In this document: in pieces, positions 1 to 64,000 of the stretch
How the letters are laid out: each line of letters starts with the position of its first letter
Numbering within the stretch: position 1 is the stretch's first letter
Notes under the pieces: model-generated
What the model saw: the letters and a program-made list of their open reading frames with translations, nothing else
The model's database searches: none
Told to the model about the DNA's origin: nothing
Assembly: GCA_012839325.1 (NCBI GenBank)
Contig: DUNQ01000027.1
Location: 1-64,000, forward strand
DNA length: 64,000 nt
DNA from: Candidatus Cloacimonadota bacterium
GTDB lineage: Bacteria; Cloacimonadota; Cloacimonadia; Cloacimonadales; Cloacimonadaceae
Direction: 5' to 3'
Position numbers and translations under genes: made by a program

Positions 1-221
1 ACGACTTTGGCTATACCGCAGGCGAGCTTCTGAACGACTTTGCCGATCTGCCTCCTGAAATCGTCTTTGCAGTTATGCCGGACTTGGCGCATACTAAAAC
101 AAGCGCAGAGAAAGGCGCGGCTAAAGGGCATGCGCCAAGTCCGGCATAACTGCAAAGACGATTTCAGGAGGCAGATCGGCAAAGTCGTTCAGAAGCTCGC
201 CTGCGGTATAGCCAAAGTCGT
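1..221. repeat. Fold-back inverted repeat at contig end (probable artefact)
   Basis: Bases 1-92 are the exact reverse complement of bases 130-221, separated by a 37-base spacer. Both arms are the same coding sequence, that of the deacetylase lipoprotein that follows. In the left arm the frame starting at base 3 runs D-F-G-Y-T and, after the shared MPDLAH, continues TKTSAEKGAAKG. That is a plausible natural continuation of the family. The minus-strand copy reads HAL and stops. A perfect hairpin inside a gene at the very edge of a sequence is typical of a chimeric or fold-back read. Sequence left of about 130 should not be trusted as genomic order. Confidence 0.85.
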
Positions 222-450
222 CTATGATGATCACCACATCCGGCATCTGATCGCCTGCTCCCCAGTCGTATTTATACTTTGCTAAGGGGTTTTCCAACTC
301 GAGCTCTTCTTCGGGCTCGACAATTTCAAGATACTCGTCTTGAGTTTCTTCTTCGATGTTAAGCTCTTGGATTGCTCTGTCTTTTTTGCAGGATGAAATG
401 CCAAAAAGCAGCATCGCCAAAAGCATTAGTATTGTCAGTTTCTTTCCCAT
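121..450 (-). CDS. Divergent polysaccharide deacetylase (YibQ-like) lipoprotein, C-terminus lost at contig edge
   Basis: The N-terminus is a lipoprotein signal: KK, a hydrophobic stretch and a lipobox ending GISSC at about residue 21. An acidic linker rich in E follows (about residues 30-55). Then comes the start of a divergent polysaccharide deacetylase fold, with VVIIIDDFGYTAGELL and VFAVMPDLAH, which resembles the YibQ/DUF610 family (DDLG and a following P-x-x-x-H). The family is usually about 250-400 residues, so at least half is missing. The apparent C-terminus HAL is created by the fold-back junction near base 130. The likely true continuation, TKTSAEKGAAKG, is read on the plus strand at 93-128. 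The start overlaps the end of the DUF192 gene by 16 bases, so the two genes are probably co-transcribed. Family assignment is fairly sure; the substrate is unknown. Confidence 0.7.
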   Translation of the reverse strand: MGKKLTILMLLAMLLFGISSCKKDRAIQELNIEEETQDEYLEIVEPEEELELENPLAKYKYDWGAGDQMPDVVIIIDDFGYTAGELLNDFADLPPEIVFAVMPDLAHAL

Positions 451-929
451 TTAATCTTATCTAACTCCTTGATGTTTAATCTATCTACGGTTCCGGCTTT
501 GAGTTCGAGAACATATTTATTCGGTGTATCCGGCAGGATCAATTCTTCACTGAAGGGCGTTGTACCTTTTTCGATGTAAGTGATTACTTCATCTGAATCT
601 ATGAAGAGCATATCCAAGCTCATGAAGGTATCTTGCATCCAAAATGAATGGAAGTCTAAGCTTTTGAATATGAAGAACATGCCCTGATTGTCTTCCATGT
701 CTTCGCGATATTTGAGCCCTTGCAAGACGTCCTTATCTTTTTCCGCAATCTCAATATCGAAAGAGGCTCTTTCCTCGCCCGCTGGAGAGTATATAGCAAG
801 CTCGCCATCCTTGCGAAAGACGGGCTTATATTCCTGATTATCAGGGGCAGGCGGCTGACTCTTGCACGCTGCGCTAAAGCAGATAAAGAGCAGGCTCAAC
901 AGGATTTGTAGTCTTTTATTTACTTGCAT
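435..929 (-). CDS. DUF192 family lipoprotein
   Basis: 164 residues. The signal peptide ends in the lipobox FSAAC (Cys at about 22), so the protein is probably anchored in a membrane facing the periplasm. From about residue 55 it matches the DUF192 domain: an LQGLKYRE segment, GMFFIF, then SFWMQDTFMSLDMLFID, and a C-terminal KYVLELKAGTVDRL. These are the conserved GL..R, W-M-x-x-T-x-x-x-L-D and LEL..G elements of that family. DUF192 proteins are small beta proteins of unknown biochemical role. The start codon overlaps the end of the upstream peptidase gene by 10 bases, and its 3' end overlaps the next lipoprotein gene. The three genes therefore look like one transcriptional unit. Confidence 0.85.
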   Translation of the reverse strand: MQVNKRLQILLSLLFICFSAACKSQPPAPDNQEYKPVFRKDGELAIYSPAGEERASFDIEIAEKDKDVLQGLKYREDMEDNQGMFFIFKSLDFHSFWMQDTFMSLDMLFIDSDEVITYIEKGTTPFSEELILPDTPNKYVLELKAGTVDRLNIKELDKIKWERN

Positions 930-3784
930 AATATCATCTTCTTACTTTGCATAATGTCCTTGGTTTTGAGTGTGTAGAAATATATTCCGCTGCCCAGCGC
1001 TTTGCCGCCATCGTCATATCCGTCAAAGACATAACTGTGAACGCCGCCTTTGAGCATGCCGCTGTGCAGACTGCGCACTTTTTGCCCTTTGAGATTGTGT
1101 ATGCTGAGCTCGGCATCCTGAGCGTAGGCAAGCTGAAAACTGAGCGTGGTTTCGGGATTGAAAGGATTGGGGTAGTTTGCCAAAAGCATGGTAGGCAAGG
1201 GAGATAGCCCGTCATCATGAACAGATGTGAGCGTGATCAGCATCTCGGTGCTAACACCATTGACTTCCACCTGCGCCAAGATTCCCTCCGCGCTGAGGCT
1301 GTGATGAAACACAATGTCCATGGGCTCATAATCAGCGTCTTTTTCACGGATGATTATCATACGGCTATTGTCGTGATTTACAGAGCTATAGATGCTCTCA
1401 TCTTGATGAGTAAAAGTGATGTCCGCGACAGGCTCACCGAGATCGATGCTTAGGCTTCTCAGCTCCTGCGACAAAGTGATAACAAAGGACTGTTCAGAGG
1501 TTGCAACGCTGAGTTCACATTCCTGCAAATCAGCAGACTGCGGGTCAAGAGCCGGCAAAACATAGCCGGGATCTTTCAGAAAGCGCAAGAGATAATAAGC
1601 ATCGACTGCCGTGATTTCACCATTCCCATCCAGATCTGCAGCCGCATCAAAGCCGCTTTCATCAGCCTCAAGCGCCAGCTCAATCAGCAATCCCAAATCC
1701 TGAGAATTCCAGCATCCATCAGAGTTTACATCCCCGATCAGCGCAAGGCTCTCGTCCTTTCCGATTACGCGAATATCATCAATATATATGCCATCGCGGT
1801 TGACATAATAATCTGTTTTGAGGCGGAAACGCAGGCGCAATTGTGAACCTGCATACGCCGAAAGATCGTAATATAGATCTACATAAGTGCTTTGCGAACC
1901 TGTAAATGAGTCCAGGATCTTCCAATTAGTGTTATCGGTAGAAGCTTCAAGAAAGACAAAGTCATAGCCACTTTCCAGATCCCACCTCGTGCGGAAGCCA
2001 AGCTGCGCCTCATAAACATCCATGAGATCAATCGGGCTTATTGTGGTAGCGCTGACATTCTGATTGCCGCTATAATTGCCATTGGGACTATCTGTTAGCA
2101 CCATACTACCACCATCGCTTGTGATTCCCCAATTGCCTTGCAAACTCCAATTGCCCGCTCCGGCTTCAAAGTCATCATAAAACAGCGGTTCAAAAAGCGG
2201 AATAGAAAGCAGAGTTTCGCCCTGATATTTCTTGATCGCAGTATGCCCGAGATAGGCTTGATCGCTGTCATGCTCAGCCTTTAGCGGATATATTCCTTCA
2301 TCTATAACAGGGATGAAAAAGCTCCCTTCATCACCGCTTAGCACAGATATTTCCTCATCGCTCCAAAGAGTGATCTCAGCACCGGCGACAGACTCAAGAC
2401 CGGCTGCATCACGGACTATACCCCTTGGACTGACCACTTCCGCCGGTTCAAGCGTAAAGTCTTGCGTGACATACCCTTCCTCCGGCACGCTGAGGCTCAC
2501 AATCTGCGGAAAATAGCCATCCGCCGAAGCCATCAGACGATAGTTCCCCGGCAAAAGAATCTGATGATAATCCCCGTTCGCAGGATCGTTAAATATCTCT
2601 TTCGCGGCTCCGAAAGACGAGACTTTTGCAGCGATCGTGCCGCCACCTACCGAACTGATTATGCCCTTCACGCCCTTTAGCGCGTACTCAATATAGCTGA
2701 GAATGGACTCCTTGTTATCATCCCAATAACCCGGCAATGTCGCGGCTGGCGGCCATTTCGTATAGCCCAATTCCGCCGTGATTTCCAGGTTTGAAGTAAA
2801 GGCATAATTCCAATCCTGCATACTGCCCGTGATCACATACCACTGCGCGCCATTGACTACGCCATCCTCAAATTCGTGGCTATTATACATGGGCGTATTG
2901 TGCACGGAATAAGCCAAGGAAAGCTCTCGCAAAAGCTGCTCATCCGGCGTGAGACCATAGCTGTAGTCCCAAGGATAGTTCATCACCAAAGAGCCGGTAT
3001 GCATGCTCAGTCCCAGCGAAAAGTTGTTTGCATTGCTCCAATCAATCATCGCCAAAGTCTCCGGCTGATATGCATTCCCATCCGGGTTCTGCGTGCCGTC
3101 CGGCATGGGGAAATTGCGGTTCAGATCCACATTATTGGCGTTATATCGCACGTGATTTACATAGCCATCGGGGTTCATCAGCGGCATGATGAAGATCTCA
3201 GAGTTATCGATGAGATTCGTGATGCGCGGATCGCTTCCATATCCTAAAGTAAAAAGCTCTATCAGCTTGAGCAGCAAGTAATAGCCTATGGGCTCATCAC
3301 CGTGTATATTCGAGATCAGCTTGATCTTTACCTTTGGCTGGCTCACCATGGGGTTGTTTGAAAACTTGAGATAATATATGTCTCGATATTGCAGGGAATT
3401 ACCTATGCTTTCCAGCGTGCAAATATCTAAATTGTCTATATGAATCTGATGAATATAATCCTCAAAAGCGTCGTAAGAGAGATAAGCATCCGGCAGGCTT
3501 GAACCTCGCGGGACTCTCTCTGATGAGATGCCTTCGCCAAAGCTTTCTGAGGCGCGGATGATGGGCTCAAAGCCTGCTTGCTTAATGAGATTCAGATCAC
3601 GGGAGCTGCGCAGATTTATGAATATTGTAGAATCGAGATGACTCACTCTATCGATATCAAGCTTGAGATTATTGAGCAATTTGACATCGGATGTGAGGTT
3701 CGTGCTTTGTATCTCCGCAATGCCGGCAAAGGCAAAGCAAGCACTCAAAAGGATGATTGCGATCATGCAGATCTTTCTCATCAT
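920..3784 (-). CDS. Secreted M14 zinc carboxypeptidase with dockerin-like repeats and T9SS sorting domain
   Basis: About 954 residues from the start chosen here. Residues 1-20 are a signal peptide. Residues 100-400 are an M14 metallocarboxypeptidase: zinc ligands in NIHGDEPIG (H161, E164) and MHTGS (H262), substrate-binding VDLNRNF, and the catalytic Glu in ITAELGY (E338). Two carboxypeptidase-regulatory-like beta domains follow, then a MAM/jelly-roll-like domain beginning YDDFEAGAGNW. Next are two EF-hand-like calcium loops (GDVNSDGCWNSQD, ADLDGNGEITAVD), as in dockerins. The last 80 residues are a T9SS sorting domain (NYPNPFNPETTLSF ... KKMIL). It probably acts as an extracellular peptide-degrading enzyme. 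The frame stays open to 3943, but that extension lies in the SRP RNA gene. ATG-ATG at 3784/3781 has a GGAG ribosome site just upstream. Exact substrate preference is unknown. Confidence 0.88.
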   Translation of the reverse strand: MMRKICMIAIILLSACFAFAGIAEIQSTNLTSDVKLLNNLKLDIDRVSHLDSTIFINLRSSRDLNLIKQAGFEPIIRASESFGEGISSERVPRGSSLPDAYLSYDAFEDYIHQIHIDNLDICTLESIGNSLQYRDIYYLKFSNNPMVSQPKVKIKLISNIHGDEPIGYYLLLKLIELFTLGYGSDPRITNLIDNSEIFIMPLMNPDGYVNHVRYNANNVDLNRNFPMPDGTQNPDGNAYQPETLAMIDWSNANNFSLGLSMHTGSLVMNYPWDYSYGLTPDEQLLRELSLAYSVHNTPMYNSHEFEDGVVNGAQWYVITGSMQDWNYAFTSNLEITAELGYTKWPPAATLPGYWDDNKESILSYIEYALKGVKGIISSVGGGTIAAKVSSFGAAKEIFNDPANGDYHQILLPGNYRLMASADGYFPQIVSLSVPEEGYVTQDFTLEPAEVVSPRGIVRDAAGLESVAGAEITLWSDEEISVLSGDEGSFFIPVIDEGIYPLKAEHDSDQAYLGHTAIKKYQGETLLSIPLFEPLFYDDFEAGAGNWSLQGNWGITSDGGSMVLTDSPNGNYSGNQNVSATTISPIDLMDVYEAQLGFRTRWDLESGYDFVFLEASTDNTNWKILDSFTGSQSTYVDLYYDLSAYAGSQLRLRFRLKTDYYVNRDGIYIDDIRVIGKDESLALIGDVNSDGCWNSQDLGLLIELALEADESGFDAAADLDGNGEITAVDAYYLLRFLKDPGYVLPALDPQSADLQECELSVATSEQSFVITLSQELRSLSIDLGEPVADITFTHQDESIYSSVNHDNSRMIIIREKDADYEPMDIVFHHSLSAEGILAQVEVNGVSTEMLITLTSVHDDGLSPLPTMLLANYPNPFNPETTLSFQLAYAQDAELSIHNLKGQKVRSLHSGMLKGGVHSYVFDGYDDGGKALGSGIYFYTLKTKDIMQSKKMILCK

Positions 3785-3833
3785 CAGCTCCTTAGATCGG
3801 TTTATTTTAATGAAAGCCGTTTTGATTTTCTTT

Positions 3834-3930
3834 AAAAAAACCGGGCGGCAGCACACATGTCTGAGCTTGCTTAATGCTGCTTCGTTCCCGACCTGACATG
3901 GTTCACATTCAAACATTGGCGACACCCGGC
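3834..3930 (-). ncRNA. ffs: Signal recognition particle RNA, small bacterial type (4.5S-like)
   Basis: Read on the minus strand, the segment contains the hallmark of SRP domain IV: GUCAGGUCGGGAACGAAGCAGC, with the GGAA-type tetraloop and the asymmetric internal loop. The 5' end GCCGGG pairs with CCCGG at the 3' end (3841-3845). A run of seven U follows (3840-3834), which would be the terminator. Length is about 90 nt plus the tail, the usual size of the Alu-less bacterial form. It lies immediately upstream of the M14 peptidase gene and in the same direction. It pairs with Ffh to target membrane and secreted proteins. Upstream is TTGACA at 3965-3960 (minus strand), followed 19 nt after its TTG by TTGCTTTG (3943-3936). 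That arrangement resembles the Bacteroidetes -33/-7 promoter. Confidence 0.93.
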
Positions 3931-4233
3931 TTATACAAAGCAATTTATGTAGCTCTTTTTGTCAACAAGAAATATAAGTTCGCAGTGCTCGCCGATTTAA
4001 CGATTCGACGATTTAGCGATTTAGTGGGCTGCGCTGCTGTCGCGGACGGTGTGGGAAAATCCTTGATTCGATGAGCGGCAGCACTTCTGGCAGAACAGAG
4101 TATGAGGTTGACGTATCATGCTGATATCTAAGATAGATAGCCCATGTTTTATGAATTGTTGTCCAGTTTGCAGCCATAACCAGTTTGAACTGAAGCTCCA
4201 CAACCTGTCATAACTTCATATAACTCCATAGCT
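3931..4233. other. Intergenic region upstream of SRP RNA; short GATTTA repeat
   Basis: No convincing gene. Bases 3994-4022 carry the motif CGATTTAACGATT..CGATTTAGCGATTTA. Closely similar strings recur at about 22810, 40140, 52378 and 52715, always beside the hairpin-rich repeat tracts. The segment 4021-4080 contains further short hairpin words (GGGCTGCGCTGCTGTCGC). Small open frames between 4013 and 4203 show no start signal or recognisable motif. Confidence 0.5.
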
Positions 4234-4326
4234 TACCCATTGGATTCAGCCTATCTTGCGGTGGAGATATGGTCATGCCTATGACCACATCATGACCACA
4301 TCATCACGAGAACCCAATAGGGAAGG
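4234..4326 (+). repeat. 93-bp palindromic element, copy 1
   Basis: It begins TACCCATTGGATTC and ends GAACCCAATAGGGAAG, which are imperfect inverted repeats of each other. The interior holds repeated ATGGTCATG / ATGACCACATC words, which can also fold back. Near-identical elements lie at 25275-25367 (same orientation) and 61341-61432 (opposite orientation). It lies just past the 3' end of the minus-strand outer-membrane gene. Size, terminal inverted repeats and intergenic position suggest a MITE- or REP-like non-autonomous element. Confidence 0.7.
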
Positions 4327-4360
4327 CATGGAAAAAACACTAAAAAGAAGGAAAAATAAA

Positions 4361-6151
4361 TTAGAAATAAAGACTGAGATTAACCGAGCTACGCCAATCT
4401 ATTTTGATGAGATCTTCAGAATTTGGCGTGATGGAAGCCTCGATAAAGGAGCCATTGTCAAAGGTCCAATAAATGCCCGCTTCGAGATTGTATTCAGTCC
4501 AAGTTCCCCAGCTGATGCCCGGACTAATGCTATAATAAAAGTTGCCGATATCATGCTTCAAAGTTATAGAACTCATATACTTACGGTTCTTGCTGTCCAA
4601 TGTATAATATTCGCCCTCTTGCTGACCATATTGATTTTCCTCATAGCCGTAGGAGAGATCCAGCAGCATGGAATTTCCCGAGATTTTCCTGTGATTCAGC
4701 TGATTCCATCTATCATCGGGAACTCTCGCCAGATATGGATAGCTATCGAAAATGAGGTTAAACTTATATCCCAATTGCCTATAGAGCTTATTTTCTCTGC
4801 TTTTGGGATAGATGAAATTTGTATAGTCCGTACGCAGCTGATAACTTTGCTTAAAAGCCAGGCGATCGCCCAAGAGTATCTCCATATCCGGCAATAAACT
4901 AAAGCTTTCTAAATTGTGATTATTTGCCGAAAGAATGGGATTTATATACACGTCTTCACGCAGTGAATAAAGAAAGAGGTTTGTCATGCGGATGCGCTCG
5001 CGGAAATAATGCAGCCATCCCAGGCGTAAGCTCCGAGTTCTCAGGTCGTTATCCCAACGATTTTCGTTTTTTGGAAACTTAGTTCTCTGCAGCTGTATTC
5101 CCGCACCGATGAGCAGGGTATCCATGTGGCTATATTCCCATGCAATCACGCCATTTATGCCCCTGCCTTCGCCCTCGCGTGTGTTTTGATCGAAGATAAA
5201 GTCTTTCACGGCATGACTATGTTCTGCATTTAGTCTCAGCACAAAATCCGCAGGCAAATCGTAATCCATCCCGATGCGTAACTCGTTGACATACTCTTTG
5301 TTATCTCGCTTAATGCTCTCTTTCATCGCCACGATTCTTTCGTAATATCTCTCTTGAATATTTATGCTCAGATCAGGATGCGGAAGATAGATGAGGCTGC
5401 TTTCGGCGCTGAATCCACGACGCCGCTGTTTATCCTGCCAAAGATAGTTGCTCTTTTCGCGGGCTTCCATGCTGCTGAGCGTGAAGATATTGTCTTTTCT
5501 GCCATAAAAATGGAAGACGTTATTCCATTGGAGATTCTCGGGATAGAGCGCAAAGCCGGCGGTTGTTTGGACATCGGTATATTTTTCCCAGTCCATGTTT
5601 TTGTTATCGGCATGAGCGCGCAGATGCAAGTTCCAAGTCTCCTCGTCATAGCGATATCCCAATGCAGAGCTAAATTGCAGTCCGTCGCTATTGAGATATG
5701 CCTTGTCCGACCATCTGTCATGCTCATTTCGCATGATGGCGTGCCCTTCCAGGCGCAGAAAAAGACTATCGATGGGGCTGTAATAAAGCTGATAGCCCAG
5801 CTTGCCGTTTTTGTTTACATAAGCGCCGGGATCCAGATCGCTGGCCTCTTGATAGGATTCATAGTCTATCGCAAGTGTATGGTGCAGCTTGTTTTGCGCG
5901 TAGCTGATATTTGTTCCCAAATTCGATCTGCGTGTGTCTCTATTGAAGCTCAGCCTGTTTTCCCAAGAGCTTTGCCCCAGGATGTCCACCACAGTGTTCT
6001 TCAGCGGATTCATCTGATAATAGAGCCGCGATTCCAAGAGCCTGAGTGCGGAGCTATCATAGAGATAGAATTCCACGTCTTTGCTGAGGGCAAAAAGCGC
6101 GAGATTAGAGCTCAGTAATAAGATGATTAAGAAAAATAAACTCTTCTTCAT
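4361..6151 (-). CDS. Predicted outer-membrane beta-barrel protein of unknown function
   Basis: 596 residues with a clear signal peptide (MKKSLFFLIILLLSSN, cleavage near residue 20). The rest is rich in alternating polar/aromatic segments such as NLHLRAHADNKN, FVLRLNAEHSHAV and YYSISPGISWGTW. It ends NLSLYF, a C-terminal aromatic residue typical of outer-membrane barrels. No catalytic motif is recognised. The pattern suggests about 20 or more beta strands spanning the outer membrane. ATG at 6151 is preceded by GGAGA at a 6-base spacing. It overlaps the end of rsmA by 47 bases, so it is translated from within the rsmA 3' end. Barrel assignment is inference from composition and pattern; transport or assembly roles cannot be told apart. 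Confidence 0.6.
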   Translation of the reverse strand: MKKSLFFLIILLLSSNLALFALSKDVEFYLYDSSALRLLESRLYYQMNPLKNTVVDILGQSSWENRLSFNRDTRRSNLGTNISYAQNKLHHTLAIDYESYQEASDLDPGAYVNKNGKLGYQLYYSPIDSLFLRLEGHAIMRNEHDRWSDKAYLNSDGLQFSSALGYRYDEETWNLHLRAHADNKNMDWEKYTDVQTTAGFALYPENLQWNNVFHFYGRKDNIFTLSSMEAREKSNYLWQDKQRRRGFSAESSLIYLPHPDLSINIQERYYERIVAMKESIKRDNKEYVNELRIGMDYDLPADFVLRLNAEHSHAVKDFIFDQNTREGEGRGINGVIAWEYSHMDTLLIGAGIQLQRTKFPKNENRWDNDLRTRSLRLGWLHYFRERIRMTNLFLYSLREDVYINPILSANNHNLESFSLLPDMEILLGDRLAFKQSYQLRTDYTNFIYPKSRENKLYRQLGYKFNLIFDSYPYLARVPDDRWNQLNHRKISGNSMLLDLSYGYEENQYGQQEGEYYTLDSKNRKYMSSITLKHDIGNFYYSISPGISWGTWTEYNLEAGIYWTFDNGSFIEASITPNSEDLIKIDWRSSVNLSLYF

Positions 6152-6887
6152 CTAAGGTCTCCGCTCTTCTTGTGAAATCCAGCCCCGAGCGCGTGATCAG
6201 AGCCTCCAGCTTCTCTCTTCCCAAGTAGGGGAGGAGGTTGTTCCTCAGCGTCTTACGCTTGTGTGCAAAAGATGCATTGATGAGGCTGTAAAACTGCTTT
6301 TCATCGCCTAAATCAGGCAAAATCTGTCTCGGTTTGATTAGCACCACTGCGCTTTCCACCTTGGGCGGGGGATCGAACTTATCTGCCGCTACGAAGAATG
6401 CTAAAGAGATGTCGAACTTGAGCCTCATTCGTATGGTGAGCAGGCTGTATGCCTTATCGCCCGCTTGTGCGGTTAATCTCTCTGCCACCTCTTTTTGGAT
6501 CATGAAGACGGCGCGTTCGATGTCGGCGGAATATTCTTCCAATTTATAGAGTAATGGCGAGGTGATTTGATAGGGGATATTGGCGATTATCTTGATGGGG
6601 GCTTGTTCTTTACTAAGCTCTTCTGTCCAATTTAGCTTTAGAATATCAATGAGGGTGAGATCAATCTTTTGCCCAAAGCGACGCTTCAGCACGCCTGCCA
6701 TACGCTTGTCTAATTCAAAGGCTTTGAGCTTTGCACCACGCGTGATGAGCGCATCCGAGAGAATGCCGAGACCGGGACCTATTTCCCAGATGGTTTCGCC
6801 GGGCACAATCTCGCCCAAAGCGGCGATATCGGACGCGATTGCAGCATCATTTAAGAAATGCTGCCCAAGTTCTTTGATTGCTCTCAA
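6105..6887 (-). CDS. rsmA: 16S rRNA (adenine-1518/1519-N6) dimethyltransferase RsmA (KsgA)
   Basis: Dimethylates two adjacent adenines in the 3' hairpin of 16S rRNA during late 30S assembly, using S-adenosylmethionine. N-terminal KELGQHFLND is the family's signature. IWEIGPGLGILSDAL is SAM-binding motif I. NIPYQITSPLL is the N-I-P-Y catalytic motif that holds the target adenine. PPPKVESAVV and the C-terminal helical region complete the family. A TTG start at 6887 is preferred: it gives an N-terminus close to KsgA and has AGGA eight bases upstream. The open frame reaches an earlier TTG at 6932, but that lies inside the palindrome 6911-6930. The gene is about 260 residues, normal for the family. 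Confidence 0.93.
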   Translation of the reverse strand: MRAIKELGQHFLNDAAIASDIAALGEIVPGETIWEIGPGLGILSDALITRGAKLKAFELDKRMAGVLKRRFGQKIDLTLIDILKLNWTEELSKEQAPIKIIANIPYQITSPLLYKLEEYSADIERAVFMIQKEVAERLTAQAGDKAYSLLTIRMRLKFDISLAFFVAADKFDPPPKVESAVVLIKPRQILPDLGDEKQFYSLINASFAHKRKTLRNNLLPYLGREKLEALITRSGLDFTRRAETLDEEEFIFLNHLITEL

Positions 6888-6910
6888 AATAATAGTCCTA
6901 ATACACGAAA

Positions 6911-6930
6911 GGGAGAGCGCGTGCTCTCCC
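6911..6930 (-). terminator. Perfect 20-bp palindrome between the zinc-ribbon gene and rsmA
   Basis: GGGAGAGCGCGTGCTCTCCC is nearly self-complementary. On the minus strand it is followed by TTTCGTGTATT, a weak U tract. It sits 18 bases after the stop of the zinc-ribbon gene and about 23 bases before the rsmA start. It may be a weak terminator or attenuator between the two genes. Confidence 0.45.
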
Positions 6931-6947
6931 AAACCTGTCCATATCTA

Positions 6948-7124
6948 TCAGGCAGTAAGTTTTTCTGCCGGGATGTTTTTGCAAACTTTGCAAACTTTAA
7001 TGGTTTTGTCGTCAACCTTGATTTCATACATAAGCTTAACGCCGGTGCGCTTGCAGTTCGGGCATTGCCCTCTGCCGCGATTAGGCAGGCTTCTCAAGGT
7101 TTTACCGCGATTATTCTTTGCCAT
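6948..7124 (-). CDS. Small zinc-ribbon protein (58 residues)
   Basis: The reading frame begins ATG at 7124 with a strong ribosome site (AAAGGAGC, about 6 bases upstream) and stops at TGA 6948-6950. The protein starts MAKNNRGKTLRSLPNRG, basic and glycine-rich like many ribosomal proteins. It then carries CPNC at about 21-24 and CKVC at about 45-48, a two-knuckle zinc-binding ribbon. It ends AEKLTA. It is too short for most gene finders. The basic N-terminus plus zinc ribbon suggests an RNA- or ribosome-associated protein, but I do not recognise a named family. It is followed by a palindrome and then rsmA. Confidence 0.75.
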   Translation of the reverse strand: MAKNNRGKTLRSLPNRGRGQCPNCKRTGVKLMYEIKVDDKTIKVCKVCKNIPAEKLTA

Positions 7125-7300
7125 TTATAGCTCCTTTTGTGTATTCATATGATTTGAATCCAATTTGTAAAAGTGCATACTTCAGTCAATCTTTATTTTA
7201 TAAAGACTTATCCTGAAAGCCAAAAAGCATTCTTTTGTCATTGTTCAAAGCCTTTATGATTGCAAAAGAGACGACGCGCACTCTTCATAAAATAAGAGCT

Positions 7301-10300
7301 TTATTTCATCATTATCATCTTTTTTGTAGAGCTCTGTTTACCGCTATTTAGCTTGAGGAAATATACGCCTGAACCCAAGGCGCGCATGTTGTTATCGCGT
7401 CCGTCCCAGACTATCCTGTGTTCGCCAGCCGGCAGCTTTGCATCTACTAAGTGTCTCACCAATTGACCTTTAAGGTTATAGACATCCAGCTTCACCGAGC
7501 CGGCATCGCTTAAAACATAGGAGATGGTGGTCTCAGGATTAAAGGGATTGGGGTAATTGCCGATGATCTTCGTGAGCAGTGCAGGAGCGGTTTCATCGTC
7601 AGTCGAGACGGCGCCGCTATGCACAGAAAAGCTATCAACCATGAATGCCGAAGCGTGATCGAATGAACTCTCTATGGCTATGAGAACTTCCTGATTGTCA
7701 TACTGGGAAATATCGAAGCAAAACTCTGTCCAATCCGAAGGGCAGATGAGATAGTCTTCTCCTAAAATATATTCATATTGGTCTATTTGCTCCGGATCAT
7801 TAGCGGTGGAAACGCCAATCCTAAAGCTGCTATCTTCATAAAGCGGCATGTATGATAAAGCGTGGAACTTCACTACGCTATTCGTGGTGAGTTGTATGCG
7901 CGGCGTGATGAGAAAGTCGTCGCTCATGCCGCCCATAATCGCGAAAGATGCCGCCATTTTATCTCCTTCGTGAGCCGTAAGATCGGTAAGCGGAGGTATG
8001 GTCACTTGCGGATTGAAAACCATGAAAGCAATCAGCGTGCCGCTACCCGTGAAATGCGCACCATCAATCGCCGAAGTCCTTAGTCTATCGACGTCTATAA
8101 CAGTCCAAGGGTCAAAGGTTTTAGCGAAATTTGGGTAAGTTTCAAAGCTGTCTTCAAAGATCGCATCGGCAAGCTGTAAATTGACCGTGGCTGCGATGGT
8201 GGTTGGTTCGGAATCGCCGGAGCTATATACTGCGGATACTCCATAGATATGTTCGCCATTGGGCACAGAATGATGTTTGAAAGTTGTTGCCTGAGGATTG
8301 TTTATGAAAGTGATGAGCTCATCATTCATAAAGATTTCATAGCCGATAAACATATAGCTGCGCTCTTTTGCTAAGTTCGGAGCCTCCCAGCTGAGGCAGA
8401 CATTTGTGCCGTTCACAGTTGCCTGCAGATTGGTGGGAGCTTCATACTCATCTGTGATTTCTGTATGGTCTATAGTAATGTCATCCAAGCAGATATGCTC
8501 GGAGGGATGATCAACTTCTGCATGAATTCCCAAGTAATAAATCCCTGTATCGGGTGCGAGGAATTCGCCGTAAAACTCTTGATAATCACCGTCGAGAACC
8601 CAGAGCGGGCGCATGACCTGAACAAGCTCTCCGTCAAATTCTTCGTTCTCGGAAAGCAGCGCTTGCAGCTGCACTCCGGCATCGGTGTCTTGTCGTGCCC
8701 ACATCTTCAGGCTGTAGCCTTGACCTTCTTCGAGCATGATAGGGCGGAAGAGCGTGCTATTGCCTCCCACCTCAAGAACGGCGTTCCAGGCTCCGCTTCT
8801 CGGCGCGAGCGTTTCATTTGTATCCGCGTTTGTGCGCCAATGTATTTCAGGATGGGCTGTGCTGCTGATCTGATTCCATTTGTAGATATCAGAGGAATTA
8901 TCGATATTGCCTTCCTCAAAACCTTCAAAGAAAGGAAATTCACTGATAGCGGGACTGCCGCCAAGGCAGGTCAGCTCAATATTATACTGCTCTGAACCAT
9001 AGCTTACAGTGAGCGTAGCGGAGATATCTCCCAATTCTTCTGCAGTAGCAAAGATGGGGATGGCGAGGCTCTCTCCGCATCTTAAGGAAACGGGGAAGAG
9101 GGCAGGGTCATAGCTAAATAAAGCAGCTTGCGCGCCGGTGATCTCAAAATCGCTTGCCGCGAGGTTTATGCTACCCGAACCGATATTGGAAAGATTGATA
9201 TAGCCTGGTGCAGAGGTCTCACCTAATAAGACTTCACCAAAGTCTATATGCGTGGGTGAAACCAAGAAATGCGGCTGGTTTCCGGGCTGTTGATAGTGAA
9301 ATCTCATATTCGCGCGATTTCTGCCTACTCTTCCGGAGCTTGCGTTCATGCCGTTTATGTTCATGCTGTCAAAGCGTAAACTGCTGTTAAAAGTACTGAG
9401 TGTATAGGTGACGGAAGCGCATTGCAAATCATCATCGGGATATAGATCAGTTGTGATATCCACGATGATATTTGACTCTCCGTCCCAAGCGAAAGGCATT
9501 TGAAATTCATGATAGTTCCAGCCTTCTTCCGGCATGAATTCATCGTATTCACACACGGTTTGATAGTTGCCCGCTTCAAAATCTTCATCCAAAGCGTCGA
9601 GCTGGGTGTGCATCAGCCTTATTCTATAATTTGGCATGGGGAGGCAATTGTTTAAGAGCGCTACTTCAAAGCCCAAGCCGATGAAGCTTCCGGGGTTTAT
9701 CCCCTCCGCGGAAAGTTCGTCGCCTAAGACCAAGTATTGCTGACGATATGCTTTGCTGAGCGTTCCATAGGGAGTGTGTAAACCAATATAGGTATTATGA
9801 TAGCTGTCAAAGCCTATTTGATGGATTGAAGTTCCTGCCGGCAGAACTTGCACTTCAAGTCCATCGGTCATGTCGTTATCAGGATTCATGTCCCCATTTA
9901 GGCTCACCTTGCCATAGAGCGTGTGTGCGCCCTCGGCATCCGGCGTCCAATTGAGCTCAAAGGTATCGCTCTGGCCGGAGAGAAGCGATGTGCCGGGCAC
10001 ACTTGCCAAAAGAATGTTGTCATCTCGATAAAGCCTAACGGTGTAATTACTTTGAGGGTTCTGTCCCGTATTGTTTACAGTGATTTGATAGCTATTTTGC
10101 ACTCCTGCAACGGGCATATCTGAGCCGGAAATAGATGTAGCTGCCATATCATTTTGAGGCATTGAAATTGGGAAGATGTTCACCACTGCACCTTGGTTGT
10201 TGGTAAATGTGTGAGACCCGGGATTAAGGTTATTCAGATAGTAATAACCGTCATAAGTTCCACCCCAGCCCCAATTGAAATGGAAGTAATTTGTGCCTTG

Positions 10301-11260
10301 ATAGCCATCACAGAGGAAGGAGTGTCCGCCGGAGTTGCTGTATCCCTGATACATCATGGGGCGCGATGAATCCAGGTTTGATATCAACAGGTTTGCCCAT
10401 TCCGAGGTGGTGTAGCTGCTGGCACTGCGAGTGGCTGCACTACTGTGAAACTTGAAATAATTTACCAAGGCATTTCTTGCATCACTTGAATAGGCTCCGC
10501 TCCCGTTTGGGGAGTAATTCATATTCACGGATACGCCGCAATGGTATATGATGGTTGCTATGTGTATGTTTTGCGTATATATGTAGTTCGGCATGTTGTG
10601 CCATTCATATACGGCTTCTCCAAAGTTTGCCGTTTGAACTCCATATCCCGTAGCGTAATAAGAGTGGGAGCCTGTTCCCGTTATGGGATGGTTCCATTTT
10701 TTCATGATCTGTGCCATGGTTGTTGCTACACAGCCTGCATAAACTCTGCCGCCGGGACCGTTGCTATCTTCCGGGCACAAAGCGTTGTATGGCCAGTTTT
10801 GATTCCATCTTGTAGCGCATAAAGGGGATACGTTGCGGTTGTATTCATAGCCTGAAAAGTCCTGATTTGCAAGTCTTTCCCAGTTTGGGTCTATTTCCCA
10901 CTCGGGATGCTCTCTGATCTCTGCCATGCATCTGCTATATTCGCCAAGATACCAATCCACGTGTTCGGGGAGCTCTTCATAGGGGAAGGGTGTTTCGGTG
11001 GAATAAGCCAAGATGGGCTGGGATCTGTCGTCTGCTGCAACGAGCACGTAGCCCATGGGCTCGAAGCTGACTATATATAGATCCGGCTGAGGCATCTCAT
11101 GTGCGGGGTATCCTTTTGTGGATTTCACGCTGGCAGGAGCCTTAGTGATATTATTAAAAAAACTAAGTGCAAGCCTTGTGGCAACACTTTCTTCTACTGC
11201 TTCCGCCCAGATCGTGCTCATCAGTGCGATGAACACAAGAATAAGTGCAAATCTTTTCAT
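7301..11260 (-). CDS. Secreted C10 (streptopain-like) cysteine protease with T9SS sorting domain
   Basis: 1319 residues. Residues 1-19 are a signal peptide. The propeptide region (20-140) contains LYIVSFEPMGYVLVAADDRS, typical of the Spi/C10 pro-domain. The peptidase C10 domain has nucleophile C177 in YAGCVATTMAQIMKKW and catalytic H313 in SGGHSFLCDGYQG, followed by FHFNWGWGGTYDGYYYL. A CARDB-like beta domain follows (DMAATSISGSDMPVAG). Then come a choice-of-anchor segment, jelly-roll/MAM-like domains (FPFFEGFEEGN; DSFETYPNF), a fibronectin-type III domain (APTNLQATVNG) and a T9SS sorting domain (NYPNPFNPETTISY ... KKMIMMK). It is likely a cell-surface or extracellular endopeptidase. It is a paralogue of the larger neighbour upstream, with the same spacing of active-site residues. 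No start ambiguity was seen. Confidence 0.9.
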   Translation of the reverse strand: MKRFALILVFIALMSTIWAEAVEESVATRLALSFFNNITKAPASVKSTKGYPAHEMPQPDLYIVSFEPMGYVLVAADDRSQPILAYSTETPFPYEELPEHVDWYLGEYSRCMAEIREHPEWEIDPNWERLANQDFSGYEYNRNVSPLCATRWNQNWPYNALCPEDSNGPGGRVYAGCVATTMAQIMKKWNHPITGTGSHSYYATGYGVQTANFGEAVYEWHNMPNYIYTQNIHIATIIYHCGVSVNMNYSPNGSGAYSSDARNALVNYFKFHSSAATRSASSYTTSEWANLLISNLDSSRPMMYQGYSNSGGHSFLCDGYQGTNYFHFNWGWGGTYDGYYYLNNLNPGSHTFTNNQGAVVNIFPISMPQNDMAATSISGSDMPVAGVQNSYQITVNNTGQNPQSNYTVRLYRDDNILLASVPGTSLLSGQSDTFELNWTPDAEGAHTLYGKVSLNGDMNPDNDMTDGLEVQVLPAGTSIHQIGFDSYHNTYIGLHTPYGTLSKAYRQQYLVLGDELSAEGINPGSFIGLGFEVALLNNCLPMPNYRIRLMHTQLDALDEDFEAGNYQTVCEYDEFMPEEGWNYHEFQMPFAWDGESNIIVDITTDLYPDDDLQCASVTYTLSTFNSSLRFDSMNINGMNASSGRVGRNRANMRFHYQQPGNQPHFLVSPTHIDFGEVLLGETSAPGYINLSNIGSGSINLAASDFEITGAQAALFSYDPALFPVSLRCGESLAIPIFATAEELGDISATLTVSYGSEQYNIELTCLGGSPAISEFPFFEGFEEGNIDNSSDIYKWNQISSTAHPEIHWRTNADTNETLAPRSGAWNAVLEVGGNSTLFRPIMLEEGQGYSLKMWARQDTDAGVQLQALLSENEEFDGELVQVMRPLWVLDGDYQEFYGEFLAPDTGIYYLGIHAEVDHPSEHICLDDITIDHTEITDEYEAPTNLQATVNGTNVCLSWEAPNLAKERSYMFIGYEIFMNDELITFINNPQATTFKHHSVPNGEHIYGVSAVYSSGDSEPTTIAATVNLQLADAIFEDSFETYPNFAKTFDPWTVIDVDRLRTSAIDGAHFTGSGTLIAFMVFNPQVTIPPLTDLTAHEGDKMAASFAIMGGMSDDFLITPRIQLTTNSVVKFHALSYMPLYEDSSFRIGVSTANDPEQIDQYEYILGEDYLICPSDWTEFCFDISQYDNQEVLIAIESSFDHASAFMVDSFSVHSGAVSTDDETAPALLTKIIGNYPNPFNPETTISYVLSDAGSVKLDVYNLKGQLVRHLVDAKLPAGEHRIVWDGRDNNMRALGSGVYFLKLNSGKQSSTKKMIMMK

Positions 11261-11503
11261 GGTCTCTCTCTTTGGTTATAAGCGGGTATTTATTTGATTT
11301 ATAAGGCTGTTGTCAGCGTTTGATTCTAAGGTATTTAGGCTCTGGGCATGTGAAAATATGCGCCAAAGCATTGTGCTTGCCTTAACCGCTTAATCTTAGG
11401 GTAAGGCTTCTTTGAGGCGTGGATTATGTCAAGTTTTATATCGGCGGTTTTGGGTATAGTGTGCTTTTCTGAGCTTTGGTTAGCTCTGTTTGCTCTTGGG
11501 ATG
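11261..11503. other. Intergenic region between the two C10 protease genes
   Basis: About 240 bases without a gene. It must hold the promoter of the downstream protease, because a terminator (11504-11537) separates the two genes. A TTGACA on the minus strand lies at 11433-11428, but I see no matching -10 box at normal spacing. No repeats of the families found elsewhere in the window occur here. Confidence 0.4.
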
Positions 11504-11537
11504 AAAACGAAAAAGGAGCCACAAGCGCGGCTCCTTT
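11504..11537 (-). terminator. Rho-independent terminator after the large C10 protease
   Basis: On the minus strand AAAGGAGCC (11537-11529) and GGCTCCTTT (11520-11512) form a 9-bp stem with an 8-base loop. TTTTCGTTTTC follows. It sits about 25 bases past the stop codon of the 2222-residue protease gene. Confidence 0.85.
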
Positions 11538-11562
11538 ATATCTTTGGGGTTGTGAAGGCTAT

Positions 11563-14500
11563 CTATTTCATCATTATCATCTTGCGTGAAGCGCTGTAAT
11601 CACCGGCGTTCATCTTTAGGAAATATACTCCGGAGGCTACGGCGCGGTTGTTATTGTCTCTTCCGTTCCATACCACTCTGTGCTCGCCGGGGGGCATCTC
11701 GCCTTTTACCAAGTGTTTCACCAATTGGCCTTTGATGTTGTAGATGTCAATGCTTACGGCGCCGGCTTCTTTCATGTTGTAAGAAATGGTGGTTTCGGGA
11801 TTGAAGGGATTGGGATAGTTGCCATTTAGCTGTGTAGTAGCGGCAGGGCTGATATCATCTTCAGCGGAGGTTGTATTGCCTACTCTCACTGAGAAGTTGT
11901 CAACATAGAATACGGAAGTATCATGAGATATGCAGTGTATTGCAATGAAGACCTGTTGGTTATCGTAACTGCTGATATCATAAGTAAACTCAGTCCAGTC
12001 GGTGGGAGCGAGTACGCAATCATCGCCGGAAACATAGCTATATCCGTCTAAGTTATTGGGGTCTGGTAAGGTGGATACGGCAACTTTGAATTTCTCCAAA
12101 CCAAGGGCAGCGGTGCGTGAGCGAGCATGGAATTTAACGATACTGTTGTCTCCCAGCTGAATGCGCGGAGAGATCAGATAGTCATCATTCGGGCCGTTAA
12201 CCGCTGCAAATGCTGCTGCCATCTTGTCTCCTTCAAAGGGGGGAATTTCCACTATCGGAGGCAATGTGCGCGAAGGATTGAAGATCATGAAGGCAAATGC
12301 CGTTGCGTTGCCGGGGAACTCTATGCCGAAAAAGCCGTAGCTCGAGCTTTCGTCTTGGTCTATCAGCGTCCAAGGATCAAAGGCGACGGCAAAGTCGGGA
12401 TAGCTCTCAAAGCCATCTTGAAAGGCTATTGCTTCCAGGTTGTGATCGATCTCTACTTCTACTCTTGCCATCTGAGATTCACCTGTGTCATATACTGCGG
12501 TGATGCCATATTCATAGTAGCCGTTTGGCACGGCATATTGAGTGTAAGTGGTGAAAGTGGGGTCGTTGATTGAATCGAGAAATACGCCGTCTCTATAGAC
12601 TTTGTATCCCATAAGGACGGCGGGGGAGGGCGCTATCATAGGAGCGTGATCATGTCCTGCGGGTGCTATCCAGTTTAGGATTACGTTATTTTCATCTATA
12701 CTATAGCTCAAATTTGAGGGTGGTTCAAGATAGGTGGTGGTTACCTCAACGGGTCCTGCAGGGATGGATTCGCCACCATCATAGACGGCGGTGACGGTGT
12801 AGGAATAGGTTCCATACTCTGGGACTGTATCGGTATATATGAGCTCTTCGCCTTCATCGACGCTGCCTATAAGCTCTTCGTCGCGATAGAGGTTATATCC
12901 TGTGCGAGCGCGGGTCTTGGCGGACTCTGTGATGTGTTGAGTCGTGTTGCTTGTGAGTGATTGAGGCTGATCTGCGTGCACAAGTTCGCGCACTTCCGTG
13001 TCCACATAGGCTCTGATAGACCAGTTATAGGTATAGGTGCGCTCTATTTCTGTAAGCTCGCTCCAGCCGCCGAGTCTGATCATATTGCCTTTTCCGCTGA
13101 GCTGAGGGCCATTGTCGCAGCCTGCAGGGAAGCCTGTTTGAGGGTTGCATTCATAGCCAATCCAGAGTCCGTTATCGGCGGGGATGCTTACGGGCATGGT
13201 GAGCATTACTTCGTTCCATTGTCCGATTACGGGGGAGCTTACTTCTTGGATGTGAACGAGGGTGGTGGGAGCAGCTGGGCTCGTTCCTGTCCAGAGCTTG
13301 ATGGTATAGATGCACTGGGATTCATGGGGCACGAAGCTTACCTTGGTGATGGCGCTGCCTTGGTAAGCAATCAGATCGCTGGCGTCATAGCGGTGAGCCA
13401 CATCGAAGACGATGGGGAAGTCCAAACCAAAAGAATTGCTGATAGCATCATGATAGCACCAAGAGATCCAATCGCCGGTTGCAGGGGGATCCCAGGTGAG
13501 CGTGACGTCCATTCCATCCACGTCGGCTTGTAGGTTAGTGGGCGGCTCTAATGCTTCCAAGCCCATTCCGCTGAGCGATACTAAGTATTCACTGCGGTTA
13601 AGATCATCAGTGATGGTAATGGTTCCCGTATGCGTTCCTTCTTGGGTTGGCGCATAGATTGCCTCGAAAGTTAGGCTTGTGTCTGCATCAAGCTCTGCAG
13701 GGAGGGTGGGGAGGGTGCCTAAGCTCATCATAGCGCCGCTGATGGTGATCTCGTTGATGGTGAGAATGCCGTTGCCTATATTGGAGATGGTGAATTCTTG
13801 GCTTTCGAAGAGTCCTGTGTGAACTCCGCCGAAGTCATGGCTTTCCGGCGTGATGGCAAAGATGGGCTGTATTAATTCTATTTCTACTTCAACGGGTCCT
13901 GCGGGAGCGGATTCGCCTTCGTGATAGAGGGCTGTAACGGTATAGGAATAGCTGCCATAATCTGTAAGGGTATCGATATAGATGAGGTCTTCGCCTTCAG
14001 CTATGTTGCCGATAAGCTCTTCATCGCGATAGATATTGTATCCTGTAAGTGCGCGGGTTTTGCAGGGACTTGAAGAGGCGATGGCGGGTGTGTGTCTAAC
14101 GCTGAGTTCAGCGAGGTTGTGGCTTGCGCTCTTCTTTGCTAAGCTGAATAGACTATTGCTTATTGCGTTGCCGATCTCATCGGGATTGCACCATGTGATC
14201 CATTCGGCTACAGAAGGTTCATTCCATGTGAGGGTGACGTCCATTTCATCTACGCTTGCTTGCAGGTTTGTGGGCGGTAGGAGTTCAAGTTCAAAGCCTG
14301 TTCCGCTTAGATCAACGGTGTGAACTGAGCGAGTGAGGTTGTCTGTGATGGTGATGGTTCCTGTATGTGTGCCGGCTTCGGTGGGTGCAAAGATGGCGCT
14401 GAATTGAAGAGTCTGATCTGCACCGAGATCTGCAGGAAGCATTGGCAGGGTGTCTAAGCTCATCATAGCGCCGCTGATTGTGATATCGCTGATGGTCAGC

Positions 14501-17500
14501 ATTCCCTCGCCTGCATTTGAGATGGTGAACTCTTGGCTTGCAGAGAGTCCTATATTTACCTCACCGTAGTCATGCTCGGTGGGCGTGATTGCAAAGACGG
14601 GGGCAAAGGGATCTATAACTTCTATTTCCACGGGTCCTGCGGGCTCGGATTCGCCGCCATCATAGATGGCTGTGACGGTGTAGGAGTATGTTCCGGCGGT
14701 GTCCACTTCATCGAGATAGCTGAGCATTGCAGGGTCGTTGATGGTGGCAAGCAAGCTGTTATCGCGATATACTTTATATCCTGTCAGAGCGCGCGTAGCT
14801 GAGCGATTTGCATCCACCGCAGGCTGAAGTGCAAGCGATGAAGGGCTATCCACAAAGCCTTGTATAGACCAGTTGTATGTCAGTGTTGCACCGGCATCTG
14901 TGAGCTGTATCCACTGATTATTGAAATACATCATATTGCCTTTTCCGGCAACGGGAGGTCCTGCGTCAACTCCGGCAGGGTGTCCTGTCTGCGTGTCCAC
15001 TTCATAGCCTATCCAGAGCTCGCCTGTGGCGGGAATAGGGACGGGAGTATTGAGGATAACTTCATTCCATGCGCCAATCGTGGGAGCGGGAATAACCTGA
15101 CTGTAAACAAGCTGGCTGGGTGCAGAAGCGCTGGTTCCCGTCCAAATCTTTGCAGTATATATGCATTGTTCCTGATTGGGCACGAACTTCATCTTGGTGA
15201 GCGACATGCCCTGGAAAGCTGCAAGGTCGCCGGCATCATAGCGGTGAGCCACATCGAATACTGTTGCACTGTTTGTTCCGATGGCATTGCCCACTTCATC
15301 TACATTACACCAAGTGATCCACTGCGGATCGATAGGGTCATCACCGGGTGCGTTCCACGTAAGCGATACATCCATGCCGTCAACCGATGCCTGCAGGTTG
15401 CTCGGAGGCACAAGCTCTTCCGGCGGATTAGTAAGAGCAACAGTGATATCATCAAGGCTGATATACCAAGGGTTGATCGTGGTATGACCATAGATTCCCA
15501 AGTAATAGATTCCGCTATCGGGTGCGATGAACTCACCATAGAACTGCTGATAATCCCCACTGAGAACGGCGCTTGCGGGAACGATCTCGAGCGCATCTGT
15601 GCTGAATTGATCGTTAGCGCTCAGCAATGCCTTGATAGTTGCGCCGGTATTGGTATCCTGCCTCGCCCAGAACTCGAGATAATACTCTTCGCCTCCATCT
15701 AACATGATGGGACGAAAGAGCGTAGATTCTCCGTTATAGCGCAGGGTTACATTCCAAGCCCCGCTTCTTGGCGTGCGCCCATAGTTTGTAGAGCTGCTAT
15801 TCGCTGTCCAACGCTGAGTGTCAAATTGCCCGCCGAGTAGCTGATCCCACTGATTGATATCGGTTGAGCCTTGAGCATTTCCCACCTCAAAGCCTTCAAA
15901 GAAGGGGAACTGACTGATAACGGGATCGTAGCAAGAGCCCGTGAGCTCCACCTCGTGAGTTTCACCATCGAAGCTAACGAGGAAAGCAGCAGATATTTGC
16001 CCCACCATCGATCCAGTGACAAACAAGGGGATTTCAACGCTTTCTCCTGTGCCGAGGGATACAGGCAGAGCGATGTCGTCATAACTGAAGAGATCAGCAT
16101 GAGCGCCCGCGAAAGAGAGATTGCCTGCATTTAGCACCAAGTTTCCACCACCCGCATTCGACACATAGACAGAGCCGATTTCTGTATTCACACCCGCTAT
16201 AACTCCGCCGAAGTCAATGACATTGGGAGATACACTCAACATAGGATCTGAACCGGGCGGCACATACAGAAGCTTTATATTAGCACGATTGTTAGAAGCT
16301 GTGCCCGAAGTTCCATCCATGCCGCTTACACTATCGCTTTGGAAGCGCAGACAGCTATTATAAGTAGTTGATGTGTAATACACCGAAGCATTTTGAGTAT
16401 ATGAGCCGGGAATGATGTCCGTAGCAATATCCACGATGATGTTTGACTGTCCATCCCAGATAAAAGGAGTATCAAAGACGTGAGTATTCCAGCCATTTAC
16501 AGGCATGAACTGATCATATTCGCAGACGGTTTGATAGGTTCCGGTTTCAAAGCTGCCGCTCAAAGAGTTGAGGTCAGTATGCTTCAATCTTATGGTATAG
16601 TTTGGCATGGGGGAGCAGTTATTCACATTTGCCACATTAAAGCCGAGGGCAGCAAAGCTTCCTACTACAGCCCCGGCATCCGAAAGCTCCGAGCTCAGAA
16701 GCAGATATTGCTGACGGAAAGATTTATACCAGGTTCCGTAAGGCGTGTGCGCATTCGTGGTGGAATTGCTGGAAGTGCCATGCCCGATCTGCAGTGAAAT
16801 GCTGCCATCAGGCAAAACATGGACAGCAAGGGCGTTAGTTGCATCGTTATCGGGATATTGGTCTGAGCTGAGGCTTACCTTACCATAGAGAGTGTGGCTT
16901 CCCGCTGCATCGGGAGTCCAGCTGATGTGATATACTGAGGTTTCCCCGGGCGAGATATAGCTGCCATTAGTGCTGCCGATCACGATTCCGTCATCCCTGC
17001 AAAGCTGGATAGTAAAGTTGCTTTGAGTATTTTGCCCCGTGTTTTCCACGCTGATTTGATAGTTGCTTTGCTCTCCCACCGTAGGCGTTTGGTTGCCGGA
17101 GATAGCGGTAGCCGCCAAGTCGTTTTGATATTCTATGACGGGGTAGAGGCTTGATATCGCGCCTTGATAGTCCGTAAAGCTGTATGAACTCGGATTGAGG
17201 TTATTCAGATAGTAATAGCCGTTGTAATGCCCGCTCCAGCCCCAATTAAAGTGAAAGTAGTTTGTTCCCTGATAGCCATCCAAGACGAAGGCATGCCCGC
17301 CGTCATCGCCTTGTCCGCGATAAACCATGGGACGCGATAGATCTAATTCTGCCCGCATCTTGTTTGCCCAAACCGTTGCAGAATAATCATGAGCGTAGAT
17401 CATCTCAGCGCTATCATGATACTTAAAGTAGCTCACCAATGCATTGCGGGCATCGCTTGAATATGCCCCGCTGCCGTTTGGCGAGTATTGCATGTTCACA

Positions 17501-18231
17501 GCCACTCCGCAGTGATAAATCAAGGTGGCAACGGCAGTGTTCTGCTGCGTGAGACTATTGGGCATATCCTGCCAATTATAGGTAGTATTCCCAAAATCTG
17601 CCGTTTGCATTCCATAGCCTGTGGCATTATAGGAGTGTGAGCCTTGCCCCGTGATGGGATGATTCCATTTCTTCATAACCTGCGCCATGGCTGTTGCCAC
17701 GCAACCTGCATAAACCCTGCCGCCGGGACCATCACTATCCAAGGGACATGAAGCATTATATGGCCAATTCTGATCCCAGGTTGTAGCGCAGAGCGGCGTC
17801 ACATTGCGACTGAAATCATAATCCGAGAAGTCCTGATTCATGAGCTTTTCCCACTTGGGGTCTTTCACCCACTCGGGATGTTCACGAATCTCCGCCATGC
17901 TCCTACTATATTGACTGAGATACCAATCCACATGAGCAGGAAGCCGGTCAAGGGAGAAGAGAGACTGCGTATCGAAACCCAAGACGGGCTCTGATCTATC
18001 ATCAGCGGCGATGAGCACGAAGCCCACGGGCTCGAAACTGACTATATATAAATCCGGCTGAGGTGCATCACTAAAAGGATAGCCCTTGATGGACGACAGG
18101 CTTGCAGAGTCTTTGCTCACATTCTCGAAGAACTTCAGCGCCACGGAGCCGGCAACGCTTTCCTGAACCATTTCCGCCCAAACCATGCCAATACATAAGA
18201 TGAACACCAGTGCGATTACAGCCTTTTTCAC
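11563..18231 (-). CDS. Giant secreted C10 cysteine protease with repeated FN3 and choice-of-anchor modules, T9SS-exported
   Basis: 2222 residues. Residues 1-19 are a signal peptide. The C10 protease domain has nucleophile C177 (YAGCVATAMAQVMKKW) and H313 (DGGHAFVLDGYQG), at the same positions as in the neighbouring paralogue. A CARDB-like domain, choice-of-anchor region and MAM-like jelly roll (FPFFEGFEVGN) follow. The unique part is a repeated module: an FN3 unit (PPSNLQASVDG, PPTNLQASVDE, PPTNLQADVDG, PPSNLSYSIDE), a DVAHRYDA...CIYT...WTGTS domain and a choice-of-anchor-D domain (FAITPTEHDYGEV, FAITPESHDFGGV). The middle copy has lost most of the WTGTS domain, leaving only its edges (WITWCNPDEIGNAIS, then TRALTGYNIYRD). 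The C-terminus is a T9SS sorting domain ending KMIMMK. It is probably a surface-attached protease that binds polymers or cells. Separate transcription is supported by the terminator downstream. Confidence 0.9.
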   Translation of the reverse strand: MKKAVIALVFILCIGMVWAEMVQESVAGSVALKFFENVSKDSASLSSIKGYPFSDAPQPDLYIVSFEPVGFVLIAADDRSEPVLGFDTQSLFSLDRLPAHVDWYLSQYSRSMAEIREHPEWVKDPKWEKLMNQDFSDYDFSRNVTPLCATTWDQNWPYNASCPLDSDGPGGRVYAGCVATAMAQVMKKWNHPITGQGSHSYNATGYGMQTADFGNTTYNWQDMPNSLTQQNTAVATLIYHCGVAVNMQYSPNGSGAYSSDARNALVSYFKYHDSAEMIYAHDYSATVWANKMRAELDLSRPMVYRGQGDDGGHAFVLDGYQGTNYFHFNWGWSGHYNGYYYLNNLNPSSYSFTDYQGAISSLYPVIEYQNDLAATAISGNQTPTVGEQSNYQISVENTGQNTQSNFTIQLCRDDGIVIGSTNGSYISPGETSVYHISWTPDAAGSHTLYGKVSLSSDQYPDNDATNALAVHVLPDGSISLQIGHGTSSNSTTNAHTPYGTWYKSFRQQYLLLSSELSDAGAVVGSFAALGFNVANVNNCSPMPNYTIRLKHTDLNSLSGSFETGTYQTVCEYDQFMPVNGWNTHVFDTPFIWDGQSNIIVDIATDIIPGSYTQNASVYYTSTTYNSCLRFQSDSVSGMDGTSGTASNNRANIKLLYVPPGSDPMLSVSPNVIDFGGVIAGVNTEIGSVYVSNAGGGNLVLNAGNLSFAGAHADLFSYDDIALPVSLGTGESVEIPLFVTGSMVGQISAAFLVSFDGETHEVELTGSCYDPVISQFPFFEGFEVGNAQGSTDINQWDQLLGGQFDTQRWTANSSSTNYGRTPRSGAWNVTLRYNGESTLFRPIMLDGGEEYYLEFWARQDTNTGATIKALLSANDQFSTDALEIVPASAVLSGDYQQFYGEFIAPDSGIYYLGIYGHTTINPWYISLDDITVALTNPPEELVPPSNLQASVDGMDVSLTWNAPGDDPIDPQWITWCNVDEVGNAIGTNSATVFDVAHRYDAGDLAAFQGMSLTKMKFVPNQEQCIYTAKIWTGTSASAPSQLVYSQVIPAPTIGAWNEVILNTPVPIPATGELWIGYEVDTQTGHPAGVDAGPPVAGKGNMMYFNNQWIQLTDAGATLTYNWSIQGFVDSPSSLALQPAVDANRSATRALTGYKVYRDNSLLATINDPAMLSYLDEVDTAGTYSYTVTAIYDGGESEPAGPVEIEVIDPFAPVFAITPTEHDYGEVNIGLSASQEFTISNAGEGMLTISDITISGAMMSLDTLPMLPADLGADQTLQFSAIFAPTEAGTHTGTITITDNLTRSVHTVDLSGTGFELELLPPTNLQASVDEMDVTLTWNEPSVAEWITWCNPDEIGNAISNSLFSLAKKSASHNLAELSVRHTPAIASSSPCKTRALTGYNIYRDEELIGNIAEGEDLIYIDTLTDYGSYSYTVTALYHEGESAPAGPVEVEIELIQPIFAITPESHDFGGVHTGLFESQEFTISNIGNGILTINEITISGAMMSLGTLPTLPAELDADTSLTFEAIYAPTQEGTHTGTITITDDLNRSEYLVSLSGMGLEALEPPTNLQADVDGMDVTLTWDPPATGDWISWCYHDAISNSFGLDFPIVFDVAHRYDASDLIAYQGSAITKVSFVPHESQCIYTIKLWTGTSPAAPTTLVHIQEVSSPVIGQWNEVMLTMPVSIPADNGLWIGYECNPQTGFPAGCDNGPQLSGKGNMIRLGGWSELTEIERTYTYNWSIRAYVDTEVRELVHADQPQSLTSNTTQHITESAKTRARTGYNLYRDEELIGSVDEGEELIYTDTVPEYGTYSYTVTAVYDGGESIPAGPVEVTTTYLEPPSNLSYSIDENNVILNWIAPAGHDHAPMIAPSPAVLMGYKVYRDGVFLDSINDPTFTTYTQYAVPNGYYEYGITAVYDTGESQMARVEVEIDHNLEAIAFQDGFESYPDFAVAFDPWTLIDQDESSSYGFFGIEFPGNATAFAFMIFNPSRTLPPIVEIPPFEGDKMAAAFAAVNGPNDDYLISPRIQLGDNSIVKFHARSRTAALGLEKFKVAVSTLPDPNNLDGYSYVSGDDCVLAPTDWTEFTYDISSYDNQQVFIAIHCISHDTSVFYVDNFSVRVGNTTSAEDDISPAATTQLNGNYPNPFNPETTISYNMKEAGAVSIDIYNIKGQLVKHLVKGEMPPGEHRVVWNGRDNNNRAVASGVYFLKMNAGDYSASRKMIMMK

Positions 18232-18269
18232 GACAAACCTCTCATTAATTAAAAGACAACAAAGCTTAC

Positions 18270-18307
18270 GCCCATGCAGAACGACATGCCTGCATGGGCA
18301 TTTTTTG
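18270..18307 (+). terminator. Terminator-like hairpin facing the plus strand
   Basis: GCCCATGCA (18270-18278) pairs with TGCATGGGC (18291-18299) and is followed by ATTTTTTG. The U tract is on the plus-strand side, but both neighbouring genes are on the minus strand. It therefore either stops antisense transcription or acts without a good U tract as the end of the nqr operon. It lies in the 5' leader of the giant protease gene. Confidence 0.5.
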
Positions 18308-18373
18308 TGCCCTGCCTCTCACAGCCCGAAAGCCGTGAAAGCAGGATTTATATTATTTGATTCTTATTTGAAA

Positions 18374-18829
18374 TCAGGGGAAGAGCTCTCTTACCACCTC
18401 TTCGGGTTCCAGGCGAAACTTCGAGCCTTTCCCCTCGAAGAAGCCATGCGCCCGAATCATGTGTATATTCATCGAGGTAAATGTAAAGCTTTTCCCGCTC
18501 TTTAGGTTCTTAACCTTGGTGATGGCTTTGCGAAACAGCCCTCTATGCATGAAGGGACAGGGCAAGAAGCCGCGCACCACATCGGTTTCCACCTCATAGA
18601 TTTCGTCTATGATGATGGGTCCTTGAAAGCTCTCAAAGCTTTGTTTTTGGAAGTAGTCCAGTCTTTTGCCCACTTCTTCGGCGGTGACGCCCAGATTTTC
18701 CAGGGTCTTGGCGTCGTCTGCGATGATGCGAGGAAAGTCTCGCGGATCATCACCCAGAAACCCGCTGAGGGTAAGCGCTCCGGGCTGCATTCGCTGTGTA
18801 ATCTTTATCTCTTGAGGTGTTTTTTTCAT
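18374..18829 (-). CDS. Conserved-looking hypothetical protein, last gene of the nqr operon
   Basis: 151 residues, soluble, no signal peptide or membrane segment. It starts MKKTPQEIKITQRM. A central segment GFLPCPFMHRGLFRKAI holds its only cysteine, next to a histidine. It ends PEEVVRELFP. I do not recognise the family. It begins 5 bases after the nqrF stop, so it is almost certainly co-transcribed and translationally linked with the sodium pump genes. A role in maturation or regulation of the pump is possible, but nothing in the sequence shows it. Confidence 0.7.
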   Translation of the reverse strand: MKKTPQEIKITQRMQPGALTLSGFLGDDPRDFPRIIADDAKTLENLGVTAEEVGKRLDYFQKQSFESFQGPIIIDEIYEVETDVVRGFLPCPFMHRGLFRKAITKVKNLKSGKSFTFTSMNIHMIRAHGFFEGKGSKFRLEPEEVVRELFP

Positions 18830-18834
18830 AGCAA

Positions 18835-19944
18835 TTATCCAAAGTCGTCGTATCTGATATTCTCATCCGGAACACCATATTCTTTTAGTGATTTGGTCAC
18901 CGCGGCGATCATTCCCGGGCTGCCACAGAGATAAGCCTCCGTGTTTGCGGGATCCTTGATCACATCCTCGAAATAGGGCATGATGAAGCCCGTTTTGCCC
19001 GTCCAGTTTTCCTCGGGCGTGGCATGCGATAAGACCGGTTCATATTTGAAATTATCAAAGTGCTGTTCAAAGGCTTTCATTTCGTCATCAAGGTAGAGAT
19101 CTTTGGTAGTTCTTGCGCCAAAGAAGTAAGTCATATTGCGCTTGGTTCCCGCTTCCTGCAGATATTCCAGCATGGATTTGATGGGCGCCATGCCGGAGCC
19201 TCCTGCCACGAATAGAGTATCCGCATCGCTATCTTTGAGCATGAAATCTCCATAGGGTCCCGTGAGCGAGACTTCATCGCCAACCTTGAGATGTTTATGC
19301 ACCCAAGTCGAGCAGATTCCTTCCGGCACGAGGCGGATGATGAGCTGCAATCTATCTTTGATCTGCGGTTTTGAGGAGATGGAATAGGCGCGCACAGCTT
19401 TCTCTTTCACCTTTTCATAAGGCTGGCTTTCCAGCTGCACATATTGCCCTGCCTTGAAGTCTATCTCTTCGCCTTCCTTGAACTTGAAGGTGATGCCCTT
19501 GATATCGTATGTATAATCAATGATCTCTTCGATAGTGGCATCATAGCGGCGGATATTGAAAAACTCTTCCGCGATCATGATGCGCACATCATTTTTGACC
19601 TTTACCTGACAGGAGAGGCGCACGTTATCTTCCATCTCGGCAGCAGTAAGCAGAGGCTTTTCAGTGGGCAAAATAGGCCCGCCGCCTTCCAAAACTTGAC
19701 ACTTACAAGCGCCGCAGGTTCCGCGTCCGCCACAAGCTGAGGGGATGAAGATCTGGCTATCGCTAAGCGTGGAGAGCAGGCTATTCCCGCCCGTCACCGT
19801 GAGCTTGCGCTTGCCATTGATATCGATCTCCACCTCGCCATAATTGCTGAGCCATCTTTGCGCTATCACCATGAGCAGCGCGAGGCTCGTTCCAATCCCG
19901 CTCATCCAAGCAATGTCTAATAATATTCTTTCTATCATCGCCAT
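18835..19944 (-). CDS. nqrF: Na+-translocating NADH:quinone reductase subunit F
   Basis: Entry subunit of the Nqr pump: oxidises NADH with FAD and passes electrons through a [2Fe-2S] centre. 369 residues. One N-terminal membrane helix (about 8-28) anchors it. The plant-type ferredoxin domain has ligands in SACGGRGTCGACKC (C71, C77, C80) and C112. The flavin domain has RAYSIS (FAD binding). The nucleotide domain has GGSGMAPIKSML. The C-terminus YDDFG is characteristic of NqrF and separates it from Rnf complexes, which have no such subunit. It lies 6 bases after nqrE. Slightly shorter than the approximately 410 residues common in gamma-proteobacteria. Confidence 0.93.
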   Translation of the reverse strand: MAMIERILLDIAWMSGIGTSLALLMVIAQRWLSNYGEVEIDINGKRKLTVTGGNSLLSTLSDSQIFIPSACGGRGTCGACKCQVLEGGGPILPTEKPLLTAAEMEDNVRLSCQVKVKNDVRIMIAEEFFNIRRYDATIEEIIDYTYDIKGITFKFKEGEEIDFKAGQYVQLESQPYEKVKEKAVRAYSISSKPQIKDRLQLIIRLVPEGICSTWVHKHLKVGDEVSLTGPYGDFMLKDSDADTLFVAGGSGMAPIKSMLEYLQEAGTKRNMTYFFGARTTKDLYLDDEMKAFEQHFDNFKYEPVLSHATPEENWTGKTGFIMPYFEDVIKDPANTEAYLCGSPGMIAAVTKSLKEYGVPDENIRYDDFG

Positions 19945-19950
19945 AGCCCC

Positions 19951-20538
19951 TTATTGAATCTGCACAATGCCGGAAAAGCCGACAAAGCCCAGTGCCATGA
20001 TGCCTGTGATGATGAGGCTGATGCCCGCACCGCGGAGCCCCATGGGGATCATCCTTTCGCGCAGCTTACGCCGGATTGCCGCAAGCAGCATGATAGCCAA
20101 AAGCCAGCCAATCCCGCTTCCCGCCGCAAAGGCAATGGTTTGCAAGAAGCTATAATCTCGAATCACCATAAAGAGGCTCACTCCGAATATAGCGCAATTC
20201 ACGGTGATCAGCGGCAAGAATATGCCCAGCGTGAAATACAGAGCCGGCAGATAGCGCTCGATGATGAGTTCCAAGAATTGAACAAAAGCTGCAATCACGA
20301 TGATGAAGACGATGAATTGCAGGTAAACCAGATCGAAGGGAACAAGTAGCAGGTGATAGACCAGCCAGTTCAAAGCCGCGGTGAATGTAAGCACAAAAAA
20401 CACCGCTATCCCCAAGCCGATTGAGCTTTCCATCTCACGCGAAAGCGAGAGATATGAACACATTCCCAAGAAGTTTGTCAGCAGGATATTACTCGTGAAG
20501 ATCGCTGCCCAAAATAGTACAAATGCACTGATATCCAT
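19951..20538 (-). CDS. nqrE: Na+-translocating NADH:quinone reductase subunit E
   Basis: 195 residues, about six membrane helices. FTSNILLTNFLGMCSYLS near the N-terminus carries the conserved Asn-Phe-Leu-Gly and Cys that, with NqrD, hold an intramembrane iron centre. LITVNCAIFGVSLF carries the second conserved N-C-A motif. RnfA has the same fold, so assignment as NqrE rests on the neighbouring nqrF. Overlaps nqrD by one base (TAATG-type junction). Confidence 0.92.
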   Translation of the reverse strand: MDISAFVLFWAAIFTSNILLTNFLGMCSYLSLSREMESSIGLGIAVFFVLTFTAALNWLVYHLLLVPFDLVYLQFIVFIIVIAAFVQFLELIIERYLPALYFTLGIFLPLITVNCAIFGVSLFMVIRDYSFLQTIAFAAGSGIGWLLAIMLLAAIRRKLRERMIPMGLRGAGISLIITGIMALGFVGFSGIVQIQ

Positions 20539-21134
20539 TATGCGTTCCCCTTATAAAATCTCGAATTTATGATCCAAATCAGCATGGCAAGCAGGAAGAA
20601 AGCACTCGGCGCCATCACCATGATGCTCCACTTTGTCCACCACGAACCCAATACCTGGACTCCAAAGAGCGTGCCAAAGCCAAAGAGCTCGCGCACGAAC
20701 GAGATCGCCAGCAGAACGAGGGTGTATCCCAGCCCTGCGCCCAGCCCATCGATTACCGAATCCAAGGGCTTATTCTGCGAAGCAAAGGCCTCCGCTCTGC
20801 CCATCAAGATGCAATTTGTAATGATGAGTCCCACATAGGGACCAAGCTGTTTACTGATCTCAGGCATGTTTGCCTTCAGGAAGATATCCACGATGATCAC
20901 ATAGGAAGCGATGATGAGAGTTTGTACCATCATGCGCACGCTGCGCGGAGTCCATTCCCTTATCAGCGAGATGGTAAAGTTCGATAGCGTAAGCGAAAAG
21001 ATTACGCCCAAACCCATGATCAATGAGTTCATCATGAGGTTCGTCACCGCCAGAGCCGAGCATATCCCCAGAATCTGGCGCCAAACGGAGTTTTCCGTGA
21101 ACGCTGCCGTCATAAATATCTGTTTCTTTGTCAT
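20538..21134 (-). CDS. nqrD: Na+-translocating NADH:quinone reductase subunit D
   Basis: 198 residues, about six membrane helices. LGICSALAVTNLMMNSLIMG and YVGLIITNCILMGRAEAFA are the paired conserved segments with the intramembrane cysteines and T/I-N-C motif shared by NqrD and RnfE. Together with NqrE it forms the membrane core through which electrons pass. Overlaps nqrC by 4 bases (ATGA), so translation is coupled. Confidence 0.92.
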   Translation of the reverse strand: MTKKQIFMTAAFTENSVWRQILGICSALAVTNLMMNSLIMGLGVIFSLTLSNFTISLIREWTPRSVRMMVQTLIIASYVIIVDIFLKANMPEISKQLGPYVGLIITNCILMGRAEAFASQNKPLDSVIDGLGAGLGYTLVLLAISFVRELFGFGTLFGVQVLGSWWTKWSIMVMAPSAFFLLAMLIWIINSRFYKGNA

Positions 21135-21799
21135 AGCTGTTCTTCCCTCTCAAAAGCATTGTATATATATGTGATTTCATCTTTTAACATCTGTAAGACT
21201 GCGCTGGAAGTGATGGTGGCACCCGTCACGCTACGCAGCTCGGAATCGTCCTTCGGAGTCTGGGTTTCGGCGATGAATTCATACTTTTTGCTCACATCGC
21301 TGTCGCTCTCGGGATTATACACAAAGAGGCGGTCTTTGAATTGCTTCAAAAACCAATCTTCCTCTATGCGCGCACCCAAGCCGGGAGTCTCCATCTGGCT
21401 CACAAGCCTAAGCTCAAGAATCGTGTCCAGCTGTGTATTCAGCGAAACCAGCGCCGACATGCTGCCCCAAAGTCCATTGCCCGCAATCTCGAAAGCATAG
21501 CCCAAAATCTCGTCATCCACCTTTGCGGCGAATACATTACGCTCGAAGCTATCCACCGCAATCGGGACGATATATTCATCATAACTTTCAGGATATGCGG
21601 CGATTATCTCGTCCTCCGCAACACCCGTTTTATCACTAATCACGCCCGCGAGCGTTATCAGCACCTTGCGATTGTAACTATCATCTATATGCGCCTGAAT
21701 CTTCCCCTGACTGAGCCTATACATCACCGCCAAGATGCCGGTGAAGATCAGCACTGTGATCAGCATGAAGATTATGGGATAAAGGAAGCTGTCTTTCAT
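21131..21799 (-). CDS. nqrC: Na+-translocating NADH:quinone reductase subunit C (covalent FMN)
   Basis: 222 residues: one N-terminal membrane helix (about 8-28) and an FMN-binding periplasmic domain. The flavinylation motif is VTGATITSSAV, with T195 as the expected threonine for phosphoester-linked FMN. GYAFEIAGNGLWGSM and TPGLGARIEEDWF are typical NqrC/RnfG segments. Attachment of FMN requires the ApbE flavin transferase, which is not in this window. Overlaps both neighbours by 4 bases. Confidence 0.92.
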   Translation of the reverse strand: MKDSFLYPIIFMLITVLIFTGILAVMYRLSQGKIQAHIDDSYNRKVLITLAGVISDKTGVAEDEIIAAYPESYDEYIVPIAVDSFERNVFAAKVDDEILGYAFEIAGNGLWGSMSALVSLNTQLDTILELRLVSQMETPGLGARIEEDWFLKQFKDRLFVYNPESDSDVSKKYEFIAETQTPKDDSELRSVTGATITSSAVLQMLKDEITYIYNAFEREEQL

Positions 21800-22719
21800 T
21801 TTACCCCCACTTTTTCAAGTCCGTATTCTATGAGAGGCATGAAGGCATTGGTAAGGAGTAGCGCAAACATAAAGCCTTCTGCGAAAAGGGAATACTTGCG
21901 GATGAACACCGTGAGGAAGCCTATCAATATGCCATATATCCACACCGCCCAAGTGCCTTTCGGGCATGTGACGGGGTCTGTCACCATGAATACCACTCCA
22001 AACATCGCGCCGCCGCTGATGAGGAAATAAAGCGGATTTACGCCCGGATAAAAGATGAAGCTGAAGAGGCTAAGCGAGAGCAAAGTGCTGAGCATGGGCT
22101 GCCATTTTGCCGTCTTCGTGGCAATCAGATAGATGGCTGCAAGCAGGATAAGAAAGGCGGAAGTTTCGCCCGCAGAACCCGGCTCGAATCCCCAAAAACT
22201 ATCCATGAAACTATATAGCTTTTCGCCCGACATGCGCATGTGGTTCAATATCGTGGCACCGGTCTGCATGCCTTCCGGCGCAGCCCAACGCACAAAGCCG
22301 CCGGGGAAGTCCCTCAGCAAATATGGCTTTACCCAAGAGATGGTCATCTGATTTGGGAACGAGATATATACGAAGGTGCGCCCAAGAATTGCGGGATTGA
22401 ATATATTCATGCCAAAACCGCCGAAAACCATCTTGCCGAAAGCGATTGAGACTATCGCTCCCACAGCCGAAATCCACAGAGGAATGGTGGGAGGCAAGCT
22501 GAGCGCAATGAGCGTCCCTGTCACGAATACCGCCATGGAAACTTTGCCCGGCTTTTTCTTCATCACGAAGAGGTATTCCGTGAGAAATGCGGCGATATTT
22601 GCCACGACTACGGATGCGAAAACCCTCCACCCAAAAAGGTAGACGGCAAAGATGATAACGGGGATCAAACTATAGAGAACCCGGTTCATCATCTGCTGCT
22701 TTAAGATTCTTTTGAACAT
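21796..22719 (-). CDS. nqrB: Na+-translocating NADH:quinone reductase subunit B, short form
   Basis: 307 residues with about eight membrane helices. FGGFGMNIFNPAILGR is the conserved cytoplasmic loop of NqrB/RnfD. MQTGATILNHM contains the threonine (T156) expected to carry covalent FMN. At 307 residues it is clearly shorter than the roughly 400 of classical NqrB and closer to RnfD, because it has only a short stretch before the first helix. It is the first gene of the operon. No nqrA lies upstream: the next 700 bases are repeats. The start ATG at 22719 has GAAA/AAGGAAAT upstream, a moderate ribosome site. Confidence 0.9.
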   Translation of the reverse strand: MFKRILKQQMMNRVLYSLIPVIIFAVYLFGWRVFASVVVANIAAFLTEYLFVMKKKPGKVSMAVFVTGTLIALSLPPTIPLWISAVGAIVSIAFGKMVFGGFGMNIFNPAILGRTFVYISFPNQMTISWVKPYLLRDFPGGFVRWAAPEGMQTGATILNHMRMSGEKLYSFMDSFWGFEPGSAGETSAFLILLAAIYLIATKTAKWQPMLSTLLSLSLFSFIFYPGVNPLYFLISGGAMFGVVFMVTDPVTCPKGTWAVWIYGILIGFLTVFIRKYSLFAEGFMFALLLTNAFMPLIEYGLEKVGVK

Positions 22720-22789
22720 AAAAGAATTTCCTTTTTTCTTGATAATCCGAACTTATTTGACTTTAGGTATTCTGTCAATATAAATGTGG

Positions 22790-23330
22790 GGAAAGCTCAC
22801 TACGTGAGCCGATTTAGCGATTTAACGATTTGGCGATTTAGCGAGCTTCGCTGCTGCCGCGTTCGATTTGGACAAGCAACATATTCGTAGCATGCCGCGA
22901 CCGGTTTGGCAACGCCCTCGTTGCCAAGAGCGGCATCAGGAACCAATCAGCACTATCTTGCTCCACTCGTTAGGCTAACGCAATAGTAACACTGACTTTA
23001 GTCGGTCGCCAAAGTAGGCTTCAGCATACTTATAATTACCATGCACAAAGCGCATCCCTCATGGTGGATTGCAAGCGTCCCCGCTTGCACCTTAAAAACT
23101 CGACACGAGACGTGTCGAATCCAATGTTGGGCAGGCAACGTCCCCGTTGCCTGAGATAGCGCAGCTATCTACTCTTGTAGCTTGTAGCTAAATTAGTCGG
23201 CTTCCTATCTCCATGCGCATCAGCGCATTCCGCACACTCTGGGCAGGCAACATCCTGTTGCCTGAGAAAGCAAAGCTTTCTACCAAAAGTCCACAAATTA
23301 ACACGAAATAACCACATATATGGCAAGATA
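22790..23330 (+). repeat. Hairpin-mosaic repeat tract A (left of the AAA ATPase gene)
   Basis: No gene in 22720-23418. The tract is a chain of different short hairpins: GCTCACTACGTGAGC, the GATTTAGCGATTTAACG motif, GGCAACGCCCTCGTTGCC, ACTGACTTTAGTCGGT, GCAAGCGTCCCCGCTTGC, TCGACACGAGACGTGTCGA, AACGTCCCCGTTGCC, GCGCATCAGCGC, CAACATCCTGTTGCCTGA and GAAAGCAAAGCTTTC. It ends AAAGTCCACAAATTAACACG. Most words recur in the same order at 24745-25060 and 51839-52200, and reversed at 42150-42590. It ends about 70 bases before the promoter of the plus-strand ATPase gene. Confidence 0.8.
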
Positions 23331-23362
23331 ATCATCATATTTACGAAAATATCACAAAAAAC

Positions 23363-23390
23363 TTGACAACTTACCTATATCTCTTATCTG
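23363..23390 (+). promoter_or_regulatory. Putative promoter of the AAA ATPase gene
   Basis: TTGACA at 23363-23368 and TATCTG at 23385-23390 are 16 bases apart. The start codon at 23419 follows about 28 bases later, with a GGAG ribosome site at 23408-23411. It lies just outside the repeat tract, so the gene appears to carry its own promoter. Confidence 0.55.
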
Positions 23391-23418
23391 TGTCAAAAAA
23401 GAAACACAGGAGCGAATC

Positions 23419-24744
23419 ATGTTAATTGAATTTTCAGTTCAGAATTTCCGTTCCATCAAAGATAGGATCACTCTTAGCATGGAAGCCACCAGCCTGAAAG
23501 AGCATCCCGATCACGTCACACATACTCCTAGGCATAGCCTTCTGAAAACCAGTGTTATATATGGCGCAAATGCTTCCGGTAAGAGCAACCTATTTGCGGC
23601 TTTGAATCAGATGAGAAAGATGATGATGTATTCCGCAAAAGATAGCCAAGCAGACGAACCGATGGGCTACGATCCCTTCCTCTTGGGAGCGGGTAATAAA
23701 GAAGAGCCCACCGAGATGGAAGCCATTTTCATAATAGAAGATGCAATCTACAGATACGGCTTTTCTTATACAAGGAATAAAGTGGTATCTGAGTGGTTAT
23801 TTAGAAGATATGCAAAACCTTATGCTCGTGAGATTTGCCTTTTTGAACGCAAAGGACAAGATGGGTTTCAGGCGCATCGCGACTTTAAAGAAGGGGACGA
23901 ATCATTGCAAAAATTCTTACGTGAAAACACCTTATTGATCAGTCTTTTTGCTCAGTTCAATGGTATGGTGTCAAGGCAGATAATAAGGTTTTTTAACACA
24001 ACATTTATCTGGGCTCTCCACATTTATATGCCTGCTGATACCATAATGCTAATTGAAGAAGGAAAAGTCCCTTTAGATTGGATAAGCATGTTTTTAAATG
24101 CGGCTGATTTGCAGATCAAAGAAATTCGCATCAATGATGAAAGCTTACATGAAGAAGAGAACCTTAGGCCTAAAGGCGGGTACTCTATTATTAAAGCCCA
24201 AGGCAGCGATAAGTCTAAGATAACGATTCATGTCAAGCATGAGTATTATGATGAATTAGAGAAGAAATATAAATCGCAATGGTTTGATCTCTATTCCCAG
24301 GAGTCCGAGGGCGTAAAAAAGCTCTTTTGCTTGGCAGGACTTATTTATATCAGCATCCAAAAAAGCTATAGACTGTTTGTCGATGGAATAGGTGCCAACC
24401 TGCATCCTTCGCTAAGTAGATTGATATTCCGCCTTTATCAAGACCCGGATATAAACAAAAATGGTGCTCAATTAATTGCCACTACCCACGATATTACACA
24501 CTTAAATAGATCTCTTTTCCGCCGCGACCAAATCTGGTTTATGGAAAAAACAAGCTCTCATAATTCTGAATTGTATTCCTTAGCAGAATATAAACTTCCA
24601 CAAGGCAAAGCACGCAACGATGCATCCTATGGAAAAGACTATTTCCGAGGCAAGTATGGAGCTGTTCCATTTGTGGATTATGATAGTTTTGTAGAATTGT
24701 TTAAGAGACCGATAGCGGCTCCGGATGGTGGCGAAGATGAGTAG
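23419..24744 (+). CDS. AAA15/COG1106-type ATPase (SMC/ABC-like), possible anti-phage protein
   Basis: 441 residues. It starts MLIEFSVQNFRSIKD, the typical opening of COG1106 ATP-binding proteins. Walker A is YGANASGKSNLF (49-60). An ABC-like signature is SQESEGVKKLF (about 293-303). A switch histidine is in ATTHDITHLN. Walker B is unusual: LFVDGIGANLHPSL has Gly (323) where the catalytic Glu is expected (usually DEI..SLHP). Family members are found in restriction and abortive-infection loci, often paired with a RloB-type nuclease, but no such partner lies here. It stands alone on the plus strand between two hairpin-mosaic tracts in the same orientation, which suggests a cargo gene. Assignment to the ATPase family is sure; a defence role is inferred. 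Confidence 0.82.
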   Translation: MLIEFSVQNFRSIKDRITLSMEATSLKEHPDHVTHTPRHSLLKTSVIYGANASGKSNLFAALNQMRKMMMYSAKDSQADEPMGYDPFLLGAGNKEEPTEMEAIFIIEDAIYRYGFSYTRNKVVSEWLFRRYAKPYAREICLFERKGQDGFQAHRDFKEGDESLQKFLRENTLLISLFAQFNGMVSRQIIRFFNTTFIWALHIYMPADTIMLIEEGKVPLDWISMFLNAADLQIKEIRINDESLHEEENLRPKGGYSIIKAQGSDKSKITIHVKHEYYDELEKKYKSQWFDLYSQESEGVKKLFCLAGLIYISIQKSYRLFVDGIGANLHPSLSRLIFRLYQDPDINKNGAQLIATTHDITHLNRSLFRRDQIWFMEKTSSHNSELYSLAEYKLPQGKARNDASYGKDYFRGKYGAVPFVDYDSFVELFKRPIAAPDGGEDE

Positions 24745-25170
24745 AAGAAGGCTAACGCCATAGTAACACTGACTTTAGTCGGTCGTTGTGTAGGCTTCAG
24801 CCTACATGGTGGATTGCAAGCGTCCCCGCTTGCACCTTAAAAACTCGACACGAGGACGTGTCGAATCCAACATGCGCAAAGCGCATTCCTCACAACTGTA
24901 GCGCTGGCTTCCAGCCGGCCGTAACGCTGACTTCAGTCGGCTTCCTATCTTCATGCGCATCAGCGCATTCCGTACAACTGGGCAGGCAACATCCTGTTGC
25001 CTGAGAAAGCAAAGCTTTCTATTTAAAGTCCACAAATTAATACAAATTATTCTCACTGCCCTCCTTTCTCGGTCGGGTAACGCCCTCGTTGCCCATGAAA
25101 CCATAAAAAAGTGCGTAGCACATCTAAATAATACGAGCATAGCGAGTCTAATAATAATTATTCAGTAAGA
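24745..25170 (+). repeat. Hairpin-mosaic repeat tract B (right of the AAA ATPase gene)
   Basis: Starts within a few bases of the ATPase stop codon with GCTAACGCCATAGTAACACTG. It then runs the hairpin series in the common order: ACTGACTTTAGTCGGT, GTAGGCTTCAGCCTAC, GCAAGCGTCCCCGCTTGC, TCGACACGAGGACGTGTCGA, ATGCGCAAAGCGCAT, GCTGGCTTCCAGCCGGC, CTGACTTCAGTCGG, ATGCGCATCAGCGCAT, GGCAACATCCTGTTGCC and GAAAGCAAAGCTTTC. It ends AAAGTCCACAAATTAATAC. Looser hairpins (AACGCCCTCGTT, GTGCGTAGCAC) extend to about 25170. The core (24747-25046) is the clearest copy of the family. Confidence 0.85.
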
Positions 25171-25447
25171 GCTTCACTGCTACCGCTTTGTCAGACCCTT
25201 CCACATCCTCATCTCAAGGTGACATACCTGACTAACACACCCAGCCCGCAGCCAAAAAGAGCATATCCTATTGCTTTCCTATTAGATACAGCTTAGCTTC
25301 CGCTTATGATATGGTCATGGCTATGACCATATCATGACCACATCATGACCAGAATCCAATAGGGAAGAGGCGAGAAGGAAGGGCGAAAAAAGAGGAAATT
25401 AAACACAATTTTGTTGCATTGTAAGCGTCCTCGCTTACAGATGCGCC
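25171..25447. other. Intergenic region with palindromic element copy 2
   Basis: No gene seen. 25171-25274 is unremarkable. 25275-25367 is the second 93-bp palindromic element, annotated separately. 25368-25447 is A-rich and then carries one more short hairpin (TAAGCGTCCTCGCTTA) and ATGCGCCTTAGCGTAT at the 3' end of the PIN gene. Confidence 0.5.
25275..25367 (+). repeat. 93-bp palindromic element, copy 2
   Basis: Begins TTTCCTATTAGATACAG and ends CAGAATCCAATAGGGAAG, imperfect inverted repeats. The interior ATGGTCATGGCTATGACC and ATCATGACCACATC match copy 1 (4234-4326) in the same orientation. It lies about 80 bases past the 3' end of the five-gene minus-strand operon. Confidence 0.7.
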
Positions 25448-26902
25448 TTAGCGTATTGTCTGAGTTTGCTTATCAATTATCTCTTTCACGTAATCTAATG
25501 TGCTACATTTCTCGGTTTCAATTTCAAAAGCATTTATACCTTCGATAGCTACGGGAATGTTTCCAGCAGTAATTTTATGTTTTTGCTTAATTTCAGAGTA
25601 GTCGTATATCCCAGGTAGTAGAACATCAAAACTCAACGACTTTGTCTCAGCATGATGCCGAAACTCATCGCATGTAAACATTAATTTATCTTCCAAGTCA
25701 TCATGTTTATATTCATAATATAGTTTGTGCTTATTCCTGTAGGGTGGTTGCGGCTTTGAAGGAAAATTATATAAGGTCGGATAAGAGGAGTTCAAAAACT
25801 CAAGCGGACTTTTTGTGTAGCGTCCACTTGGCGGATTAGGACACTTAGGCATACTTAAAGCTATGTTGTAATCATATTCAAGGAAAGATTTTGGAATGAA
25901 TTCACAGCCATTTAGAAGAGATAGCTCTAACCTTAAATCATCGGCAAATACATTTCCAGTATTTTCTAAATTTACAACCAACCTTAAGGTGTTATGTTTA
26001 TAATATAAATGAAAATGGATTTTACTAAGCCATTTATTTAATTTCTCAATCCATTCTGGGTAATCTACATTTATATAATTATCTATTCGTTCTTTAGTTT
26101 GTGCAACATGCATCTGCTGTATAAAGTCAAAATGAAATCTCGCATGGTTGGGCTTATAGAGTTTTTCGGCAATATTTAACTCTTCCGAAAAATCTATTTT
26201 CAGTGGGAATTTGCTTTTAAGCTTATTGATGAAATAATCTGTTTCTTCTGGAGTCAACGGGGGGAATAATTTGACAACAGGCTTTTCAGTCAACCTTCCA
26301 TTGATGTCTTCAAGAAAACAATTTACTTGAATGTCGGGGCGATTTTTTTTCAATTCAATAATCTGTTTTTGAAGAGTTTCTATCGTTTTCTGATTTTCAT
26401 CCTTTGAGGGAGGCAATAGCCAGCTTTCGGGTATGTCATGCTTATCTAACTTTCTATTATGTGCTTTTGCTAAAATAATATTATCATGTGTGATAAGACA
26501 TATTTTGCCTTGATTTTCTGCCTTATATTTCATTACATATGCAAGCAGCATGTCATCAGGATTTGATATATCAAGCAAACCATCGACATTAGCAAGATCT
26601 ATGTATTTATAATGCGGTGCTAATTTAAGAACAATACTTGAGTCTTTATTGATTGGGTATAACGTATCATCACTGTTTAGGATTTTCGACAAGATTGAGT
26701 TGTATTTCCTTGCTTTTCCTGATCTTCGTCTATTTGGATCTGTTTTGAAGTTATCTATTTCTTTCAATACGGGCTCGGTTAAAAGTAACTCAATTGAGTT
26801 GAAGTCGCCAAATAACTCAGAAAAATCTATTTGCTCTAAGTCTTTACATTGAATAAGGAAATTTGTGTCGAAGAAAACGATAAAATTTTTGCTGTTTTCC
26901 AT
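25448..26902 (-). CDS. PIN-domain nuclease with long uncharacterised C-terminal region
   Basis: 484 residues. Residues 1-150 are a PIN nuclease domain of the kind seen in DUF4935-type proteins. The acidic residues expected for metal binding are visible: D12 (FFDTNFLI), E48 (TEPVLKEIDNF), D116/D117 (NPDDMLLAYVM) and D140 (LITHDNII). A basic insert, PNRRRSGKARKYN, lies at 57-68. A short coiled coil (about 165-185) links to a region of about 300 residues without recognised motifs (FHFDFIQQMHVAQ, FHLYYKHNTLRLVVNLENTG). PIN proteins cleave RNA, often as toxins. The gene is strikingly AT-rich: a sample of 60 bases at 26041 has 25% GC, against 57% at 33001 in the SNF2 gene. It is last in the operon, 40 bases after the AbiJ-type gene. 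It is likely the RNase effector of the system; no antitoxin is seen. Confidence 0.78.
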   Translation of the reverse strand: MENSKNFIVFFDTNFLIQCKDLEQIDFSELFGDFNSIELLLTEPVLKEIDNFKTDPNRRRSGKARKYNSILSKILNSDDTLYPINKDSSIVLKLAPHYKYIDLANVDGLLDISNPDDMLLAYVMKYKAENQGKICLITHDNIILAKAHNRKLDKHDIPESWLLPPSKDENQKTIETLQKQIIELKKNRPDIQVNCFLEDINGRLTEKPVVKLFPPLTPEETDYFINKLKSKFPLKIDFSEELNIAEKLYKPNHARFHFDFIQQMHVAQTKERIDNYINVDYPEWIEKLNKWLSKIHFHLYYKHNTLRLVVNLENTGNVFADDLRLELSLLNGCEFIPKSFLEYDYNIALSMPKCPNPPSGRYTKSPLEFLNSSYPTLYNFPSKPQPPYRNKHKLYYEYKHDDLEDKLMFTCDEFRHHAETKSLSFDVLLPGIYDYSEIKQKHKITAGNIPVAIEGINAFEIETEKCSTLDYVKEIIDKQTQTIR

Positions 26903-26942
26903 TGTCTTGTCCTGTTTGTTTCTGTTGTTTTTTTAATATGAA

Positions 26943-27767
26943 TTATCCCATAAACTTCTGTTTCATAAAGTTAACGAAAGCAGAACATGTTACAAGCATG
27001 TACTTTGCTTCTTCAAAATTGGGTGGATGTTTGGCATCCAAACAAAGTGCATGCCTTATCCCAGCATCCTTGTGACATGTATATCCATATAACTTTGAAA
27101 AAGCTTCTGCCATCACAGAGTTTATGTCACCGTTATCATTTAGTATTTTCAGGTAATTGTTCAGTGACAACCCTTCGCTTTTTGCTGCTACTCCCGCCGC
27201 AGCTTCAGCAGCTGTAATTGAATGGTGTATAACCATTTTGTAGTTTGTGTTTAACTTTTCAGAGAATGCTTCAATAGCATCATTCATATGTTCATCTATG
27301 TTTTCATATCCTGTTTTTGCAGCTTCAGCAATGGACGCTATCTCCATTTCGTTTGTGACAGGAATTAGTTTTTTCCCTAATAAGCGAAAACCTGAGTTAT
27401 GTTCTTCAAGAATACTGTTAATGGTTTTAATTAAATTATCAGTTGCTTGACCATAAATGCTATATGAATACTGTAAATATTTTTCTATAAAATCATACGC
27501 TTCATACCAAGCGAGGCTATTATATGAGTTCTTAATCACATTAAGTTTTTTGGTAAGACTATAAGGAATATCATTATAATTAATATGGAGGATGTTACAC
27601 CATATTAATTTATGTATTCGTTCGGTTCTTGCGGATGAATCTTGACCCAAAGAGCTTTCAAATAGCCTCGTTGCATTATATAAGCTGACTTTTAACTCAT
27701 CATCCATTGAGTCGATTTGCATAATCTTTTTAGGTCTAAGTCCCATTCTTTCAGAAAAAGTTGGCAT
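26943..27767 (-). CDS. AbiJ-NTD4 domain protein with HEPN/Abi-like C-terminus
   Basis: 274 residues. The N-terminus MPTFSERMGLRPKKIMQIDS followed by MDDELKVSLYN matches the AbiJ N-terminal domain 4 pattern (SERMG ... Q-x-x-S-M-D-D-E-L). The C-terminal half (150-274) is helical. It contains HHSITAAEAAAGVAA and YGYTCHKDAGIRHALC, with a GIRHAL motif at 237-242 like that of abortive-infection C-terminal/HEPN domains. These are often RNases that stop growth of infected cells. The gene begins 2 bases after the methyltransferase stop, so translation is coupled, and it precedes the PIN gene. Base composition is AT-rich like the PIN gene. Family assignment is from memory of the motif and fairly confident; the role in this operon is inferred. 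Confidence 0.75.
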   Translation of the reverse strand: MPTFSERMGLRPKKIMQIDSMDDELKVSLYNATRLFESSLGQDSSARTERIHKLIWCNILHINYNDIPYSLTKKLNVIKNSYNSLAWYEAYDFIEKYLQYSYSIYGQATDNLIKTINSILEEHNSGFRLLGKKLIPVTNEMEIASIAEAAKTGYENIDEHMNDAIEAFSEKLNTNYKMVIHHSITAAEAAAGVAAKSEGLSLNNYLKILNDNGDINSVMAEAFSKLYGYTCHKDAGIRHALCLDAKHPPNFEEAKYMLVTCSAFVNFMKQKFMG

Positions 27768-27769
27768 TA

Positions 27770-30700
27770 TTATCCTCTTATTATTGTCTTAAATTCTTGA
27801 TACTTCTTTAGTATCGTCTCTTTTGTGATATAGCTATCGTGCTGTGCTATGTCTTTGCGCTTTACGATGGGGAAGCTTTCCATTACATGTTCTATTACAT
27901 CTTCTAAGCAGGTGAAATATCTGTCTAAGCTGTTGTTATCGGCTTTTAGGTATTCTTGGAACTCTGTTTCGCTGCCGAGATAGAGATGGAAATAGATGGC
28001 ATCAAGCTTTGTGCGGAGGTGGAAGCGACGCTCTTCATCCCAGATGAAAGGATTGCCATCATAGCCCAAGGAGCGGGCAAAGGGACGCAAGCTATTGGAG
28101 GTATAGCTGAGCTCTAAGACTGCTTTGATTATGTAGTCGTATAGGGATATTTCTTCGTTTGAGTCTGATGGTATAAACTTGATTTCTTTTAAGGGCTCAA
28201 AGGCGGAAGGGGGGAGTACGGCTAATTGTTTTACGATAAAGAAATTTAAGGCAATGCCACCGATTTTTAATCTTGTAATGTAGTCTAAGGGGTAACTAAT
28301 TAAAGATCCAAATAGCATAATCATTTTAGATGAGCCGAGATTTGAGAATATAAATTGTAAATTGTTAGCGGCTGCAGTAAACTGAATTACGGATGCTAAA
28401 ACAGTTCTTTCATTTGTGCTATTTGATGTTCCTCTAAAGCCAATGAGATACTCCATCTCACAGTGAATCCTCGTCAATAAATCCGCTTCTTCAACCCAAT
28501 ATCGTGGCAAGGGTTCATAGTCTGTATCTTGCAAAACTTCTAAGGGCACTTCAGGCAGTTGAGTAGATTGTGAGCCTATTGGAAGCATGCTAAAATCACC
28601 AAAACGATGATTGTAGTGATGAATCATCTTTGCTTCGTATAGAGGAAGATAACGAGTAGATTCCCCAAAAAAGATGTTTCCTCTAAGTTTTGCCCCTGAT
28701 GCTTCCAAATTAGCTTTCGTTTTGAAAAGATGGGAGTCGTTTGTCATATCAAACATTCGCATAAAAGAAATATCCCAAGGGTTTCCTTCTTGATTTTTGT
28801 TTTCGTTTATTAAGATCGGTAGTCGACGATAGATATATTTAGCAAGTTCGGCTTGAGCTTTATTACGAAAGATGGGGCAGGTTTTGGTGTTGGGATTAAG
28901 TAGTGCAAAGTCATCTGGACTAAGATTAAATCGTTTATTCTCATCTTTGAGATCAGCTACATCTTGAGCAAAGAATAGCATATCTGCAAGCAATGTTTTA
29001 TCAGAAGCGGATTTGATAGTCAAAAGAGAGAACTTCATGCGGCTATCTACAGCCGGGAATATCTTTTTTCTGTTCTCAAAATCATATAGACTGACTAAGG
29101 AGTTGCTGTTTACTGCATCTTCAAAGAAAAATCTAGTGGAAAAGTCTGTTGCAATACCGGTGGGGACTATGAAGCCGGTGCGTCCTATATTGCTGAGCAA
29201 ATTACGGTTTAGTTCTGCAAAAACTGTATAGTAGTTTATATCACCTCTACCGCAGAGAGGGAAGGAGCCTGAGTTGTGTAGCATTAGGGAGATACCTTCG
29301 CTGGTTCGTTTTGCAGATGTATATAACTTATGCAAAATTGGGTCTTCTTGGGGTAAAGCTTGGATAAGGCGCCTGCGGGCAGCTGCGTTGCGAGCATTGA
29401 CGATAGTATCACTATGCCCTGCAAAAAACTCTTTCTCTTGCAGCTTTGCTCTTTCCCAAGGCGGATTTCCCAATACGCAATCAAAACCCACTCCGTCTTT
29501 TATGTAAACAGTATTATCCTCTTCATTTATTTCAGTTGGAAATACATCCGGGAAGGCAAGATGCCAATGGAAAAACTTATATTCTTCTGCGATGCGCTTG
29601 ACTTCCTTTCTTTGCTCATCGGATATATTTTCAGGATTATCCAAGATAGTGGTGAGCGTGCTATTTAAGATCGGCGTAATGCCATTGGGCTGAATGTGCC
29701 AGAGGAAGGCGGCGCACCAAGCGTCATAGGGCAATCTCCTTCTTTCATAGAGCTCAGATTGTGTGTGTTCACGATAAAGTTCGGCTTTAGTTTCAATGTC
29801 CGAGAGGCTATCTTCGCTTATCTGATAGAAATTTGTTTCCTCATCATATCCGGCTTGAAGATCGAGAACATGTCCCGTATCATATCCGCCAAATATATCG
29901 AGTTGATCCACGGTTTCTCTATTTTCTCTTCTAAATACTTTGATGAGCTCGGGATCGTCTCCTTCCAGCGCAGTGAAAGCATTGTTTGGTATCCCTGCAT
30001 AAAGCAATTCAGGCGTTGTTCCCAAGAGCGAATTACCGCAGAGTATGCGGTGGTCAAGGAAGTTCAGGGGCTTGCCGGGCTCGATTGCTTCCATCCATAG
30101 CGAGATTTTGCATAGCTCCACCGCCATGGGATTGAGGTCCACTCCATAGATGCAAGAGCTGATCACATCGCGCAATGCTTTTTGCTTCTCTATTGCCGAG
30201 GGGCTATCCTCACCCGCGCGGATATTTGCCACAAAGCTTGCGATGAGCTGAGCCGCCGCAATGAGAAAGTGTCCGCTTCCGCAAGAGGGATCACAGACCT
30301 TTAGTTTCAGCAAGTCTGCTTCGGGCTCTTCGCTATTTTGCATGATATCATTGATGAGCGGCAGGAGCGCGGAGTCCAGCAGGCTATTCACCAAAGAGGT
30401 GGGCGTATAATAGCTTGCCGTGGTCTTGCGTTGATGTCCGCTTATTGATTTGAGCGAGAAATATCCCGCGGCAATCTCCATCTCCGGCTGCAATTCCAAG
30501 AGCGATTCATAGACGCTGCCCAGTTCCTCAGAACCTAAGTTTTTATATGAGATCATCTGATAGCTGCGGTTCTTTTGGATATAGCAAAGCTCGCGAAATG
30601 CGGAGAGCAGACTGCGGTTATCTATGAGGGCGCTGTCCAGATGGGGAGTGGAAAGCAGTTTGCGCTCACGGGTATATTCCGGGAACTTTTTATTTAGCCG

Positions 30701-31876
30701 TGAATTGATGAGGGCAGGATCGGTCTTAAAAAGGAATGAGCCCAAGGCTGGGATGCCCAAATCAGGATTTCCGTGATACAAAGAGCTGAAGATGAGGCTT
30801 AGCTGAAGCCAGAGATCGTGAGCCTTGCCTCCTCTTTGGCGGCGCGCAAGATAGCGCAGGGGCAGGCTGGAATAATACTTTTCATAAAGCTCACGCTTCT
30901 TTGCGGATGTATCCGGCAAGAGCAGAAGCTCCCTATCTTCGGCTACAAAGATGAAGATCATCCTATATACGAGGCGCAAAAGCTGGTGATAAAAGTCTGT
31001 GGGGGAGAGTTCGCCGGAGCTAAGCGCTCGTCTCAGTTCGTTATTTGCCGAGTGAGAGATAAAGCCTTTGCCGAGGATGCTGATGGAGTTTTCCACCTTA
31101 TCGCGCAGCTCTTCCATGGCGCGCACGCCTTCGCTGATGGAGCCGAGATACCAGCTTTCCATGATGCAGGTTTCGGCAGGGAGGGGATAATTGAATTCAT
31201 CTAAAGAAACTGCAAAGCGGGATTGATGGCATATCAGCCAGAGCAGGAAGAAATCCGCATAGCTATCGCTATCGAAGATTGCTTTGAGATCGAAGCCGAG
31301 ATAGGAACTGCGCGTGAGCGAGGCGTTATTGCGCATGAGGCGGAGGCTATTGCCATTGGTGAGGATGCCCCAGAGCTTCTTTTGGTTTCGGTTTAGATAT
31401 TCCTGCATGAGGCTAAAGGGTGAGCCGCTTAGCAGGAAGCTATTGTCTCTTGCGCTGCGCGGACGGCGATCGAGATCCCATTTATGGCTCATGAGATGCA
31501 AGGCGAGGGGCTCTTGTGCTTCGTGGCTTTGAGGATAGCTTTTGCCTTCTATGCTTTCGCCTCGGATGCTTTGCAGAGAGCCATAACCCAGCTCTTGAAA
31601 GAGAGGGATGAGCCACATGCTGCGGGTCTCGGTGGTGCCGCTATTTTCCGGGGGAAGGGTCTTTAGATGGGCCTGAAAGCTTTTCCAGAGGCGGCTGAGG
31701 CGGGCATAAGAGCGGGTTGCGGCTTCGTTTAGGCGTTCGCCTGCGCTGAGGCGATAGTCTTTGGGCAAAAAGGCGGGGATAGCGCCATTGCCGGAGAGGA
31801 GCTTGAGCAAGAAGTCGCGCGAAAGCAGCGAGCCTTCGCTATGGATGTGGGAAAGAGCTTGGTTATCTTTTATCAT
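27770..31876 (-). CDS. Large Eco57I-type N6-adenine DNA methyltransferase (DrmMI/PglX-like)
   Basis: 1368 residues. The methyltransferase core has SAM motif [16 protein letters not shown] (about 527-541), [14 protein letters not shown] (578-590) and catalytic motif [12 protein letters not shown] (801-810). The latter is an N6-adenine (NPPW) type. [10 protein letters not shown] just before it is typical of the Eco57I/PglX/DrmMI group. The N-terminal 450 residues resemble the helical region of such enzymes ([20 protein letters not shown]). The long C-terminal part (830-1368) is probably target recognition. No PD-(D/E)XK nuclease motif is evident to me, so it is more likely a modification enzyme than a self-contained type IIG enzyme. 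The third gene of the operon: starts 10 bases after the SNF2 helicase and is linked to the AbiJ gene by 2 bases. It would mark host DNA as self. Confidence 0.88.
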
Positions 31877-31886
31877 TTTGCTGATC

Positions 31887-34745
<2,859 letters not shown>

Positions 34746-34762
34746 TATAATTCCTTGAATGT

Positions 34763-37700
34763 TTAAAATGGGGTGGGTTTGCCGAAGATTTGGGGATAGC
34801 GGTCTAAGGTGGCTTGCCAATCTTCATCTTTATGGGTAAAGCGAATTACGGAAAAGCCGAGGTCTTTAGCTCTTCTTTCAATGCGCCGATCTTGAGCTTT
34901 GATGTCTTCTGCTTCGTGGTGTGGACCATCAATATAGATGAGAGCATGATTAGCGGAATATGTAAAGTCCGGAGTTGTGCCAGCGGCTTCTAATTTCTCT
35001 TGCGCGTGTGTGGGCAGAATATAGTCCTCTTTATAGATGCGCATGAGCCATTTCTCTTCAAGCTCAGATTCGCATTCCTTCTTCAGTTTGTGATAGTGAT
35101 CCCTGCGAGTATCCGTGGTGGATGAGCGAATATAATCGCAATCTAACATCTTGATAAGGGTATCCTTAACCGCTTGTCTGTCCAAGATTTCGTGATCCAG
35201 TTGATTTGCATAGCTGAGCAGGCAATCATAGCAGGCGGCTTCGCAATCTTCTTTTGAAAATTCGGAGCGGCGCAGGTCTTCAAAGGTGTCGGGATCAAAG
35301 TGGCAAACCTCCAGGGCGGTGCGGATGAGCTGTCTATAGTTATCTTCTATGAGTAATTGTTTTAAGACTCCTGCTCCGCCTTCGGCTGCCTCATAAAAGA
35401 GGATGCTGCGGCGCTGATCTCTGCTTGGCAAGGCTTCGGCGGCAAGCTCCCTATCTTCGAGTTCAAAGAGCCTTTGTATGGCTACTTTGAGGGCGGATTG
35501 CAGGGAGGCGAAAACGCTGTCCGAAAGCTCTGTCATGGGCTGGAGCAAGAGGCAATTCTTAGTGTCGCTAACGAAGGGGACAACTCTTTGGCTGCGCTTA
35601 TCGGGTCCGTCATATTCAAAGATTTCATCGTCTTCTTCAGCTTTTGCTTTTTCATGGCTTTCTTTTAGCCAAGTGCCTCTTTGGACGTCTATGAGAAAAC
35701 CGTCGAGATCAGTTTGCTTGCGACTGCGATAGCCCATGTTTATGCGCCAGATAGTGGCAGAATCGCCGTAGTTGAGCGTGAAAAGCTCCTCTTCATCGTC
35801 TTTGAGATCTATGCGCGTGGAAAGAAGGCTTTCGCCCTTTTGGTTGAACTCAACTGTACTGCGCATCTCGAAGCCCATTCTTATGCGTTCCTCTTCATCG
35901 CAATTGATGCGGGATCTGCGGAAGGCTACCACATTTTGCAGGCGGAAAAGATTGGCGAGCATGGTGAGATCGCTGCTCTTACAGTGTTGGCAAATGTCGT
36001 AGTTTTCTTTGTTTAGATATCCGCAGTTCTCACAGAGTTTGGCTTTGCTTAAGCCCAAAAGTTCATCGTCATCGCTAGCAGGCAGGATCACCTTGTTAAT
36101 GATATAGCGCGAGCCTTCGTGATATACAAAGGTGTTTGGACCAAATTCGGTGATAGCCAAAAAGCGGGGACGGGAGAGATATTCGTCGTGCTCTTTCCTG
36201 TTGTCTTTAGCTGGAATGAAGGCTGAGAGCGGGAGGCGCGGGAAATTATAACCCGGTAAAAAGCCTTCCGAAGCAAAATATCTATAGCTGTAAAAGTCTG
36301 AATAAAACTCTGCGCTGCCCGTGAGAATATCCATCTGAGACTCTGCCTCTCGGCGCAATCTATCGGCTTGTCTTCTTTCCTTTTGGGTGAGGCTGCGATC
36401 TTGGCGTCTGATGTTTTGAGCTTCTTGCTGCTTGAAAGCCGCTTTGTAGAGATCGCGCCAGCGGTCGCAGGCTTCGTTGAAGTTTCTTTCCAATTTACTG
36501 AAAACCTCGTCTAACCATTCATCGGGCTTATACCAAAGGCTTTCGGTAAGTTGATCTTCAATGGATTCTAACATATATCTTGCCTTGGCTTTGCTTCGTG
36601 CTTTCAGATCTTCATCTTTTAGCGCAAGGCTGAGAGATTCTCTAATGGGCAGGGTGGTATCGCCGCTTTCTAAATCTATCACTTTTTGCAGTGAATTGCC
36701 AAGGCTCATCTTTGAAAGCGAAAGCCAAATTGCATTGATGTGTGAGGTGAGCATATCCTCATTGGCAAGATCGATCTGAGGGCTGGCAACGCTACCGGAG
36801 ACCATTGCCGAGGGGCGTTTGAAAAAGTATTGATCATGCGGGCTCATGGAGGATGAATAGCTGAAGATAAGAGCGGGCTGTCCGCTGCGTCCGGCGCGTC
36901 CGCTACGCTGGGCATAGTTTGCCGGAGTGGGCGGGATATTGCGCATATTCACCACGTTTAGCTGTGATATATCAATGCCCAGTTCCATGGTGGGGGAGCA
37001 ATAGAGAATGGGCAATGTGGCTTTGCGGAAGGCTTCTTCACGCTCTTCACGAATCTCATAATTTACCTGAGCGGTGTGCTCGCGGGCTTCCATTGCCATG
37101 GTTTGGGACATCTGTCTGTAAAAATCACGGAAGAATGAATTTATGGGCTGATCGTCTGAGGATTTGGTGGGCTGGCGCAAGGGATCATAAAAGCCTTTTT
37201 CGCCATCGCCTTTTCTCCATATAATTGCTTGGTCTCTAAGCTGATAGGCGGGGTCAAGTTTGTCCTTTCCGCTGCTGATCACAATGCCGTATCTTTCTAA
37301 TTGTTGCAAGAGATCGGTGATTATCGTCGTCACTTCAAAAGTGTCTAAGCTTTTCTTATATGCTTCACCGAAACGGCGCGGGGACTTCAGATATTGTCCA
37401 AAGGCACTGTGTATGGAAAGATATACGTTCTTCTCTTTCTTTTCATTTTTTCTGCTTGATCTGGGGTATAGGAAAGCGGCGTAGATCAGCTTTGCCGCCT
37501 GTGTGCCTTCTTCAAAGCCCCAGGGCGGGATGAGATTGCTCCTGCTTCTTATGATGATCTGTTCTAAATCTTTGAAACTCAGATATTGGGTGTCTATGGC
37601 TAAAGATCTGCGCATGAAATCAAGTAAGGTTTTGAGGATTTCATAGCGGTTTTCATCGCTTGCTTCCTTGAGTGCGGGGTGGCACTCGTCCCAAAGCTCT

Positions 37701-39931
37701 TGATCTTTGGAAAGCTCGTCTAAGGTAAGGTAGTCTATGGATAAAAGTCCCGTTTGTTCGAGGTTCGGCGCCGTCACTCGCCAGCCGCGCCTGAGATCAT
37801 AGTAAAGCATATAGCCCAAGATCTCTCTCAGGGCACTATCGGTATTTTGACGGGCATGACCTCGGTCTGCATCGGGATCGCGGGCATATTCATCATATTC
37901 AAGCGCTAAGGCGTCAAATACGCTTTGTGTGAGTTTGTCGTGGGTGATACCTTCATCTCCGGCTTTATCTAAAGCGCGGTAAAGTGCGCCGCGTAAATTG
38001 CTTACTTGAATGAAGTCGTTGAAGTGTCCGGATTGTAGAGAGGCATCTTGACGGTTGTCCGTGAAGCTGAGCAGCTTTTTGGCTTCGTCGTCTATTTCCA
38101 TGTCTTTGAGGTGTTTTATCACGGAAAGGGAGAGTACGGTTGTGGCGGTGCTGCGTCCTTCTGTTCCTAATACGCTGAGCTTGCCGAAGTCTCTTTGTTG
38201 GCTGGTGGAATGGGCAACTCCGCATGAGGGGCAATATCTGAATTTGCCGCTGAAAAAGAAATAGTGTTTGCCGGATGAGTCTTGCTCGCCTTTTTGATTT
38301 AGCTTGTATGGAGTTGGCAGGTAATCTCGGCGATTGCGGGGGATCTTGCCATCTATATCGCGCCAGTCGGGCGGGAAGTTTTGCTCGACATTAAAGTTGT
38401 TTTCGAGCTCATAGAGATAGCCTGCATCATCGTCTTCACCGCCTGTTTGTCCGAAATCGCGGGAGCTGAATACGATTGTGTGGCTTTTTTCATCAAAGTT
38501 TTTGAACACTGTGTAAAATTCCTGACCGCATTGACGGCAAAAGCATAAGGGGAGCAGGATGCGCTCTTTATTGCTGCCGGGGATGAAGATCTGTTTCTGC
38601 AGGGTGAGGTAGCGGCGGCTCTCATCATCCAAGCCGGCATAAACTGTGTCGCCGCGGCTGATAAATTGGTGCAACCTGAAAGCGAAAATTGGGAAGTTTG
38701 TCTCTTCGTTTTTGGTGTTGTATCCCAAAAGAAGCATTTGCATGATGGCTTCTTGGCAAAGTGAAAGTTCCTGCCCGGTAAGCTCTTGAAGCTTTTTTGC
38801 GCCGCCATCTTGACCTGAGATGCTGATGGGTGTGGCACGTATAAGCTTCTTCGTGGGTTCATCGCTGCTGAGCCCAAAAGTGCTTTCAATCCATGAGGCA
38901 AGAGGGTTTCTCTTTAGCTCTTCCTGCGTGATGTGATCTATATTCTTTACTTGGGATATGCTTGTTTTTAGCTTTTGTAGGTTTTCAGGGATATTAAAAT
39001 CATATTCTTTGGTGACGCGTAAAAGACTTTCACCAATCACATTCTCAGGGGGAAGATCGCTGCCAAAAAGCAGGGCGGCAACGCGGGCTACTTCCTTCTT
39101 TTGGGAGATGAGATCACCTTGGGCTGCCATGGTGGCTGAGGTGCCAACGCAGATTAGATCGTGCGCTCCCGTGGCAAGACGTGTGCGCCTTACAAGCATG
39201 GCAACATCGGCGCCTTGTCTGCCTCTATATGTGTGCAATTCGTCTAATACCAAGTATTTGAGATTTTGGCAGTTCTCTACCAGCTTGGCTTCTTCGGGGC
39301 GGGTGAGGATGAGTTCAAGCATCACATAGTTGGTGAGAATAATATCGGGTGGGTTTTCCCATATCTTTTTGCGGTCTTCTGCGCTTTCTTGTCCTGTATA
39401 ACGTTTAAATGTCACCAGCTTTTCATTTTCCGAGCCGGGTTGTAAAAACTTCTTGAGCTCATTTTCTTGGCTATTTGCGAGCGCGTTCATGGGATAGACT
39501 ATGATGGCTTTGATGCCTTTTCCGGTACCGGTTTTTAGCACATGGTTCACGATCGGGACTATATATGAGAGGCTTTTGCCGGAGCCCGTGCCCGTGGTGA
39601 GAACATAGTTTTGGTTTTTATATGCCTTCTCGATGGCTTCGCTTTGGTGGGAATGCAGTCTGATGGGAAATCCGGGGTCATCATCAGAGCTGCGGATGCG
39701 GAATATATCGCGGCATTTGGGATGGAGTATTCTTTCATCAATGAAATCGTCTATGGACTTGCCTTTTTCAAAAAAGGGGCTGATTTGAATGAGAGGATCA
39801 GGCCATAAAAGCCCGTCATCCATCTCACGCTCAACTAATTCGTTGATTCTCTTGTTTTTGATGTTCAGATAGCCCTTGATGAAAGAGCTGTAATCTGAGA
39901 TTAGGCTTCTTCTGAGATCAAATATATTCAT
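34763..39931 (-). CDS. DEAD/DEAH helicase fused to DUF1998 and a Vsr/DUF559-like nuclease domain (DrmA-DrmB / DruE-like)
   Basis: 1722 residues. Helicase lobe 1 has [16 protein letters not shown] (112-127), [18 protein letters not shown] (DEAH-like) and SATMA. Lobe 2 has [16 protein letters not shown] and [13 protein letters not shown]. Zinc-type cysteine pairs occur at [14 protein letters not shown] and CENCG...CQHC. [23 protein letters not shown] is the C-terminal motif of DUF1998, as in MrfA, DrmB and DruE. The final 90 residues ([19 protein letters not shown], then PHHE) resemble a Vsr/DUF559 PD-(D/E)XK endonuclease: D, then YIDG, then H-H-E. DISARM normally splits helicase (DrmA) and DUF1998 (DrmB) into two genes; here they are one protein with an added nuclease. 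Druantia DruE is an alternative relative. First gene of the operon, start ATG 39931 after AAGGGG. Domain calls are confident; the nuclease tail is somewhat less sure. Confidence 0.87.
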   Translation of the reverse strand: [1722 protein letters not shown]

Positions 39932-39940
39932 AACATCCCC

Positions 39941-40045
39941 TTATGAAAAAAGATGGAAGGTAAACTTATCGGAGAGATAAGTGCATGGTATGTATAACAA
40001 TCTAAACTTATCAAAAGCCGGTTTGTGTTCACTTTCTCCCTCCAT
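39941..40045 (-). CDS. Possible 34-codon leader ORF before the defence operon
   Basis: On the minus strand ATG at 40045 (MEGESEHKPAFDKF...) runs to TAA at 39943-39941. The stop merges with the ribosome site (AAGGGG) of the helicase-DUF1998 gene, which begins at 39931. A small hairpin CTTATCGGAGAGATAAG (39965-39981) lies inside it. The ribosome site of this frame is weak. It may be a leader peptide coupling translation or only a chance frame. Confidence 0.25.
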   Translation of the reverse strand: MEGESEHKPAFDKFRLLYIPCTYLSDKFTFHLFS

Positions 40046-40081
40046 TAGTTTTCTTCTCTTTCCTTTTTTGATGATGTTTCA

Positions 40082-40110
40082 AGTATTTTGGAAACTATGT
40101 ATCCCGTCAA
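40082..40110 (-). promoter_or_regulatory. Putative promoter of the five-gene defence operon
   Basis: On the minus strand TTGACG (40110-40105) and AATACT (40087-40082) are 17 bases apart. The first large gene begins at 39931, leaving an untranslated leader of about 140 bases that holds a small hairpin and a possible short ORF. No stronger candidate is seen in 39932-40377. Confidence 0.35.
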
Positions 40111-40129
40111 GATAATTGTGGGTTAGGGT

Positions 40130-40377
40130 TGGGGAAGCCGATTTAGCGATTTAACGATTTAGCGATTTAACGAGGGATACAAGGCTGCTTTTGGATAATG
40201 GAACACGGATTGAACGGATAAAACGGATTTGCACGGATAGGGATGCTGCTACGGGCGGTGTGGGAACGCCCTCGTTGCCTCGAGTAGCAGCGTAACATTA
40301 TATGTTGATGGAAATGCCTATCTTATTGATGATCAAAGGAATCGAACTATTCGATGTTATCGAATAGTTGACCTGCT
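40130..40377. repeat. Partial hairpin-mosaic tract C with GGATTTAACGGAT-type words
   Basis: Contains CCGATTTAGCGATTTAACGATTTAGCG (40139-40167 region), then AACACGGATTGAACGGATAAAACGGATTT (40202-40231), the same word family that bounds tract F at 51.8 kb. AACGCCCTCGTTGCC follows (40265-40279). The last part (40310-40370) contains TATCTTATTGATGATCAAAGGAATCGAACTATTCGATG. This is related to the tandem units at 41.6-42.1 kb and forms its own hairpin (AACTATTCGATGTTATCGAATAGTT). No gene. Confidence 0.65.
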
Positions 40378-41232
40378 TTAGAGCTCATACCATTGCTTGT
40401 GAAGCATTAGCTCAATCGAAAAGAAAGATCTATCTGCATCAGTGCGCACAATGGGCAGGGGAGAGCCATTTCCTTCGCAGGCATTGATTATCTTTTCCAT
40501 GCCCGAGAGCATGCTTTCAAAGGGGTCGGGATCTTTGAGAATATCACATATTCTCTGATTGCGTTTAATGTCAGCGTTGAAGTTTAGCTCTTTAATCTGC
40601 TCATCGGTAATGGAGCTATCTGGTCCCGGATAGCTTTTTATAGTTATTTTATCCCGCAAGACGCATACTTCTATGGGCTTTGGAATCTCATAAGAACGGT
40701 GGCAGAGAGCATTTAAAAGGGCTTCTTCAATTGCCTTTTTAGGATATGAGAAAAACCTGTTTGCACGTGCAAGCCCCGGCATTTTTTGAACACGTTCCAT
40801 GAAATATAAACTTTCAAAATAGCTCATGGTATCGCTGAACATCTTATCTAAGGTGCCTTTGAAGCTTATCTCCTTGTAATCTTCTTTGCCGTAGATGTTT
40901 ACACGTTGAACGATATCGATCTGAGTTTGCGGAAAAAACTTATCGGGTTCATCGTTGAAAAACATCAGAGCCACATTTTTAGGATAGTATTTATCTTGCA
41001 CCTTGTCAGCGAAGTTGAGCTTGATCAGCAAATCTTCAAAGGGCATGTATATGCAGCTATCAAAGAGTTCTCTATCTATCTTGCTTAGATAGGAGCGAAT
41101 AAGTCCGAGATCGAGATCTGATATGCTAAAGCGCATGTTTGCTCTATCGTCAAAGGGCGTGCTTGTGCGCATCAGTTCTTGATCTTGTTTTGCTGTTATT
41201 GTGTCTGTTTTCATAGCTTTTTTCTGGCTCAT
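40378..41232 (-). CDS. Schlafen/AlbA-type ATP-binding protein lacking its N-terminal AlbA domain (probable remnant)
   Basis: 284 residues. From residue 25 onward it matches the middle and C-terminal parts of COG2865 (AlbA_2/Schlafen plus HATPase_c_4-like) proteins: STPFDDRANMRFSISDLDLG, then PKNVALMFFNDEPDKFFPQT, FKGTLDKMFSDTMSYF, YPKKAIEEALLNALCHRSYE (an N-box-like ATPase segment) and a DKITIKSYPG segment. Full-length proteins carry about 150-180 residues of AlbA_2 domain before the STPFDD region. Here only 24 residues precede it, starting MSQKKAMKTDT. So it is either a truncated gene or an unusual short form. The upstream region is repeat-rich, which fits a deletion. Such proteins often act as regulators or nucleic-acid-binding factors in defence islands; function here is unknown. 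Confidence 0.7.
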   Translation of the reverse strand: MSQKKAMKTDTITAKQDQELMRTSTPFDDRANMRFSISDLDLGLIRSYLSKIDRELFDSCIYMPFEDLLIKLNFADKVQDKYYPKNVALMFFNDEPDKFFPQTQIDIVQRVNIYGKEDYKEISFKGTLDKMFSDTMSYFESLYFMERVQKMPGLARANRFFSYPKKAIEEALLNALCHRSYEIPKPIEVCVLRDKITIKSYPGPDSSITDEQIKELNFNADIKRNQRICDILKDPDPFESMLSGMEKIINACEGNGSPLPIVRTDADRSFFSIELMLHKQWYEL

Positions 41233-41547
41233 TGTTTCTCCGAATATTGTCTTGATCTTGGGGACATTATGAATGGCTAAGGTATTCTGTCAATGTAAAT
41301 TATGGGTGTTTATTTGATGGGAAATTGTGTGTTCTCAGGCGAGAGAATCTCACCTGACCAAATCGAGCAGAGCGAGATAGTGTTGATTGTTTTCTGATGA
41401 CGCTCTTGGCAACGGGGGCGTTGCCAAACCGGTCGCGTCATCTATGCTTTCTCAGACAACGAGGACGTTCCCTGCCCGAAAGGAGAAGGGATGCGCTTTG
41501 GGACTGAGTTGTAAAGGATTTCTTTACAACTGAACTGACTGCTAACT
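41233..41547. repeat. Hairpin-mosaic tract D, inverted fragment
   Basis: No gene. Contains the inverted form of the mosaic start: GAGATAGTGTTGATTG...CTGATGACGCTCTTGGCAACG, then GGGGCGTTGCCAAACCGGTCGCG, then short words (CAACGAGGACGTTCCCTGCCCG, ATGCGCTTTGGGACTGAG). TTGTAAAGGATTTCTTTACAA (41508-41530) is a clean hairpin that begins the tandem units to the right. Confidence 0.65.
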
Positions 41548-42150
41548 GATTGGTATGGGAACGCATACTCTTTATTCGAGCGAAGCGAGATAAGCCCTTT
41601 AAAGCCCAATAGCGAGTTTCGGAATGAGCTGCTATCTTATTGGCAATCAATAGAATCGAACTGTTAGATATTTTGAACTATTAAGGATTACTTAACAGTT
41701 CGATTTTGGTATAGCTTATTGTGTATTAAGCAGTTAGGGCTGTTTTATCCAAAAAGTGATATATTTTTTAATTGCAGAGCTGTAAGGGAATGTTTTACAT
41801 ATGAATAGGAGTCTGATTGGTTGGGGCGGGAACGTCCTCGTTGCCGCATGCGCGTGAGCGCATACTCTTTTTACGAGCGAAGCGAGACAGTGCTTTTTAA
41901 TAGAAAGCTCAGCTTTCTCAGACAACAAGATATTGGCTGCCCAATAGCGAGTTTTGTAATGAGCAGCTATCTTATTGGCAATCAATAGAATCGAACTGTT
42001 AGATATTTTGAACTACTAAGGATTACTTAGTAGTTGGATTTAGGTATAGCTTATTGTGTTTTAAGCAGTTAGGGCTGTTTTATAGTGAAAACAGTAAAGA
42101 TTTTGGTTTGTAGAGCTGTAAGGGATTGTTTTGCAAGTGAATAGAGAGCT
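41548..42150 (+). repeat. Imperfect tandem repeat, unit about 270-336 bp
   Basis: CTGATTGGT occurs at 41546, 41813 and 42149. GCCCAATAGCGAGTTT occurs at 41604 and 41939 (335 bases apart). The shared unit includes TATCTTATTGGCAATCAATAG, AATCGAACTGTTAGATATTTTGAACTA, a hairpin and AAGCAGTTAGGGCTGTTTTAT. The hairpin differs between copies but keeps pairing: ACTACTAAG-GATTA-CTTAGTAGT in the second copy, and CGAACTGTTA...TAACAGTTCG in the first. Mosaic words (ACGAGCGAAGCGAG, GAAAGCTCAGCTTTC) are inserted in the second unit. It is too irregular, with units too long, to be a CRISPR array. No coding potential was seen. Confidence 0.7.
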
Positions 42151-42589
42151 GATTGGTTGGTGCGGGATGCTTATACATTTTATTCGAGCGGAGTGAGATA
42201 GTGCTCTTTAATAGAAAGCTTTGCTTTCTCTGGCAACAAGATGTTGCCAGCCCAGTTGTGCGGAATGTGCTGATGCGCATGGGGTTAGGGAGCCGACTGA
42301 AGTCTCAGCGTTACGGCCGGCTGGAAGCCAGCGCTACAGCTATAGGGAATGCGCATTGCGCATGTTGGATTCGACACGTCTCGTGTCGAGTTTTTAATGT
42401 GCAAGCGGGGACGCTTGCAATGCACCATGTAGGCTGAAGCCTACACAACGACCGACTAAAGTCAGTGTTACTATGGCGTTAGCCGAACGAGCGTAGTGAG
42501 CTCAATCTGTGTGATTTCGTGTTAATTTATGGTCAGTAAAGATAGAAAGCTTTGCTTTCTCTGGCAACAAGATGTTGCCAGCCCAAACA
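42151..42589 (-). repeat. Hairpin-mosaic repeat tract E, inverted orientation
   Basis: The same chain of hairpins as tracts A, B and F, but on the other strand: GAAAGCTTTGCTTTC, GGCAACAAGATGTTGCC, ATGCGCATGGGG, CGACTGAAGTCTCAGCG, GCCGGCTGGAAGCCAGC, ATGCGCATTGCGCAT, TCGACACGTCTCGTGTCGA, GCAAGCGGGGACGCTTGC, GTAGGCTGAAGCCTAC, ACCGACTAAAGTCAGTGT and TACTATGGCGTTAGC. A second partial start (GTTAATTTATGGTC...GAAAGCTTTGCTTTC) lies at 42515-42582. It abuts the stop codon of the TSUP transporter gene. Confidence 0.85.
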
Positions 42590-43360
42590 TTAAGCAAAGA
42601 GGGTCCAGGCTATGCGCAAGAGCAAGAGCAAGAGCGCGAGTATGAATATCTGTCGGATGAACTTATTGCCTCTTAGTATTACGAGCTTGGAGCCTGTGAG
42701 ATTGCCCGCAATGCCAAAGATCGCGGCGGGGATGGCAGCGGGATAGAATATCTTTCCTGCGAAGGCGAAGGTGACGAGTGCGGCAGTATTCGAGGCGAGA
42801 TTTACCACCTTGGTATTCGCATTAGCGCGGATGAAGTCATATTTGAGGAGCGTGGCATAGATGATAATGAGGAATGTTCCCGTTCCGGGTCCGAAGAATC
42901 CATCATAGAAGCCTATGATTAGTCCTGCGAGCGCGGCAAGGACAAATCTCACTCCTTTCTTGATCTGATCTGCCTTATCTTCATAGCCGAGATTCTTGCG
43001 TAAGAGCGTAAATGCGGCGATGAGCGGGATGAGAATGATGAGCAGATAGTTGAGAAAATCTGCTGAGACTTTTAGCGCCGTTCTTGCTCCCAGCCATGAG
43101 CCGATGAGTGCCAGTGCTGCACTGGTGAGCGCGATGGGGACGTCCATCATCTTAGCTTTGAAATAGCGTGCGGTGGAAAATACCGTGCCGCTGAAAGACG
43201 AGAACTTATTTGTGCCCAGCGCCATGTGTGGCGGGATGCCGATGCTGAAATATGCCGGCAATGAGATGAGTCCGCCTCCTCCGGCGATTGCATCGATGAA
43301 GCCCGCCAAAAAGATCAGTGGCATGAGGATGAGGTAATCGATAGTGCTGAGTATGGGCAT
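42590..43360 (-). CDS. TSUP (TauE/SafE) family membrane transporter
   Basis: 256 residues, about eight membrane helices. GFIDAIAGGGGLISLPAYFSIGIPPHMALGTNKFSS is the N-terminal signature of the TSUP family (split here: AGGGGLISLP and LGTNKFSS). A repeat of the same signature, GFYDGFFGPGTGTFLII ... ANTKVVNLASN, marks the second half, as expected for this internally duplicated family. Members export or import small organic sulfonates, sulfite or related anions; the substrate cannot be told here. It starts 3 bases after the stop of the large outer-membrane gene and is likely in the same operon. Confidence 0.9.
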   Translation of the reverse strand: MPILSTIDYLILMPLIFLAGFIDAIAGGGGLISLPAYFSIGIPPHMALGTNKFSSFSGTVFSTARYFKAKMMDVPIALTSAALALIGSWLGARTALKVSADFLNYLLIILIPLIAAFTLLRKNLGYEDKADQIKKGVRFVLAALAGLIIGFYDGFFGPGTGTFLIIIYATLLKYDFIRANANTKVVNLASNTAALVTFAFAGKIFYPAAIPAAIFGIAGNLTGSKLVILRGNKFIRQIFILALLLLLLRIAWTLFA

Positions 43361-43363
43361 GAT

Positions 43364-46300
43364 TTATAGCTCCGCGCGGAATTCCAGTTTGAGGTTGTGT
43401 GTCGCCTTATCCTTGGGATATTTGGCTGTTTTATATTCAAAGCTCAGCGAGCTGAAGTCGTTTATGCGATACATGACAGCGATATTGCCATCGGCTAAAA
43501 GTCCCTCACGTTTATCCGGCAAAAAGCTGAGATACCCACTGCCTTCTCGGTGGTTATAGCCCAGTCCGAGTCGCGCCGTGATGCGATATTTTTGCATGAA
43601 CACGCTGCGCAAGGCGGGGGAGAAGAGGATGCTTTTGATGCTATATTCTTGGCTGTCGCTTTGGTCTTTGCCTTTTTCTTGCGCGGCTTTGATACTGAGG
43701 ATGGCAGTGCTTTTGGCGTCGATGAGCTTTTCCATGTTTGCGCTCAGGCTTTGGATGTTCACGTGTGAATTATAGCGGCTTTCGCGGCTTTGGCTGTTTT
43801 CCAGGTTCAGGCGAGTATTCAATCCCAAATATCCCCTGAAATCCAGCTGTATGAATTGCTTGCTATCGCGGCTTCTTTCCGGGCTTTGATAGCGTTGGTC
43901 AATGTCTCTGCTTTCTTCAATGCTGAGATTGCTGATGATCTTGCCTTTATAGAGGTCAAAATATAGGTTCTGCAGATAGCTCTGCCTGCCGTAAATGGTG
44001 TCTTTATTAAATACATAGGAAGGCATGAAGAGATAGCTTTGCCAGTCTTTGATGTCCTTGTTTTGCTCTGCGGCGGTCAGCGAGATATCGCTATGGATGC
44101 GCTTCCAGAATGGTGCTTTTAGATATTGCCCGGGCTTAAGATAGAAGCTGACCAATGCGGTGAGTTCCGAGGAAAGCATGCCCGTGGGCGAGGTGATATA
44201 TTCATAGATATATTCACCATCGCTTATTTCCACTCCCGTGCTATCTAAGACGCCAAATCCGCTGCCCACATAGACAAGCTCGCGGATCCTCGGGAAGAAT
44301 TCGGTTTGATTCAGCTGATAATTGCCAAAGAGGCTGAGCGCGCCCTTAAAGAGGCTGTTGCTATTGTTCATGGAGAGGAGCTGGAAAGAGTTTTTGCCGC
44401 TGCCTTCGCCATCTGCCGGGCTGTCGTCGGCTTCCCTGTGCAGGGTGCGGTGACTGAATTCGAGATTGAGATGTTGCGCACCGAAGCTGCTATTGTGCAT
44501 GAGACTATAGGTTTCTTGCTCGCTTATTCTTTGCCAAGTGTCGCGCTTGTGTTGCAGCTCTTCTTGGCTATAGCTCAGTGCACTGAAGCTACTTTCATGA
44601 TTGATTTCTATGGTGGGCATGAGCTTTAGATTGCGCGTGCCAAATTGCTGTTCATCCATCTCAGAAAATATGCCGTTGAGCTTTAGTGTGATCAGCTTTA
44701 TTTGCCAATCTGCAGTGAGGTCATAATATTGCAGAAAGCTTTCTTTATTGCCATCTTGAGAAGAAAGCGTGCCGGCGAAATTGAGCGCGGGCAAGATGCT
44801 CTTTGCTTGGCTGATGGAGCTGAGGCGCAGGGCTTTTTGGGTGTATTGTTCTTCGAGATTGCGCAGGCGGAAAAAGACTGAGGGACGCCAAGCCTCGCTA
44901 TGATAGCCGAGATCAAAATCCAGGGTTTGCATGCCGAGATTATCGGGAGTATCCAGTGCGGCGAGATCCTGTGAGATGTTTTCGCTTTGGGCAGGCAGAT
45001 GGGTATTGGGCAGGCGATATTGTGCGCCTAAGCCCAGCTTCAAGGGGCTGTTTTGACGCTTTATGCCTAGCGAGAGAATGCCGCCAGAGTTATCCTCATC
45101 ATCATAAGGGGAGAGGGTGTTCCTATCTAAATCGCTATAGAGGAATTCAATCTGATTGTGCCATTTGGCGCTGTTGTGCGCAAAGCCGAATTCTAAATTG
45201 CTGCGCTGAGCGGGAGCGATAAGGCGCTTTAAGGGCATCCACGAGCCCAGTCCGCAGCCTACATGTTCATATCTGCCGGGGGAAAATTCTTCATAATCTC
45301 CAAGACCGGGGCCCAGATAACTGAAGATAAGGTTATAGTCTGCTTCCTCATGCCCTGGCGCGTAAAGATAATACTCATTGCCGAGCTCATCTGTCATCAA
45401 TCTATAATTTCCGCTGCCTTCTTCCACGGGGATTATGCCACCGGTAAAAACTGCGTTATCACCGGCGTTATATAGGCTATCCTTATCTGCATCCGTGAAA
45501 CTGAAAAGCAGGGGTTGATGGCGTGAATCGGATTGATGGACGAGGTGGTGGAAAAATGAGAATCTCTCGCCCAGCTTGATATTTGAAGAGCTGAAAAGGG
45601 TGTTTTGACGGTAGTTTTCGTCTGAATATTGAAACCAGGCGATCACGGAATCCAGCGAACTCATGATGCGGCGAAACATGATGGAGCCTTCGCTATAGTC
45701 GATTGTATAGTCGCGCCCGCGTTCTAATAGCACGCCGTCCACGTGAATCTCTTCCGTGCCCGCAACGATGATGAAGCTGCGTTGGGAGCTATCCGGCGTG
45801 AGATAATATGGACCCTGCTTGCCGTCTATAATATCAATCTTTTGGGAGGCTCGTTTTCCGCCTCCGGCGCTGTATGCCGCCATGGCTTCATGGGTTTTGT
45901 CATATTTAAAGACAATGCCTTCAATCTTGTTATAAAAATTCAGGTAGCGGCTGCGCGGGAAGCTGAGATCGAGATCGCCCATGCCCAGTTCCCAGCTTTT
46001 GCCATAGACGCGGATGAAAACATTATCAAGCGAGGAGAGCTCTTTGGAATCCCCTTCCGGGCTGAGTTTGCTCTGGCTATCGGAGAGTTGGGCATTGATA
46101 AAGATATTTGAGGCAAGTTCGCCATCGAGATTTACATATAGCGATTGCAGGAGGTCTGTATCGCCGGTTTCGGAGAGCGAGAGGGCGAAGGTTTTGCTGC
46201 CCGTGATGTTGAGCTTGGTATTTGCGGCGGGGCGGAAGAGGGGCGGGGCAGGGCGCTTTGTGATGAGGCTATCCGAGATGGCGCTGCGGGCATAGATCTG

Positions 46301-46603
46301 TTTTGGCTCTAAGATTTCCGGCGGGATGATGAGATAGCTGATTGTGAAGCTCGCTGCGGGTGCGCCTCCGGGAAAGCTTAGGATGCCGCTTTTGTAGTTG
46401 AGATGGTAGTCCTTACCCTGAATTAGTAGCTTGTCGCCGATTTGGACGCTTTCTGAGCCGCTGACGAGGTTCTTATGGCTTAGTTGATAAGATAAAGTGT
46501 CGGGTTTGCACTCAATGGTTTCTTCGTGATAAAATCGCTCTGCTTGCAGGAAGCAGGAAAGAAGAAGCAGTGCGAGGATGAGGGGGATCTTGCGCGTCAT
46601 CAC
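43364..46603 (-). CDS. Large outer-membrane protein with SprA-like motifs
   Basis: 1079 residues with a signal peptide (MTRKIPLILALLLLSCFLQA). The N-terminal region has two segments of the form L-x-x-G-x-D-Y-x-x-x-Y-x-x-G-x-I-x-F: LLIQGKDYHLNYKSGILSF (about 57-75) and LERGRDYTIDYSEGSIMF (about 293-310). These resemble the GVDYTIDY...G.V repeats of SprA, the T9SS outer-membrane translocon. The rest is rich in alternating beta-strand patterns and ends YKTAKYPKDKATHNLKLEF, as in barrel proteins. SprA is normally about 2400 residues, so this may be a distant or partial relative or a different barrel family. It overlaps the UmuD-like gene by 4 bases. A barrel is likely; a secretion role is only a suggestion. 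Confidence 0.6.
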   Translation of the reverse strand: MMTRKIPLILALLLLSCFLQAERFYHEETIECKPDTLSYQLSHKNLVSGSESVQIGDKLLIQGKDYHLNYKSGILSFPGGAPAASFTISYLIIPPEILEPKQIYARSAISDSLITKRPAPPLFRPAANTKLNITGSKTFALSLSETGDTDLLQSLYVNLDGELASNIFINAQLSDSQSKLSPEGDSKELSSLDNVFIRVYGKSWELGMGDLDLSFPRSRYLNFYNKIEGIVFKYDKTHEAMAAYSAGGGKRASQKIDIIDGKQGPYYLTPDSSQRSFIIVAGTEEIHVDGVLLERGRDYTIDYSEGSIMFRRIMSSLDSVIAWFQYSDENYRQNTLFSSSNIKLGERFSFFHHLVHQSDSRHQPLLFSFTDADKDSLYNAGDNAVFTGGIIPVEEGSGNYRLMTDELGNEYYLYAPGHEEADYNLIFSYLGPGLGDYEEFSPGRYEHVGCGLGSWMPLKRLIAPAQRSNLEFGFAHNSAKWHNQIEFLYSDLDRNTLSPYDDEDNSGGILSLGIKRQNSPLKLGLGAQYRLPNTHLPAQSENISQDLAALDTPDNLGMQTLDFDLGYHSEAWRPSVFFRLRNLEEQYTQKALRLSSISQAKSILPALNFAGTLSSQDGNKESFLQYYDLTADWQIKLITLKLNGIFSEMDEQQFGTRNLKLMPTIEINHESSFSALSYSQEELQHKRDTWQRISEQETYSLMHNSSFGAQHLNLEFSHRTLHREADDSPADGEGSGKNSFQLLSMNNSNSLFKGALSLFGNYQLNQTEFFPRIRELVYVGSGFGVLDSTGVEISDGEYIYEYITSPTGMLSSELTALVSFYLKPGQYLKAPFWKRIHSDISLTAAEQNKDIKDWQSYLFMPSYVFNKDTIYGRQSYLQNLYFDLYKGKIISNLSIEESRDIDQRYQSPERSRDSKQFIQLDFRGYLGLNTRLNLENSQSRESRYNSHVNIQSLSANMEKLIDAKSTAILSIKAAQEKGKDQSDSQEYSIKSILFSPALRSVFMQKYRITARLGLGYNHREGSGYLSFLPDKREGLLADGNIAVMYRINDFSSLSFEYKTAKYPKDKATHNLKLEFRAEL

Positions 46604-47046
46604 AGCGGATGGATTACATAGGTAACCACTCCCCAGATTCTAAAGTCCATGTCTTCGGTGATCTCGATTGGCTCAAATTCATCGTTTTCGGGAATCAGCC
46701 AATATCTCTTTCCCTCTATCTTGAGGCGCTTGAGCGTGAATTCCATATCAACTATTGCCACTACAATCTTGTTATTTGCAGGCTCGATGGCGCGATCCAC
46801 TATGAGCAGATCGCCCGGGTGGATGCCGGCATCTATCATGGAATATCCATCTGCATACATGAAGAAGGTGGCTGCGGGATGTTGGATGAGATATTCGCTG
46901 AGGTCTAAGGTGCCGTCGATGTAGTCCTGAGCAGGCGAGGGAAAGCCGGCGGGGATGGTGGCGCCGACAACGGGGCGCGAGATCTTCTTGCCGGGAACAT
47001 AGCGGAAGATGGACTTGATGGAACCGTCTGTTTTGATCTTTTTCAT
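46600..47046 (-). CDS. UmuD/LexA-like S24 self-cleaving protease
   Basis: 148 residues, similar in length to UmuD and lacking the LexA helix-turn-helix domain. The self-cleavage site is probably the A-G in TIPAGFPSPAQDYI (about 31-44). The catalytic Ser is in YADGYSMIDAGIHPGDLL and the Lys in VDMEFTLKRL; both are the expected S24 dyad. UmuD partners with UmuC in error-prone polymerase V, but no umuC is adjacent. The next gene (ATGA overlap) is an outer-membrane protein instead. There is no visible ribosome site: a terminator U tract (47056-47050) ends 4 bases before the start. Translation may therefore depend on an unusual start. SOS regulation is possible, but no LexA box was recognised. Confidence 0.85.
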   Translation of the reverse strand: MKKIKTDGSIKSIFRYVPGKKISRPVVGATIPAGFPSPAQDYIDGTLDLSEYLIQHPAATFFMYADGYSMIDAGIHPGDLLIVDRAIEPANNKIVVAIVDMEFTLKRLKIEGKRYWLIPENDEFEPIEITEDMDFRIWGVVTYVIHPL

Positions 47047-47049
47047 CTT

Positions 47050-47087
47050 AAGAAAAGGGCGGACAAAATCTCATGCTTCGTCCGCCC
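47050..47087 (-). terminator. Rho-independent terminator after the TPR lipoprotein gene
   Basis: On the minus strand GGGCGGAC (47087-47080) pairs with GTCCGCCC (47064-47057), followed by TTTTCTT. It lies 18 bases past the stop of the TPR gene and runs right up to the start of the UmuD-like gene. Confidence 0.88.
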
Positions 47088-47105
47088 ACCTTATTCATTC
47101 TTAAA

Positions 47106-48299
47106 TTATTTAATAGCTTTTAAGATGTTGCTTGCCTGGGTTCCATATTTGGGATCGTTTTCCAGTCTCTGCAAATCTGCTTTTGCGGCGTTCATGTTTT
47201 TCAGGGAATAGTAAGCGATTCCGCGAAGCATGCGCGCATCAACGTTATTGGAATCAATATTCAGGACTACGGTGGCATTTTGAATCACCTTGTTCCAATT
47301 TTTGAGTCCGTTATAGTGGCTGGCGAGATAGAGGGCGATGGGCGCTTCGGGTGCTATTTCGAGGATTCTCTCATAATATTCAACCGTTTTTGCCTTTACG
47401 CCGAGCTGGGCATAGTTGCCGCCGATCTGCTTATATACGTTCACTCTTTCGTCGTCAGCGGGACCGGTGAGCAAAAACTTCTCTAAATAGGTGTTTGCCT
47501 TTGCCCATTCGCTGTTTGCGCGATAGAAATTTGCGATGCGGATAAAGGTCTGGGCATCGGAGCGGATTTTTTCGGCTTCAAGATAGGCGCCTTCCGCGTC
47601 TTCAAATCTGTTGTTTTGGGCATAGCCATCGGCGAGCATGATGTATGCGCTATATGCGTTTGCACCTTCGGCCACCGTTACATAGTTTTCCAAAACTGCA
47701 AAGGCTGCGTCTTCGTCTTTGATCTTATCGCGCAGGAGCACAAATTTGTTGTTGAGAATCTCGCCGTCGTTGGGGTTTTCTTCCAAGATTTTGTCGTAAT
47801 AAAGAAGGGTCTTTTCATGGTCTCCCACGAGCTCGGCTACATAGGTGATATTTCCATAGGAGCCCATGATCATCTCTTTGATCTCTTCTTCGGGGGTGAC
47901 AACGGGCTCTATGCTTTCATAGATTTCAAGTGCCAGTTCATATTCTGCCAAAGCGTCTTCATAAAGAGTTAAACCGATGTGTTCGAGAGCGATATCGGTG
48001 TGGCATTTGGCGATGTTCAGCTGCATGCGCTCGATGTTTGCAGAAACTGAATCTGCATCCGTGGCTGTTGCAGCGCTTTCTTCAAAAAGCTTTATTGCGT
48101 TTTCAAAAGCTAAAATTGCATTTTCAAAAAGTTCGTCTTCAAATAAACCGTTGCCTTCAGCGGCTGCTTCGTGAGCTAATTCCAAGGGTGTGCTTTCCGG
48201 TTCGGGAGCTTCCTCAATTATCTGGTTTGTGCTGCAAGCGCTCAGCACAAAAAGCAGGCTAAGTGCCAACAGGGCAAAAATTCTTGATTTTCTCATCAA
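47106..48299 (-). CDS. TPR-repeat lipoprotein
   Basis: 397 residues. The lipoprotein signal ends LSACSTN (Cys at about 22). The body is a series of tetratricopeptide repeats, for example ALAEYELALEIYESIEP, KTLLYYDKILEENPNDGEI, ANTYLEKFLLTGPADD and KTVEYYERILEIAPEAPIAL, with the alternate small/aromatic residues of TPR helices. Such proteins are scaffolds at the inner face of the outer membrane or in the periplasm. It is transcribed alone, with its own terminator (47050-47087). Confidence 0.85.
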   Translation of the reverse strand: MMRKSRIFALLALSLLFVLSACSTNQIIEEAPEPESTPLELAHEAAAEGNGLFEDELFENAILAFENAIKLFEESAATATDADSVSANIERMQLNIAKCHTDIALEHIGLTLYEDALAEYELALEIYESIEPVVTPEEEIKEMIMGSYGNITYVAELVGDHEKTLLYYDKILEENPNDGEILNNKFVLLRDKIKDEDAAFAVLENYVTVAEGANAYSAYIMLADGYAQNNRFEDAEGAYLEAEKIRSDAQTFIRIANFYRANSEWAKANTYLEKFLLTGPADDERVNVYKQIGGNYAQLGVKAKTVEYYERILEIAPEAPIALYLASHYNGLKNWNKVIQNATVVLNIDSNNVDARMLRGIAYYSLKNMNAAKADLQRLENDPKYGTQASNILKAIK

Positions 48300-48513
48300 A
48301 TCCTCCTGATTATCATCTTTTCACACGCTGCGAACAGGCTTGATTTTGTCAATAGAAAAAAGGGTATATGCCGAATCTCCAATAATTCTAAAAATAATAG
48401 TATATATTTATGAACAAGGCTTAATGCTATGGGAATCAGGCTGTTAGATGGGTTTAGCCGCTTTGGCTCAGTGGAAATATTTGAACTGTATTCAAAAAAA
48501 GACATTTTTTTAG

Positions 48514-48540
48514 TTGACAGAAAATGCAATAAAGTATTTA
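48514..48540 (+). promoter_or_regulatory. Putative promoter of the HU gene
   Basis: TTGACA at 48514-48519 and TATTTA at 48535-48540 are 15 bases apart. The HU start at 48593 follows with a strong GGAGG site. The same TTGACA-N15-TATTTA arrangement is found before rex (minus strand, 61050-61024). The region 48300-48513 shows nothing else. Confidence 0.5.
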
Positions 48541-48592
48541 TTCAAATCTGTATTATCTCTAATGCTTATCTAAACTAATATTAGGAGGTAAA

Positions 48593-48865
48593 ATGACTAG
48601 AGATGAATTAATCAAAAAGATCGCGTCAGATGCAGAGATTTCTCAGAAGGCTGCCGCGCTTGCACTCGCATCCGTTCTCGACGGAGTAACTACAGCCCTT
48701 GCCGATGGCGGTAAGGTATCTTTTGTTGGATTTGGTTCTTTTAGCGTAGCACATCGTAAAGCCCGCAAAGGCATCAATCCTCAGACAGGTGAGTCTTTAG
48801 ATATCCCTGCCCGCAACGTACCGGTATTCAGAGCCGGCAAGAAACTGAAAGACGCTGTCAAATAA
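48593..48865 (+). CDS. hup: HU family DNA-binding protein
   Basis: 90 residues, the normal size. MTRDELIKKIASDAEISQKAA is the N-terminal helix pair. KVSFVGFGSFSVAHRKARKG is the beta saddle. NPQTGESLDIPARNVPVFRAGKKLKDAV contains the flexible DNA-gripping arm with the R-N-P segment (here N-V-P: the tip that usually reads RNP). It dimerises and bends DNA to compact the nucleoid. Start chosen by GGAGG at 48584-48588. Single gene with its own promoter and terminator. The missing Asn-Pro intercalating proline context (NVPVF is kept) is within normal HU variation. Confidence 0.93.
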   Translation: MTRDELIKKIASDAEISQKAAALALASVLDGVTTALADGGKVSFVGFGSFSVAHRKARKGINPQTGESLDIPARNVPVFRAGKKLKDAVK

Positions 48866-48887
48866 TATTATTTTTTGACATCTAATT

Positions 48888-48923
48888 AAGGCAGAGTTCC
48901 TGTGTGGATTCTGCCTTTCTTTT
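48888..48923. terminator. Bidirectional terminator between HU and uvrB
   Basis: AAGGCAGA (48888-48895) pairs with TCTGCCTT (48910-48917), followed by TCTTTTATC on the plus strand. On the minus strand the same stem is followed by AATTAG, so termination is strongest for HU. It lies between two convergent genes. Confidence 0.8.
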
Positions 48924-48945
48924 ATCTATAATATTTGGGGCTTTC

Positions 48946-50952
48946 TTAATTTTCCTGAGTGCTTTCCAGTTCCCAAATCCTGTCTCTTAGCTCTGCGGCG
49001 CGCTCAAAATCAAGCTCGGAGGCGGCTTTCTGCATCTCTTTGTGTAAGAGTTTGAGAACTTTCTCTATCGAATCCAATTCTAAATACATAGAAAAATCTT
49101 CTTTGCTGGGCTTGCCTTCGTCTTTCTCTGCCTTGAATTCATAGCCTTCGGCGATGGCGGTGGATTGCATGATTTCGTCCACGGTCTTTTTGATGGATTG
49201 AGGGGTAATGTTGTGTTTTTTATTGTATTCCAGCTGCTTTTCGCGACGACGGCGGGTCTCGTCTAAGGTGCGCTGTATGGCGTCTGTGATCACATCTGCA
49301 TAAAGCACTACCTTGCCTTCCACGTGGCGCGCGGCTCTACCTGCAATCTGAATGAGTGAGCGTGTGGAGCGTAAAAAGCCGGTTTTGTCGGCATCCAAGA
49401 TGGCAACTAAGGAGACTTCGGGCAGGTCAAGCCCTTCGCGCAGGAGGTTCACGCCCACAAGTATGTCATAATCGCCCAAACGCAATTCGCGGATGAGCTT
49501 GGCGCGGCCTATGCTATCTATATCGCTGTGCAGGAATTTGCTTCTCAGTCCGGCGTTATTTAGGTACAGGCTGAGATCTTCCGCCATACGTTTGGTGAGT
49601 GTCATTATCAAAACTTTGTGTCCCATCTCGGTGCGTTCACGTGATTGGGCAATGATGTCGTCCACCTGTGTTTTGATGGGCTTGATCTCAATTTCGGGAT
49701 CTATGAGTCCGGTGGGGCGGATCACTTGCTCCACTATCTCGCCTTGGGTCTTTTCCAGTTCGTAATCGGCGGGAGTGGCAGAAACGAAGACAACGTTGTG
49801 CATAAAGCCTTCAAATTCATCGAAGCGGAGCGGGCGGTTGTCGAAAGCGGAAGGTAGGCGGAAGCCATATTCCACGAGGTTTGCCTTGCGTGTGTAGTCG
49901 CCGCCATACATGCCGTGAACCTGTGGGATGGCGACGTGGGATTCATCTATCACCATGAGGAAATCGTCCGGGAAATAGTCCAAGAGGCAATTTGGCGGAT
50001 CGCCCTGCTTTGTGCCGGTGAGATGGCGGCTGTAGTTTTCGATTCCGCTGCAATAGCCGAGTTCGCGTAGCATTTCAAGATCAAAAAGAGTTCTTTGCTT
50101 GATGCGTTCTGCTTCTAAATAGCGTTTATTATCCATGTAAAACTTGATGCGTTCTTCCAGTTCGGCTTCGATATTGCGCGTGGCTTCTTCCATCTTGTCT
50201 TCATTTAGGATGAAGTGTATGGCGGGATATACGGGATATTCGTCCACGGCGCCAAGGCTGTTGTAGCTGATGGGGTGCAGCTTTTCGAGGTTCACGATCT
50301 CGTCGCCGAAGAACTCTACTCTCAGGCAGTGTTCGAGGTAAGCGGGGTAGATGTCCACTATGTCTCCGCGAACTCTGAAAGCGCCGCGCTCGAAGGCGAT
50401 GTCATTGCGCGCGTAATGTGCATTCACCAGTTTCCTCAGCAGATCTTCTCTATCCATCTGCATGCCTACTTCCAGGCGGATCAGCGCTTGGCGATATTCT
50501 TCGGGAACACCGAGACCGTAGATGCAGGAAACCGAGGCGACGATGATCACATCTTTGCGCTCCATGAGGCTCATCGTGGCGCGTAGGCGCAGTTTTTCGA
50601 TCTCGTCGTTGATATCGGAGTCCTTTTCTATATATATGTCTTTGCCGGGGATGTATGCTTCCGGCTGATAGTAATCGTAATAAGAGATAAAATATTCCAC
50701 GGCGTTATTGGGGAAAAGCTGTCTGAGCTCTCCATAAAGCTGGGCGGCTAAGGTTTTATTGTGGGAAAGAACCAAGGTCGGGCGATTTAGCTCGGCAATC
50801 ACATTTGCAATCGTGAAGGTCTTTCCGCTTCCGGTAACGCCAAGCAAAACTTGATGTTGCTTTCCTCCTAAAACTCCGTTTACGAGTTCTTTGATGGCTT
50901 CCGGCTGATCACCGTCGGGTTCGTAGTTTGTCACCAAATCAAACTTTGGCAT
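48946..50952 (-). CDS. uvrB: Excinuclease ABC subunit B
   Basis: DNA-damage verification ATPase of nucleotide excision repair; loads UvrC after UvrA hands over the lesion. About 668 residues. It starts MPKFDLVTNYEPDGDQPEAI, Walker A VTGSGKTFTIANV, and the beta-hairpin region YYDYYQPEAYIP that inserts into DNA. Later motifs are VIDESHV, LVGVNLLREGLDLPEVSLV and IQIAGRAARHVEGKV (motif VI). The C-terminal UVR domain LDFERAAELRDRI binds UvrC. ATG at 50952 is preferred: AGAGGAAG lies 7 bases upstream and the N-terminus aligns with known UvrB. The frame is open to 51021. Divergent from the small gene at 51073. Confidence 0.95.
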   Translation of the reverse strand: MPKFDLVTNYEPDGDQPEAIKELVNGVLGGKQHQVLLGVTGSGKTFTIANVIAELNRPTLVLSHNKTLAAQLYGELRQLFPNNAVEYFISYYDYYQPEAYIPGKDIYIEKDSDINDEIEKLRLRATMSLMERKDVIIVASVSCIYGLGVPEEYRQALIRLEVGMQMDREDLLRKLVNAHYARNDIAFERGAFRVRGDIVDIYPAYLEHCLRVEFFGDEIVNLEKLHPISYNSLGAVDEYPVYPAIHFILNEDKMEEATRNIEAELEERIKFYMDNKRYLEAERIKQRTLFDLEMLRELGYCSGIENYSRHLTGTKQGDPPNCLLDYFPDDFLMVIDESHVAIPQVHGMYGGDYTRKANLVEYGFRLPSAFDNRPLRFDEFEGFMHNVVFVSATPADYELEKTQGEIVEQVIRPTGLIDPEIEIKPIKTQVDDIIAQSRERTEMGHKVLIMTLTKRMAEDLSLYLNNAGLRSKFLHSDIDSIGRAKLIRELRLGDYDILVGVNLLREGLDLPEVSLVAILDADKTGFLRSTRSLIQIAGRAARHVEGKVVLYADVITDAIQRTLDETRRRREKQLEYNKKHNITPQSIKKTVDEIMQSTAIAEGYEFKAEKDEGKPSKEDFSMYLELDSIEKVLKLLHKEMQKAASELDFERAAELRDRIWELESTQEN

Positions 50953-51072
50953 TGGCTTCCTCTCTTTCAAATTCATAGATTCTTCTTGACTTAATAAATA
51001 AGAATATTTGCATGGATACAAATCTAAAAAGATCGACTATTATGTCGAGAAAATAATATAGGGAGTTTAGTA

Positions 51073-51396
51073 ATGCAAAATGATCAGGGACTACAAATCA
51101 ATTTTGAGAACCTTCTCAAACTCGGTTATGGCGTGATTGATATCCGCTTCAAAGACTATGATTTCGGTCAAGATAGCCATAAGCTGGTGATAGTAAGAGT
51201 GGATGCTGACCGTGATGAATTTTATCATGATATGCTCAAATTTTATACCACGAAAGAACTCAGAGGCAATGAAGTCTATGAGGTTTGGACGGAAATCTTG
51301 CTTCACAAAGTGAGCATGAGCAAAGTTCTCAAACGCGATATCGCAATCAAGGTTGCGGCGCTGGATTATATCGAAACAGTCTATACCAAAAGATAA
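51073..51396 (+). CDS. Hypothetical protein, co-transcribed with ndk
   Basis: 107 residues, no signal or membrane segment. Highly charged, with alternating hydrophobic positions (KLVIVRVDADRDEFYHDMLKFY, split by charged residues) and a C-terminal helix VAALDYIETVYTKR. I do not recognise the family. AGGGAG lies 7 bases before the ATG. Its stop codon overlaps the ndk start (TAATG), so translation of the two is coupled. Confidence 0.75.
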   Translation: MQNDQGLQINFENLLKLGYGVIDIRFKDYDFGQDSHKLVIVRVDADRDEFYHDMLKFYTTKELRGNEVYEVWTEILLHKVSMSKVLKRDIAIKVAALDYIETVYTKR

Positions 51397-51806
51397 TGCA
51401 ACAAACTCTCTTGCTCATCAAACCAAATGCAGTGAGGGGAGGGCACATAGGGGATATCATCTCCATTATCGAGCGTGATGGCTTCAAGGTGAAAAAGATG
51501 AAGCTATTGCGCTTTGATGAAAATTTGGCGGCAGAATTTTATCGGGAACACATTGGCAAAAGCTTTTATGATAAGCTGGTGGCGTTCATGTGTTCCGGCG
51601 ATAGCGTTGCACTGCATTTGGAAAAAGAGGATGCTATCGCGCGGCTGAGAGAGCTGATGGGCGATGTGGAGCCGGAGAAGAGAAAGCCGGGAACTATTCG
51701 TGCGCTGTATGGAGAGGATAAGACGGAGAATGGGGTGCATGGTTCGGATTCTGTGGAGAGTGCCGTCAGGGAATTGAATATCATTTTTAATAGAACACGG
51801 ATTTAA
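51396..51806 (+). CDS. ndk: Nucleoside diphosphate kinase
   Basis: Transfers the terminal phosphate of ATP to other (d)NDPs through a phosphohistidine. 136 residues, normal length. It starts MQQTLLLIKPNAVRGGHIGDI (the conserved KP-N/D-A segment). Active-site histidine and NTP-binding residues are in NGVHGSDSVESA. RKPGTIRALYG is the conserved RPGTIRGD-type loop. The start at 51396 is fixed by overlap with the preceding gene's stop codon and by the family's usual N-terminus. It runs directly into the inverted-repeat-bounded tract F. Confidence 0.95.
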   Translation: MQQTLLLIKPNAVRGGHIGDIISIIERDGFKVKKMKLLRFDENLAAEFYREHIGKSFYDKLVAFMCSGDSVALHLEKEDAIARLRELMGDVEPEKRKPGTIRALYGEDKTENGVHGSDSVESAVRELNIIFNRTRI

Positions 51807-52360
51807 CGGATCGAACGGATTAGCACGGATGACGCGACCGGTTTGGTAACGCCCTCGTTACCAAGAGCGTCAACAGGAACCAATCAACACTATTGTTCTT
51901 ATCTCAATCAGCAGAGCTAACGCCATAGTAACACTGACTTTAGTCGGTCGCCCAAGTAGGCTTCAGCCTACATGGTGGATTGCAAGCGTCCTCGCTTGCA
52001 CCTAAAAACTCGATACGAGGACGTATCGAATCCAACAACTCATGCGCAAAGCGCATACCTCACCCTCGTAGCGCTGGATTCATCCGGCCCTATCGCTGAC
52101 TTCAGTCGGCTCCCTAACCCCTTATGCGCCATGCGCATACCCCACCTTTTGGGCAGGCAACATCCTGTTGCCTGAGAAAACAAAGCTTTCTATAAAATAA
52201 CGCGCCGGTGGATTGCAAGCGTCCCCGCTTGCACCTAAATACTCGACACGAGGACATGTCGAATCCAACAACTTGTGCGCAGTACGTCCAAACAATGCGA
52301 ACGAAGTGAGCAAATATCCTGTGTAAATCCGTTCGATCCGTTAAATCCGCGTTCTATTAT
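51791..52360 (+). repeat. Hairpin-mosaic repeat tract F, bounded by ~40-bp inverted repeats
   Basis: Left end 51791-51834 reads AATAGAACACGGATTTAACGG and onward. Right end 52317-52360 is its near-exact reverse complement (ATCCGTTCGATCCGTTAAATCC, ending GTTCTATTA). Between them lies the mosaic in standard order: GACCGGTTTGGTAACGCCCTCGTTACC, ACTGACTTTAGTCGGT, GTAGGCTTCAGCCTAC, GCAAGCGTCCTCGCTTGC, TCGATACGAGGACGTATCGA, ATGCGCAAAGCGCAT, GCTGACTTCAGTCGG, ATGCGCCATGCGCAT, GGCAACATCCTGTTGCC, GAAAACAAAGCTTTC, then a second GCAAGCGTCCCCGCTTGC and TCGACACGAGGACATGTCGA. The left end overlaps the last codons of ndk, so insertion or extension happened at the very end of that gene. Confidence 0.85.
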
Positions 52361-52741
52361 AAAAAAATGCTGCCACTCGCTAAATCGCTAAATCGGCTCG
52401 CCCCGCGAGCTACAAGTTTACATAACATTTTCCAACTCAAAATTATTTCAGGCCTCATTTGTCAATCACTTACGATACCCCAAAAAAAATAGTTTGCGAT
52501 TTTGGCCACAATTTTCACTTTTGGGCTCCTATATAATAGTAGAGGGTTCTGTTCATCATTCAAAAGTTGATGGTATGGATAGAGCTTACTCTATAGTTCT
52601 TTTATAAGTGTATAGTTGTGTTAAAATTAGTGAAATTAATGGCTAAATATGAATGTAGAAGCCACGGGGCGAAGCTGTAGCCGTCTTCAATCGGTCGGGT
52701 ATCGCTCTCGTTAAATCGTTAGATCGGCTCGCCTGCGAGCA
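52361..52741. other. Intergenic region after tract F
   Basis: 52376-52400 holds CGCTAAATCGCTAAATCGGC and GCTCGCCCCGCGAGC; 52700-52740 holds CGTTAAATCGTTAGATCGGCTCGCCTGCGAGC, the same two words again. Between them (52440-52660) is AT-rich DNA with no gene or recognisable signal, other than a mild hairpin GAGCTTACTCT. Confidence 0.5.
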
Positions 52742-53917
52742 TCAAAGAAATAAAACCCTCGTTGACTTGAGATACTTAGTCTCCAAGACTTCGCTGAACT
52801 TTTTCATAAGGTTACGGCGAATCTCCAAGTCTTTGGGGAGGGCGGGATCTTGATGCGCTTCGTTGATCTTCGTGCCAATTACGAATTCAATGATATCGCT
52901 TTCGAGGAGGATTGTTAGCATTCTCTTCACGGCGTTATCAGGCATCGTGTCGGGATTATCACCGTCTTCTAATGCGCGCAAACAGCGGGAGAGGGTGATT
53001 GTTCCCTCGGTGACGAGGTCTATTCCTGCCATCTCTGCTGTGGGTGGGATTTCAGACCTGCTGTTTATCTCTTTGAGGTTTACCTTGAGGGGTCTATTGA
53101 GTTCACGCGAGATGATGGATGCGGTGGTGCCTCCGGAGATTATCTTCTTGCCGTTAAAGCCTTCGATGAGTTCTGCCATGATGGGGTCGTGCTCCATCTT
53201 ATATGGAGGGCCTGTGACGAGAATGGTTCTGCGCGGATTACGCAGGTAAAGCGCTGCACAGCTGATATCGTCTGCCGGCTTGTTGCCATCTAATTCGCGA
53301 GCCTTCCGGGTGACTCTTTTGGCGATATCGCTTGCAGAAAGGAGAGGGTTTTCTTGCAAAATCTTTTCTACAAAGCGTTCGACACCGCTTTCTAACCAAC
53401 CTAAGGGGAGGTGGGGGAGTCCCATGCCGGATTGGGTGACGCCATCCGAATAATAGACTACTCTATCTCCCGGTTGGAGCGTGAGTTCGGAGTAGTAAAG
53501 ATGGCTGCGTCTGAAAGTCTTGATGGGGATTTCTTGCTTTTGAATGGGGACAACCTTGCCGTTGCGCACGAGGGCAAAGGGAGGATTGTCGTGTTCGATA
53601 ACGCGCAAATCACCGGTGTAGCTGGCTTCAATAATGGTAAAAGTGCTGTATCCAATCTGTCGATATGAGCAAACGGGCAGGGTTTCGAGGATGATCTCCG
53701 CCGCGTGTTTGATATCGATCTTGGAAGACATAAAGCTGGCAGCCATAGTGGTGGTGAGCGTGGAAAGAACGCTGGCTTTGATGCCGCTGCCGAGACCGTC
53801 GGCGAGCACGCAAATGATGCCGTCGTCGCTCTTTATACTATAAAAGCTATCCCCGCAAGAGAGATAGCCGTGCTTGCTGATATGGTGGTGATCAACTTCC
53901 AGAAAGTAGGAACTCAC
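52742..53917 (-). CDS. SpoIIE-type PP2C serine phosphatase of the sensory hydrogenase module
   Basis: 391 residues. N-terminal PP2C/SpoIIE fold: CGDSFYSIKSDDGIICVLADGLGSGIKASVLS has the metal-binding aspartates (D in CGDSF and ADGLGSG). VVYYSDGVTQSGMG is the third aspartate motif, and DDISCAALYL the fourth. The C-terminal 150 residues (TGPPYKMEHDPIMAELIEGF ...) are an extra domain common to phosphatases next to group C [FeFe] hydrogenases. It overlaps the preceding H-cluster/PAS gene by 4 bases, so it is translated with it. It likely dephosphorylates an unknown target when the hydrogenase sensor detects H2. Confidence 0.88.
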   Translation of the reverse strand: MSSYFLEVDHHHISKHGYLSCGDSFYSIKSDDGIICVLADGLGSGIKASVLSTLTTTMAASFMSSKIDIKHAAEIILETLPVCSYRQIGYSTFTIIEASYTGDLRVIEHDNPPFALVRNGKVVPIQKQEIPIKTFRRSHLYYSELTLQPGDRVVYYSDGVTQSGMGLPHLPLGWLESGVERFVEKILQENPLLSASDIAKRVTRKARELDGNKPADDISCAALYLRNPRRTILVTGPPYKMEHDPIMAELIEGFNGKKIISGGTTASIISRELNRPLKVNLKEINSRSEIPPTAEMAGIDLVTEGTITLSRCLRALEDGDNPDTMPDNAVKRMLTILLESDIIEFVIGTKINEAHQDPALPKDLEIRRNLMKKFSEVLETKYLKSTRVLFL

Positions 53918-55608
53918 TTCACTGTATCCTTCTTTGAAAAGCTTTCTACGATTGAGGAGAGCAATACTTCACTATCGGCAGCGTTCTCTCCCAAGAGGAA
54001 GGCGATCTGCTGGACAGTGGTGAGGTTTTTACGCATCACTTCGTTTGCTTTCTCAATGATCTGTTCGCTTTGGATAACGGGCTCGGTGATGTCTTGGAGT
54101 ATTCCGCCCAGGATGGCGTGCTTTTGCACGGAAAAGAGTGTGATGCGGATGATCTTGCCATCTCTACGAATGTCTTGAACTTGTTCTTCGGTGCCGCTCT
54201 TAAGAGCTTCGGTAAAGATCTCGTGGAAATCTATGATGCGCTCGAGATATGCGCCTTCGAGCTCGAGATCAGCTTCTGAGATAAGTGCAGCATCTCCGCC
54301 TATTATCTCTACAAAGCGCTTGTTGCTCTCGATGATCTTGAGGTTTTCATCCACGATAACCACACCGGAGGGCATGGCTTTGATAAGAGATGCGGCCTTG
54401 TGTTGGGCAAGTTTGCGAAGATATGATACACACATTGCCGGCTCTGCTTTTTCTTCTATGAGTGCGCAGGCAAATTCTACGCAGGTGTCATAGCCGCAGC
54501 CGCCGCAATTCAGTTCGTCTTCTTCGCGCTTTTTGTCTATGCGATTTAGTGCTTCGCGAATCTCTTGCTTGGTGTGATCACCTTTCTTGATCGCGCGCGC
54601 ATGGAAGGTTTTTGTGATGGCAGGCATGTCTACCTCACGCTGTACCGGTGCGGGAGGAGTAGTGGTTTGAACACGGTAGCGCTTTTGAGCGATTGCGCCA
54701 CGTTTGCTCACTCCGGGACCGTTTATGCATCCGCCAACGCAGGCTAATGCTTCCAAAAATACGGGCTGTCCAAATGCTTTGTTATCAATCTCGTCGAAGG
54801 CTTGCATGATCTCTTTGACGCCGGTGAAGCCCATGAAGAGCGTATCCTCAGGAACTCCATAATATCTGATGCCTTCCGCCATTCCACCGTCAATGGGATA
54901 GAGTCCGCCTTCTTCAGCCGTTTTGGGAACAAACTCGAGATCAGATGGAATGTTTTCCCAGTCAATGGAAGTTTTGTTGAACCAACGCCTGAGATCGGCA
55001 AAGGTGAGCGCCACGTCAAAGTTCTGCGGATGCTCGTTTTTCTTTGCAACGCAGGGGCCTATGAATACGATGCCGATATCGTCGCCGAATTCCTCGCGAA
55101 GCATCACACTGTGAGCTTGGAGTGGGGAATATACTTCGGTGATATAAGGCACAAGATTGGGATAATATTGTTCGATGAGGTGCACCACGCTGGGACATGC
55201 CGAGGAGATCAGTAGTGGGTTTTCCTTCTCTCGAATGATTTGAGCGCAGGCAGCTGAAACTACCTGCGCTCCCAATGCTGTTTCCGACACACCGGCAAAA
55301 CCTAAACTCTGGATTGCTCCTATTAGCTTGGCTTCGCTCATGCCGCCAAATTCAGTCCTGAAAGCAGGAGCTAAGGAAACATAGACTTTCTCTTTTTTCT
55401 TCAGCAAGTCCATCGCCAAAGAGAGATCGTCTCTGATCTTCTTGGCTCCGACAGGGCAAACTTCGGTGCAACGCCCGCAGAGTATGCACGCTTCGGGCAT
55501 CACCTGTGCGCTGCCATCTACTACGCGGATGGCTTTGACAGGGCATTCACGAACGCATTTGTAGCAATCCTGACACTCGGTCTTTTCGGTGTAAATCGGT
55601 TTATTCAT
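53914..55608 (-). CDS. Sensory [FeFe] hydrogenase with Fe-S and PAS domains (group C type)
   Basis: 564 residues. Two [4Fe-4S] ferredoxin clusters at the N-terminus (CQDCYKCVRECP, CILCGRCTEVCP). H-cluster motifs: L1 SSACPSVVHLIEQYYP, L2 IGPCVAKKNEHP, L3 ALACVGGCINGPG. In L1 the proton-relay Cys of catalytic enzymes (TSCCP) is Ala, a change known from sensory forms. L2 has Gly for Met before PC. An Fe-S domain (CGGCGYDTCVEFAC) and a PAS domain (MPSGVVIVDENLKIIESNKRF) follow. The protein probably senses H2 or redox state and signals through its phosphatase neighbour rather than turning over H2 quickly. It overlaps both neighbours by 4 bases. Confidence 0.9.
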   Translation of the reverse strand: MNKPIYTEKTECQDCYKCVRECPVKAIRVVDGSAQVMPEACILCGRCTEVCPVGAKKIRDDLSLAMDLLKKKEKVYVSLAPAFRTEFGGMSEAKLIGAIQSLGFAGVSETALGAQVVSAACAQIIREKENPLLISSACPSVVHLIEQYYPNLVPYITEVYSPLQAHSVMLREEFGDDIGIVFIGPCVAKKNEHPQNFDVALTFADLRRWFNKTSIDWENIPSDLEFVPKTAEEGGLYPIDGGMAEGIRYYGVPEDTLFMGFTGVKEIMQAFDEIDNKAFGQPVFLEALACVGGCINGPGVSKRGAIAQKRYRVQTTTPPAPVQREVDMPAITKTFHARAIKKGDHTKQEIREALNRIDKKREEDELNCGGCGYDTCVEFACALIEEKAEPAMCVSYLRKLAQHKAASLIKAMPSGVVIVDENLKIIESNKRFVEIIGGDAALISEADLELEGAYLERIIDFHEIFTEALKSGTEEQVQDIRRDGKIIRITLFSVQKHAILGGILQDITEPVIQSEQIIEKANEVMRKNLTTVQQIAFLLGENAADSEVLLSSIVESFSKKDTVK

Positions 55609-55847
55609 AGTTCTATCAGTTCTTTTCTTAGTATCTCGGGCAACTCCTCCCTACGAACTTCGTGGTAGGAGTTGCCGTTGATTATGATATTGGGGCCCTG
55701 ATGGCATTGGCCTAAGCAGAGCGACCCTTCTATTTTTACACTATCTTGTATCCCGTGACTTTTTAGAAAATCCTCGATCACGTGGAGGTTTTCTCGGTTC
55801 TCACGGGCGAAACATGAGCTCCCCATGCAGATCAGGATTTTCTTCAT
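55605..55847 (-). CDS. Thioredoxin-like [2Fe-2S] ferredoxin
   Basis: 80 residues. ICMGSSCFARENRE and EGSLCLGQCHQGPNIIING carry the four cysteines (C-x4-C and C-x3-C) of the thioredoxin-like ferredoxin family, also found in NuoE/HydC and at the C-terminus of the neighbouring HydA. Small free-standing copies lie between HydA and sensory hydrogenases and probably ferry electrons between them. Overlaps hydA by one base and the sensory gene by 4. Confidence 0.9.
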   Translation of the reverse strand: MKKILICMGSSCFARENRENLHVIEDFLKSHGIQDSVKIEGSLCLGQCHQGPNIIINGNSYHEVRREELPEILRKELIEL

Positions 55848-57847
55848 TATTTTACTCTCTTATCCGCTTCTTTTGTAAGGATGTCTCTGACTTGGTCTAA
55901 GGTAGCGTGGTTGTAGTCCACTCCGTCGATATTGACGTTCGGACCTTTGTCACACTGTTCGCTACAGAAAGTAGCGGAGATGTCAAAGTATCTGCCCCAA
56001 GCGTTTTCTTCTACCATCTGCAAGGTCTTTGCCAGGATGTCCTGAGCGCCCTTGAGGTAGCAGGAGGTGCCTACGCATACGCGAACTTGGCAGCGTTCTT
56101 CTTCGCCGGGTGCGGAGAAGGAGATTGCGTCGTCGTCGATGCGCTTGCGATGCCTGTATGCGGTGTGCAAGAGTTCGTGTGCTTTCTCGCTATTAGGTGT
56201 TTTCAGAAGCTCGGTATAGAGTTCTTTAACGAAGGGGTTGTCCTGAGCTCTGTGCAGAGTTTTGGTCTTGTCTGCATGATAGAGAGCTGTGGTACGTCTG
56301 CGACGCTCGAGCGGATCGGTGATGATGGGCTGGCCTGCGCCACCGATGCATCCGCCGGGGCAAGCCATGACTTCAACGATGTCGTAGTCGGCTTCGCCTG
56401 CGAGAATCTTGTCACAGATCTCAGCAGCTTTCTTGGTTCCGTGGACTACACAAATCTTGAGTGCGCCATCGGCAAGGGTTGCTTCACGCACAGTTTGTTC
56501 GCCGCGCACTTCCTGAAGCACAATGCTTTCGGGAACGGGGATGTCGAATTTGTCTGCTGCATAGCGCAGGACTGCTTCGGATACACCGCCGCTGTTTCCA
56601 AAGATGATACCGGCACCGGTTGCAAAGCCCATGGGAAGGTCCATGGATTCGGGCTCGATATTATCGAATTTGATACCGGCTTCGCGGATCATTCTTGCCA
56701 GTTCCTGTGTGGTGAGGACAACGTCCACATCGGCGATGCCGTCATGGATGAATTCGGGTCTCTTGCACTCATACTTTTTAGCGGTACAAGGCATGACGGA
56801 GACTACGAAGAGGTCTTCAACCGGTACGTCAAACACGCCGGGCAGGTGTTCTTTGGCTATTGCGCCAAACATCTGTTGGGGTGAGCGACAGCTGGAAAGA
56901 TTATCCAAAAGCTGAGGATAGTTGTGTTCTGCAAATTTGACCCAAGCGGGGCAGCAGGAGGTGAAGATGGGCAATTTACCGCCATCAGTCTTACGTCCGA
57001 TGAATTCGGTTGCTTCTTCGATCACGGTGAGGTCAGCAGCAAAAGCTGTGTCATATACCTGATCAAAGCCGATCAAGCGCATTGCAGCAACGATCTTGCC
57101 GGTGGTGATATCGTTTGCGGGCATGCCGAAGACTTCACCGAGGGCAACGCGAACTGCGGGTGCGATCTGAGCAACGACGGTCTTTTTAGGATCGTGAATA
57201 GCTGCCCAGGTTTCGGGGATGTGGCTTTTGACAACGATTGCGCCGGTGGGGCAAACCGCAGCACACTGACCGCAATTGATACAGTCAACTTGTGCGAGGC
57301 TCTTGCCAAAGGCGGATTCAACGCTGACGCCCTGACCGCGACCTGCAAAGTCGATTACGCCAATGCCTTGAATTTCGTCGCAGAATCTCACGCAGTCGCC
57401 GCAAAGGACGCATTTGTTGGGATCACGAACGAGGCATTCGCTGCCAAGTTCTTTCGGACGGAATTCTCTGGTCTGACGGAAACGAACGTGGTCGATGTTC
57501 AGACGGTTTGAGAGGTCGTTGAGCTTACAGTCGTTCTGACGTGAGCATTTGGTGCATTCCTGGTCGTGGTTTGCAAGAAGCATTTCCACGATGGTTTTGC
57601 GAAGTCTGAGAATCTGTGCAGTATGGGTCTGAATCTTCATTCCTTCTTCCGGAGCGGTAGAGCAGGCGGTGACCAGACCGCGACCTTCTACTTCCACCAT
57701 GCACAATCTGCATGCGCCATAGAGACTGAGGTCTCCGTGGTAACAGAAGTTCGGGATATCGATATGTGCTTTTTGAGCAATCTCGAGAATGTTCTTCTCG
57801 CCCTCAATAGGCACTTGGCGGTTATTTATATATACATATTTTTCCAT
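55847..57847 (-). CDS. hydA: Electron-bifurcating [FeFe] hydrogenase catalytic subunit HydA
   Basis: Makes or uses H2 at the H-cluster, coupled to NADH and ferredoxin. 666 residues. [2Fe-2S] domain with C35, C46, C49, C62. His-ligated cluster in NHDQECTKCSRQNDC. Two [4Fe-4S] clusters in CVLCGDCVRFCDE and CINCGQCAAVCP. H-cluster motifs L1 FTSCCPAWVKFAEHNYP, L2 VMPCTAKKYECKRPE, L3 VMACPGGCIGGAGQP; the proton-relay Cys is present, unlike in the sensory paralogue. The C-terminal thioredoxin-like [2Fe-2S] domain is VCVGTSCYLKG ... FCSEQCDKGPN. This is the layout of the trimeric A3-type enzyme of Thermotoga. It starts 14 bases after hydB. Confidence 0.95.
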   Translation of the reverse strand: MEKYVYINNRQVPIEGEKNILEIAQKAHIDIPNFCYHGDLSLYGACRLCMVEVEGRGLVTACSTAPEEGMKIQTHTAQILRLRKTIVEMLLANHDQECTKCSRQNDCKLNDLSNRLNIDHVRFRQTREFRPKELGSECLVRDPNKCVLCGDCVRFCDEIQGIGVIDFAGRGQGVSVESAFGKSLAQVDCINCGQCAAVCPTGAIVVKSHIPETWAAIHDPKKTVVAQIAPAVRVALGEVFGMPANDITTGKIVAAMRLIGFDQVYDTAFAADLTVIEEATEFIGRKTDGGKLPIFTSCCPAWVKFAEHNYPQLLDNLSSCRSPQQMFGAIAKEHLPGVFDVPVEDLFVVSVMPCTAKKYECKRPEFIHDGIADVDVVLTTQELARMIREAGIKFDNIEPESMDLPMGFATGAGIIFGNSGGVSEAVLRYAADKFDIPVPESIVLQEVRGEQTVREATLADGALKICVVHGTKKAAEICDKILAGEADYDIVEVMACPGGCIGGAGQPIITDPLERRRRTTALYHADKTKTLHRAQDNPFVKELYTELLKTPNSEKAHELLHTAYRHRKRIDDDAISFSAPGEEERCQVRVCVGTSCYLKGAQDILAKTLQMVEENAWGRYFDISATFCSEQCDKGPNVNIDGVDYNHATLDQVRDILTKEADKRVK

Positions 57848-57861
57848 TTTTTATCTCCTGA

Positions 57862-59751
57862 TTAGCTGATGGCTTTGAATTTGCAAGCTGCGATGCAAGC
57901 GCCGCATTTGATGCAAATCATAGGATCAATAACGTGAGGCTTTCTGAGTTCACCGGTGATTGCGCCAACCGGGCATACTCTTGAGCAAAGTGTGCAACCT
58001 GTGCAAAGCTCAGGATCAATGCTGATCGGGGTGAGGGCTTTACACTGTTTGGTGGGGCAGAATTTTGCGGTCACATGCGCTTCATATTCTTCGCGGAAAT
58101 AGCGCATTGTGGAGAGTACGGGGTTCGGAGCTGTCTTACCGAGTCCGCAAAGTGAAGTAAGCTTGATGGTCTCAGCTGCGTCTTGCAGGAGTTCAAGGCT
58201 TTCTTCGGTGGCTACGCCTTCGGTAATGTCTTCAAGGATTTCCAACATCTGACGGGTTCCTTCGCGGCAGGGTACGCACTTTCCGCAGGATTCGTTCTGG
58301 GTGAAGGTCATGAAGTAGCGGGCAGTTTCGACCATGCAGGTGCTGTCGTTCATCACGACCATTCCGCCTGAGCCGACCATGGCACCGGCTGAGCCGAGTG
58401 AGTCAAAGTCGATGGGAAGGTCGAGGTGTTCGGTTGTGAGACAGCCGCCGCTGGGTCCGCCGATCTGAACAGCTTTGAAAGCGTCGTTGTTGATCTTGCC
58501 ATCTTTGTCCAAGACACCGCCGCCGATTTCAAAGACCACTTCGCGGAGGGTGGTGCCAAAGGGAACTTCGATGAGTCCGGTGTTGGCAACGTGTCCGGTG
58601 AGCGCAAAGGTCTTTGTGCCGGGGGATTTGGCGGTTCCAATCTTGCGATATTCTTCGGGTCCTTGCTGCATTACTACAGGAACGAGGGCAAGGGTTTCCA
58701 CGTTGTTAATGATGGTGGGCTTGCCAAAAAGTCCTTTTTGTGCGGGGAAGGGAGGTTTGGGATTGGGCATGCCGCGATGTCCTTCGATGGAGGCAAGAAG
58801 AGCAGTCTCTTCACCGCAAACGAATGCGCCTGCGCCTTCCATTACTTGGATGCGGAAGCCTTGTCCGCTACCAAAGATATCGTCGCCCAAGATTCCCATC
58901 TCTTCGGCTTTAGCGATTGCTTCGCGGATGCGGTTGCAAGCAAGAGGGTATTCCATGCGAACATAGACATAGCCTTCGTCTGCACCGATGGCGCGAGCTG
59001 CAATCATCATGCCTTCGATAACGTTGTGGGGGTTGCCTTCGAGGATAGATCTATCCATGAATGCGCCCGGGTCACCTTCGTCACCGTTACATACTATATA
59101 TTTCTTATCGCTTTCTTCTCTGCGAGCAAATTCCCACTTCGTTCCTGTGGGGAATCCGCCACCACCACGACCGCGCAGGCCGCTATCCTGGAAAAGCTTA
59201 CAAAGCTCTTCAGGGCTGTATTTGGTGAAGGCATCGCGAGCGGCAAAGTATCCGCCATGAGCGATATATTCTGCAATGTTAAGAGGATCAACGCGTCCGC
59301 AATCCTTAAGACCGGTGCGCTGCTGCTTGGTGTAGAAAGGAATCTCTTCCTGACCCTTGTAGCTGGTTCCAGTAACGGGATCGTGATAGAGGAGTCTTTC
59401 AACAACTTCGTCTTTAACGATTGATTTTGCTACGATCTCTTCGGCATCTTCGGGCTTTACATGGCCATAGAGGATTCCGGCGGGTTCGATCGTCACCAGC
59501 GGACCTACCTGGCAAAAGCCTTGGCATCCGCTGCCAATCATATATACGTCGTGGTGAGCGTCTTCGTCTTCGTGAGTTTTGAGGCTTACGATAACTTCAA
59601 GTCCGCTGAGAACTACTGCGTTTTTAATTGCTTCAAAAACCTTTAATGCGCCGTTGGCAATACAGCCGGTTCCGGCACAAACGATTATGCGCTTATCAAT
59701 GCGATCACGCGCTGCGTTGTAGGCATCCCTGATTTGTTCGAGTTTAGGCAT
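57862..59751 (-). CDS. hydB: Electron-bifurcating [FeFe] hydrogenase NADH/FMN subunit HydB
   Basis: NuoF-like flavoprotein, site of NAD(H) reaction and presumed bifurcation. About 629 residues. N-terminal thioredoxin-like [2Fe-2S] domain (CAGTGCIANG, GSGCQGFCQVGP). FMN loop GRGGGGFPTGTKWEFA; NAD site NGDEGDPGAFMDRS. A [4Fe-4S] cluster is in ESCGKCVPCREGTRQM. Two extra ferredoxin clusters at the C-terminus (CTGCTLCSRVCP, CIKCGACIAACK) are typical of HydB and absent from plain NuoF. ATG at 59751 is chosen because AAGGAG lies 8 bases upstream; it overlaps the end of hydC by 8 bases. The frame is open to 59829. Confidence 0.95.
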   Translation of the reverse strand: MPKLEQIRDAYNAARDRIDKRIIVCAGTGCIANGALKVFEAIKNAVVLSGLEVIVSLKTHEDEDAHHDVYMIGSGCQGFCQVGPLVTIEPAGILYGHVKPEDAEEIVAKSIVKDEVVERLLYHDPVTGTSYKGQEEIPFYTKQQRTGLKDCGRVDPLNIAEYIAHGGYFAARDAFTKYSPEELCKLFQDSGLRGRGGGGFPTGTKWEFARREESDKKYIVCNGDEGDPGAFMDRSILEGNPHNVIEGMMIAARAIGADEGYVYVRMEYPLACNRIREAIAKAEEMGILGDDIFGSGQGFRIQVMEGAGAFVCGEETALLASIEGHRGMPNPKPPFPAQKGLFGKPTIINNVETLALVPVVMQQGPEEYRKIGTAKSPGTKTFALTGHVANTGLIEVPFGTTLREVVFEIGGGVLDKDGKINNDAFKAVQIGGPSGGCLTTEHLDLPIDFDSLGSAGAMVGSGGMVVMNDSTCMVETARYFMTFTQNESCGKCVPCREGTRQMLEILEDITEGVATEESLELLQDAAETIKLTSLCGLGKTAPNPVLSTMRYFREEYEAHVTAKFCPTKQCKALTPISIDPELCTGCTLCSRVCPVGAITGELRKPHVIDPMICIKCGACIAACKFKAIS

Positions 59752-60244
59752 TTTCTTTCTCCTTTTCTTCGATCTCTTTGATGAGTTCAATGGCTTGATC
59801 AGCTGTGACCATGCCATGCACTTCTTCATCGATTACCAAGACCGGTGCCAATCCACATGCACCGAGACAGGATACCGTTTCAAAGGTGAACATCATGTCG
59901 TCTGTTGTGATTTTCTTGGCGGTGAGACTGAGCTTTTCGCGGATTGCGTCAATCACTGCCGTAGAGCCACGCACATGGCATGCCGTGCCATCACACATCT
60001 TGATGATGTGTTTGCCCTTGGGTTCCAAGGAGAAGTGGCTGTAGAAGGTTGCCACTCCATACAATCTGGCGGGGGATATGCCGAGAGAGGTGGCGATAAA
60101 AGTCATGACTTCCTGCGGCAAGTAGCGATATTCTTCTTGCACTGCCTGCAGGATCGGGATAATCTTGGTCTCGCTACGATCATAGCGATCCACGATTTCA
60201 ATCACTTTGTTGAAGCTTTGAGCTGCTGCGTATTCTGCACTCAT
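59744..60244 (-). CDS. hydC: Electron-bifurcating [FeFe] hydrogenase subunit HydC (NuoE-like)
   Basis: 166 residues. Thioredoxin-like [2Fe-2S] protein: CDGTACHVRGS and SCLGACGLAPVLVID hold the four cysteines. Helical N-terminus with ILQAVQEEYRYLPQEVM and LYGVATFYSHFSLEPKG, the NuoE signature. It completes the HydABC trimer together with hydB and hydA. AGGAG lies 6 bases before ATG 60244. 67 bases separate it from rex, without a visible terminator. Confidence 0.93.
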   Translation of the reverse strand: MSAEYAAAQSFNKVIEIVDRYDRSETKIIPILQAVQEEYRYLPQEVMTFIATSLGISPARLYGVATFYSHFSLEPKGKHIIKMCDGTACHVRGSTAVIDAIREKLSLTAKKITTDDMMFTFETVSCLGACGLAPVLVIDEEVHGMVTADQAIELIKEIEEKEKENA

Positions 60245-60311
60245 TTTAACTCCTGTTTCTGTATTTTATTTATTTGTTCCTTGTTTGATTTCATCTTCAA
60301 AGGAGCGGGTT

Positions 60312-60956
60312 TTAAGAATTACTGTTTTGAACATGAAGTGCTTCTGCTACACGGCGAGAAAGAACCGCGAGAGAGGCGCTCATATCCACATTTTCGACTA
60401 TGATGTTAGGCGGAAGATCAAGCTCACGAGTCGTGAAATTCCATATAGCCAATATCCCCTGTTCTACCATCTTGTCGGCGATTTCTTGCGCCGCTTCTGC
60501 AGGAACCGTCAAGATTCCGATATGAACGTGAAGACGGGAGAGAAGATTGCAAAATCTTTCCATAGAGTGGATGGGGATGCCCTGATAATATTTGCCGGCG
60601 AGTTCGGGATTGGAATCGAAAGCGGCAATGATGCGAAGCCCTTTCTTAGTGAGTCCTTGATAGCCCATCAAAGCTTTGCCGAGATGACCTACGCCCACCA
60701 AAAAACAGGAGGTGGTGTCGTTCCAATTCAAACAATTTTTGATGGCAACTATAAGATTCTCTACATTGTGCCCAACCTTCGGAGTACCCATCACACCGGT
60801 GAAAGAGATGTCTTTGCGAACCTGTGTCATGTGTACCGAAGTGCTTTCGGCAATACGTGTGGCGGAGACCATTTTGGAACCTTCGTCTTTAACACGATAA
60901 AGCACTTCCAGGTATCTTGGAAGCCTTTTCAGAGTCAAAAGAGGGATGGGCTCCAT
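60312..60956 (-). CDS. rex: Redox-sensing transcriptional repressor Rex
   Basis: 214 residues. Winged-helix DNA-binding N-terminus (PLLTLKRLPRYLEVLYRV, ISFTGVMGTPKVGHNV). Rossmann NAD(H)-binding domain with VGVGHLGKALMGY and later AFDSNPELAG. C-terminal swapping helix at the end. Rex binds operators when NADH is low and releases them as NADH/NAD+ rises. Here it heads the hydrogenase operon, so it probably controls its own operon. AAGGAG is 6 bases before ATG 60956. Two palindromes overlap the likely promoter (61021-61055). Confidence 0.93.
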   Translation of the reverse strand: MEPIPLLTLKRLPRYLEVLYRVKDEGSKMVSATRIAESTSVHMTQVRKDISFTGVMGTPKVGHNVENLIVAIKNCLNWNDTTSCFLVGVGHLGKALMGYQGLTKKGLRIIAAFDSNPELAGKYYQGIPIHSMERFCNLLSRLHVHIGILTVPAEAAQEIADKMVEQGILAIWNFTTRELDLPPNIIVENVDMSASLAVLSRRVAEALHVQNSNS

Positions 60957-61020
60957 ATCTATCTCCTTATATTTTAGTCTTTTGCTTTTTTGCAGTGCTA
61001 TAAAAGCCTGCTTTTGTAAT

Positions 61021-61055
61021 CGATAAATAATTATCGTCTCATTTTGTCAAGACAA
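61021..61055 (-). promoter_or_regulatory. Putative rex-hyd operon promoter with two palindromes (candidate Rex sites)
   Basis: On the minus strand TTGACA (61050-61045), 15-base spacer, TATTTA (61029-61024). CGATAAATAATTATCG (61021-61036) overlaps the -10 box. TTGTCAAGACAA (61044-61055) overlaps the -35 box and begins and ends with the TTG/CAA seen in Rex sites (typical TTGTGAA....TTCACAA). Neither fits the classical Rex consensus exactly. Placement over both promoter elements suggests an operator. Confidence 0.45.
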
Positions 61056-61340
61056 TTCTACTCAAATAATATCGAATAAAAGTTAAGCCTCTGAGATGTA
61101 GATGTTTATGAGTAAAACTATTTTTATTTCTCTGTTTTTAGATGCTTTTCTCTTCAAGCTTATCTGCTTGCTTTACAATAGCTTGCTCATCAGCTCGTAT
61201 TTGTGAAATATTTGTTGAACATTGTCTGCTGAGATTGAAATTTCGGCGATTATTCAAGGTTAGTTTAAATGTTGAAACTACCCTATTTTTATGCTTATTC
61301 ATCTGTTTCCCTGCTTTATTTTGGTCTTTTTTCCATGGCT

Positions 61341-61432
61341 TCCTTATTGGATTCTGGTGATGATGTGGTCATGATGTGGTCATAGGCATGAGCATATCAT
61401 AGGCGGGAGATGGGCTGTAAGTAATAGGAAAG
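61341..61432 (-). repeat. 93-bp palindromic element, copy 3 (inverted)
   Basis: Reverse complement of copies 1 and 2: starts TCCTTATTGGATTCTGGTGA, has GATGTGGTCATGATGTGGTCAT inside (split by one base variations) and ends GTAATAGGAAAG. It supports a mobile or dispersed family rather than a chance similarity. Confidence 0.7.
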
Positions 61433-61643
61433 AAGGGGCTTAGCTGTGTGCGCGTGAATTGTTAGCATATTTTGGAGAATAATATGTGTTTTGCTTTTTC
61501 GCGTGGCTACAGAAAAGAGTATTTTGTTGAGACTCAGATAGCTTAATATTTCGAATCTGCCGATTTGTTGTTATTGAAAAAAGAAAAGAGAGTGGCGAAA
61601 AGACGTAAAACTTGCTTTAAAATAGAAGAAACTGCGAAATATC

Positions 61644-61670
61644 TTGACAGATATTCATATAGCGTAAACA
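61644..61670 (+). promoter_or_regulatory. Putative promoter of the DUF975 gene
   Basis: TTGACA at 61644-61649, 15 bases, then TAAACA at 61665-61670. The start codon follows at 61701, with GGAGG at 61688-61692. The 15-base spacing matches that at HU and rex. Confidence 0.45.
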
Positions 61671-61700
61671 GTTGTAAAAATATCCATGGAGGTTAATATC

Positions 61701-62327
61701 ATGAATAATTATGAACTTCGCCTTAAAGCTCGCGAAGCCTTGTCCGGTAAATGGGGAGCAGCAGTGATCGTATTTTTCATCTATGGTCTCATCGGCTCCG
61801 CGCTCAACGCGCTTTTTACGGGCATATTTATAATTCCCATGTTTCTCGTCACCGTCCCACTTACTTATGGTTTGCATTATGCATATTTAAAGCTAATACG
61901 CGGCGATGCCCCAAAGGTTGAAGATCTCTTTACAGGTTTTCGTGATTACATAAGAGTAGTTGTCACGGGTGTTTTGATGAGTGTCTTCATCTTTCTTTGG
62001 TCATTGCTTCTAATTGTTCCCGGCATAATTGCGGCAATTTCTTATAGCATGACCTATTTCATATTGATGGATGACAAAGATATCACCTACAACGATGCTA
62101 TCAAGCTCAGTAAAGAAATGATGAATGGTCATAAGATGCAGTTCTTCTTGCTCATGCTATCCTTCATTGGCTGGTCTTTGCTTAGTGTGCTCACCTTCGG
62201 TATCGGTTTCTTGTGGCTTGGACCCTATATTTATACCTCTATTGCAGCTTTGTATGAAGAGCTGAAAGTGGGCAATTCCGGCGCTGAGATAATTGATGTC
62301 CAGGAGCCTGAAGAGCTGCTTGAATAA
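61701..62327 (+). CDS. DUF975 family membrane protein
   Basis: 208 residues. It opens MNNYELRLKAREALSGKWGAA, the typical start of DUF975 (R-x-x-A-r-x-x-L-x-g-x-w). About five or six membrane helices follow, with LLLIVPGIIAAISYSMTYFIL and the conserved DAIKLSKEMMNGHKMQFFLL. It ends with an acidic tail (DVQEPEELLE). The function is unknown; members are integral membrane proteins. A start at 61701 is preferred to 61686 because GGAGG is 8 bases before it. Single gene, followed by tRNA-Ala. Confidence 0.88.
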   Translation: MNNYELRLKAREALSGKWGAAVIVFFIYGLIGSALNALFTGIFIIPMFLVTVPLTYGLHYAYLKLIRGDAPKVEDLFTGFRDYIRVVVTGVLMSVFIFLWSLLLIVPGIIAAISYSMTYFILMDDKDITYNDAIKLSKEMMNGHKMQFFLLMLSFIGWSLLSVLTFGIGFLWLGPYIYTSIAALYEELKVGNSGAEIIDVQEPEELLE

Positions 62328-62456
62328 GGTATAAGAGACAAGAGAGACTGTGTAAAAAGCTGTGAGATTAACAGTTTTGTCGCCGGCTTGATTATATTTT
62401 TCTTGACAATTAATCGTCGTTTTTGAGATTGGTAATCTGATCTCGCTTTAGATAGT

Positions 62457-62532
62457 GGGGCATTAGCTCAGCTGGGAGAGCGCTTGACTGGCAGTCAAGA
62501 GGTCAACGGTTCGATCCCGTTATGCTCCACCA
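62457..62532 (+). tRNA. tRNA-Ala (anticodon GGC)
   Basis: 76 nt with encoded CCA. Acceptor stem GGGGCAT/ATGCTCC contains the G3-U70 wobble that identifies alanine tRNAs. D-arm TAGCTCAGCTGGGAGAGC. Anticodon stem-loop CTTGA-CTGGCAG-TCAAG with anticodon GGC. T-arm AACGGTTCGATCCCGTT. TAATCT at 62433-62438 may be its -10 box. Confidence 0.97.
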
Positions 62533-62546
62533 CAAATATAAACACG

Positions 62547-62577
62547 AAGCCCGGTTCGTTCCGGGCTTTGTTATTTT
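62547..62577 (+). terminator. Rho-independent terminator after tRNA-Ala
   Basis: AAGCCCGG (62547-62554), loop TTCGTT, CCGGGCTT (62561-62568), then TGTTATTTT. Confidence 0.92.
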
Positions 62578-63025
62578 GCTCAGGCAAGTCCATAAATCAC
62601 GATAATAGTATAATTCAAAGGATTTATCTTGACTGATTTATAAAGTCCAAAATAATAGGCTTTGAAAAAGGAAGACAATCCAAACAGCTATAATATGCAG
62701 GTTAGAATCATGACTTTAGCAATTCTATTCAAAGATCACGAGGAACCGGAAAAGCTCGTGAGCATCTCATCCACATATAAGGATAAAGCTTGCGCCAAAA
62801 CTATCTTTGATAATGCTAAAGCCAATGTGTATCGGTATGTATAAGCCCTCATCCAAAGCAGGTAATTTGCCGCATATTATTTTCTCATTTGAGTTTAGCT
62901 CGGGCTTGTCTTTTCTGAAATCAAAGTAAATTAATAAGATGTTTTGTGCACAAAAAGTTCGGCATATCCGCTTTTCTTTAGTAGCATTGCCGGGTTTTTT
63001 CACATGGAAATAAGGAGAAAGAGAA
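62578..63025. other. Leader region upstream of rho
   Basis: 448 bases without a convincing gene. A promoter-like TTGACT (62629-62634) and TAATAG (62653-62658), 18 bases apart, could start the rho transcript with a leader of about 360 bases. A 60-codon frame (62662-62844, TTG start, MKKEDNPNSYNMQ...) has no good ribosome site and is doubtful. TTTTGTGCACAAAA (62942-62955) is a perfect 14-bp palindrome. rho genes are often autoregulated through long leaders. Confidence 0.4.
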
Positions 63026-64000
63026 ATGAAGATACAAGACGATCTCTTCAAACTAACTAAAACTCAGCTGACTAAGCTGGCAAAACAGATGTCAATTCCC
63101 AATTACACTCAATTTGAAGGAACGGAATTGATCTTTAAAATGTATGAATTTCAGGCGGCTCAGGAAGGCTTAGCTTTTGTGACGGGTTGTTTGGAGGTGA
63201 TGGATGACGGCTTCGGTTTTTTGCGCTTTGCAAATAATAACTATCTGCCCGGACGCGATGACGTCTATGTTTCGCTTACTCAGATACGCCGTTTTGGACT
63301 CAAGAATGGACACATGGTCTCGGGTCCCGTTCGCTCTCCCAAAGAAGGTGAAAAGTATTATGCACTGTTGAGGGTGGAATCGGTTAACTATATGTCGCCC
63401 TCCAGCTTGCAGGATCTGAGAACCTTTGACGAGCTCACGCCTTACTATCCCACAGATAGGCTGAATCTTGAATTTACTCCCGATAACTATAGCACGAGGA
63501 TAATCAACCTCTTTACGCCGGTGGGCAAAGGGCAGCGCGGGCTCATCGTTGCAGCGCCGAGAACGGGTAAGACCACTCTTTTGCAGGATGTTGCAAATGC
63601 TATTTTGAGCAACCATCCTGAGGTCTATCTCATCGTATTGCTCGTTGATGAGCGTCCCGAAGAGGTCACCGAGATGAAGAAGGTGCTCAAGCCCGGAAAT
63701 CGTGAAGTCATCTCTTCTACCTTCGACGAATCGCCGAAAAACCACACCAATGTTGCCGAGATCATCCTTGAGAAATCCAAGCGCATGGTAGAGATGGGAC
63801 AGCATGTAGTGATAGTTCTTGATAGCATCACGAGGCTTGCACGCGCGTATAATAACGTTACTCCCTCCAGCGGTAAGGTGCTTTCCGGCGGTATCGATTC
63901 CAACGGTCTGATCCGCCCCAAGAAGTTCTTTGGCTCAGCTCGTAATACGGAAGAGGCAGGAAGCCTTACAATCATCGCAACTGCATTGATCGATACCGGT
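63026..64000 (+). CDS. rho: Transcription termination factor Rho (3' end outside window)
   Basis: Hexameric RNA-dependent ATPase that ends transcription. 325 codons visible with no stop before the window edge; the family is about 420 or more. Cold-shock-like RNA-binding domain: TGCLEVMDDGFGFLR and NNYLPGRDDVYVSLTQIRRF. P-loop APRTGKTTLL. Walker B region VVIVLDSITRLARAYN. The Q-loop/R-loop region (GKVLSGGIDSNGL, then FFGSARNTEEAGSLT) is present. ATG at 63026 has AAGGAG 8 bases upstream. No long N-terminal insertion is seen. Confidence 0.95.
   Translation, partial: MKIQDDLFKLTKTQLTKLAKQMSIPNYTQFEGTELIFKMYEFQAAQEGLAFVTGCLEVMDDGFGFLRFANNNYLPGRDDVYVSLTQIRRFGLKNGHMVSGPVRSPKEGEKYYALLRVESVNYMSPSSLQDLRTFDELTPYYPTDRLNLEFTPDNYSTRIINLFTPVGKGQRGLIVAAPRTGKTTLLQDVANAILSNHPEVYLIVLLVDERPEEVTEMKKVLKPGNREVISSTFDESPKNHTNVAEIILEKSKRMVEMGQHVVIVLDSITRLARAYNNVTPSSGKVLSGGIDSNGLIRPKKFFGSARNTEEAGSLTIIATALIDTG

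Follow-up and report, generated by a model that had tools for sequence, protein, structure and literature searches.

The window, i.e., the whole stretch of 64,000 nucleotides analysed here (contig DUNQ01000027.1 of a Candidatus Cloacimonadota genome), contains four copies of a chain of short hairpin words, located on the plus strand at 22972–23283 (copy 1, within a span of 22.97–23.31 kb), 24.745–25.06 kb (copy 2) and 51916–52193 (copy 4), and on the minus strand at 42207–42484 (copy 3). The words named in an earlier note on this DNA were all found at these four loci. With copy 2 as the reference, similarity amounts to 93% at 42 kb (minus strand), 85% at 52 kb and 75% at 23 kb (E = 2e-114 to 2e-59). 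A fifth copy, devoid of the alpha REPIN described below, lies on another contig (C87:10425-10650). In all five, the block ends sharply on both sides, the left end being GGCTAACGC or GCTAACGC. A script scanning the window for perfect hairpins (stem of at least 6, loop of 3–6) detected 6–7 of them in every chain copy, compared with a mean of 0.25–0.27 and a maximum of 4 in 1000 dinucleotide shuffles, which bears out the several distinct hairpin words per chain that had been claimed; a general inverted-repeat search of the window returned nothing at its settings. At gathering thresholds, Rfam matched only a bacterial small SRP RNA (3835–3932, minus strand) and a tRNA (62457–62529, plus strand) in the window, with no match in the chain.

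Between the chain copies lies a defence-gene island (window 23419–41232). It encodes an AbiLi-like AAA ATPase (23419–24744), a PIN protein, an AbiJ_NTD4/PDC-S32 protein, a DrmMI/type IIG-like methyltransferase (27770–31876), a DpdE-like helicase (31887–34820), and a product with a weak pAgo-associated match (40378–41232). Two directly oriented chain copies stand on either side of the AbiLi-like gene (window 22972–25060), and recombination between them could delete the gene.

The first module of copy 2 is G1 (24751–24806, plus strand), a GTAA/GTAG-tagged REP pair composed of GGCTAACGCC-ATAGTAACA, the hairpin CTGACTTTAGTCGG (24769–24782) and the GTAGGCTTCAGCCTACA hairpin (24789–24806). It is followed by module alpha (24808–24871, plus strand), a REPIN with the inverted hairpins TGCAAGCG-TCCC-CGCTTGCA (24815–24834) and TCGACACG-AGGA-CGTGTCGA (24845–24864) between the outer tags GGTGGAT and ATCCAAC. 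Next come the word ATGCGC-AAA-GCGCAT (24872–24886), which elsewhere stands single, beside GTAG and beta modules, the GTAG-tagged REP pair G2 (24896–24944, plus strand; GTAGCGCTGGCTTCCAGCCGGC and GTAACGCTGACTTCAGTCGGC), and the word ATGCGC-ATCA-GCGCAT (24953–24968). The last module, beta (24978–25022, plus strand), carries a TGGG tag and the hairpin CAGGCAACA-TCC-TGTTGCCTG (24983–25003) abutting AGAAAGC-AAA-GCTTTCT (25004–25020). Related elements occur nearby: an additional alpha REPIN directly after copy 4 (52207–52271, plus strand), an additional beta module beside copy 3 (42542–42588, minus strand), a solitary alpha-type hairpin, TGTAAGCG-TCCT-CGCTTACA (25420–25439, plus strand), and the REP-like unit E, TTGGCAACG-CCCT-CGTTGCCAA, found upstream of copy 1 (22897–22930, plus strand), upstream of copy 4 (51843–51864) and on the minus strand at 41406–41427. 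Two further repeats were noticed in the same regions. One is a 13-bp perfect hairpin, ATGATATGGTCAT-GGCT-ATGACCATATCAT, at window 25306–25335 (L186), with ATGACC repeats nearby and a similar sequence in G001:C33; the other is a separate dispersed repeat of up to ~270 bases (AAGTTTACATAACATTTTCCAACTCAAAATTATTTCAGG...), present at window ~52409–52690 and L049:2219–2400 and in many copies in this genome (G000) and its sister genome G001.

The words were described earlier as unrelated. They are distinct, but some of them share loops, loop closure, and tags. A TCC(N) loop is common to three chain words, two of which also have the C-G loop closure and the (K)TGGAT tag, and other chain words have GTAG/GTAA tags and a CTTCAG-type loop in common. 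Alpha is a short intergenic palindrome with many copies, those in the window sitting in gaps between likely genes; in most copies its two hairpins are paired 2–11 bases apart as inverted dimers (REPIN). Measured against a 5′ GT(A/G)G tag located 0–2 nt from the stem, its GTGG-AT-stem arm fits and its TTGG-AT-stem arm does not. In G1 and G2, a GTAG tag precedes a palindrome (GTAGCGCTGGCTTYCAGCCGGC and variants, with 12 exact-pattern copies in the genome).

The claim that the order is fixed was upheld in part. The copies at 24.7, 42, and 52 kb agree (G1, alpha, ATGCGC, G2, ATGCGC-type word, beta), and the order GTAG-alpha-beta appears again in G001, at C6:67.8 kb and the end of C2. A rearranged order is seen in the 23-kb copy (G1, ATGCGC-type word, REPIN, beta-like unit, ..., ATGCGC word, beta), its REPIN being placed after the ATGCGC-type word and an extra unit, GGCAACGTCCCCGTTGCC+AGATAGCGCAGCTATCT, lying in the middle. 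In addition, the C87 copy is without the REPIN, and at other loci GTAG adjoins beta in either relative orientation. Therefore, the module order is a strong tendency and not a rule.

RAYT gene and hairpin words in the phylum

The earlier note had proposed a search for a RAYT or TnpA gene, and one was found in the same genome, flanked by REPIN words. The only Y1_Tnp (PF01797) match over the cut-off in the genome is a gene for a 217-aa protein at C101:13252-13905 (L049:1195-1848). The protein passes the NCBIfam model NF047646 REP_Tyr_transpos (91.5 bits, cut-off 80) and fails the IS200 model NF033573 (23.8 bits, cut-off 55). Its sole PDB sequence match, TnpA-REP 4ER8, listed there as bound to a REP hairpin, is also the top fold match of the predicted model (pLDDT 85), with modest TM-scores of 0.43/0.56. 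The HUH motif (NHVH) and the conserved tyrosine (Y184, within the DYCYTVEYILNNPVKAGL stretch) are present in the alignment (A5). Judged by these sequence features, the C101 protein is a predicted REP-associated tyrosine transposase (RAYT). Its gene lies between inverted REPs, which occur dispersed through the genome as well: alpha hairpins are densest here, with four alpha-type hairpins upstream, six downstream, and a full alpha REPIN on either side. Upstream, TTGGAT-TCGACACG-TCCC-CGTGTCGA and TGCAAACG-GGGA-CGTTTGCA-ATCCACC, a pair built like the window's alpha module when the latter is read from the opposite strand, are followed by two further alpha-type hairpins.

Y1 genes are present in 42 of 60 relatives. 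The 300-base flanks of 28 Cloacimonadota Y1 loci (16.3 kb in all) contain 107 hairpins, with 5 expected, and at 13 of these loci one and the same hairpin word occurs to either side of the gene; the control ndk/spoIIE loci (n=10) have 11 hairpins in 37 kb. No hairpins were found near the RAYT-like genes L080, L083, L085, L113, and L115. NF047646 is passed by most of the RAYTs scanned, with L097, L107, and L093 below the cut-off. L049 clusters with L087/L086 in the RAYT tree (98/99), and the L087 words, TTGGAT-TGCAGGCG-TCT-CGCCTGCA, have the TTGGAT tag in common with L049; the words of the closest RAYTs share the KTGG tag and TCC(N) loop, with unrelated stems. The L099/L107/L108 clade (99/96) is flanked by a TTGGG tag and a TCCT-loop hairpin abutted by another hairpin, whose loop is GCA or GGA. 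Thus, the word architecture follows the tree. This two-hairpin architecture is that of the window's beta unit (GGCAACATCCTGTTGCC + AGAAAGC-NNN-GCTTTCT), but the stems are different. It is also worth mentioning that at one Y1 region (L084, G007:C23:15900-19200) sets of four hairpins stand before and after the gene in matching order (GTGGGGGT-ttta-ACCCCCAC, CCTGGCCT..., CCCTGCCT..., GTGGGGGT...), and that a perfect hairpin with a stem of ~40 bases and a loop of 3 bases lies near another Y1 locus (L094:292, G016:C161).

Based on this architecture, beta is probably a REP of a RAYT clade of the L099/L107/L108 type that was not found in this genome. In a pattern search of 125 genomes of the phylum, the exact beta word turned up in G000 and G001 only, and the GTAG word in five; across these genomes, no RAYT partner of the exact GTAG or beta word was identified. 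In G009, beta is present with different stems, as inverted four-hairpin units. G001 contains beta copies and no Y1 match. The GTAG modules are without an identified RAYT partner in this genome, and a RAYT flanked by the GTAG word was found neither here nor among the sampled RAYT loci. The genome is a MAG of 147 contigs, so missing RAYTs may be assembly gaps.

Dispersal of the modules and proposed assembly of the chain

Used as a whole-genome query, the chain gives 56 matches, which break at module borders. Covariance models of alpha and beta each match 43 times in the genome (for alpha, some places are counted on both strands), the modules being dispersed separately over more than 20 contigs. 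Most chain words are found elsewhere too, alone or combined differently, and in relatives the modules occur apart from one another. The gap between ndk and spoIIE is ~0.9 kb here and ~0.1 kb in G002, G004, G006, and G009; the chain, the extra REPIN, and unit E account for a good part of the difference. For the REPIN, no clean empty site or target-site junction was recovered, the only candidate being C87, with 11 unmatched bases in its place.

Since the modules are dispersed separately, alpha flanks the RAYT gene, and beta matches the words of a RAYT clade, it is proposed that several REP families make up the chain as a BIME-like mosaic, all of them intergenic and present as tagged single hairpins, abutting double hairpins, and inverted pairs (REPINs), that alpha belongs to the genome's RAYT, and that the chain arose through spread by RAYT and then block copying (probability of roughly 0.87). 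The spread of the families was probably the work of HUH transposases, with later copying in blocks through recombination, although movement of a module was not observed in any case. We infer this movement, the enzymatic activity of RAYT, its recognition of tag and loop, the cleavage site, the direction of transfer, and the order of events. RAYT, an HUH/Tyr enzyme, would bind the hairpin as single-stranded DNA via the 5′ tag (KTGG) and the loop (TCCN), and the stem would need only to pair. The enzyme would then cleave next to the hairpin and move copies in trans. Different REP families would land side by side in the same intergenic regions. Subsequently, homologous recombination would copy or convert the resulting GTAG-alpha-beta blocks, and the order would thereby recur. 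Insertion of units next to one another, with block copying afterwards, seems to be the best account of this order and constitutes the least secure step of the proposed mechanism. Published data show that TnpA-REP proteins depend on the tag when they cleave single-stranded REPs and, in some systems, also on loop bases that tolerate no change (PMC8266576); the conserved tag and loop with diverging stems seen here fit this dependence.

The identities of individual modules show that the chain copies have a mosaic history. G1 is 100% identical in copies 2 and 3 (24.7 and 42 kb), beta is identical in copies 1 and 2, and the beta of copy 3 is nearest to its own neighbour, with which it shares an A-T to T-A stem swap. 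It may be asked whether the chain is simply a composite block that is carried along passively, by homologous recombination, segmental duplication, or gene conversion alone, with RAYT playing no part in its spread today. The identical G1, the double stem change common to two neighbouring betas (local conversion), and the sharp block ends in five copies would suit this possibility, which we nevertheless consider doubtful: the modules are scattered individually across more than 20 contigs, C87 has no REPIN, copy 1 has it in a different place, and alpha hairpins are densest at the RAYT gene. Moreover, passive copying accounts for the recurring order and not for the origin of the units.

Covariation of the stems

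Pairs are kept at 94–99% in the aligned copies of alpha, beta, and G2. The three module alignments contain 10, 13, and 3 cells with double-sided changes, values reached by none of 500 shuffles for each module in a null that ignores the relatedness of copies, and shifted registers lose these changes. The earlier observation that stems vary in step is thus confirmed. When one arm of a hairpin is copied from the other, a double change can result from a single event. Because of this, and since the shuffles are blind to relatedness, the covariation indicates that pairing has been kept and not that RNA has been selected. It is very improbable that the hairpins act mainly at the RNA level, as mRNA 3′-end stabilisers, terminators, or structured non-coding RNA, with covariation reflecting RNA folding. 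The covarying stems, the start of the 24.7-kb copy no more than 10 bases from a stop codon, and the position of copy 4 downstream of ndk agree with such a role; yet the chain lacks Rfam matches, no T-run was seen after the hairpins when the sequence was read, each orientation is represented among copies of the same modules, words flank transposase genes, and DNA hairpin recognition or arm-to-arm copying also yields covariation. That the words represent the terminal repeats of some transposon, such as a MITE, or folded single-strand recombination sites (attC-like), is barely credible despite the sharp block ends and the succession of several hairpins, as no long terminal inverted repeats or target duplications were noticed and the alpha and beta architectures are explained by the RAYT association.

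Comparison with known REP systems

The system is of a known kind, RAYT-REP with BIME-like mosaics. The view that the element is unlike REP/BIME had to be abandoned, since the REPIN words flank a RAYT gene in this genome and a BIME is itself made up of different REP types, e.g., y-z1/y-z2 in E. coli (PMC8266576; PMC2817692). Similar to described REP/REPIN-RAYT systems (REPtrons, TnpA-REP; Nunvar 2010, PMC2817692; Corneloup 2021, PMC8266576), an HUH/Tyr RAYT, closest to 4ER8 in sequence and fold, lies between inverted tagged hairpins, which are dispersed between genes, form inverted pairs, and show compensating stem changes. However, the alpha tag is KTGG (GTGG/TTGG) with an AT spacer instead of the mostly found GTAG, the TCC(N) loop is conserved, beta units consist of two abutting hairpins, and the C101 protein, with its long N-terminal part, has 217 aa compared with 165 residues in 4ER8. 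As in BIMEs, different REP types are mixed in a few recurring arrangements, but a single array here combines no fewer than four word families, which differ in tag or core (GTAG, KTGGAT, TTGGG, ATGCGC). G1 and G2 carry GTAG and CTTCAG-like loops like the listed families of the GTAG superfamily (Di Nocera 2013, PMC3733652), and the multi-hairpin flanks resemble TIRtrons (PMC3733652). The CGTC superfamily was suggested for alpha by CGTCC in loops and was rejected. CGTC REPs have an unpaired terminal CGTC tag and are found without a transposase (PMC3733652), whereas alpha has one and its CGTC lies inside the hairpin (stem and loop), so alpha words are not CGTC REPs. IS200/IS605 elements share the Y1 HUH fold and hairpin ends, but the IS200 model stays under its cut-off and the repeats are dispersed without the gene.

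The cited RAYT-REP work concerns mostly Proteobacteria and GTAG tags, and no account of Cloacimonas palindromes or Cloacimonadota REPs was found in the literature searched. The tag and loop sequences and the stringing together of unrelated families, in a little-studied phylum, look new. The data reveal a REP family that is linked to a transposase and has a tag other than GTAG, and mosaics of families for which no enzyme is visible in the genome. Approximately 20 RAYT loci in one phylum, many with their own hairpin words, form a ready-made data set on recognition by these enzymes: from locus to locus the stems differ freely, and the tag and loop remain similar. Tentatively, one might envisage a KTGG-tagged, TCC(N)-loop REP superfamily possessing Cloacimonadota RAYT clades of its own, in which tag and loop alone would be read, the stem would be free to become private to the element, and families could join in composite blocks moving as one. 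Beyond the phylum, TGCAAGCGTCCYCGCTTGCA was found in ten stretches in a collection of 84,980 species, and in several MAGs labelled Verrucomicrobia, Chlorobiota, and Bacteroidetes it stands beside hairpins with the same loop and other stems.
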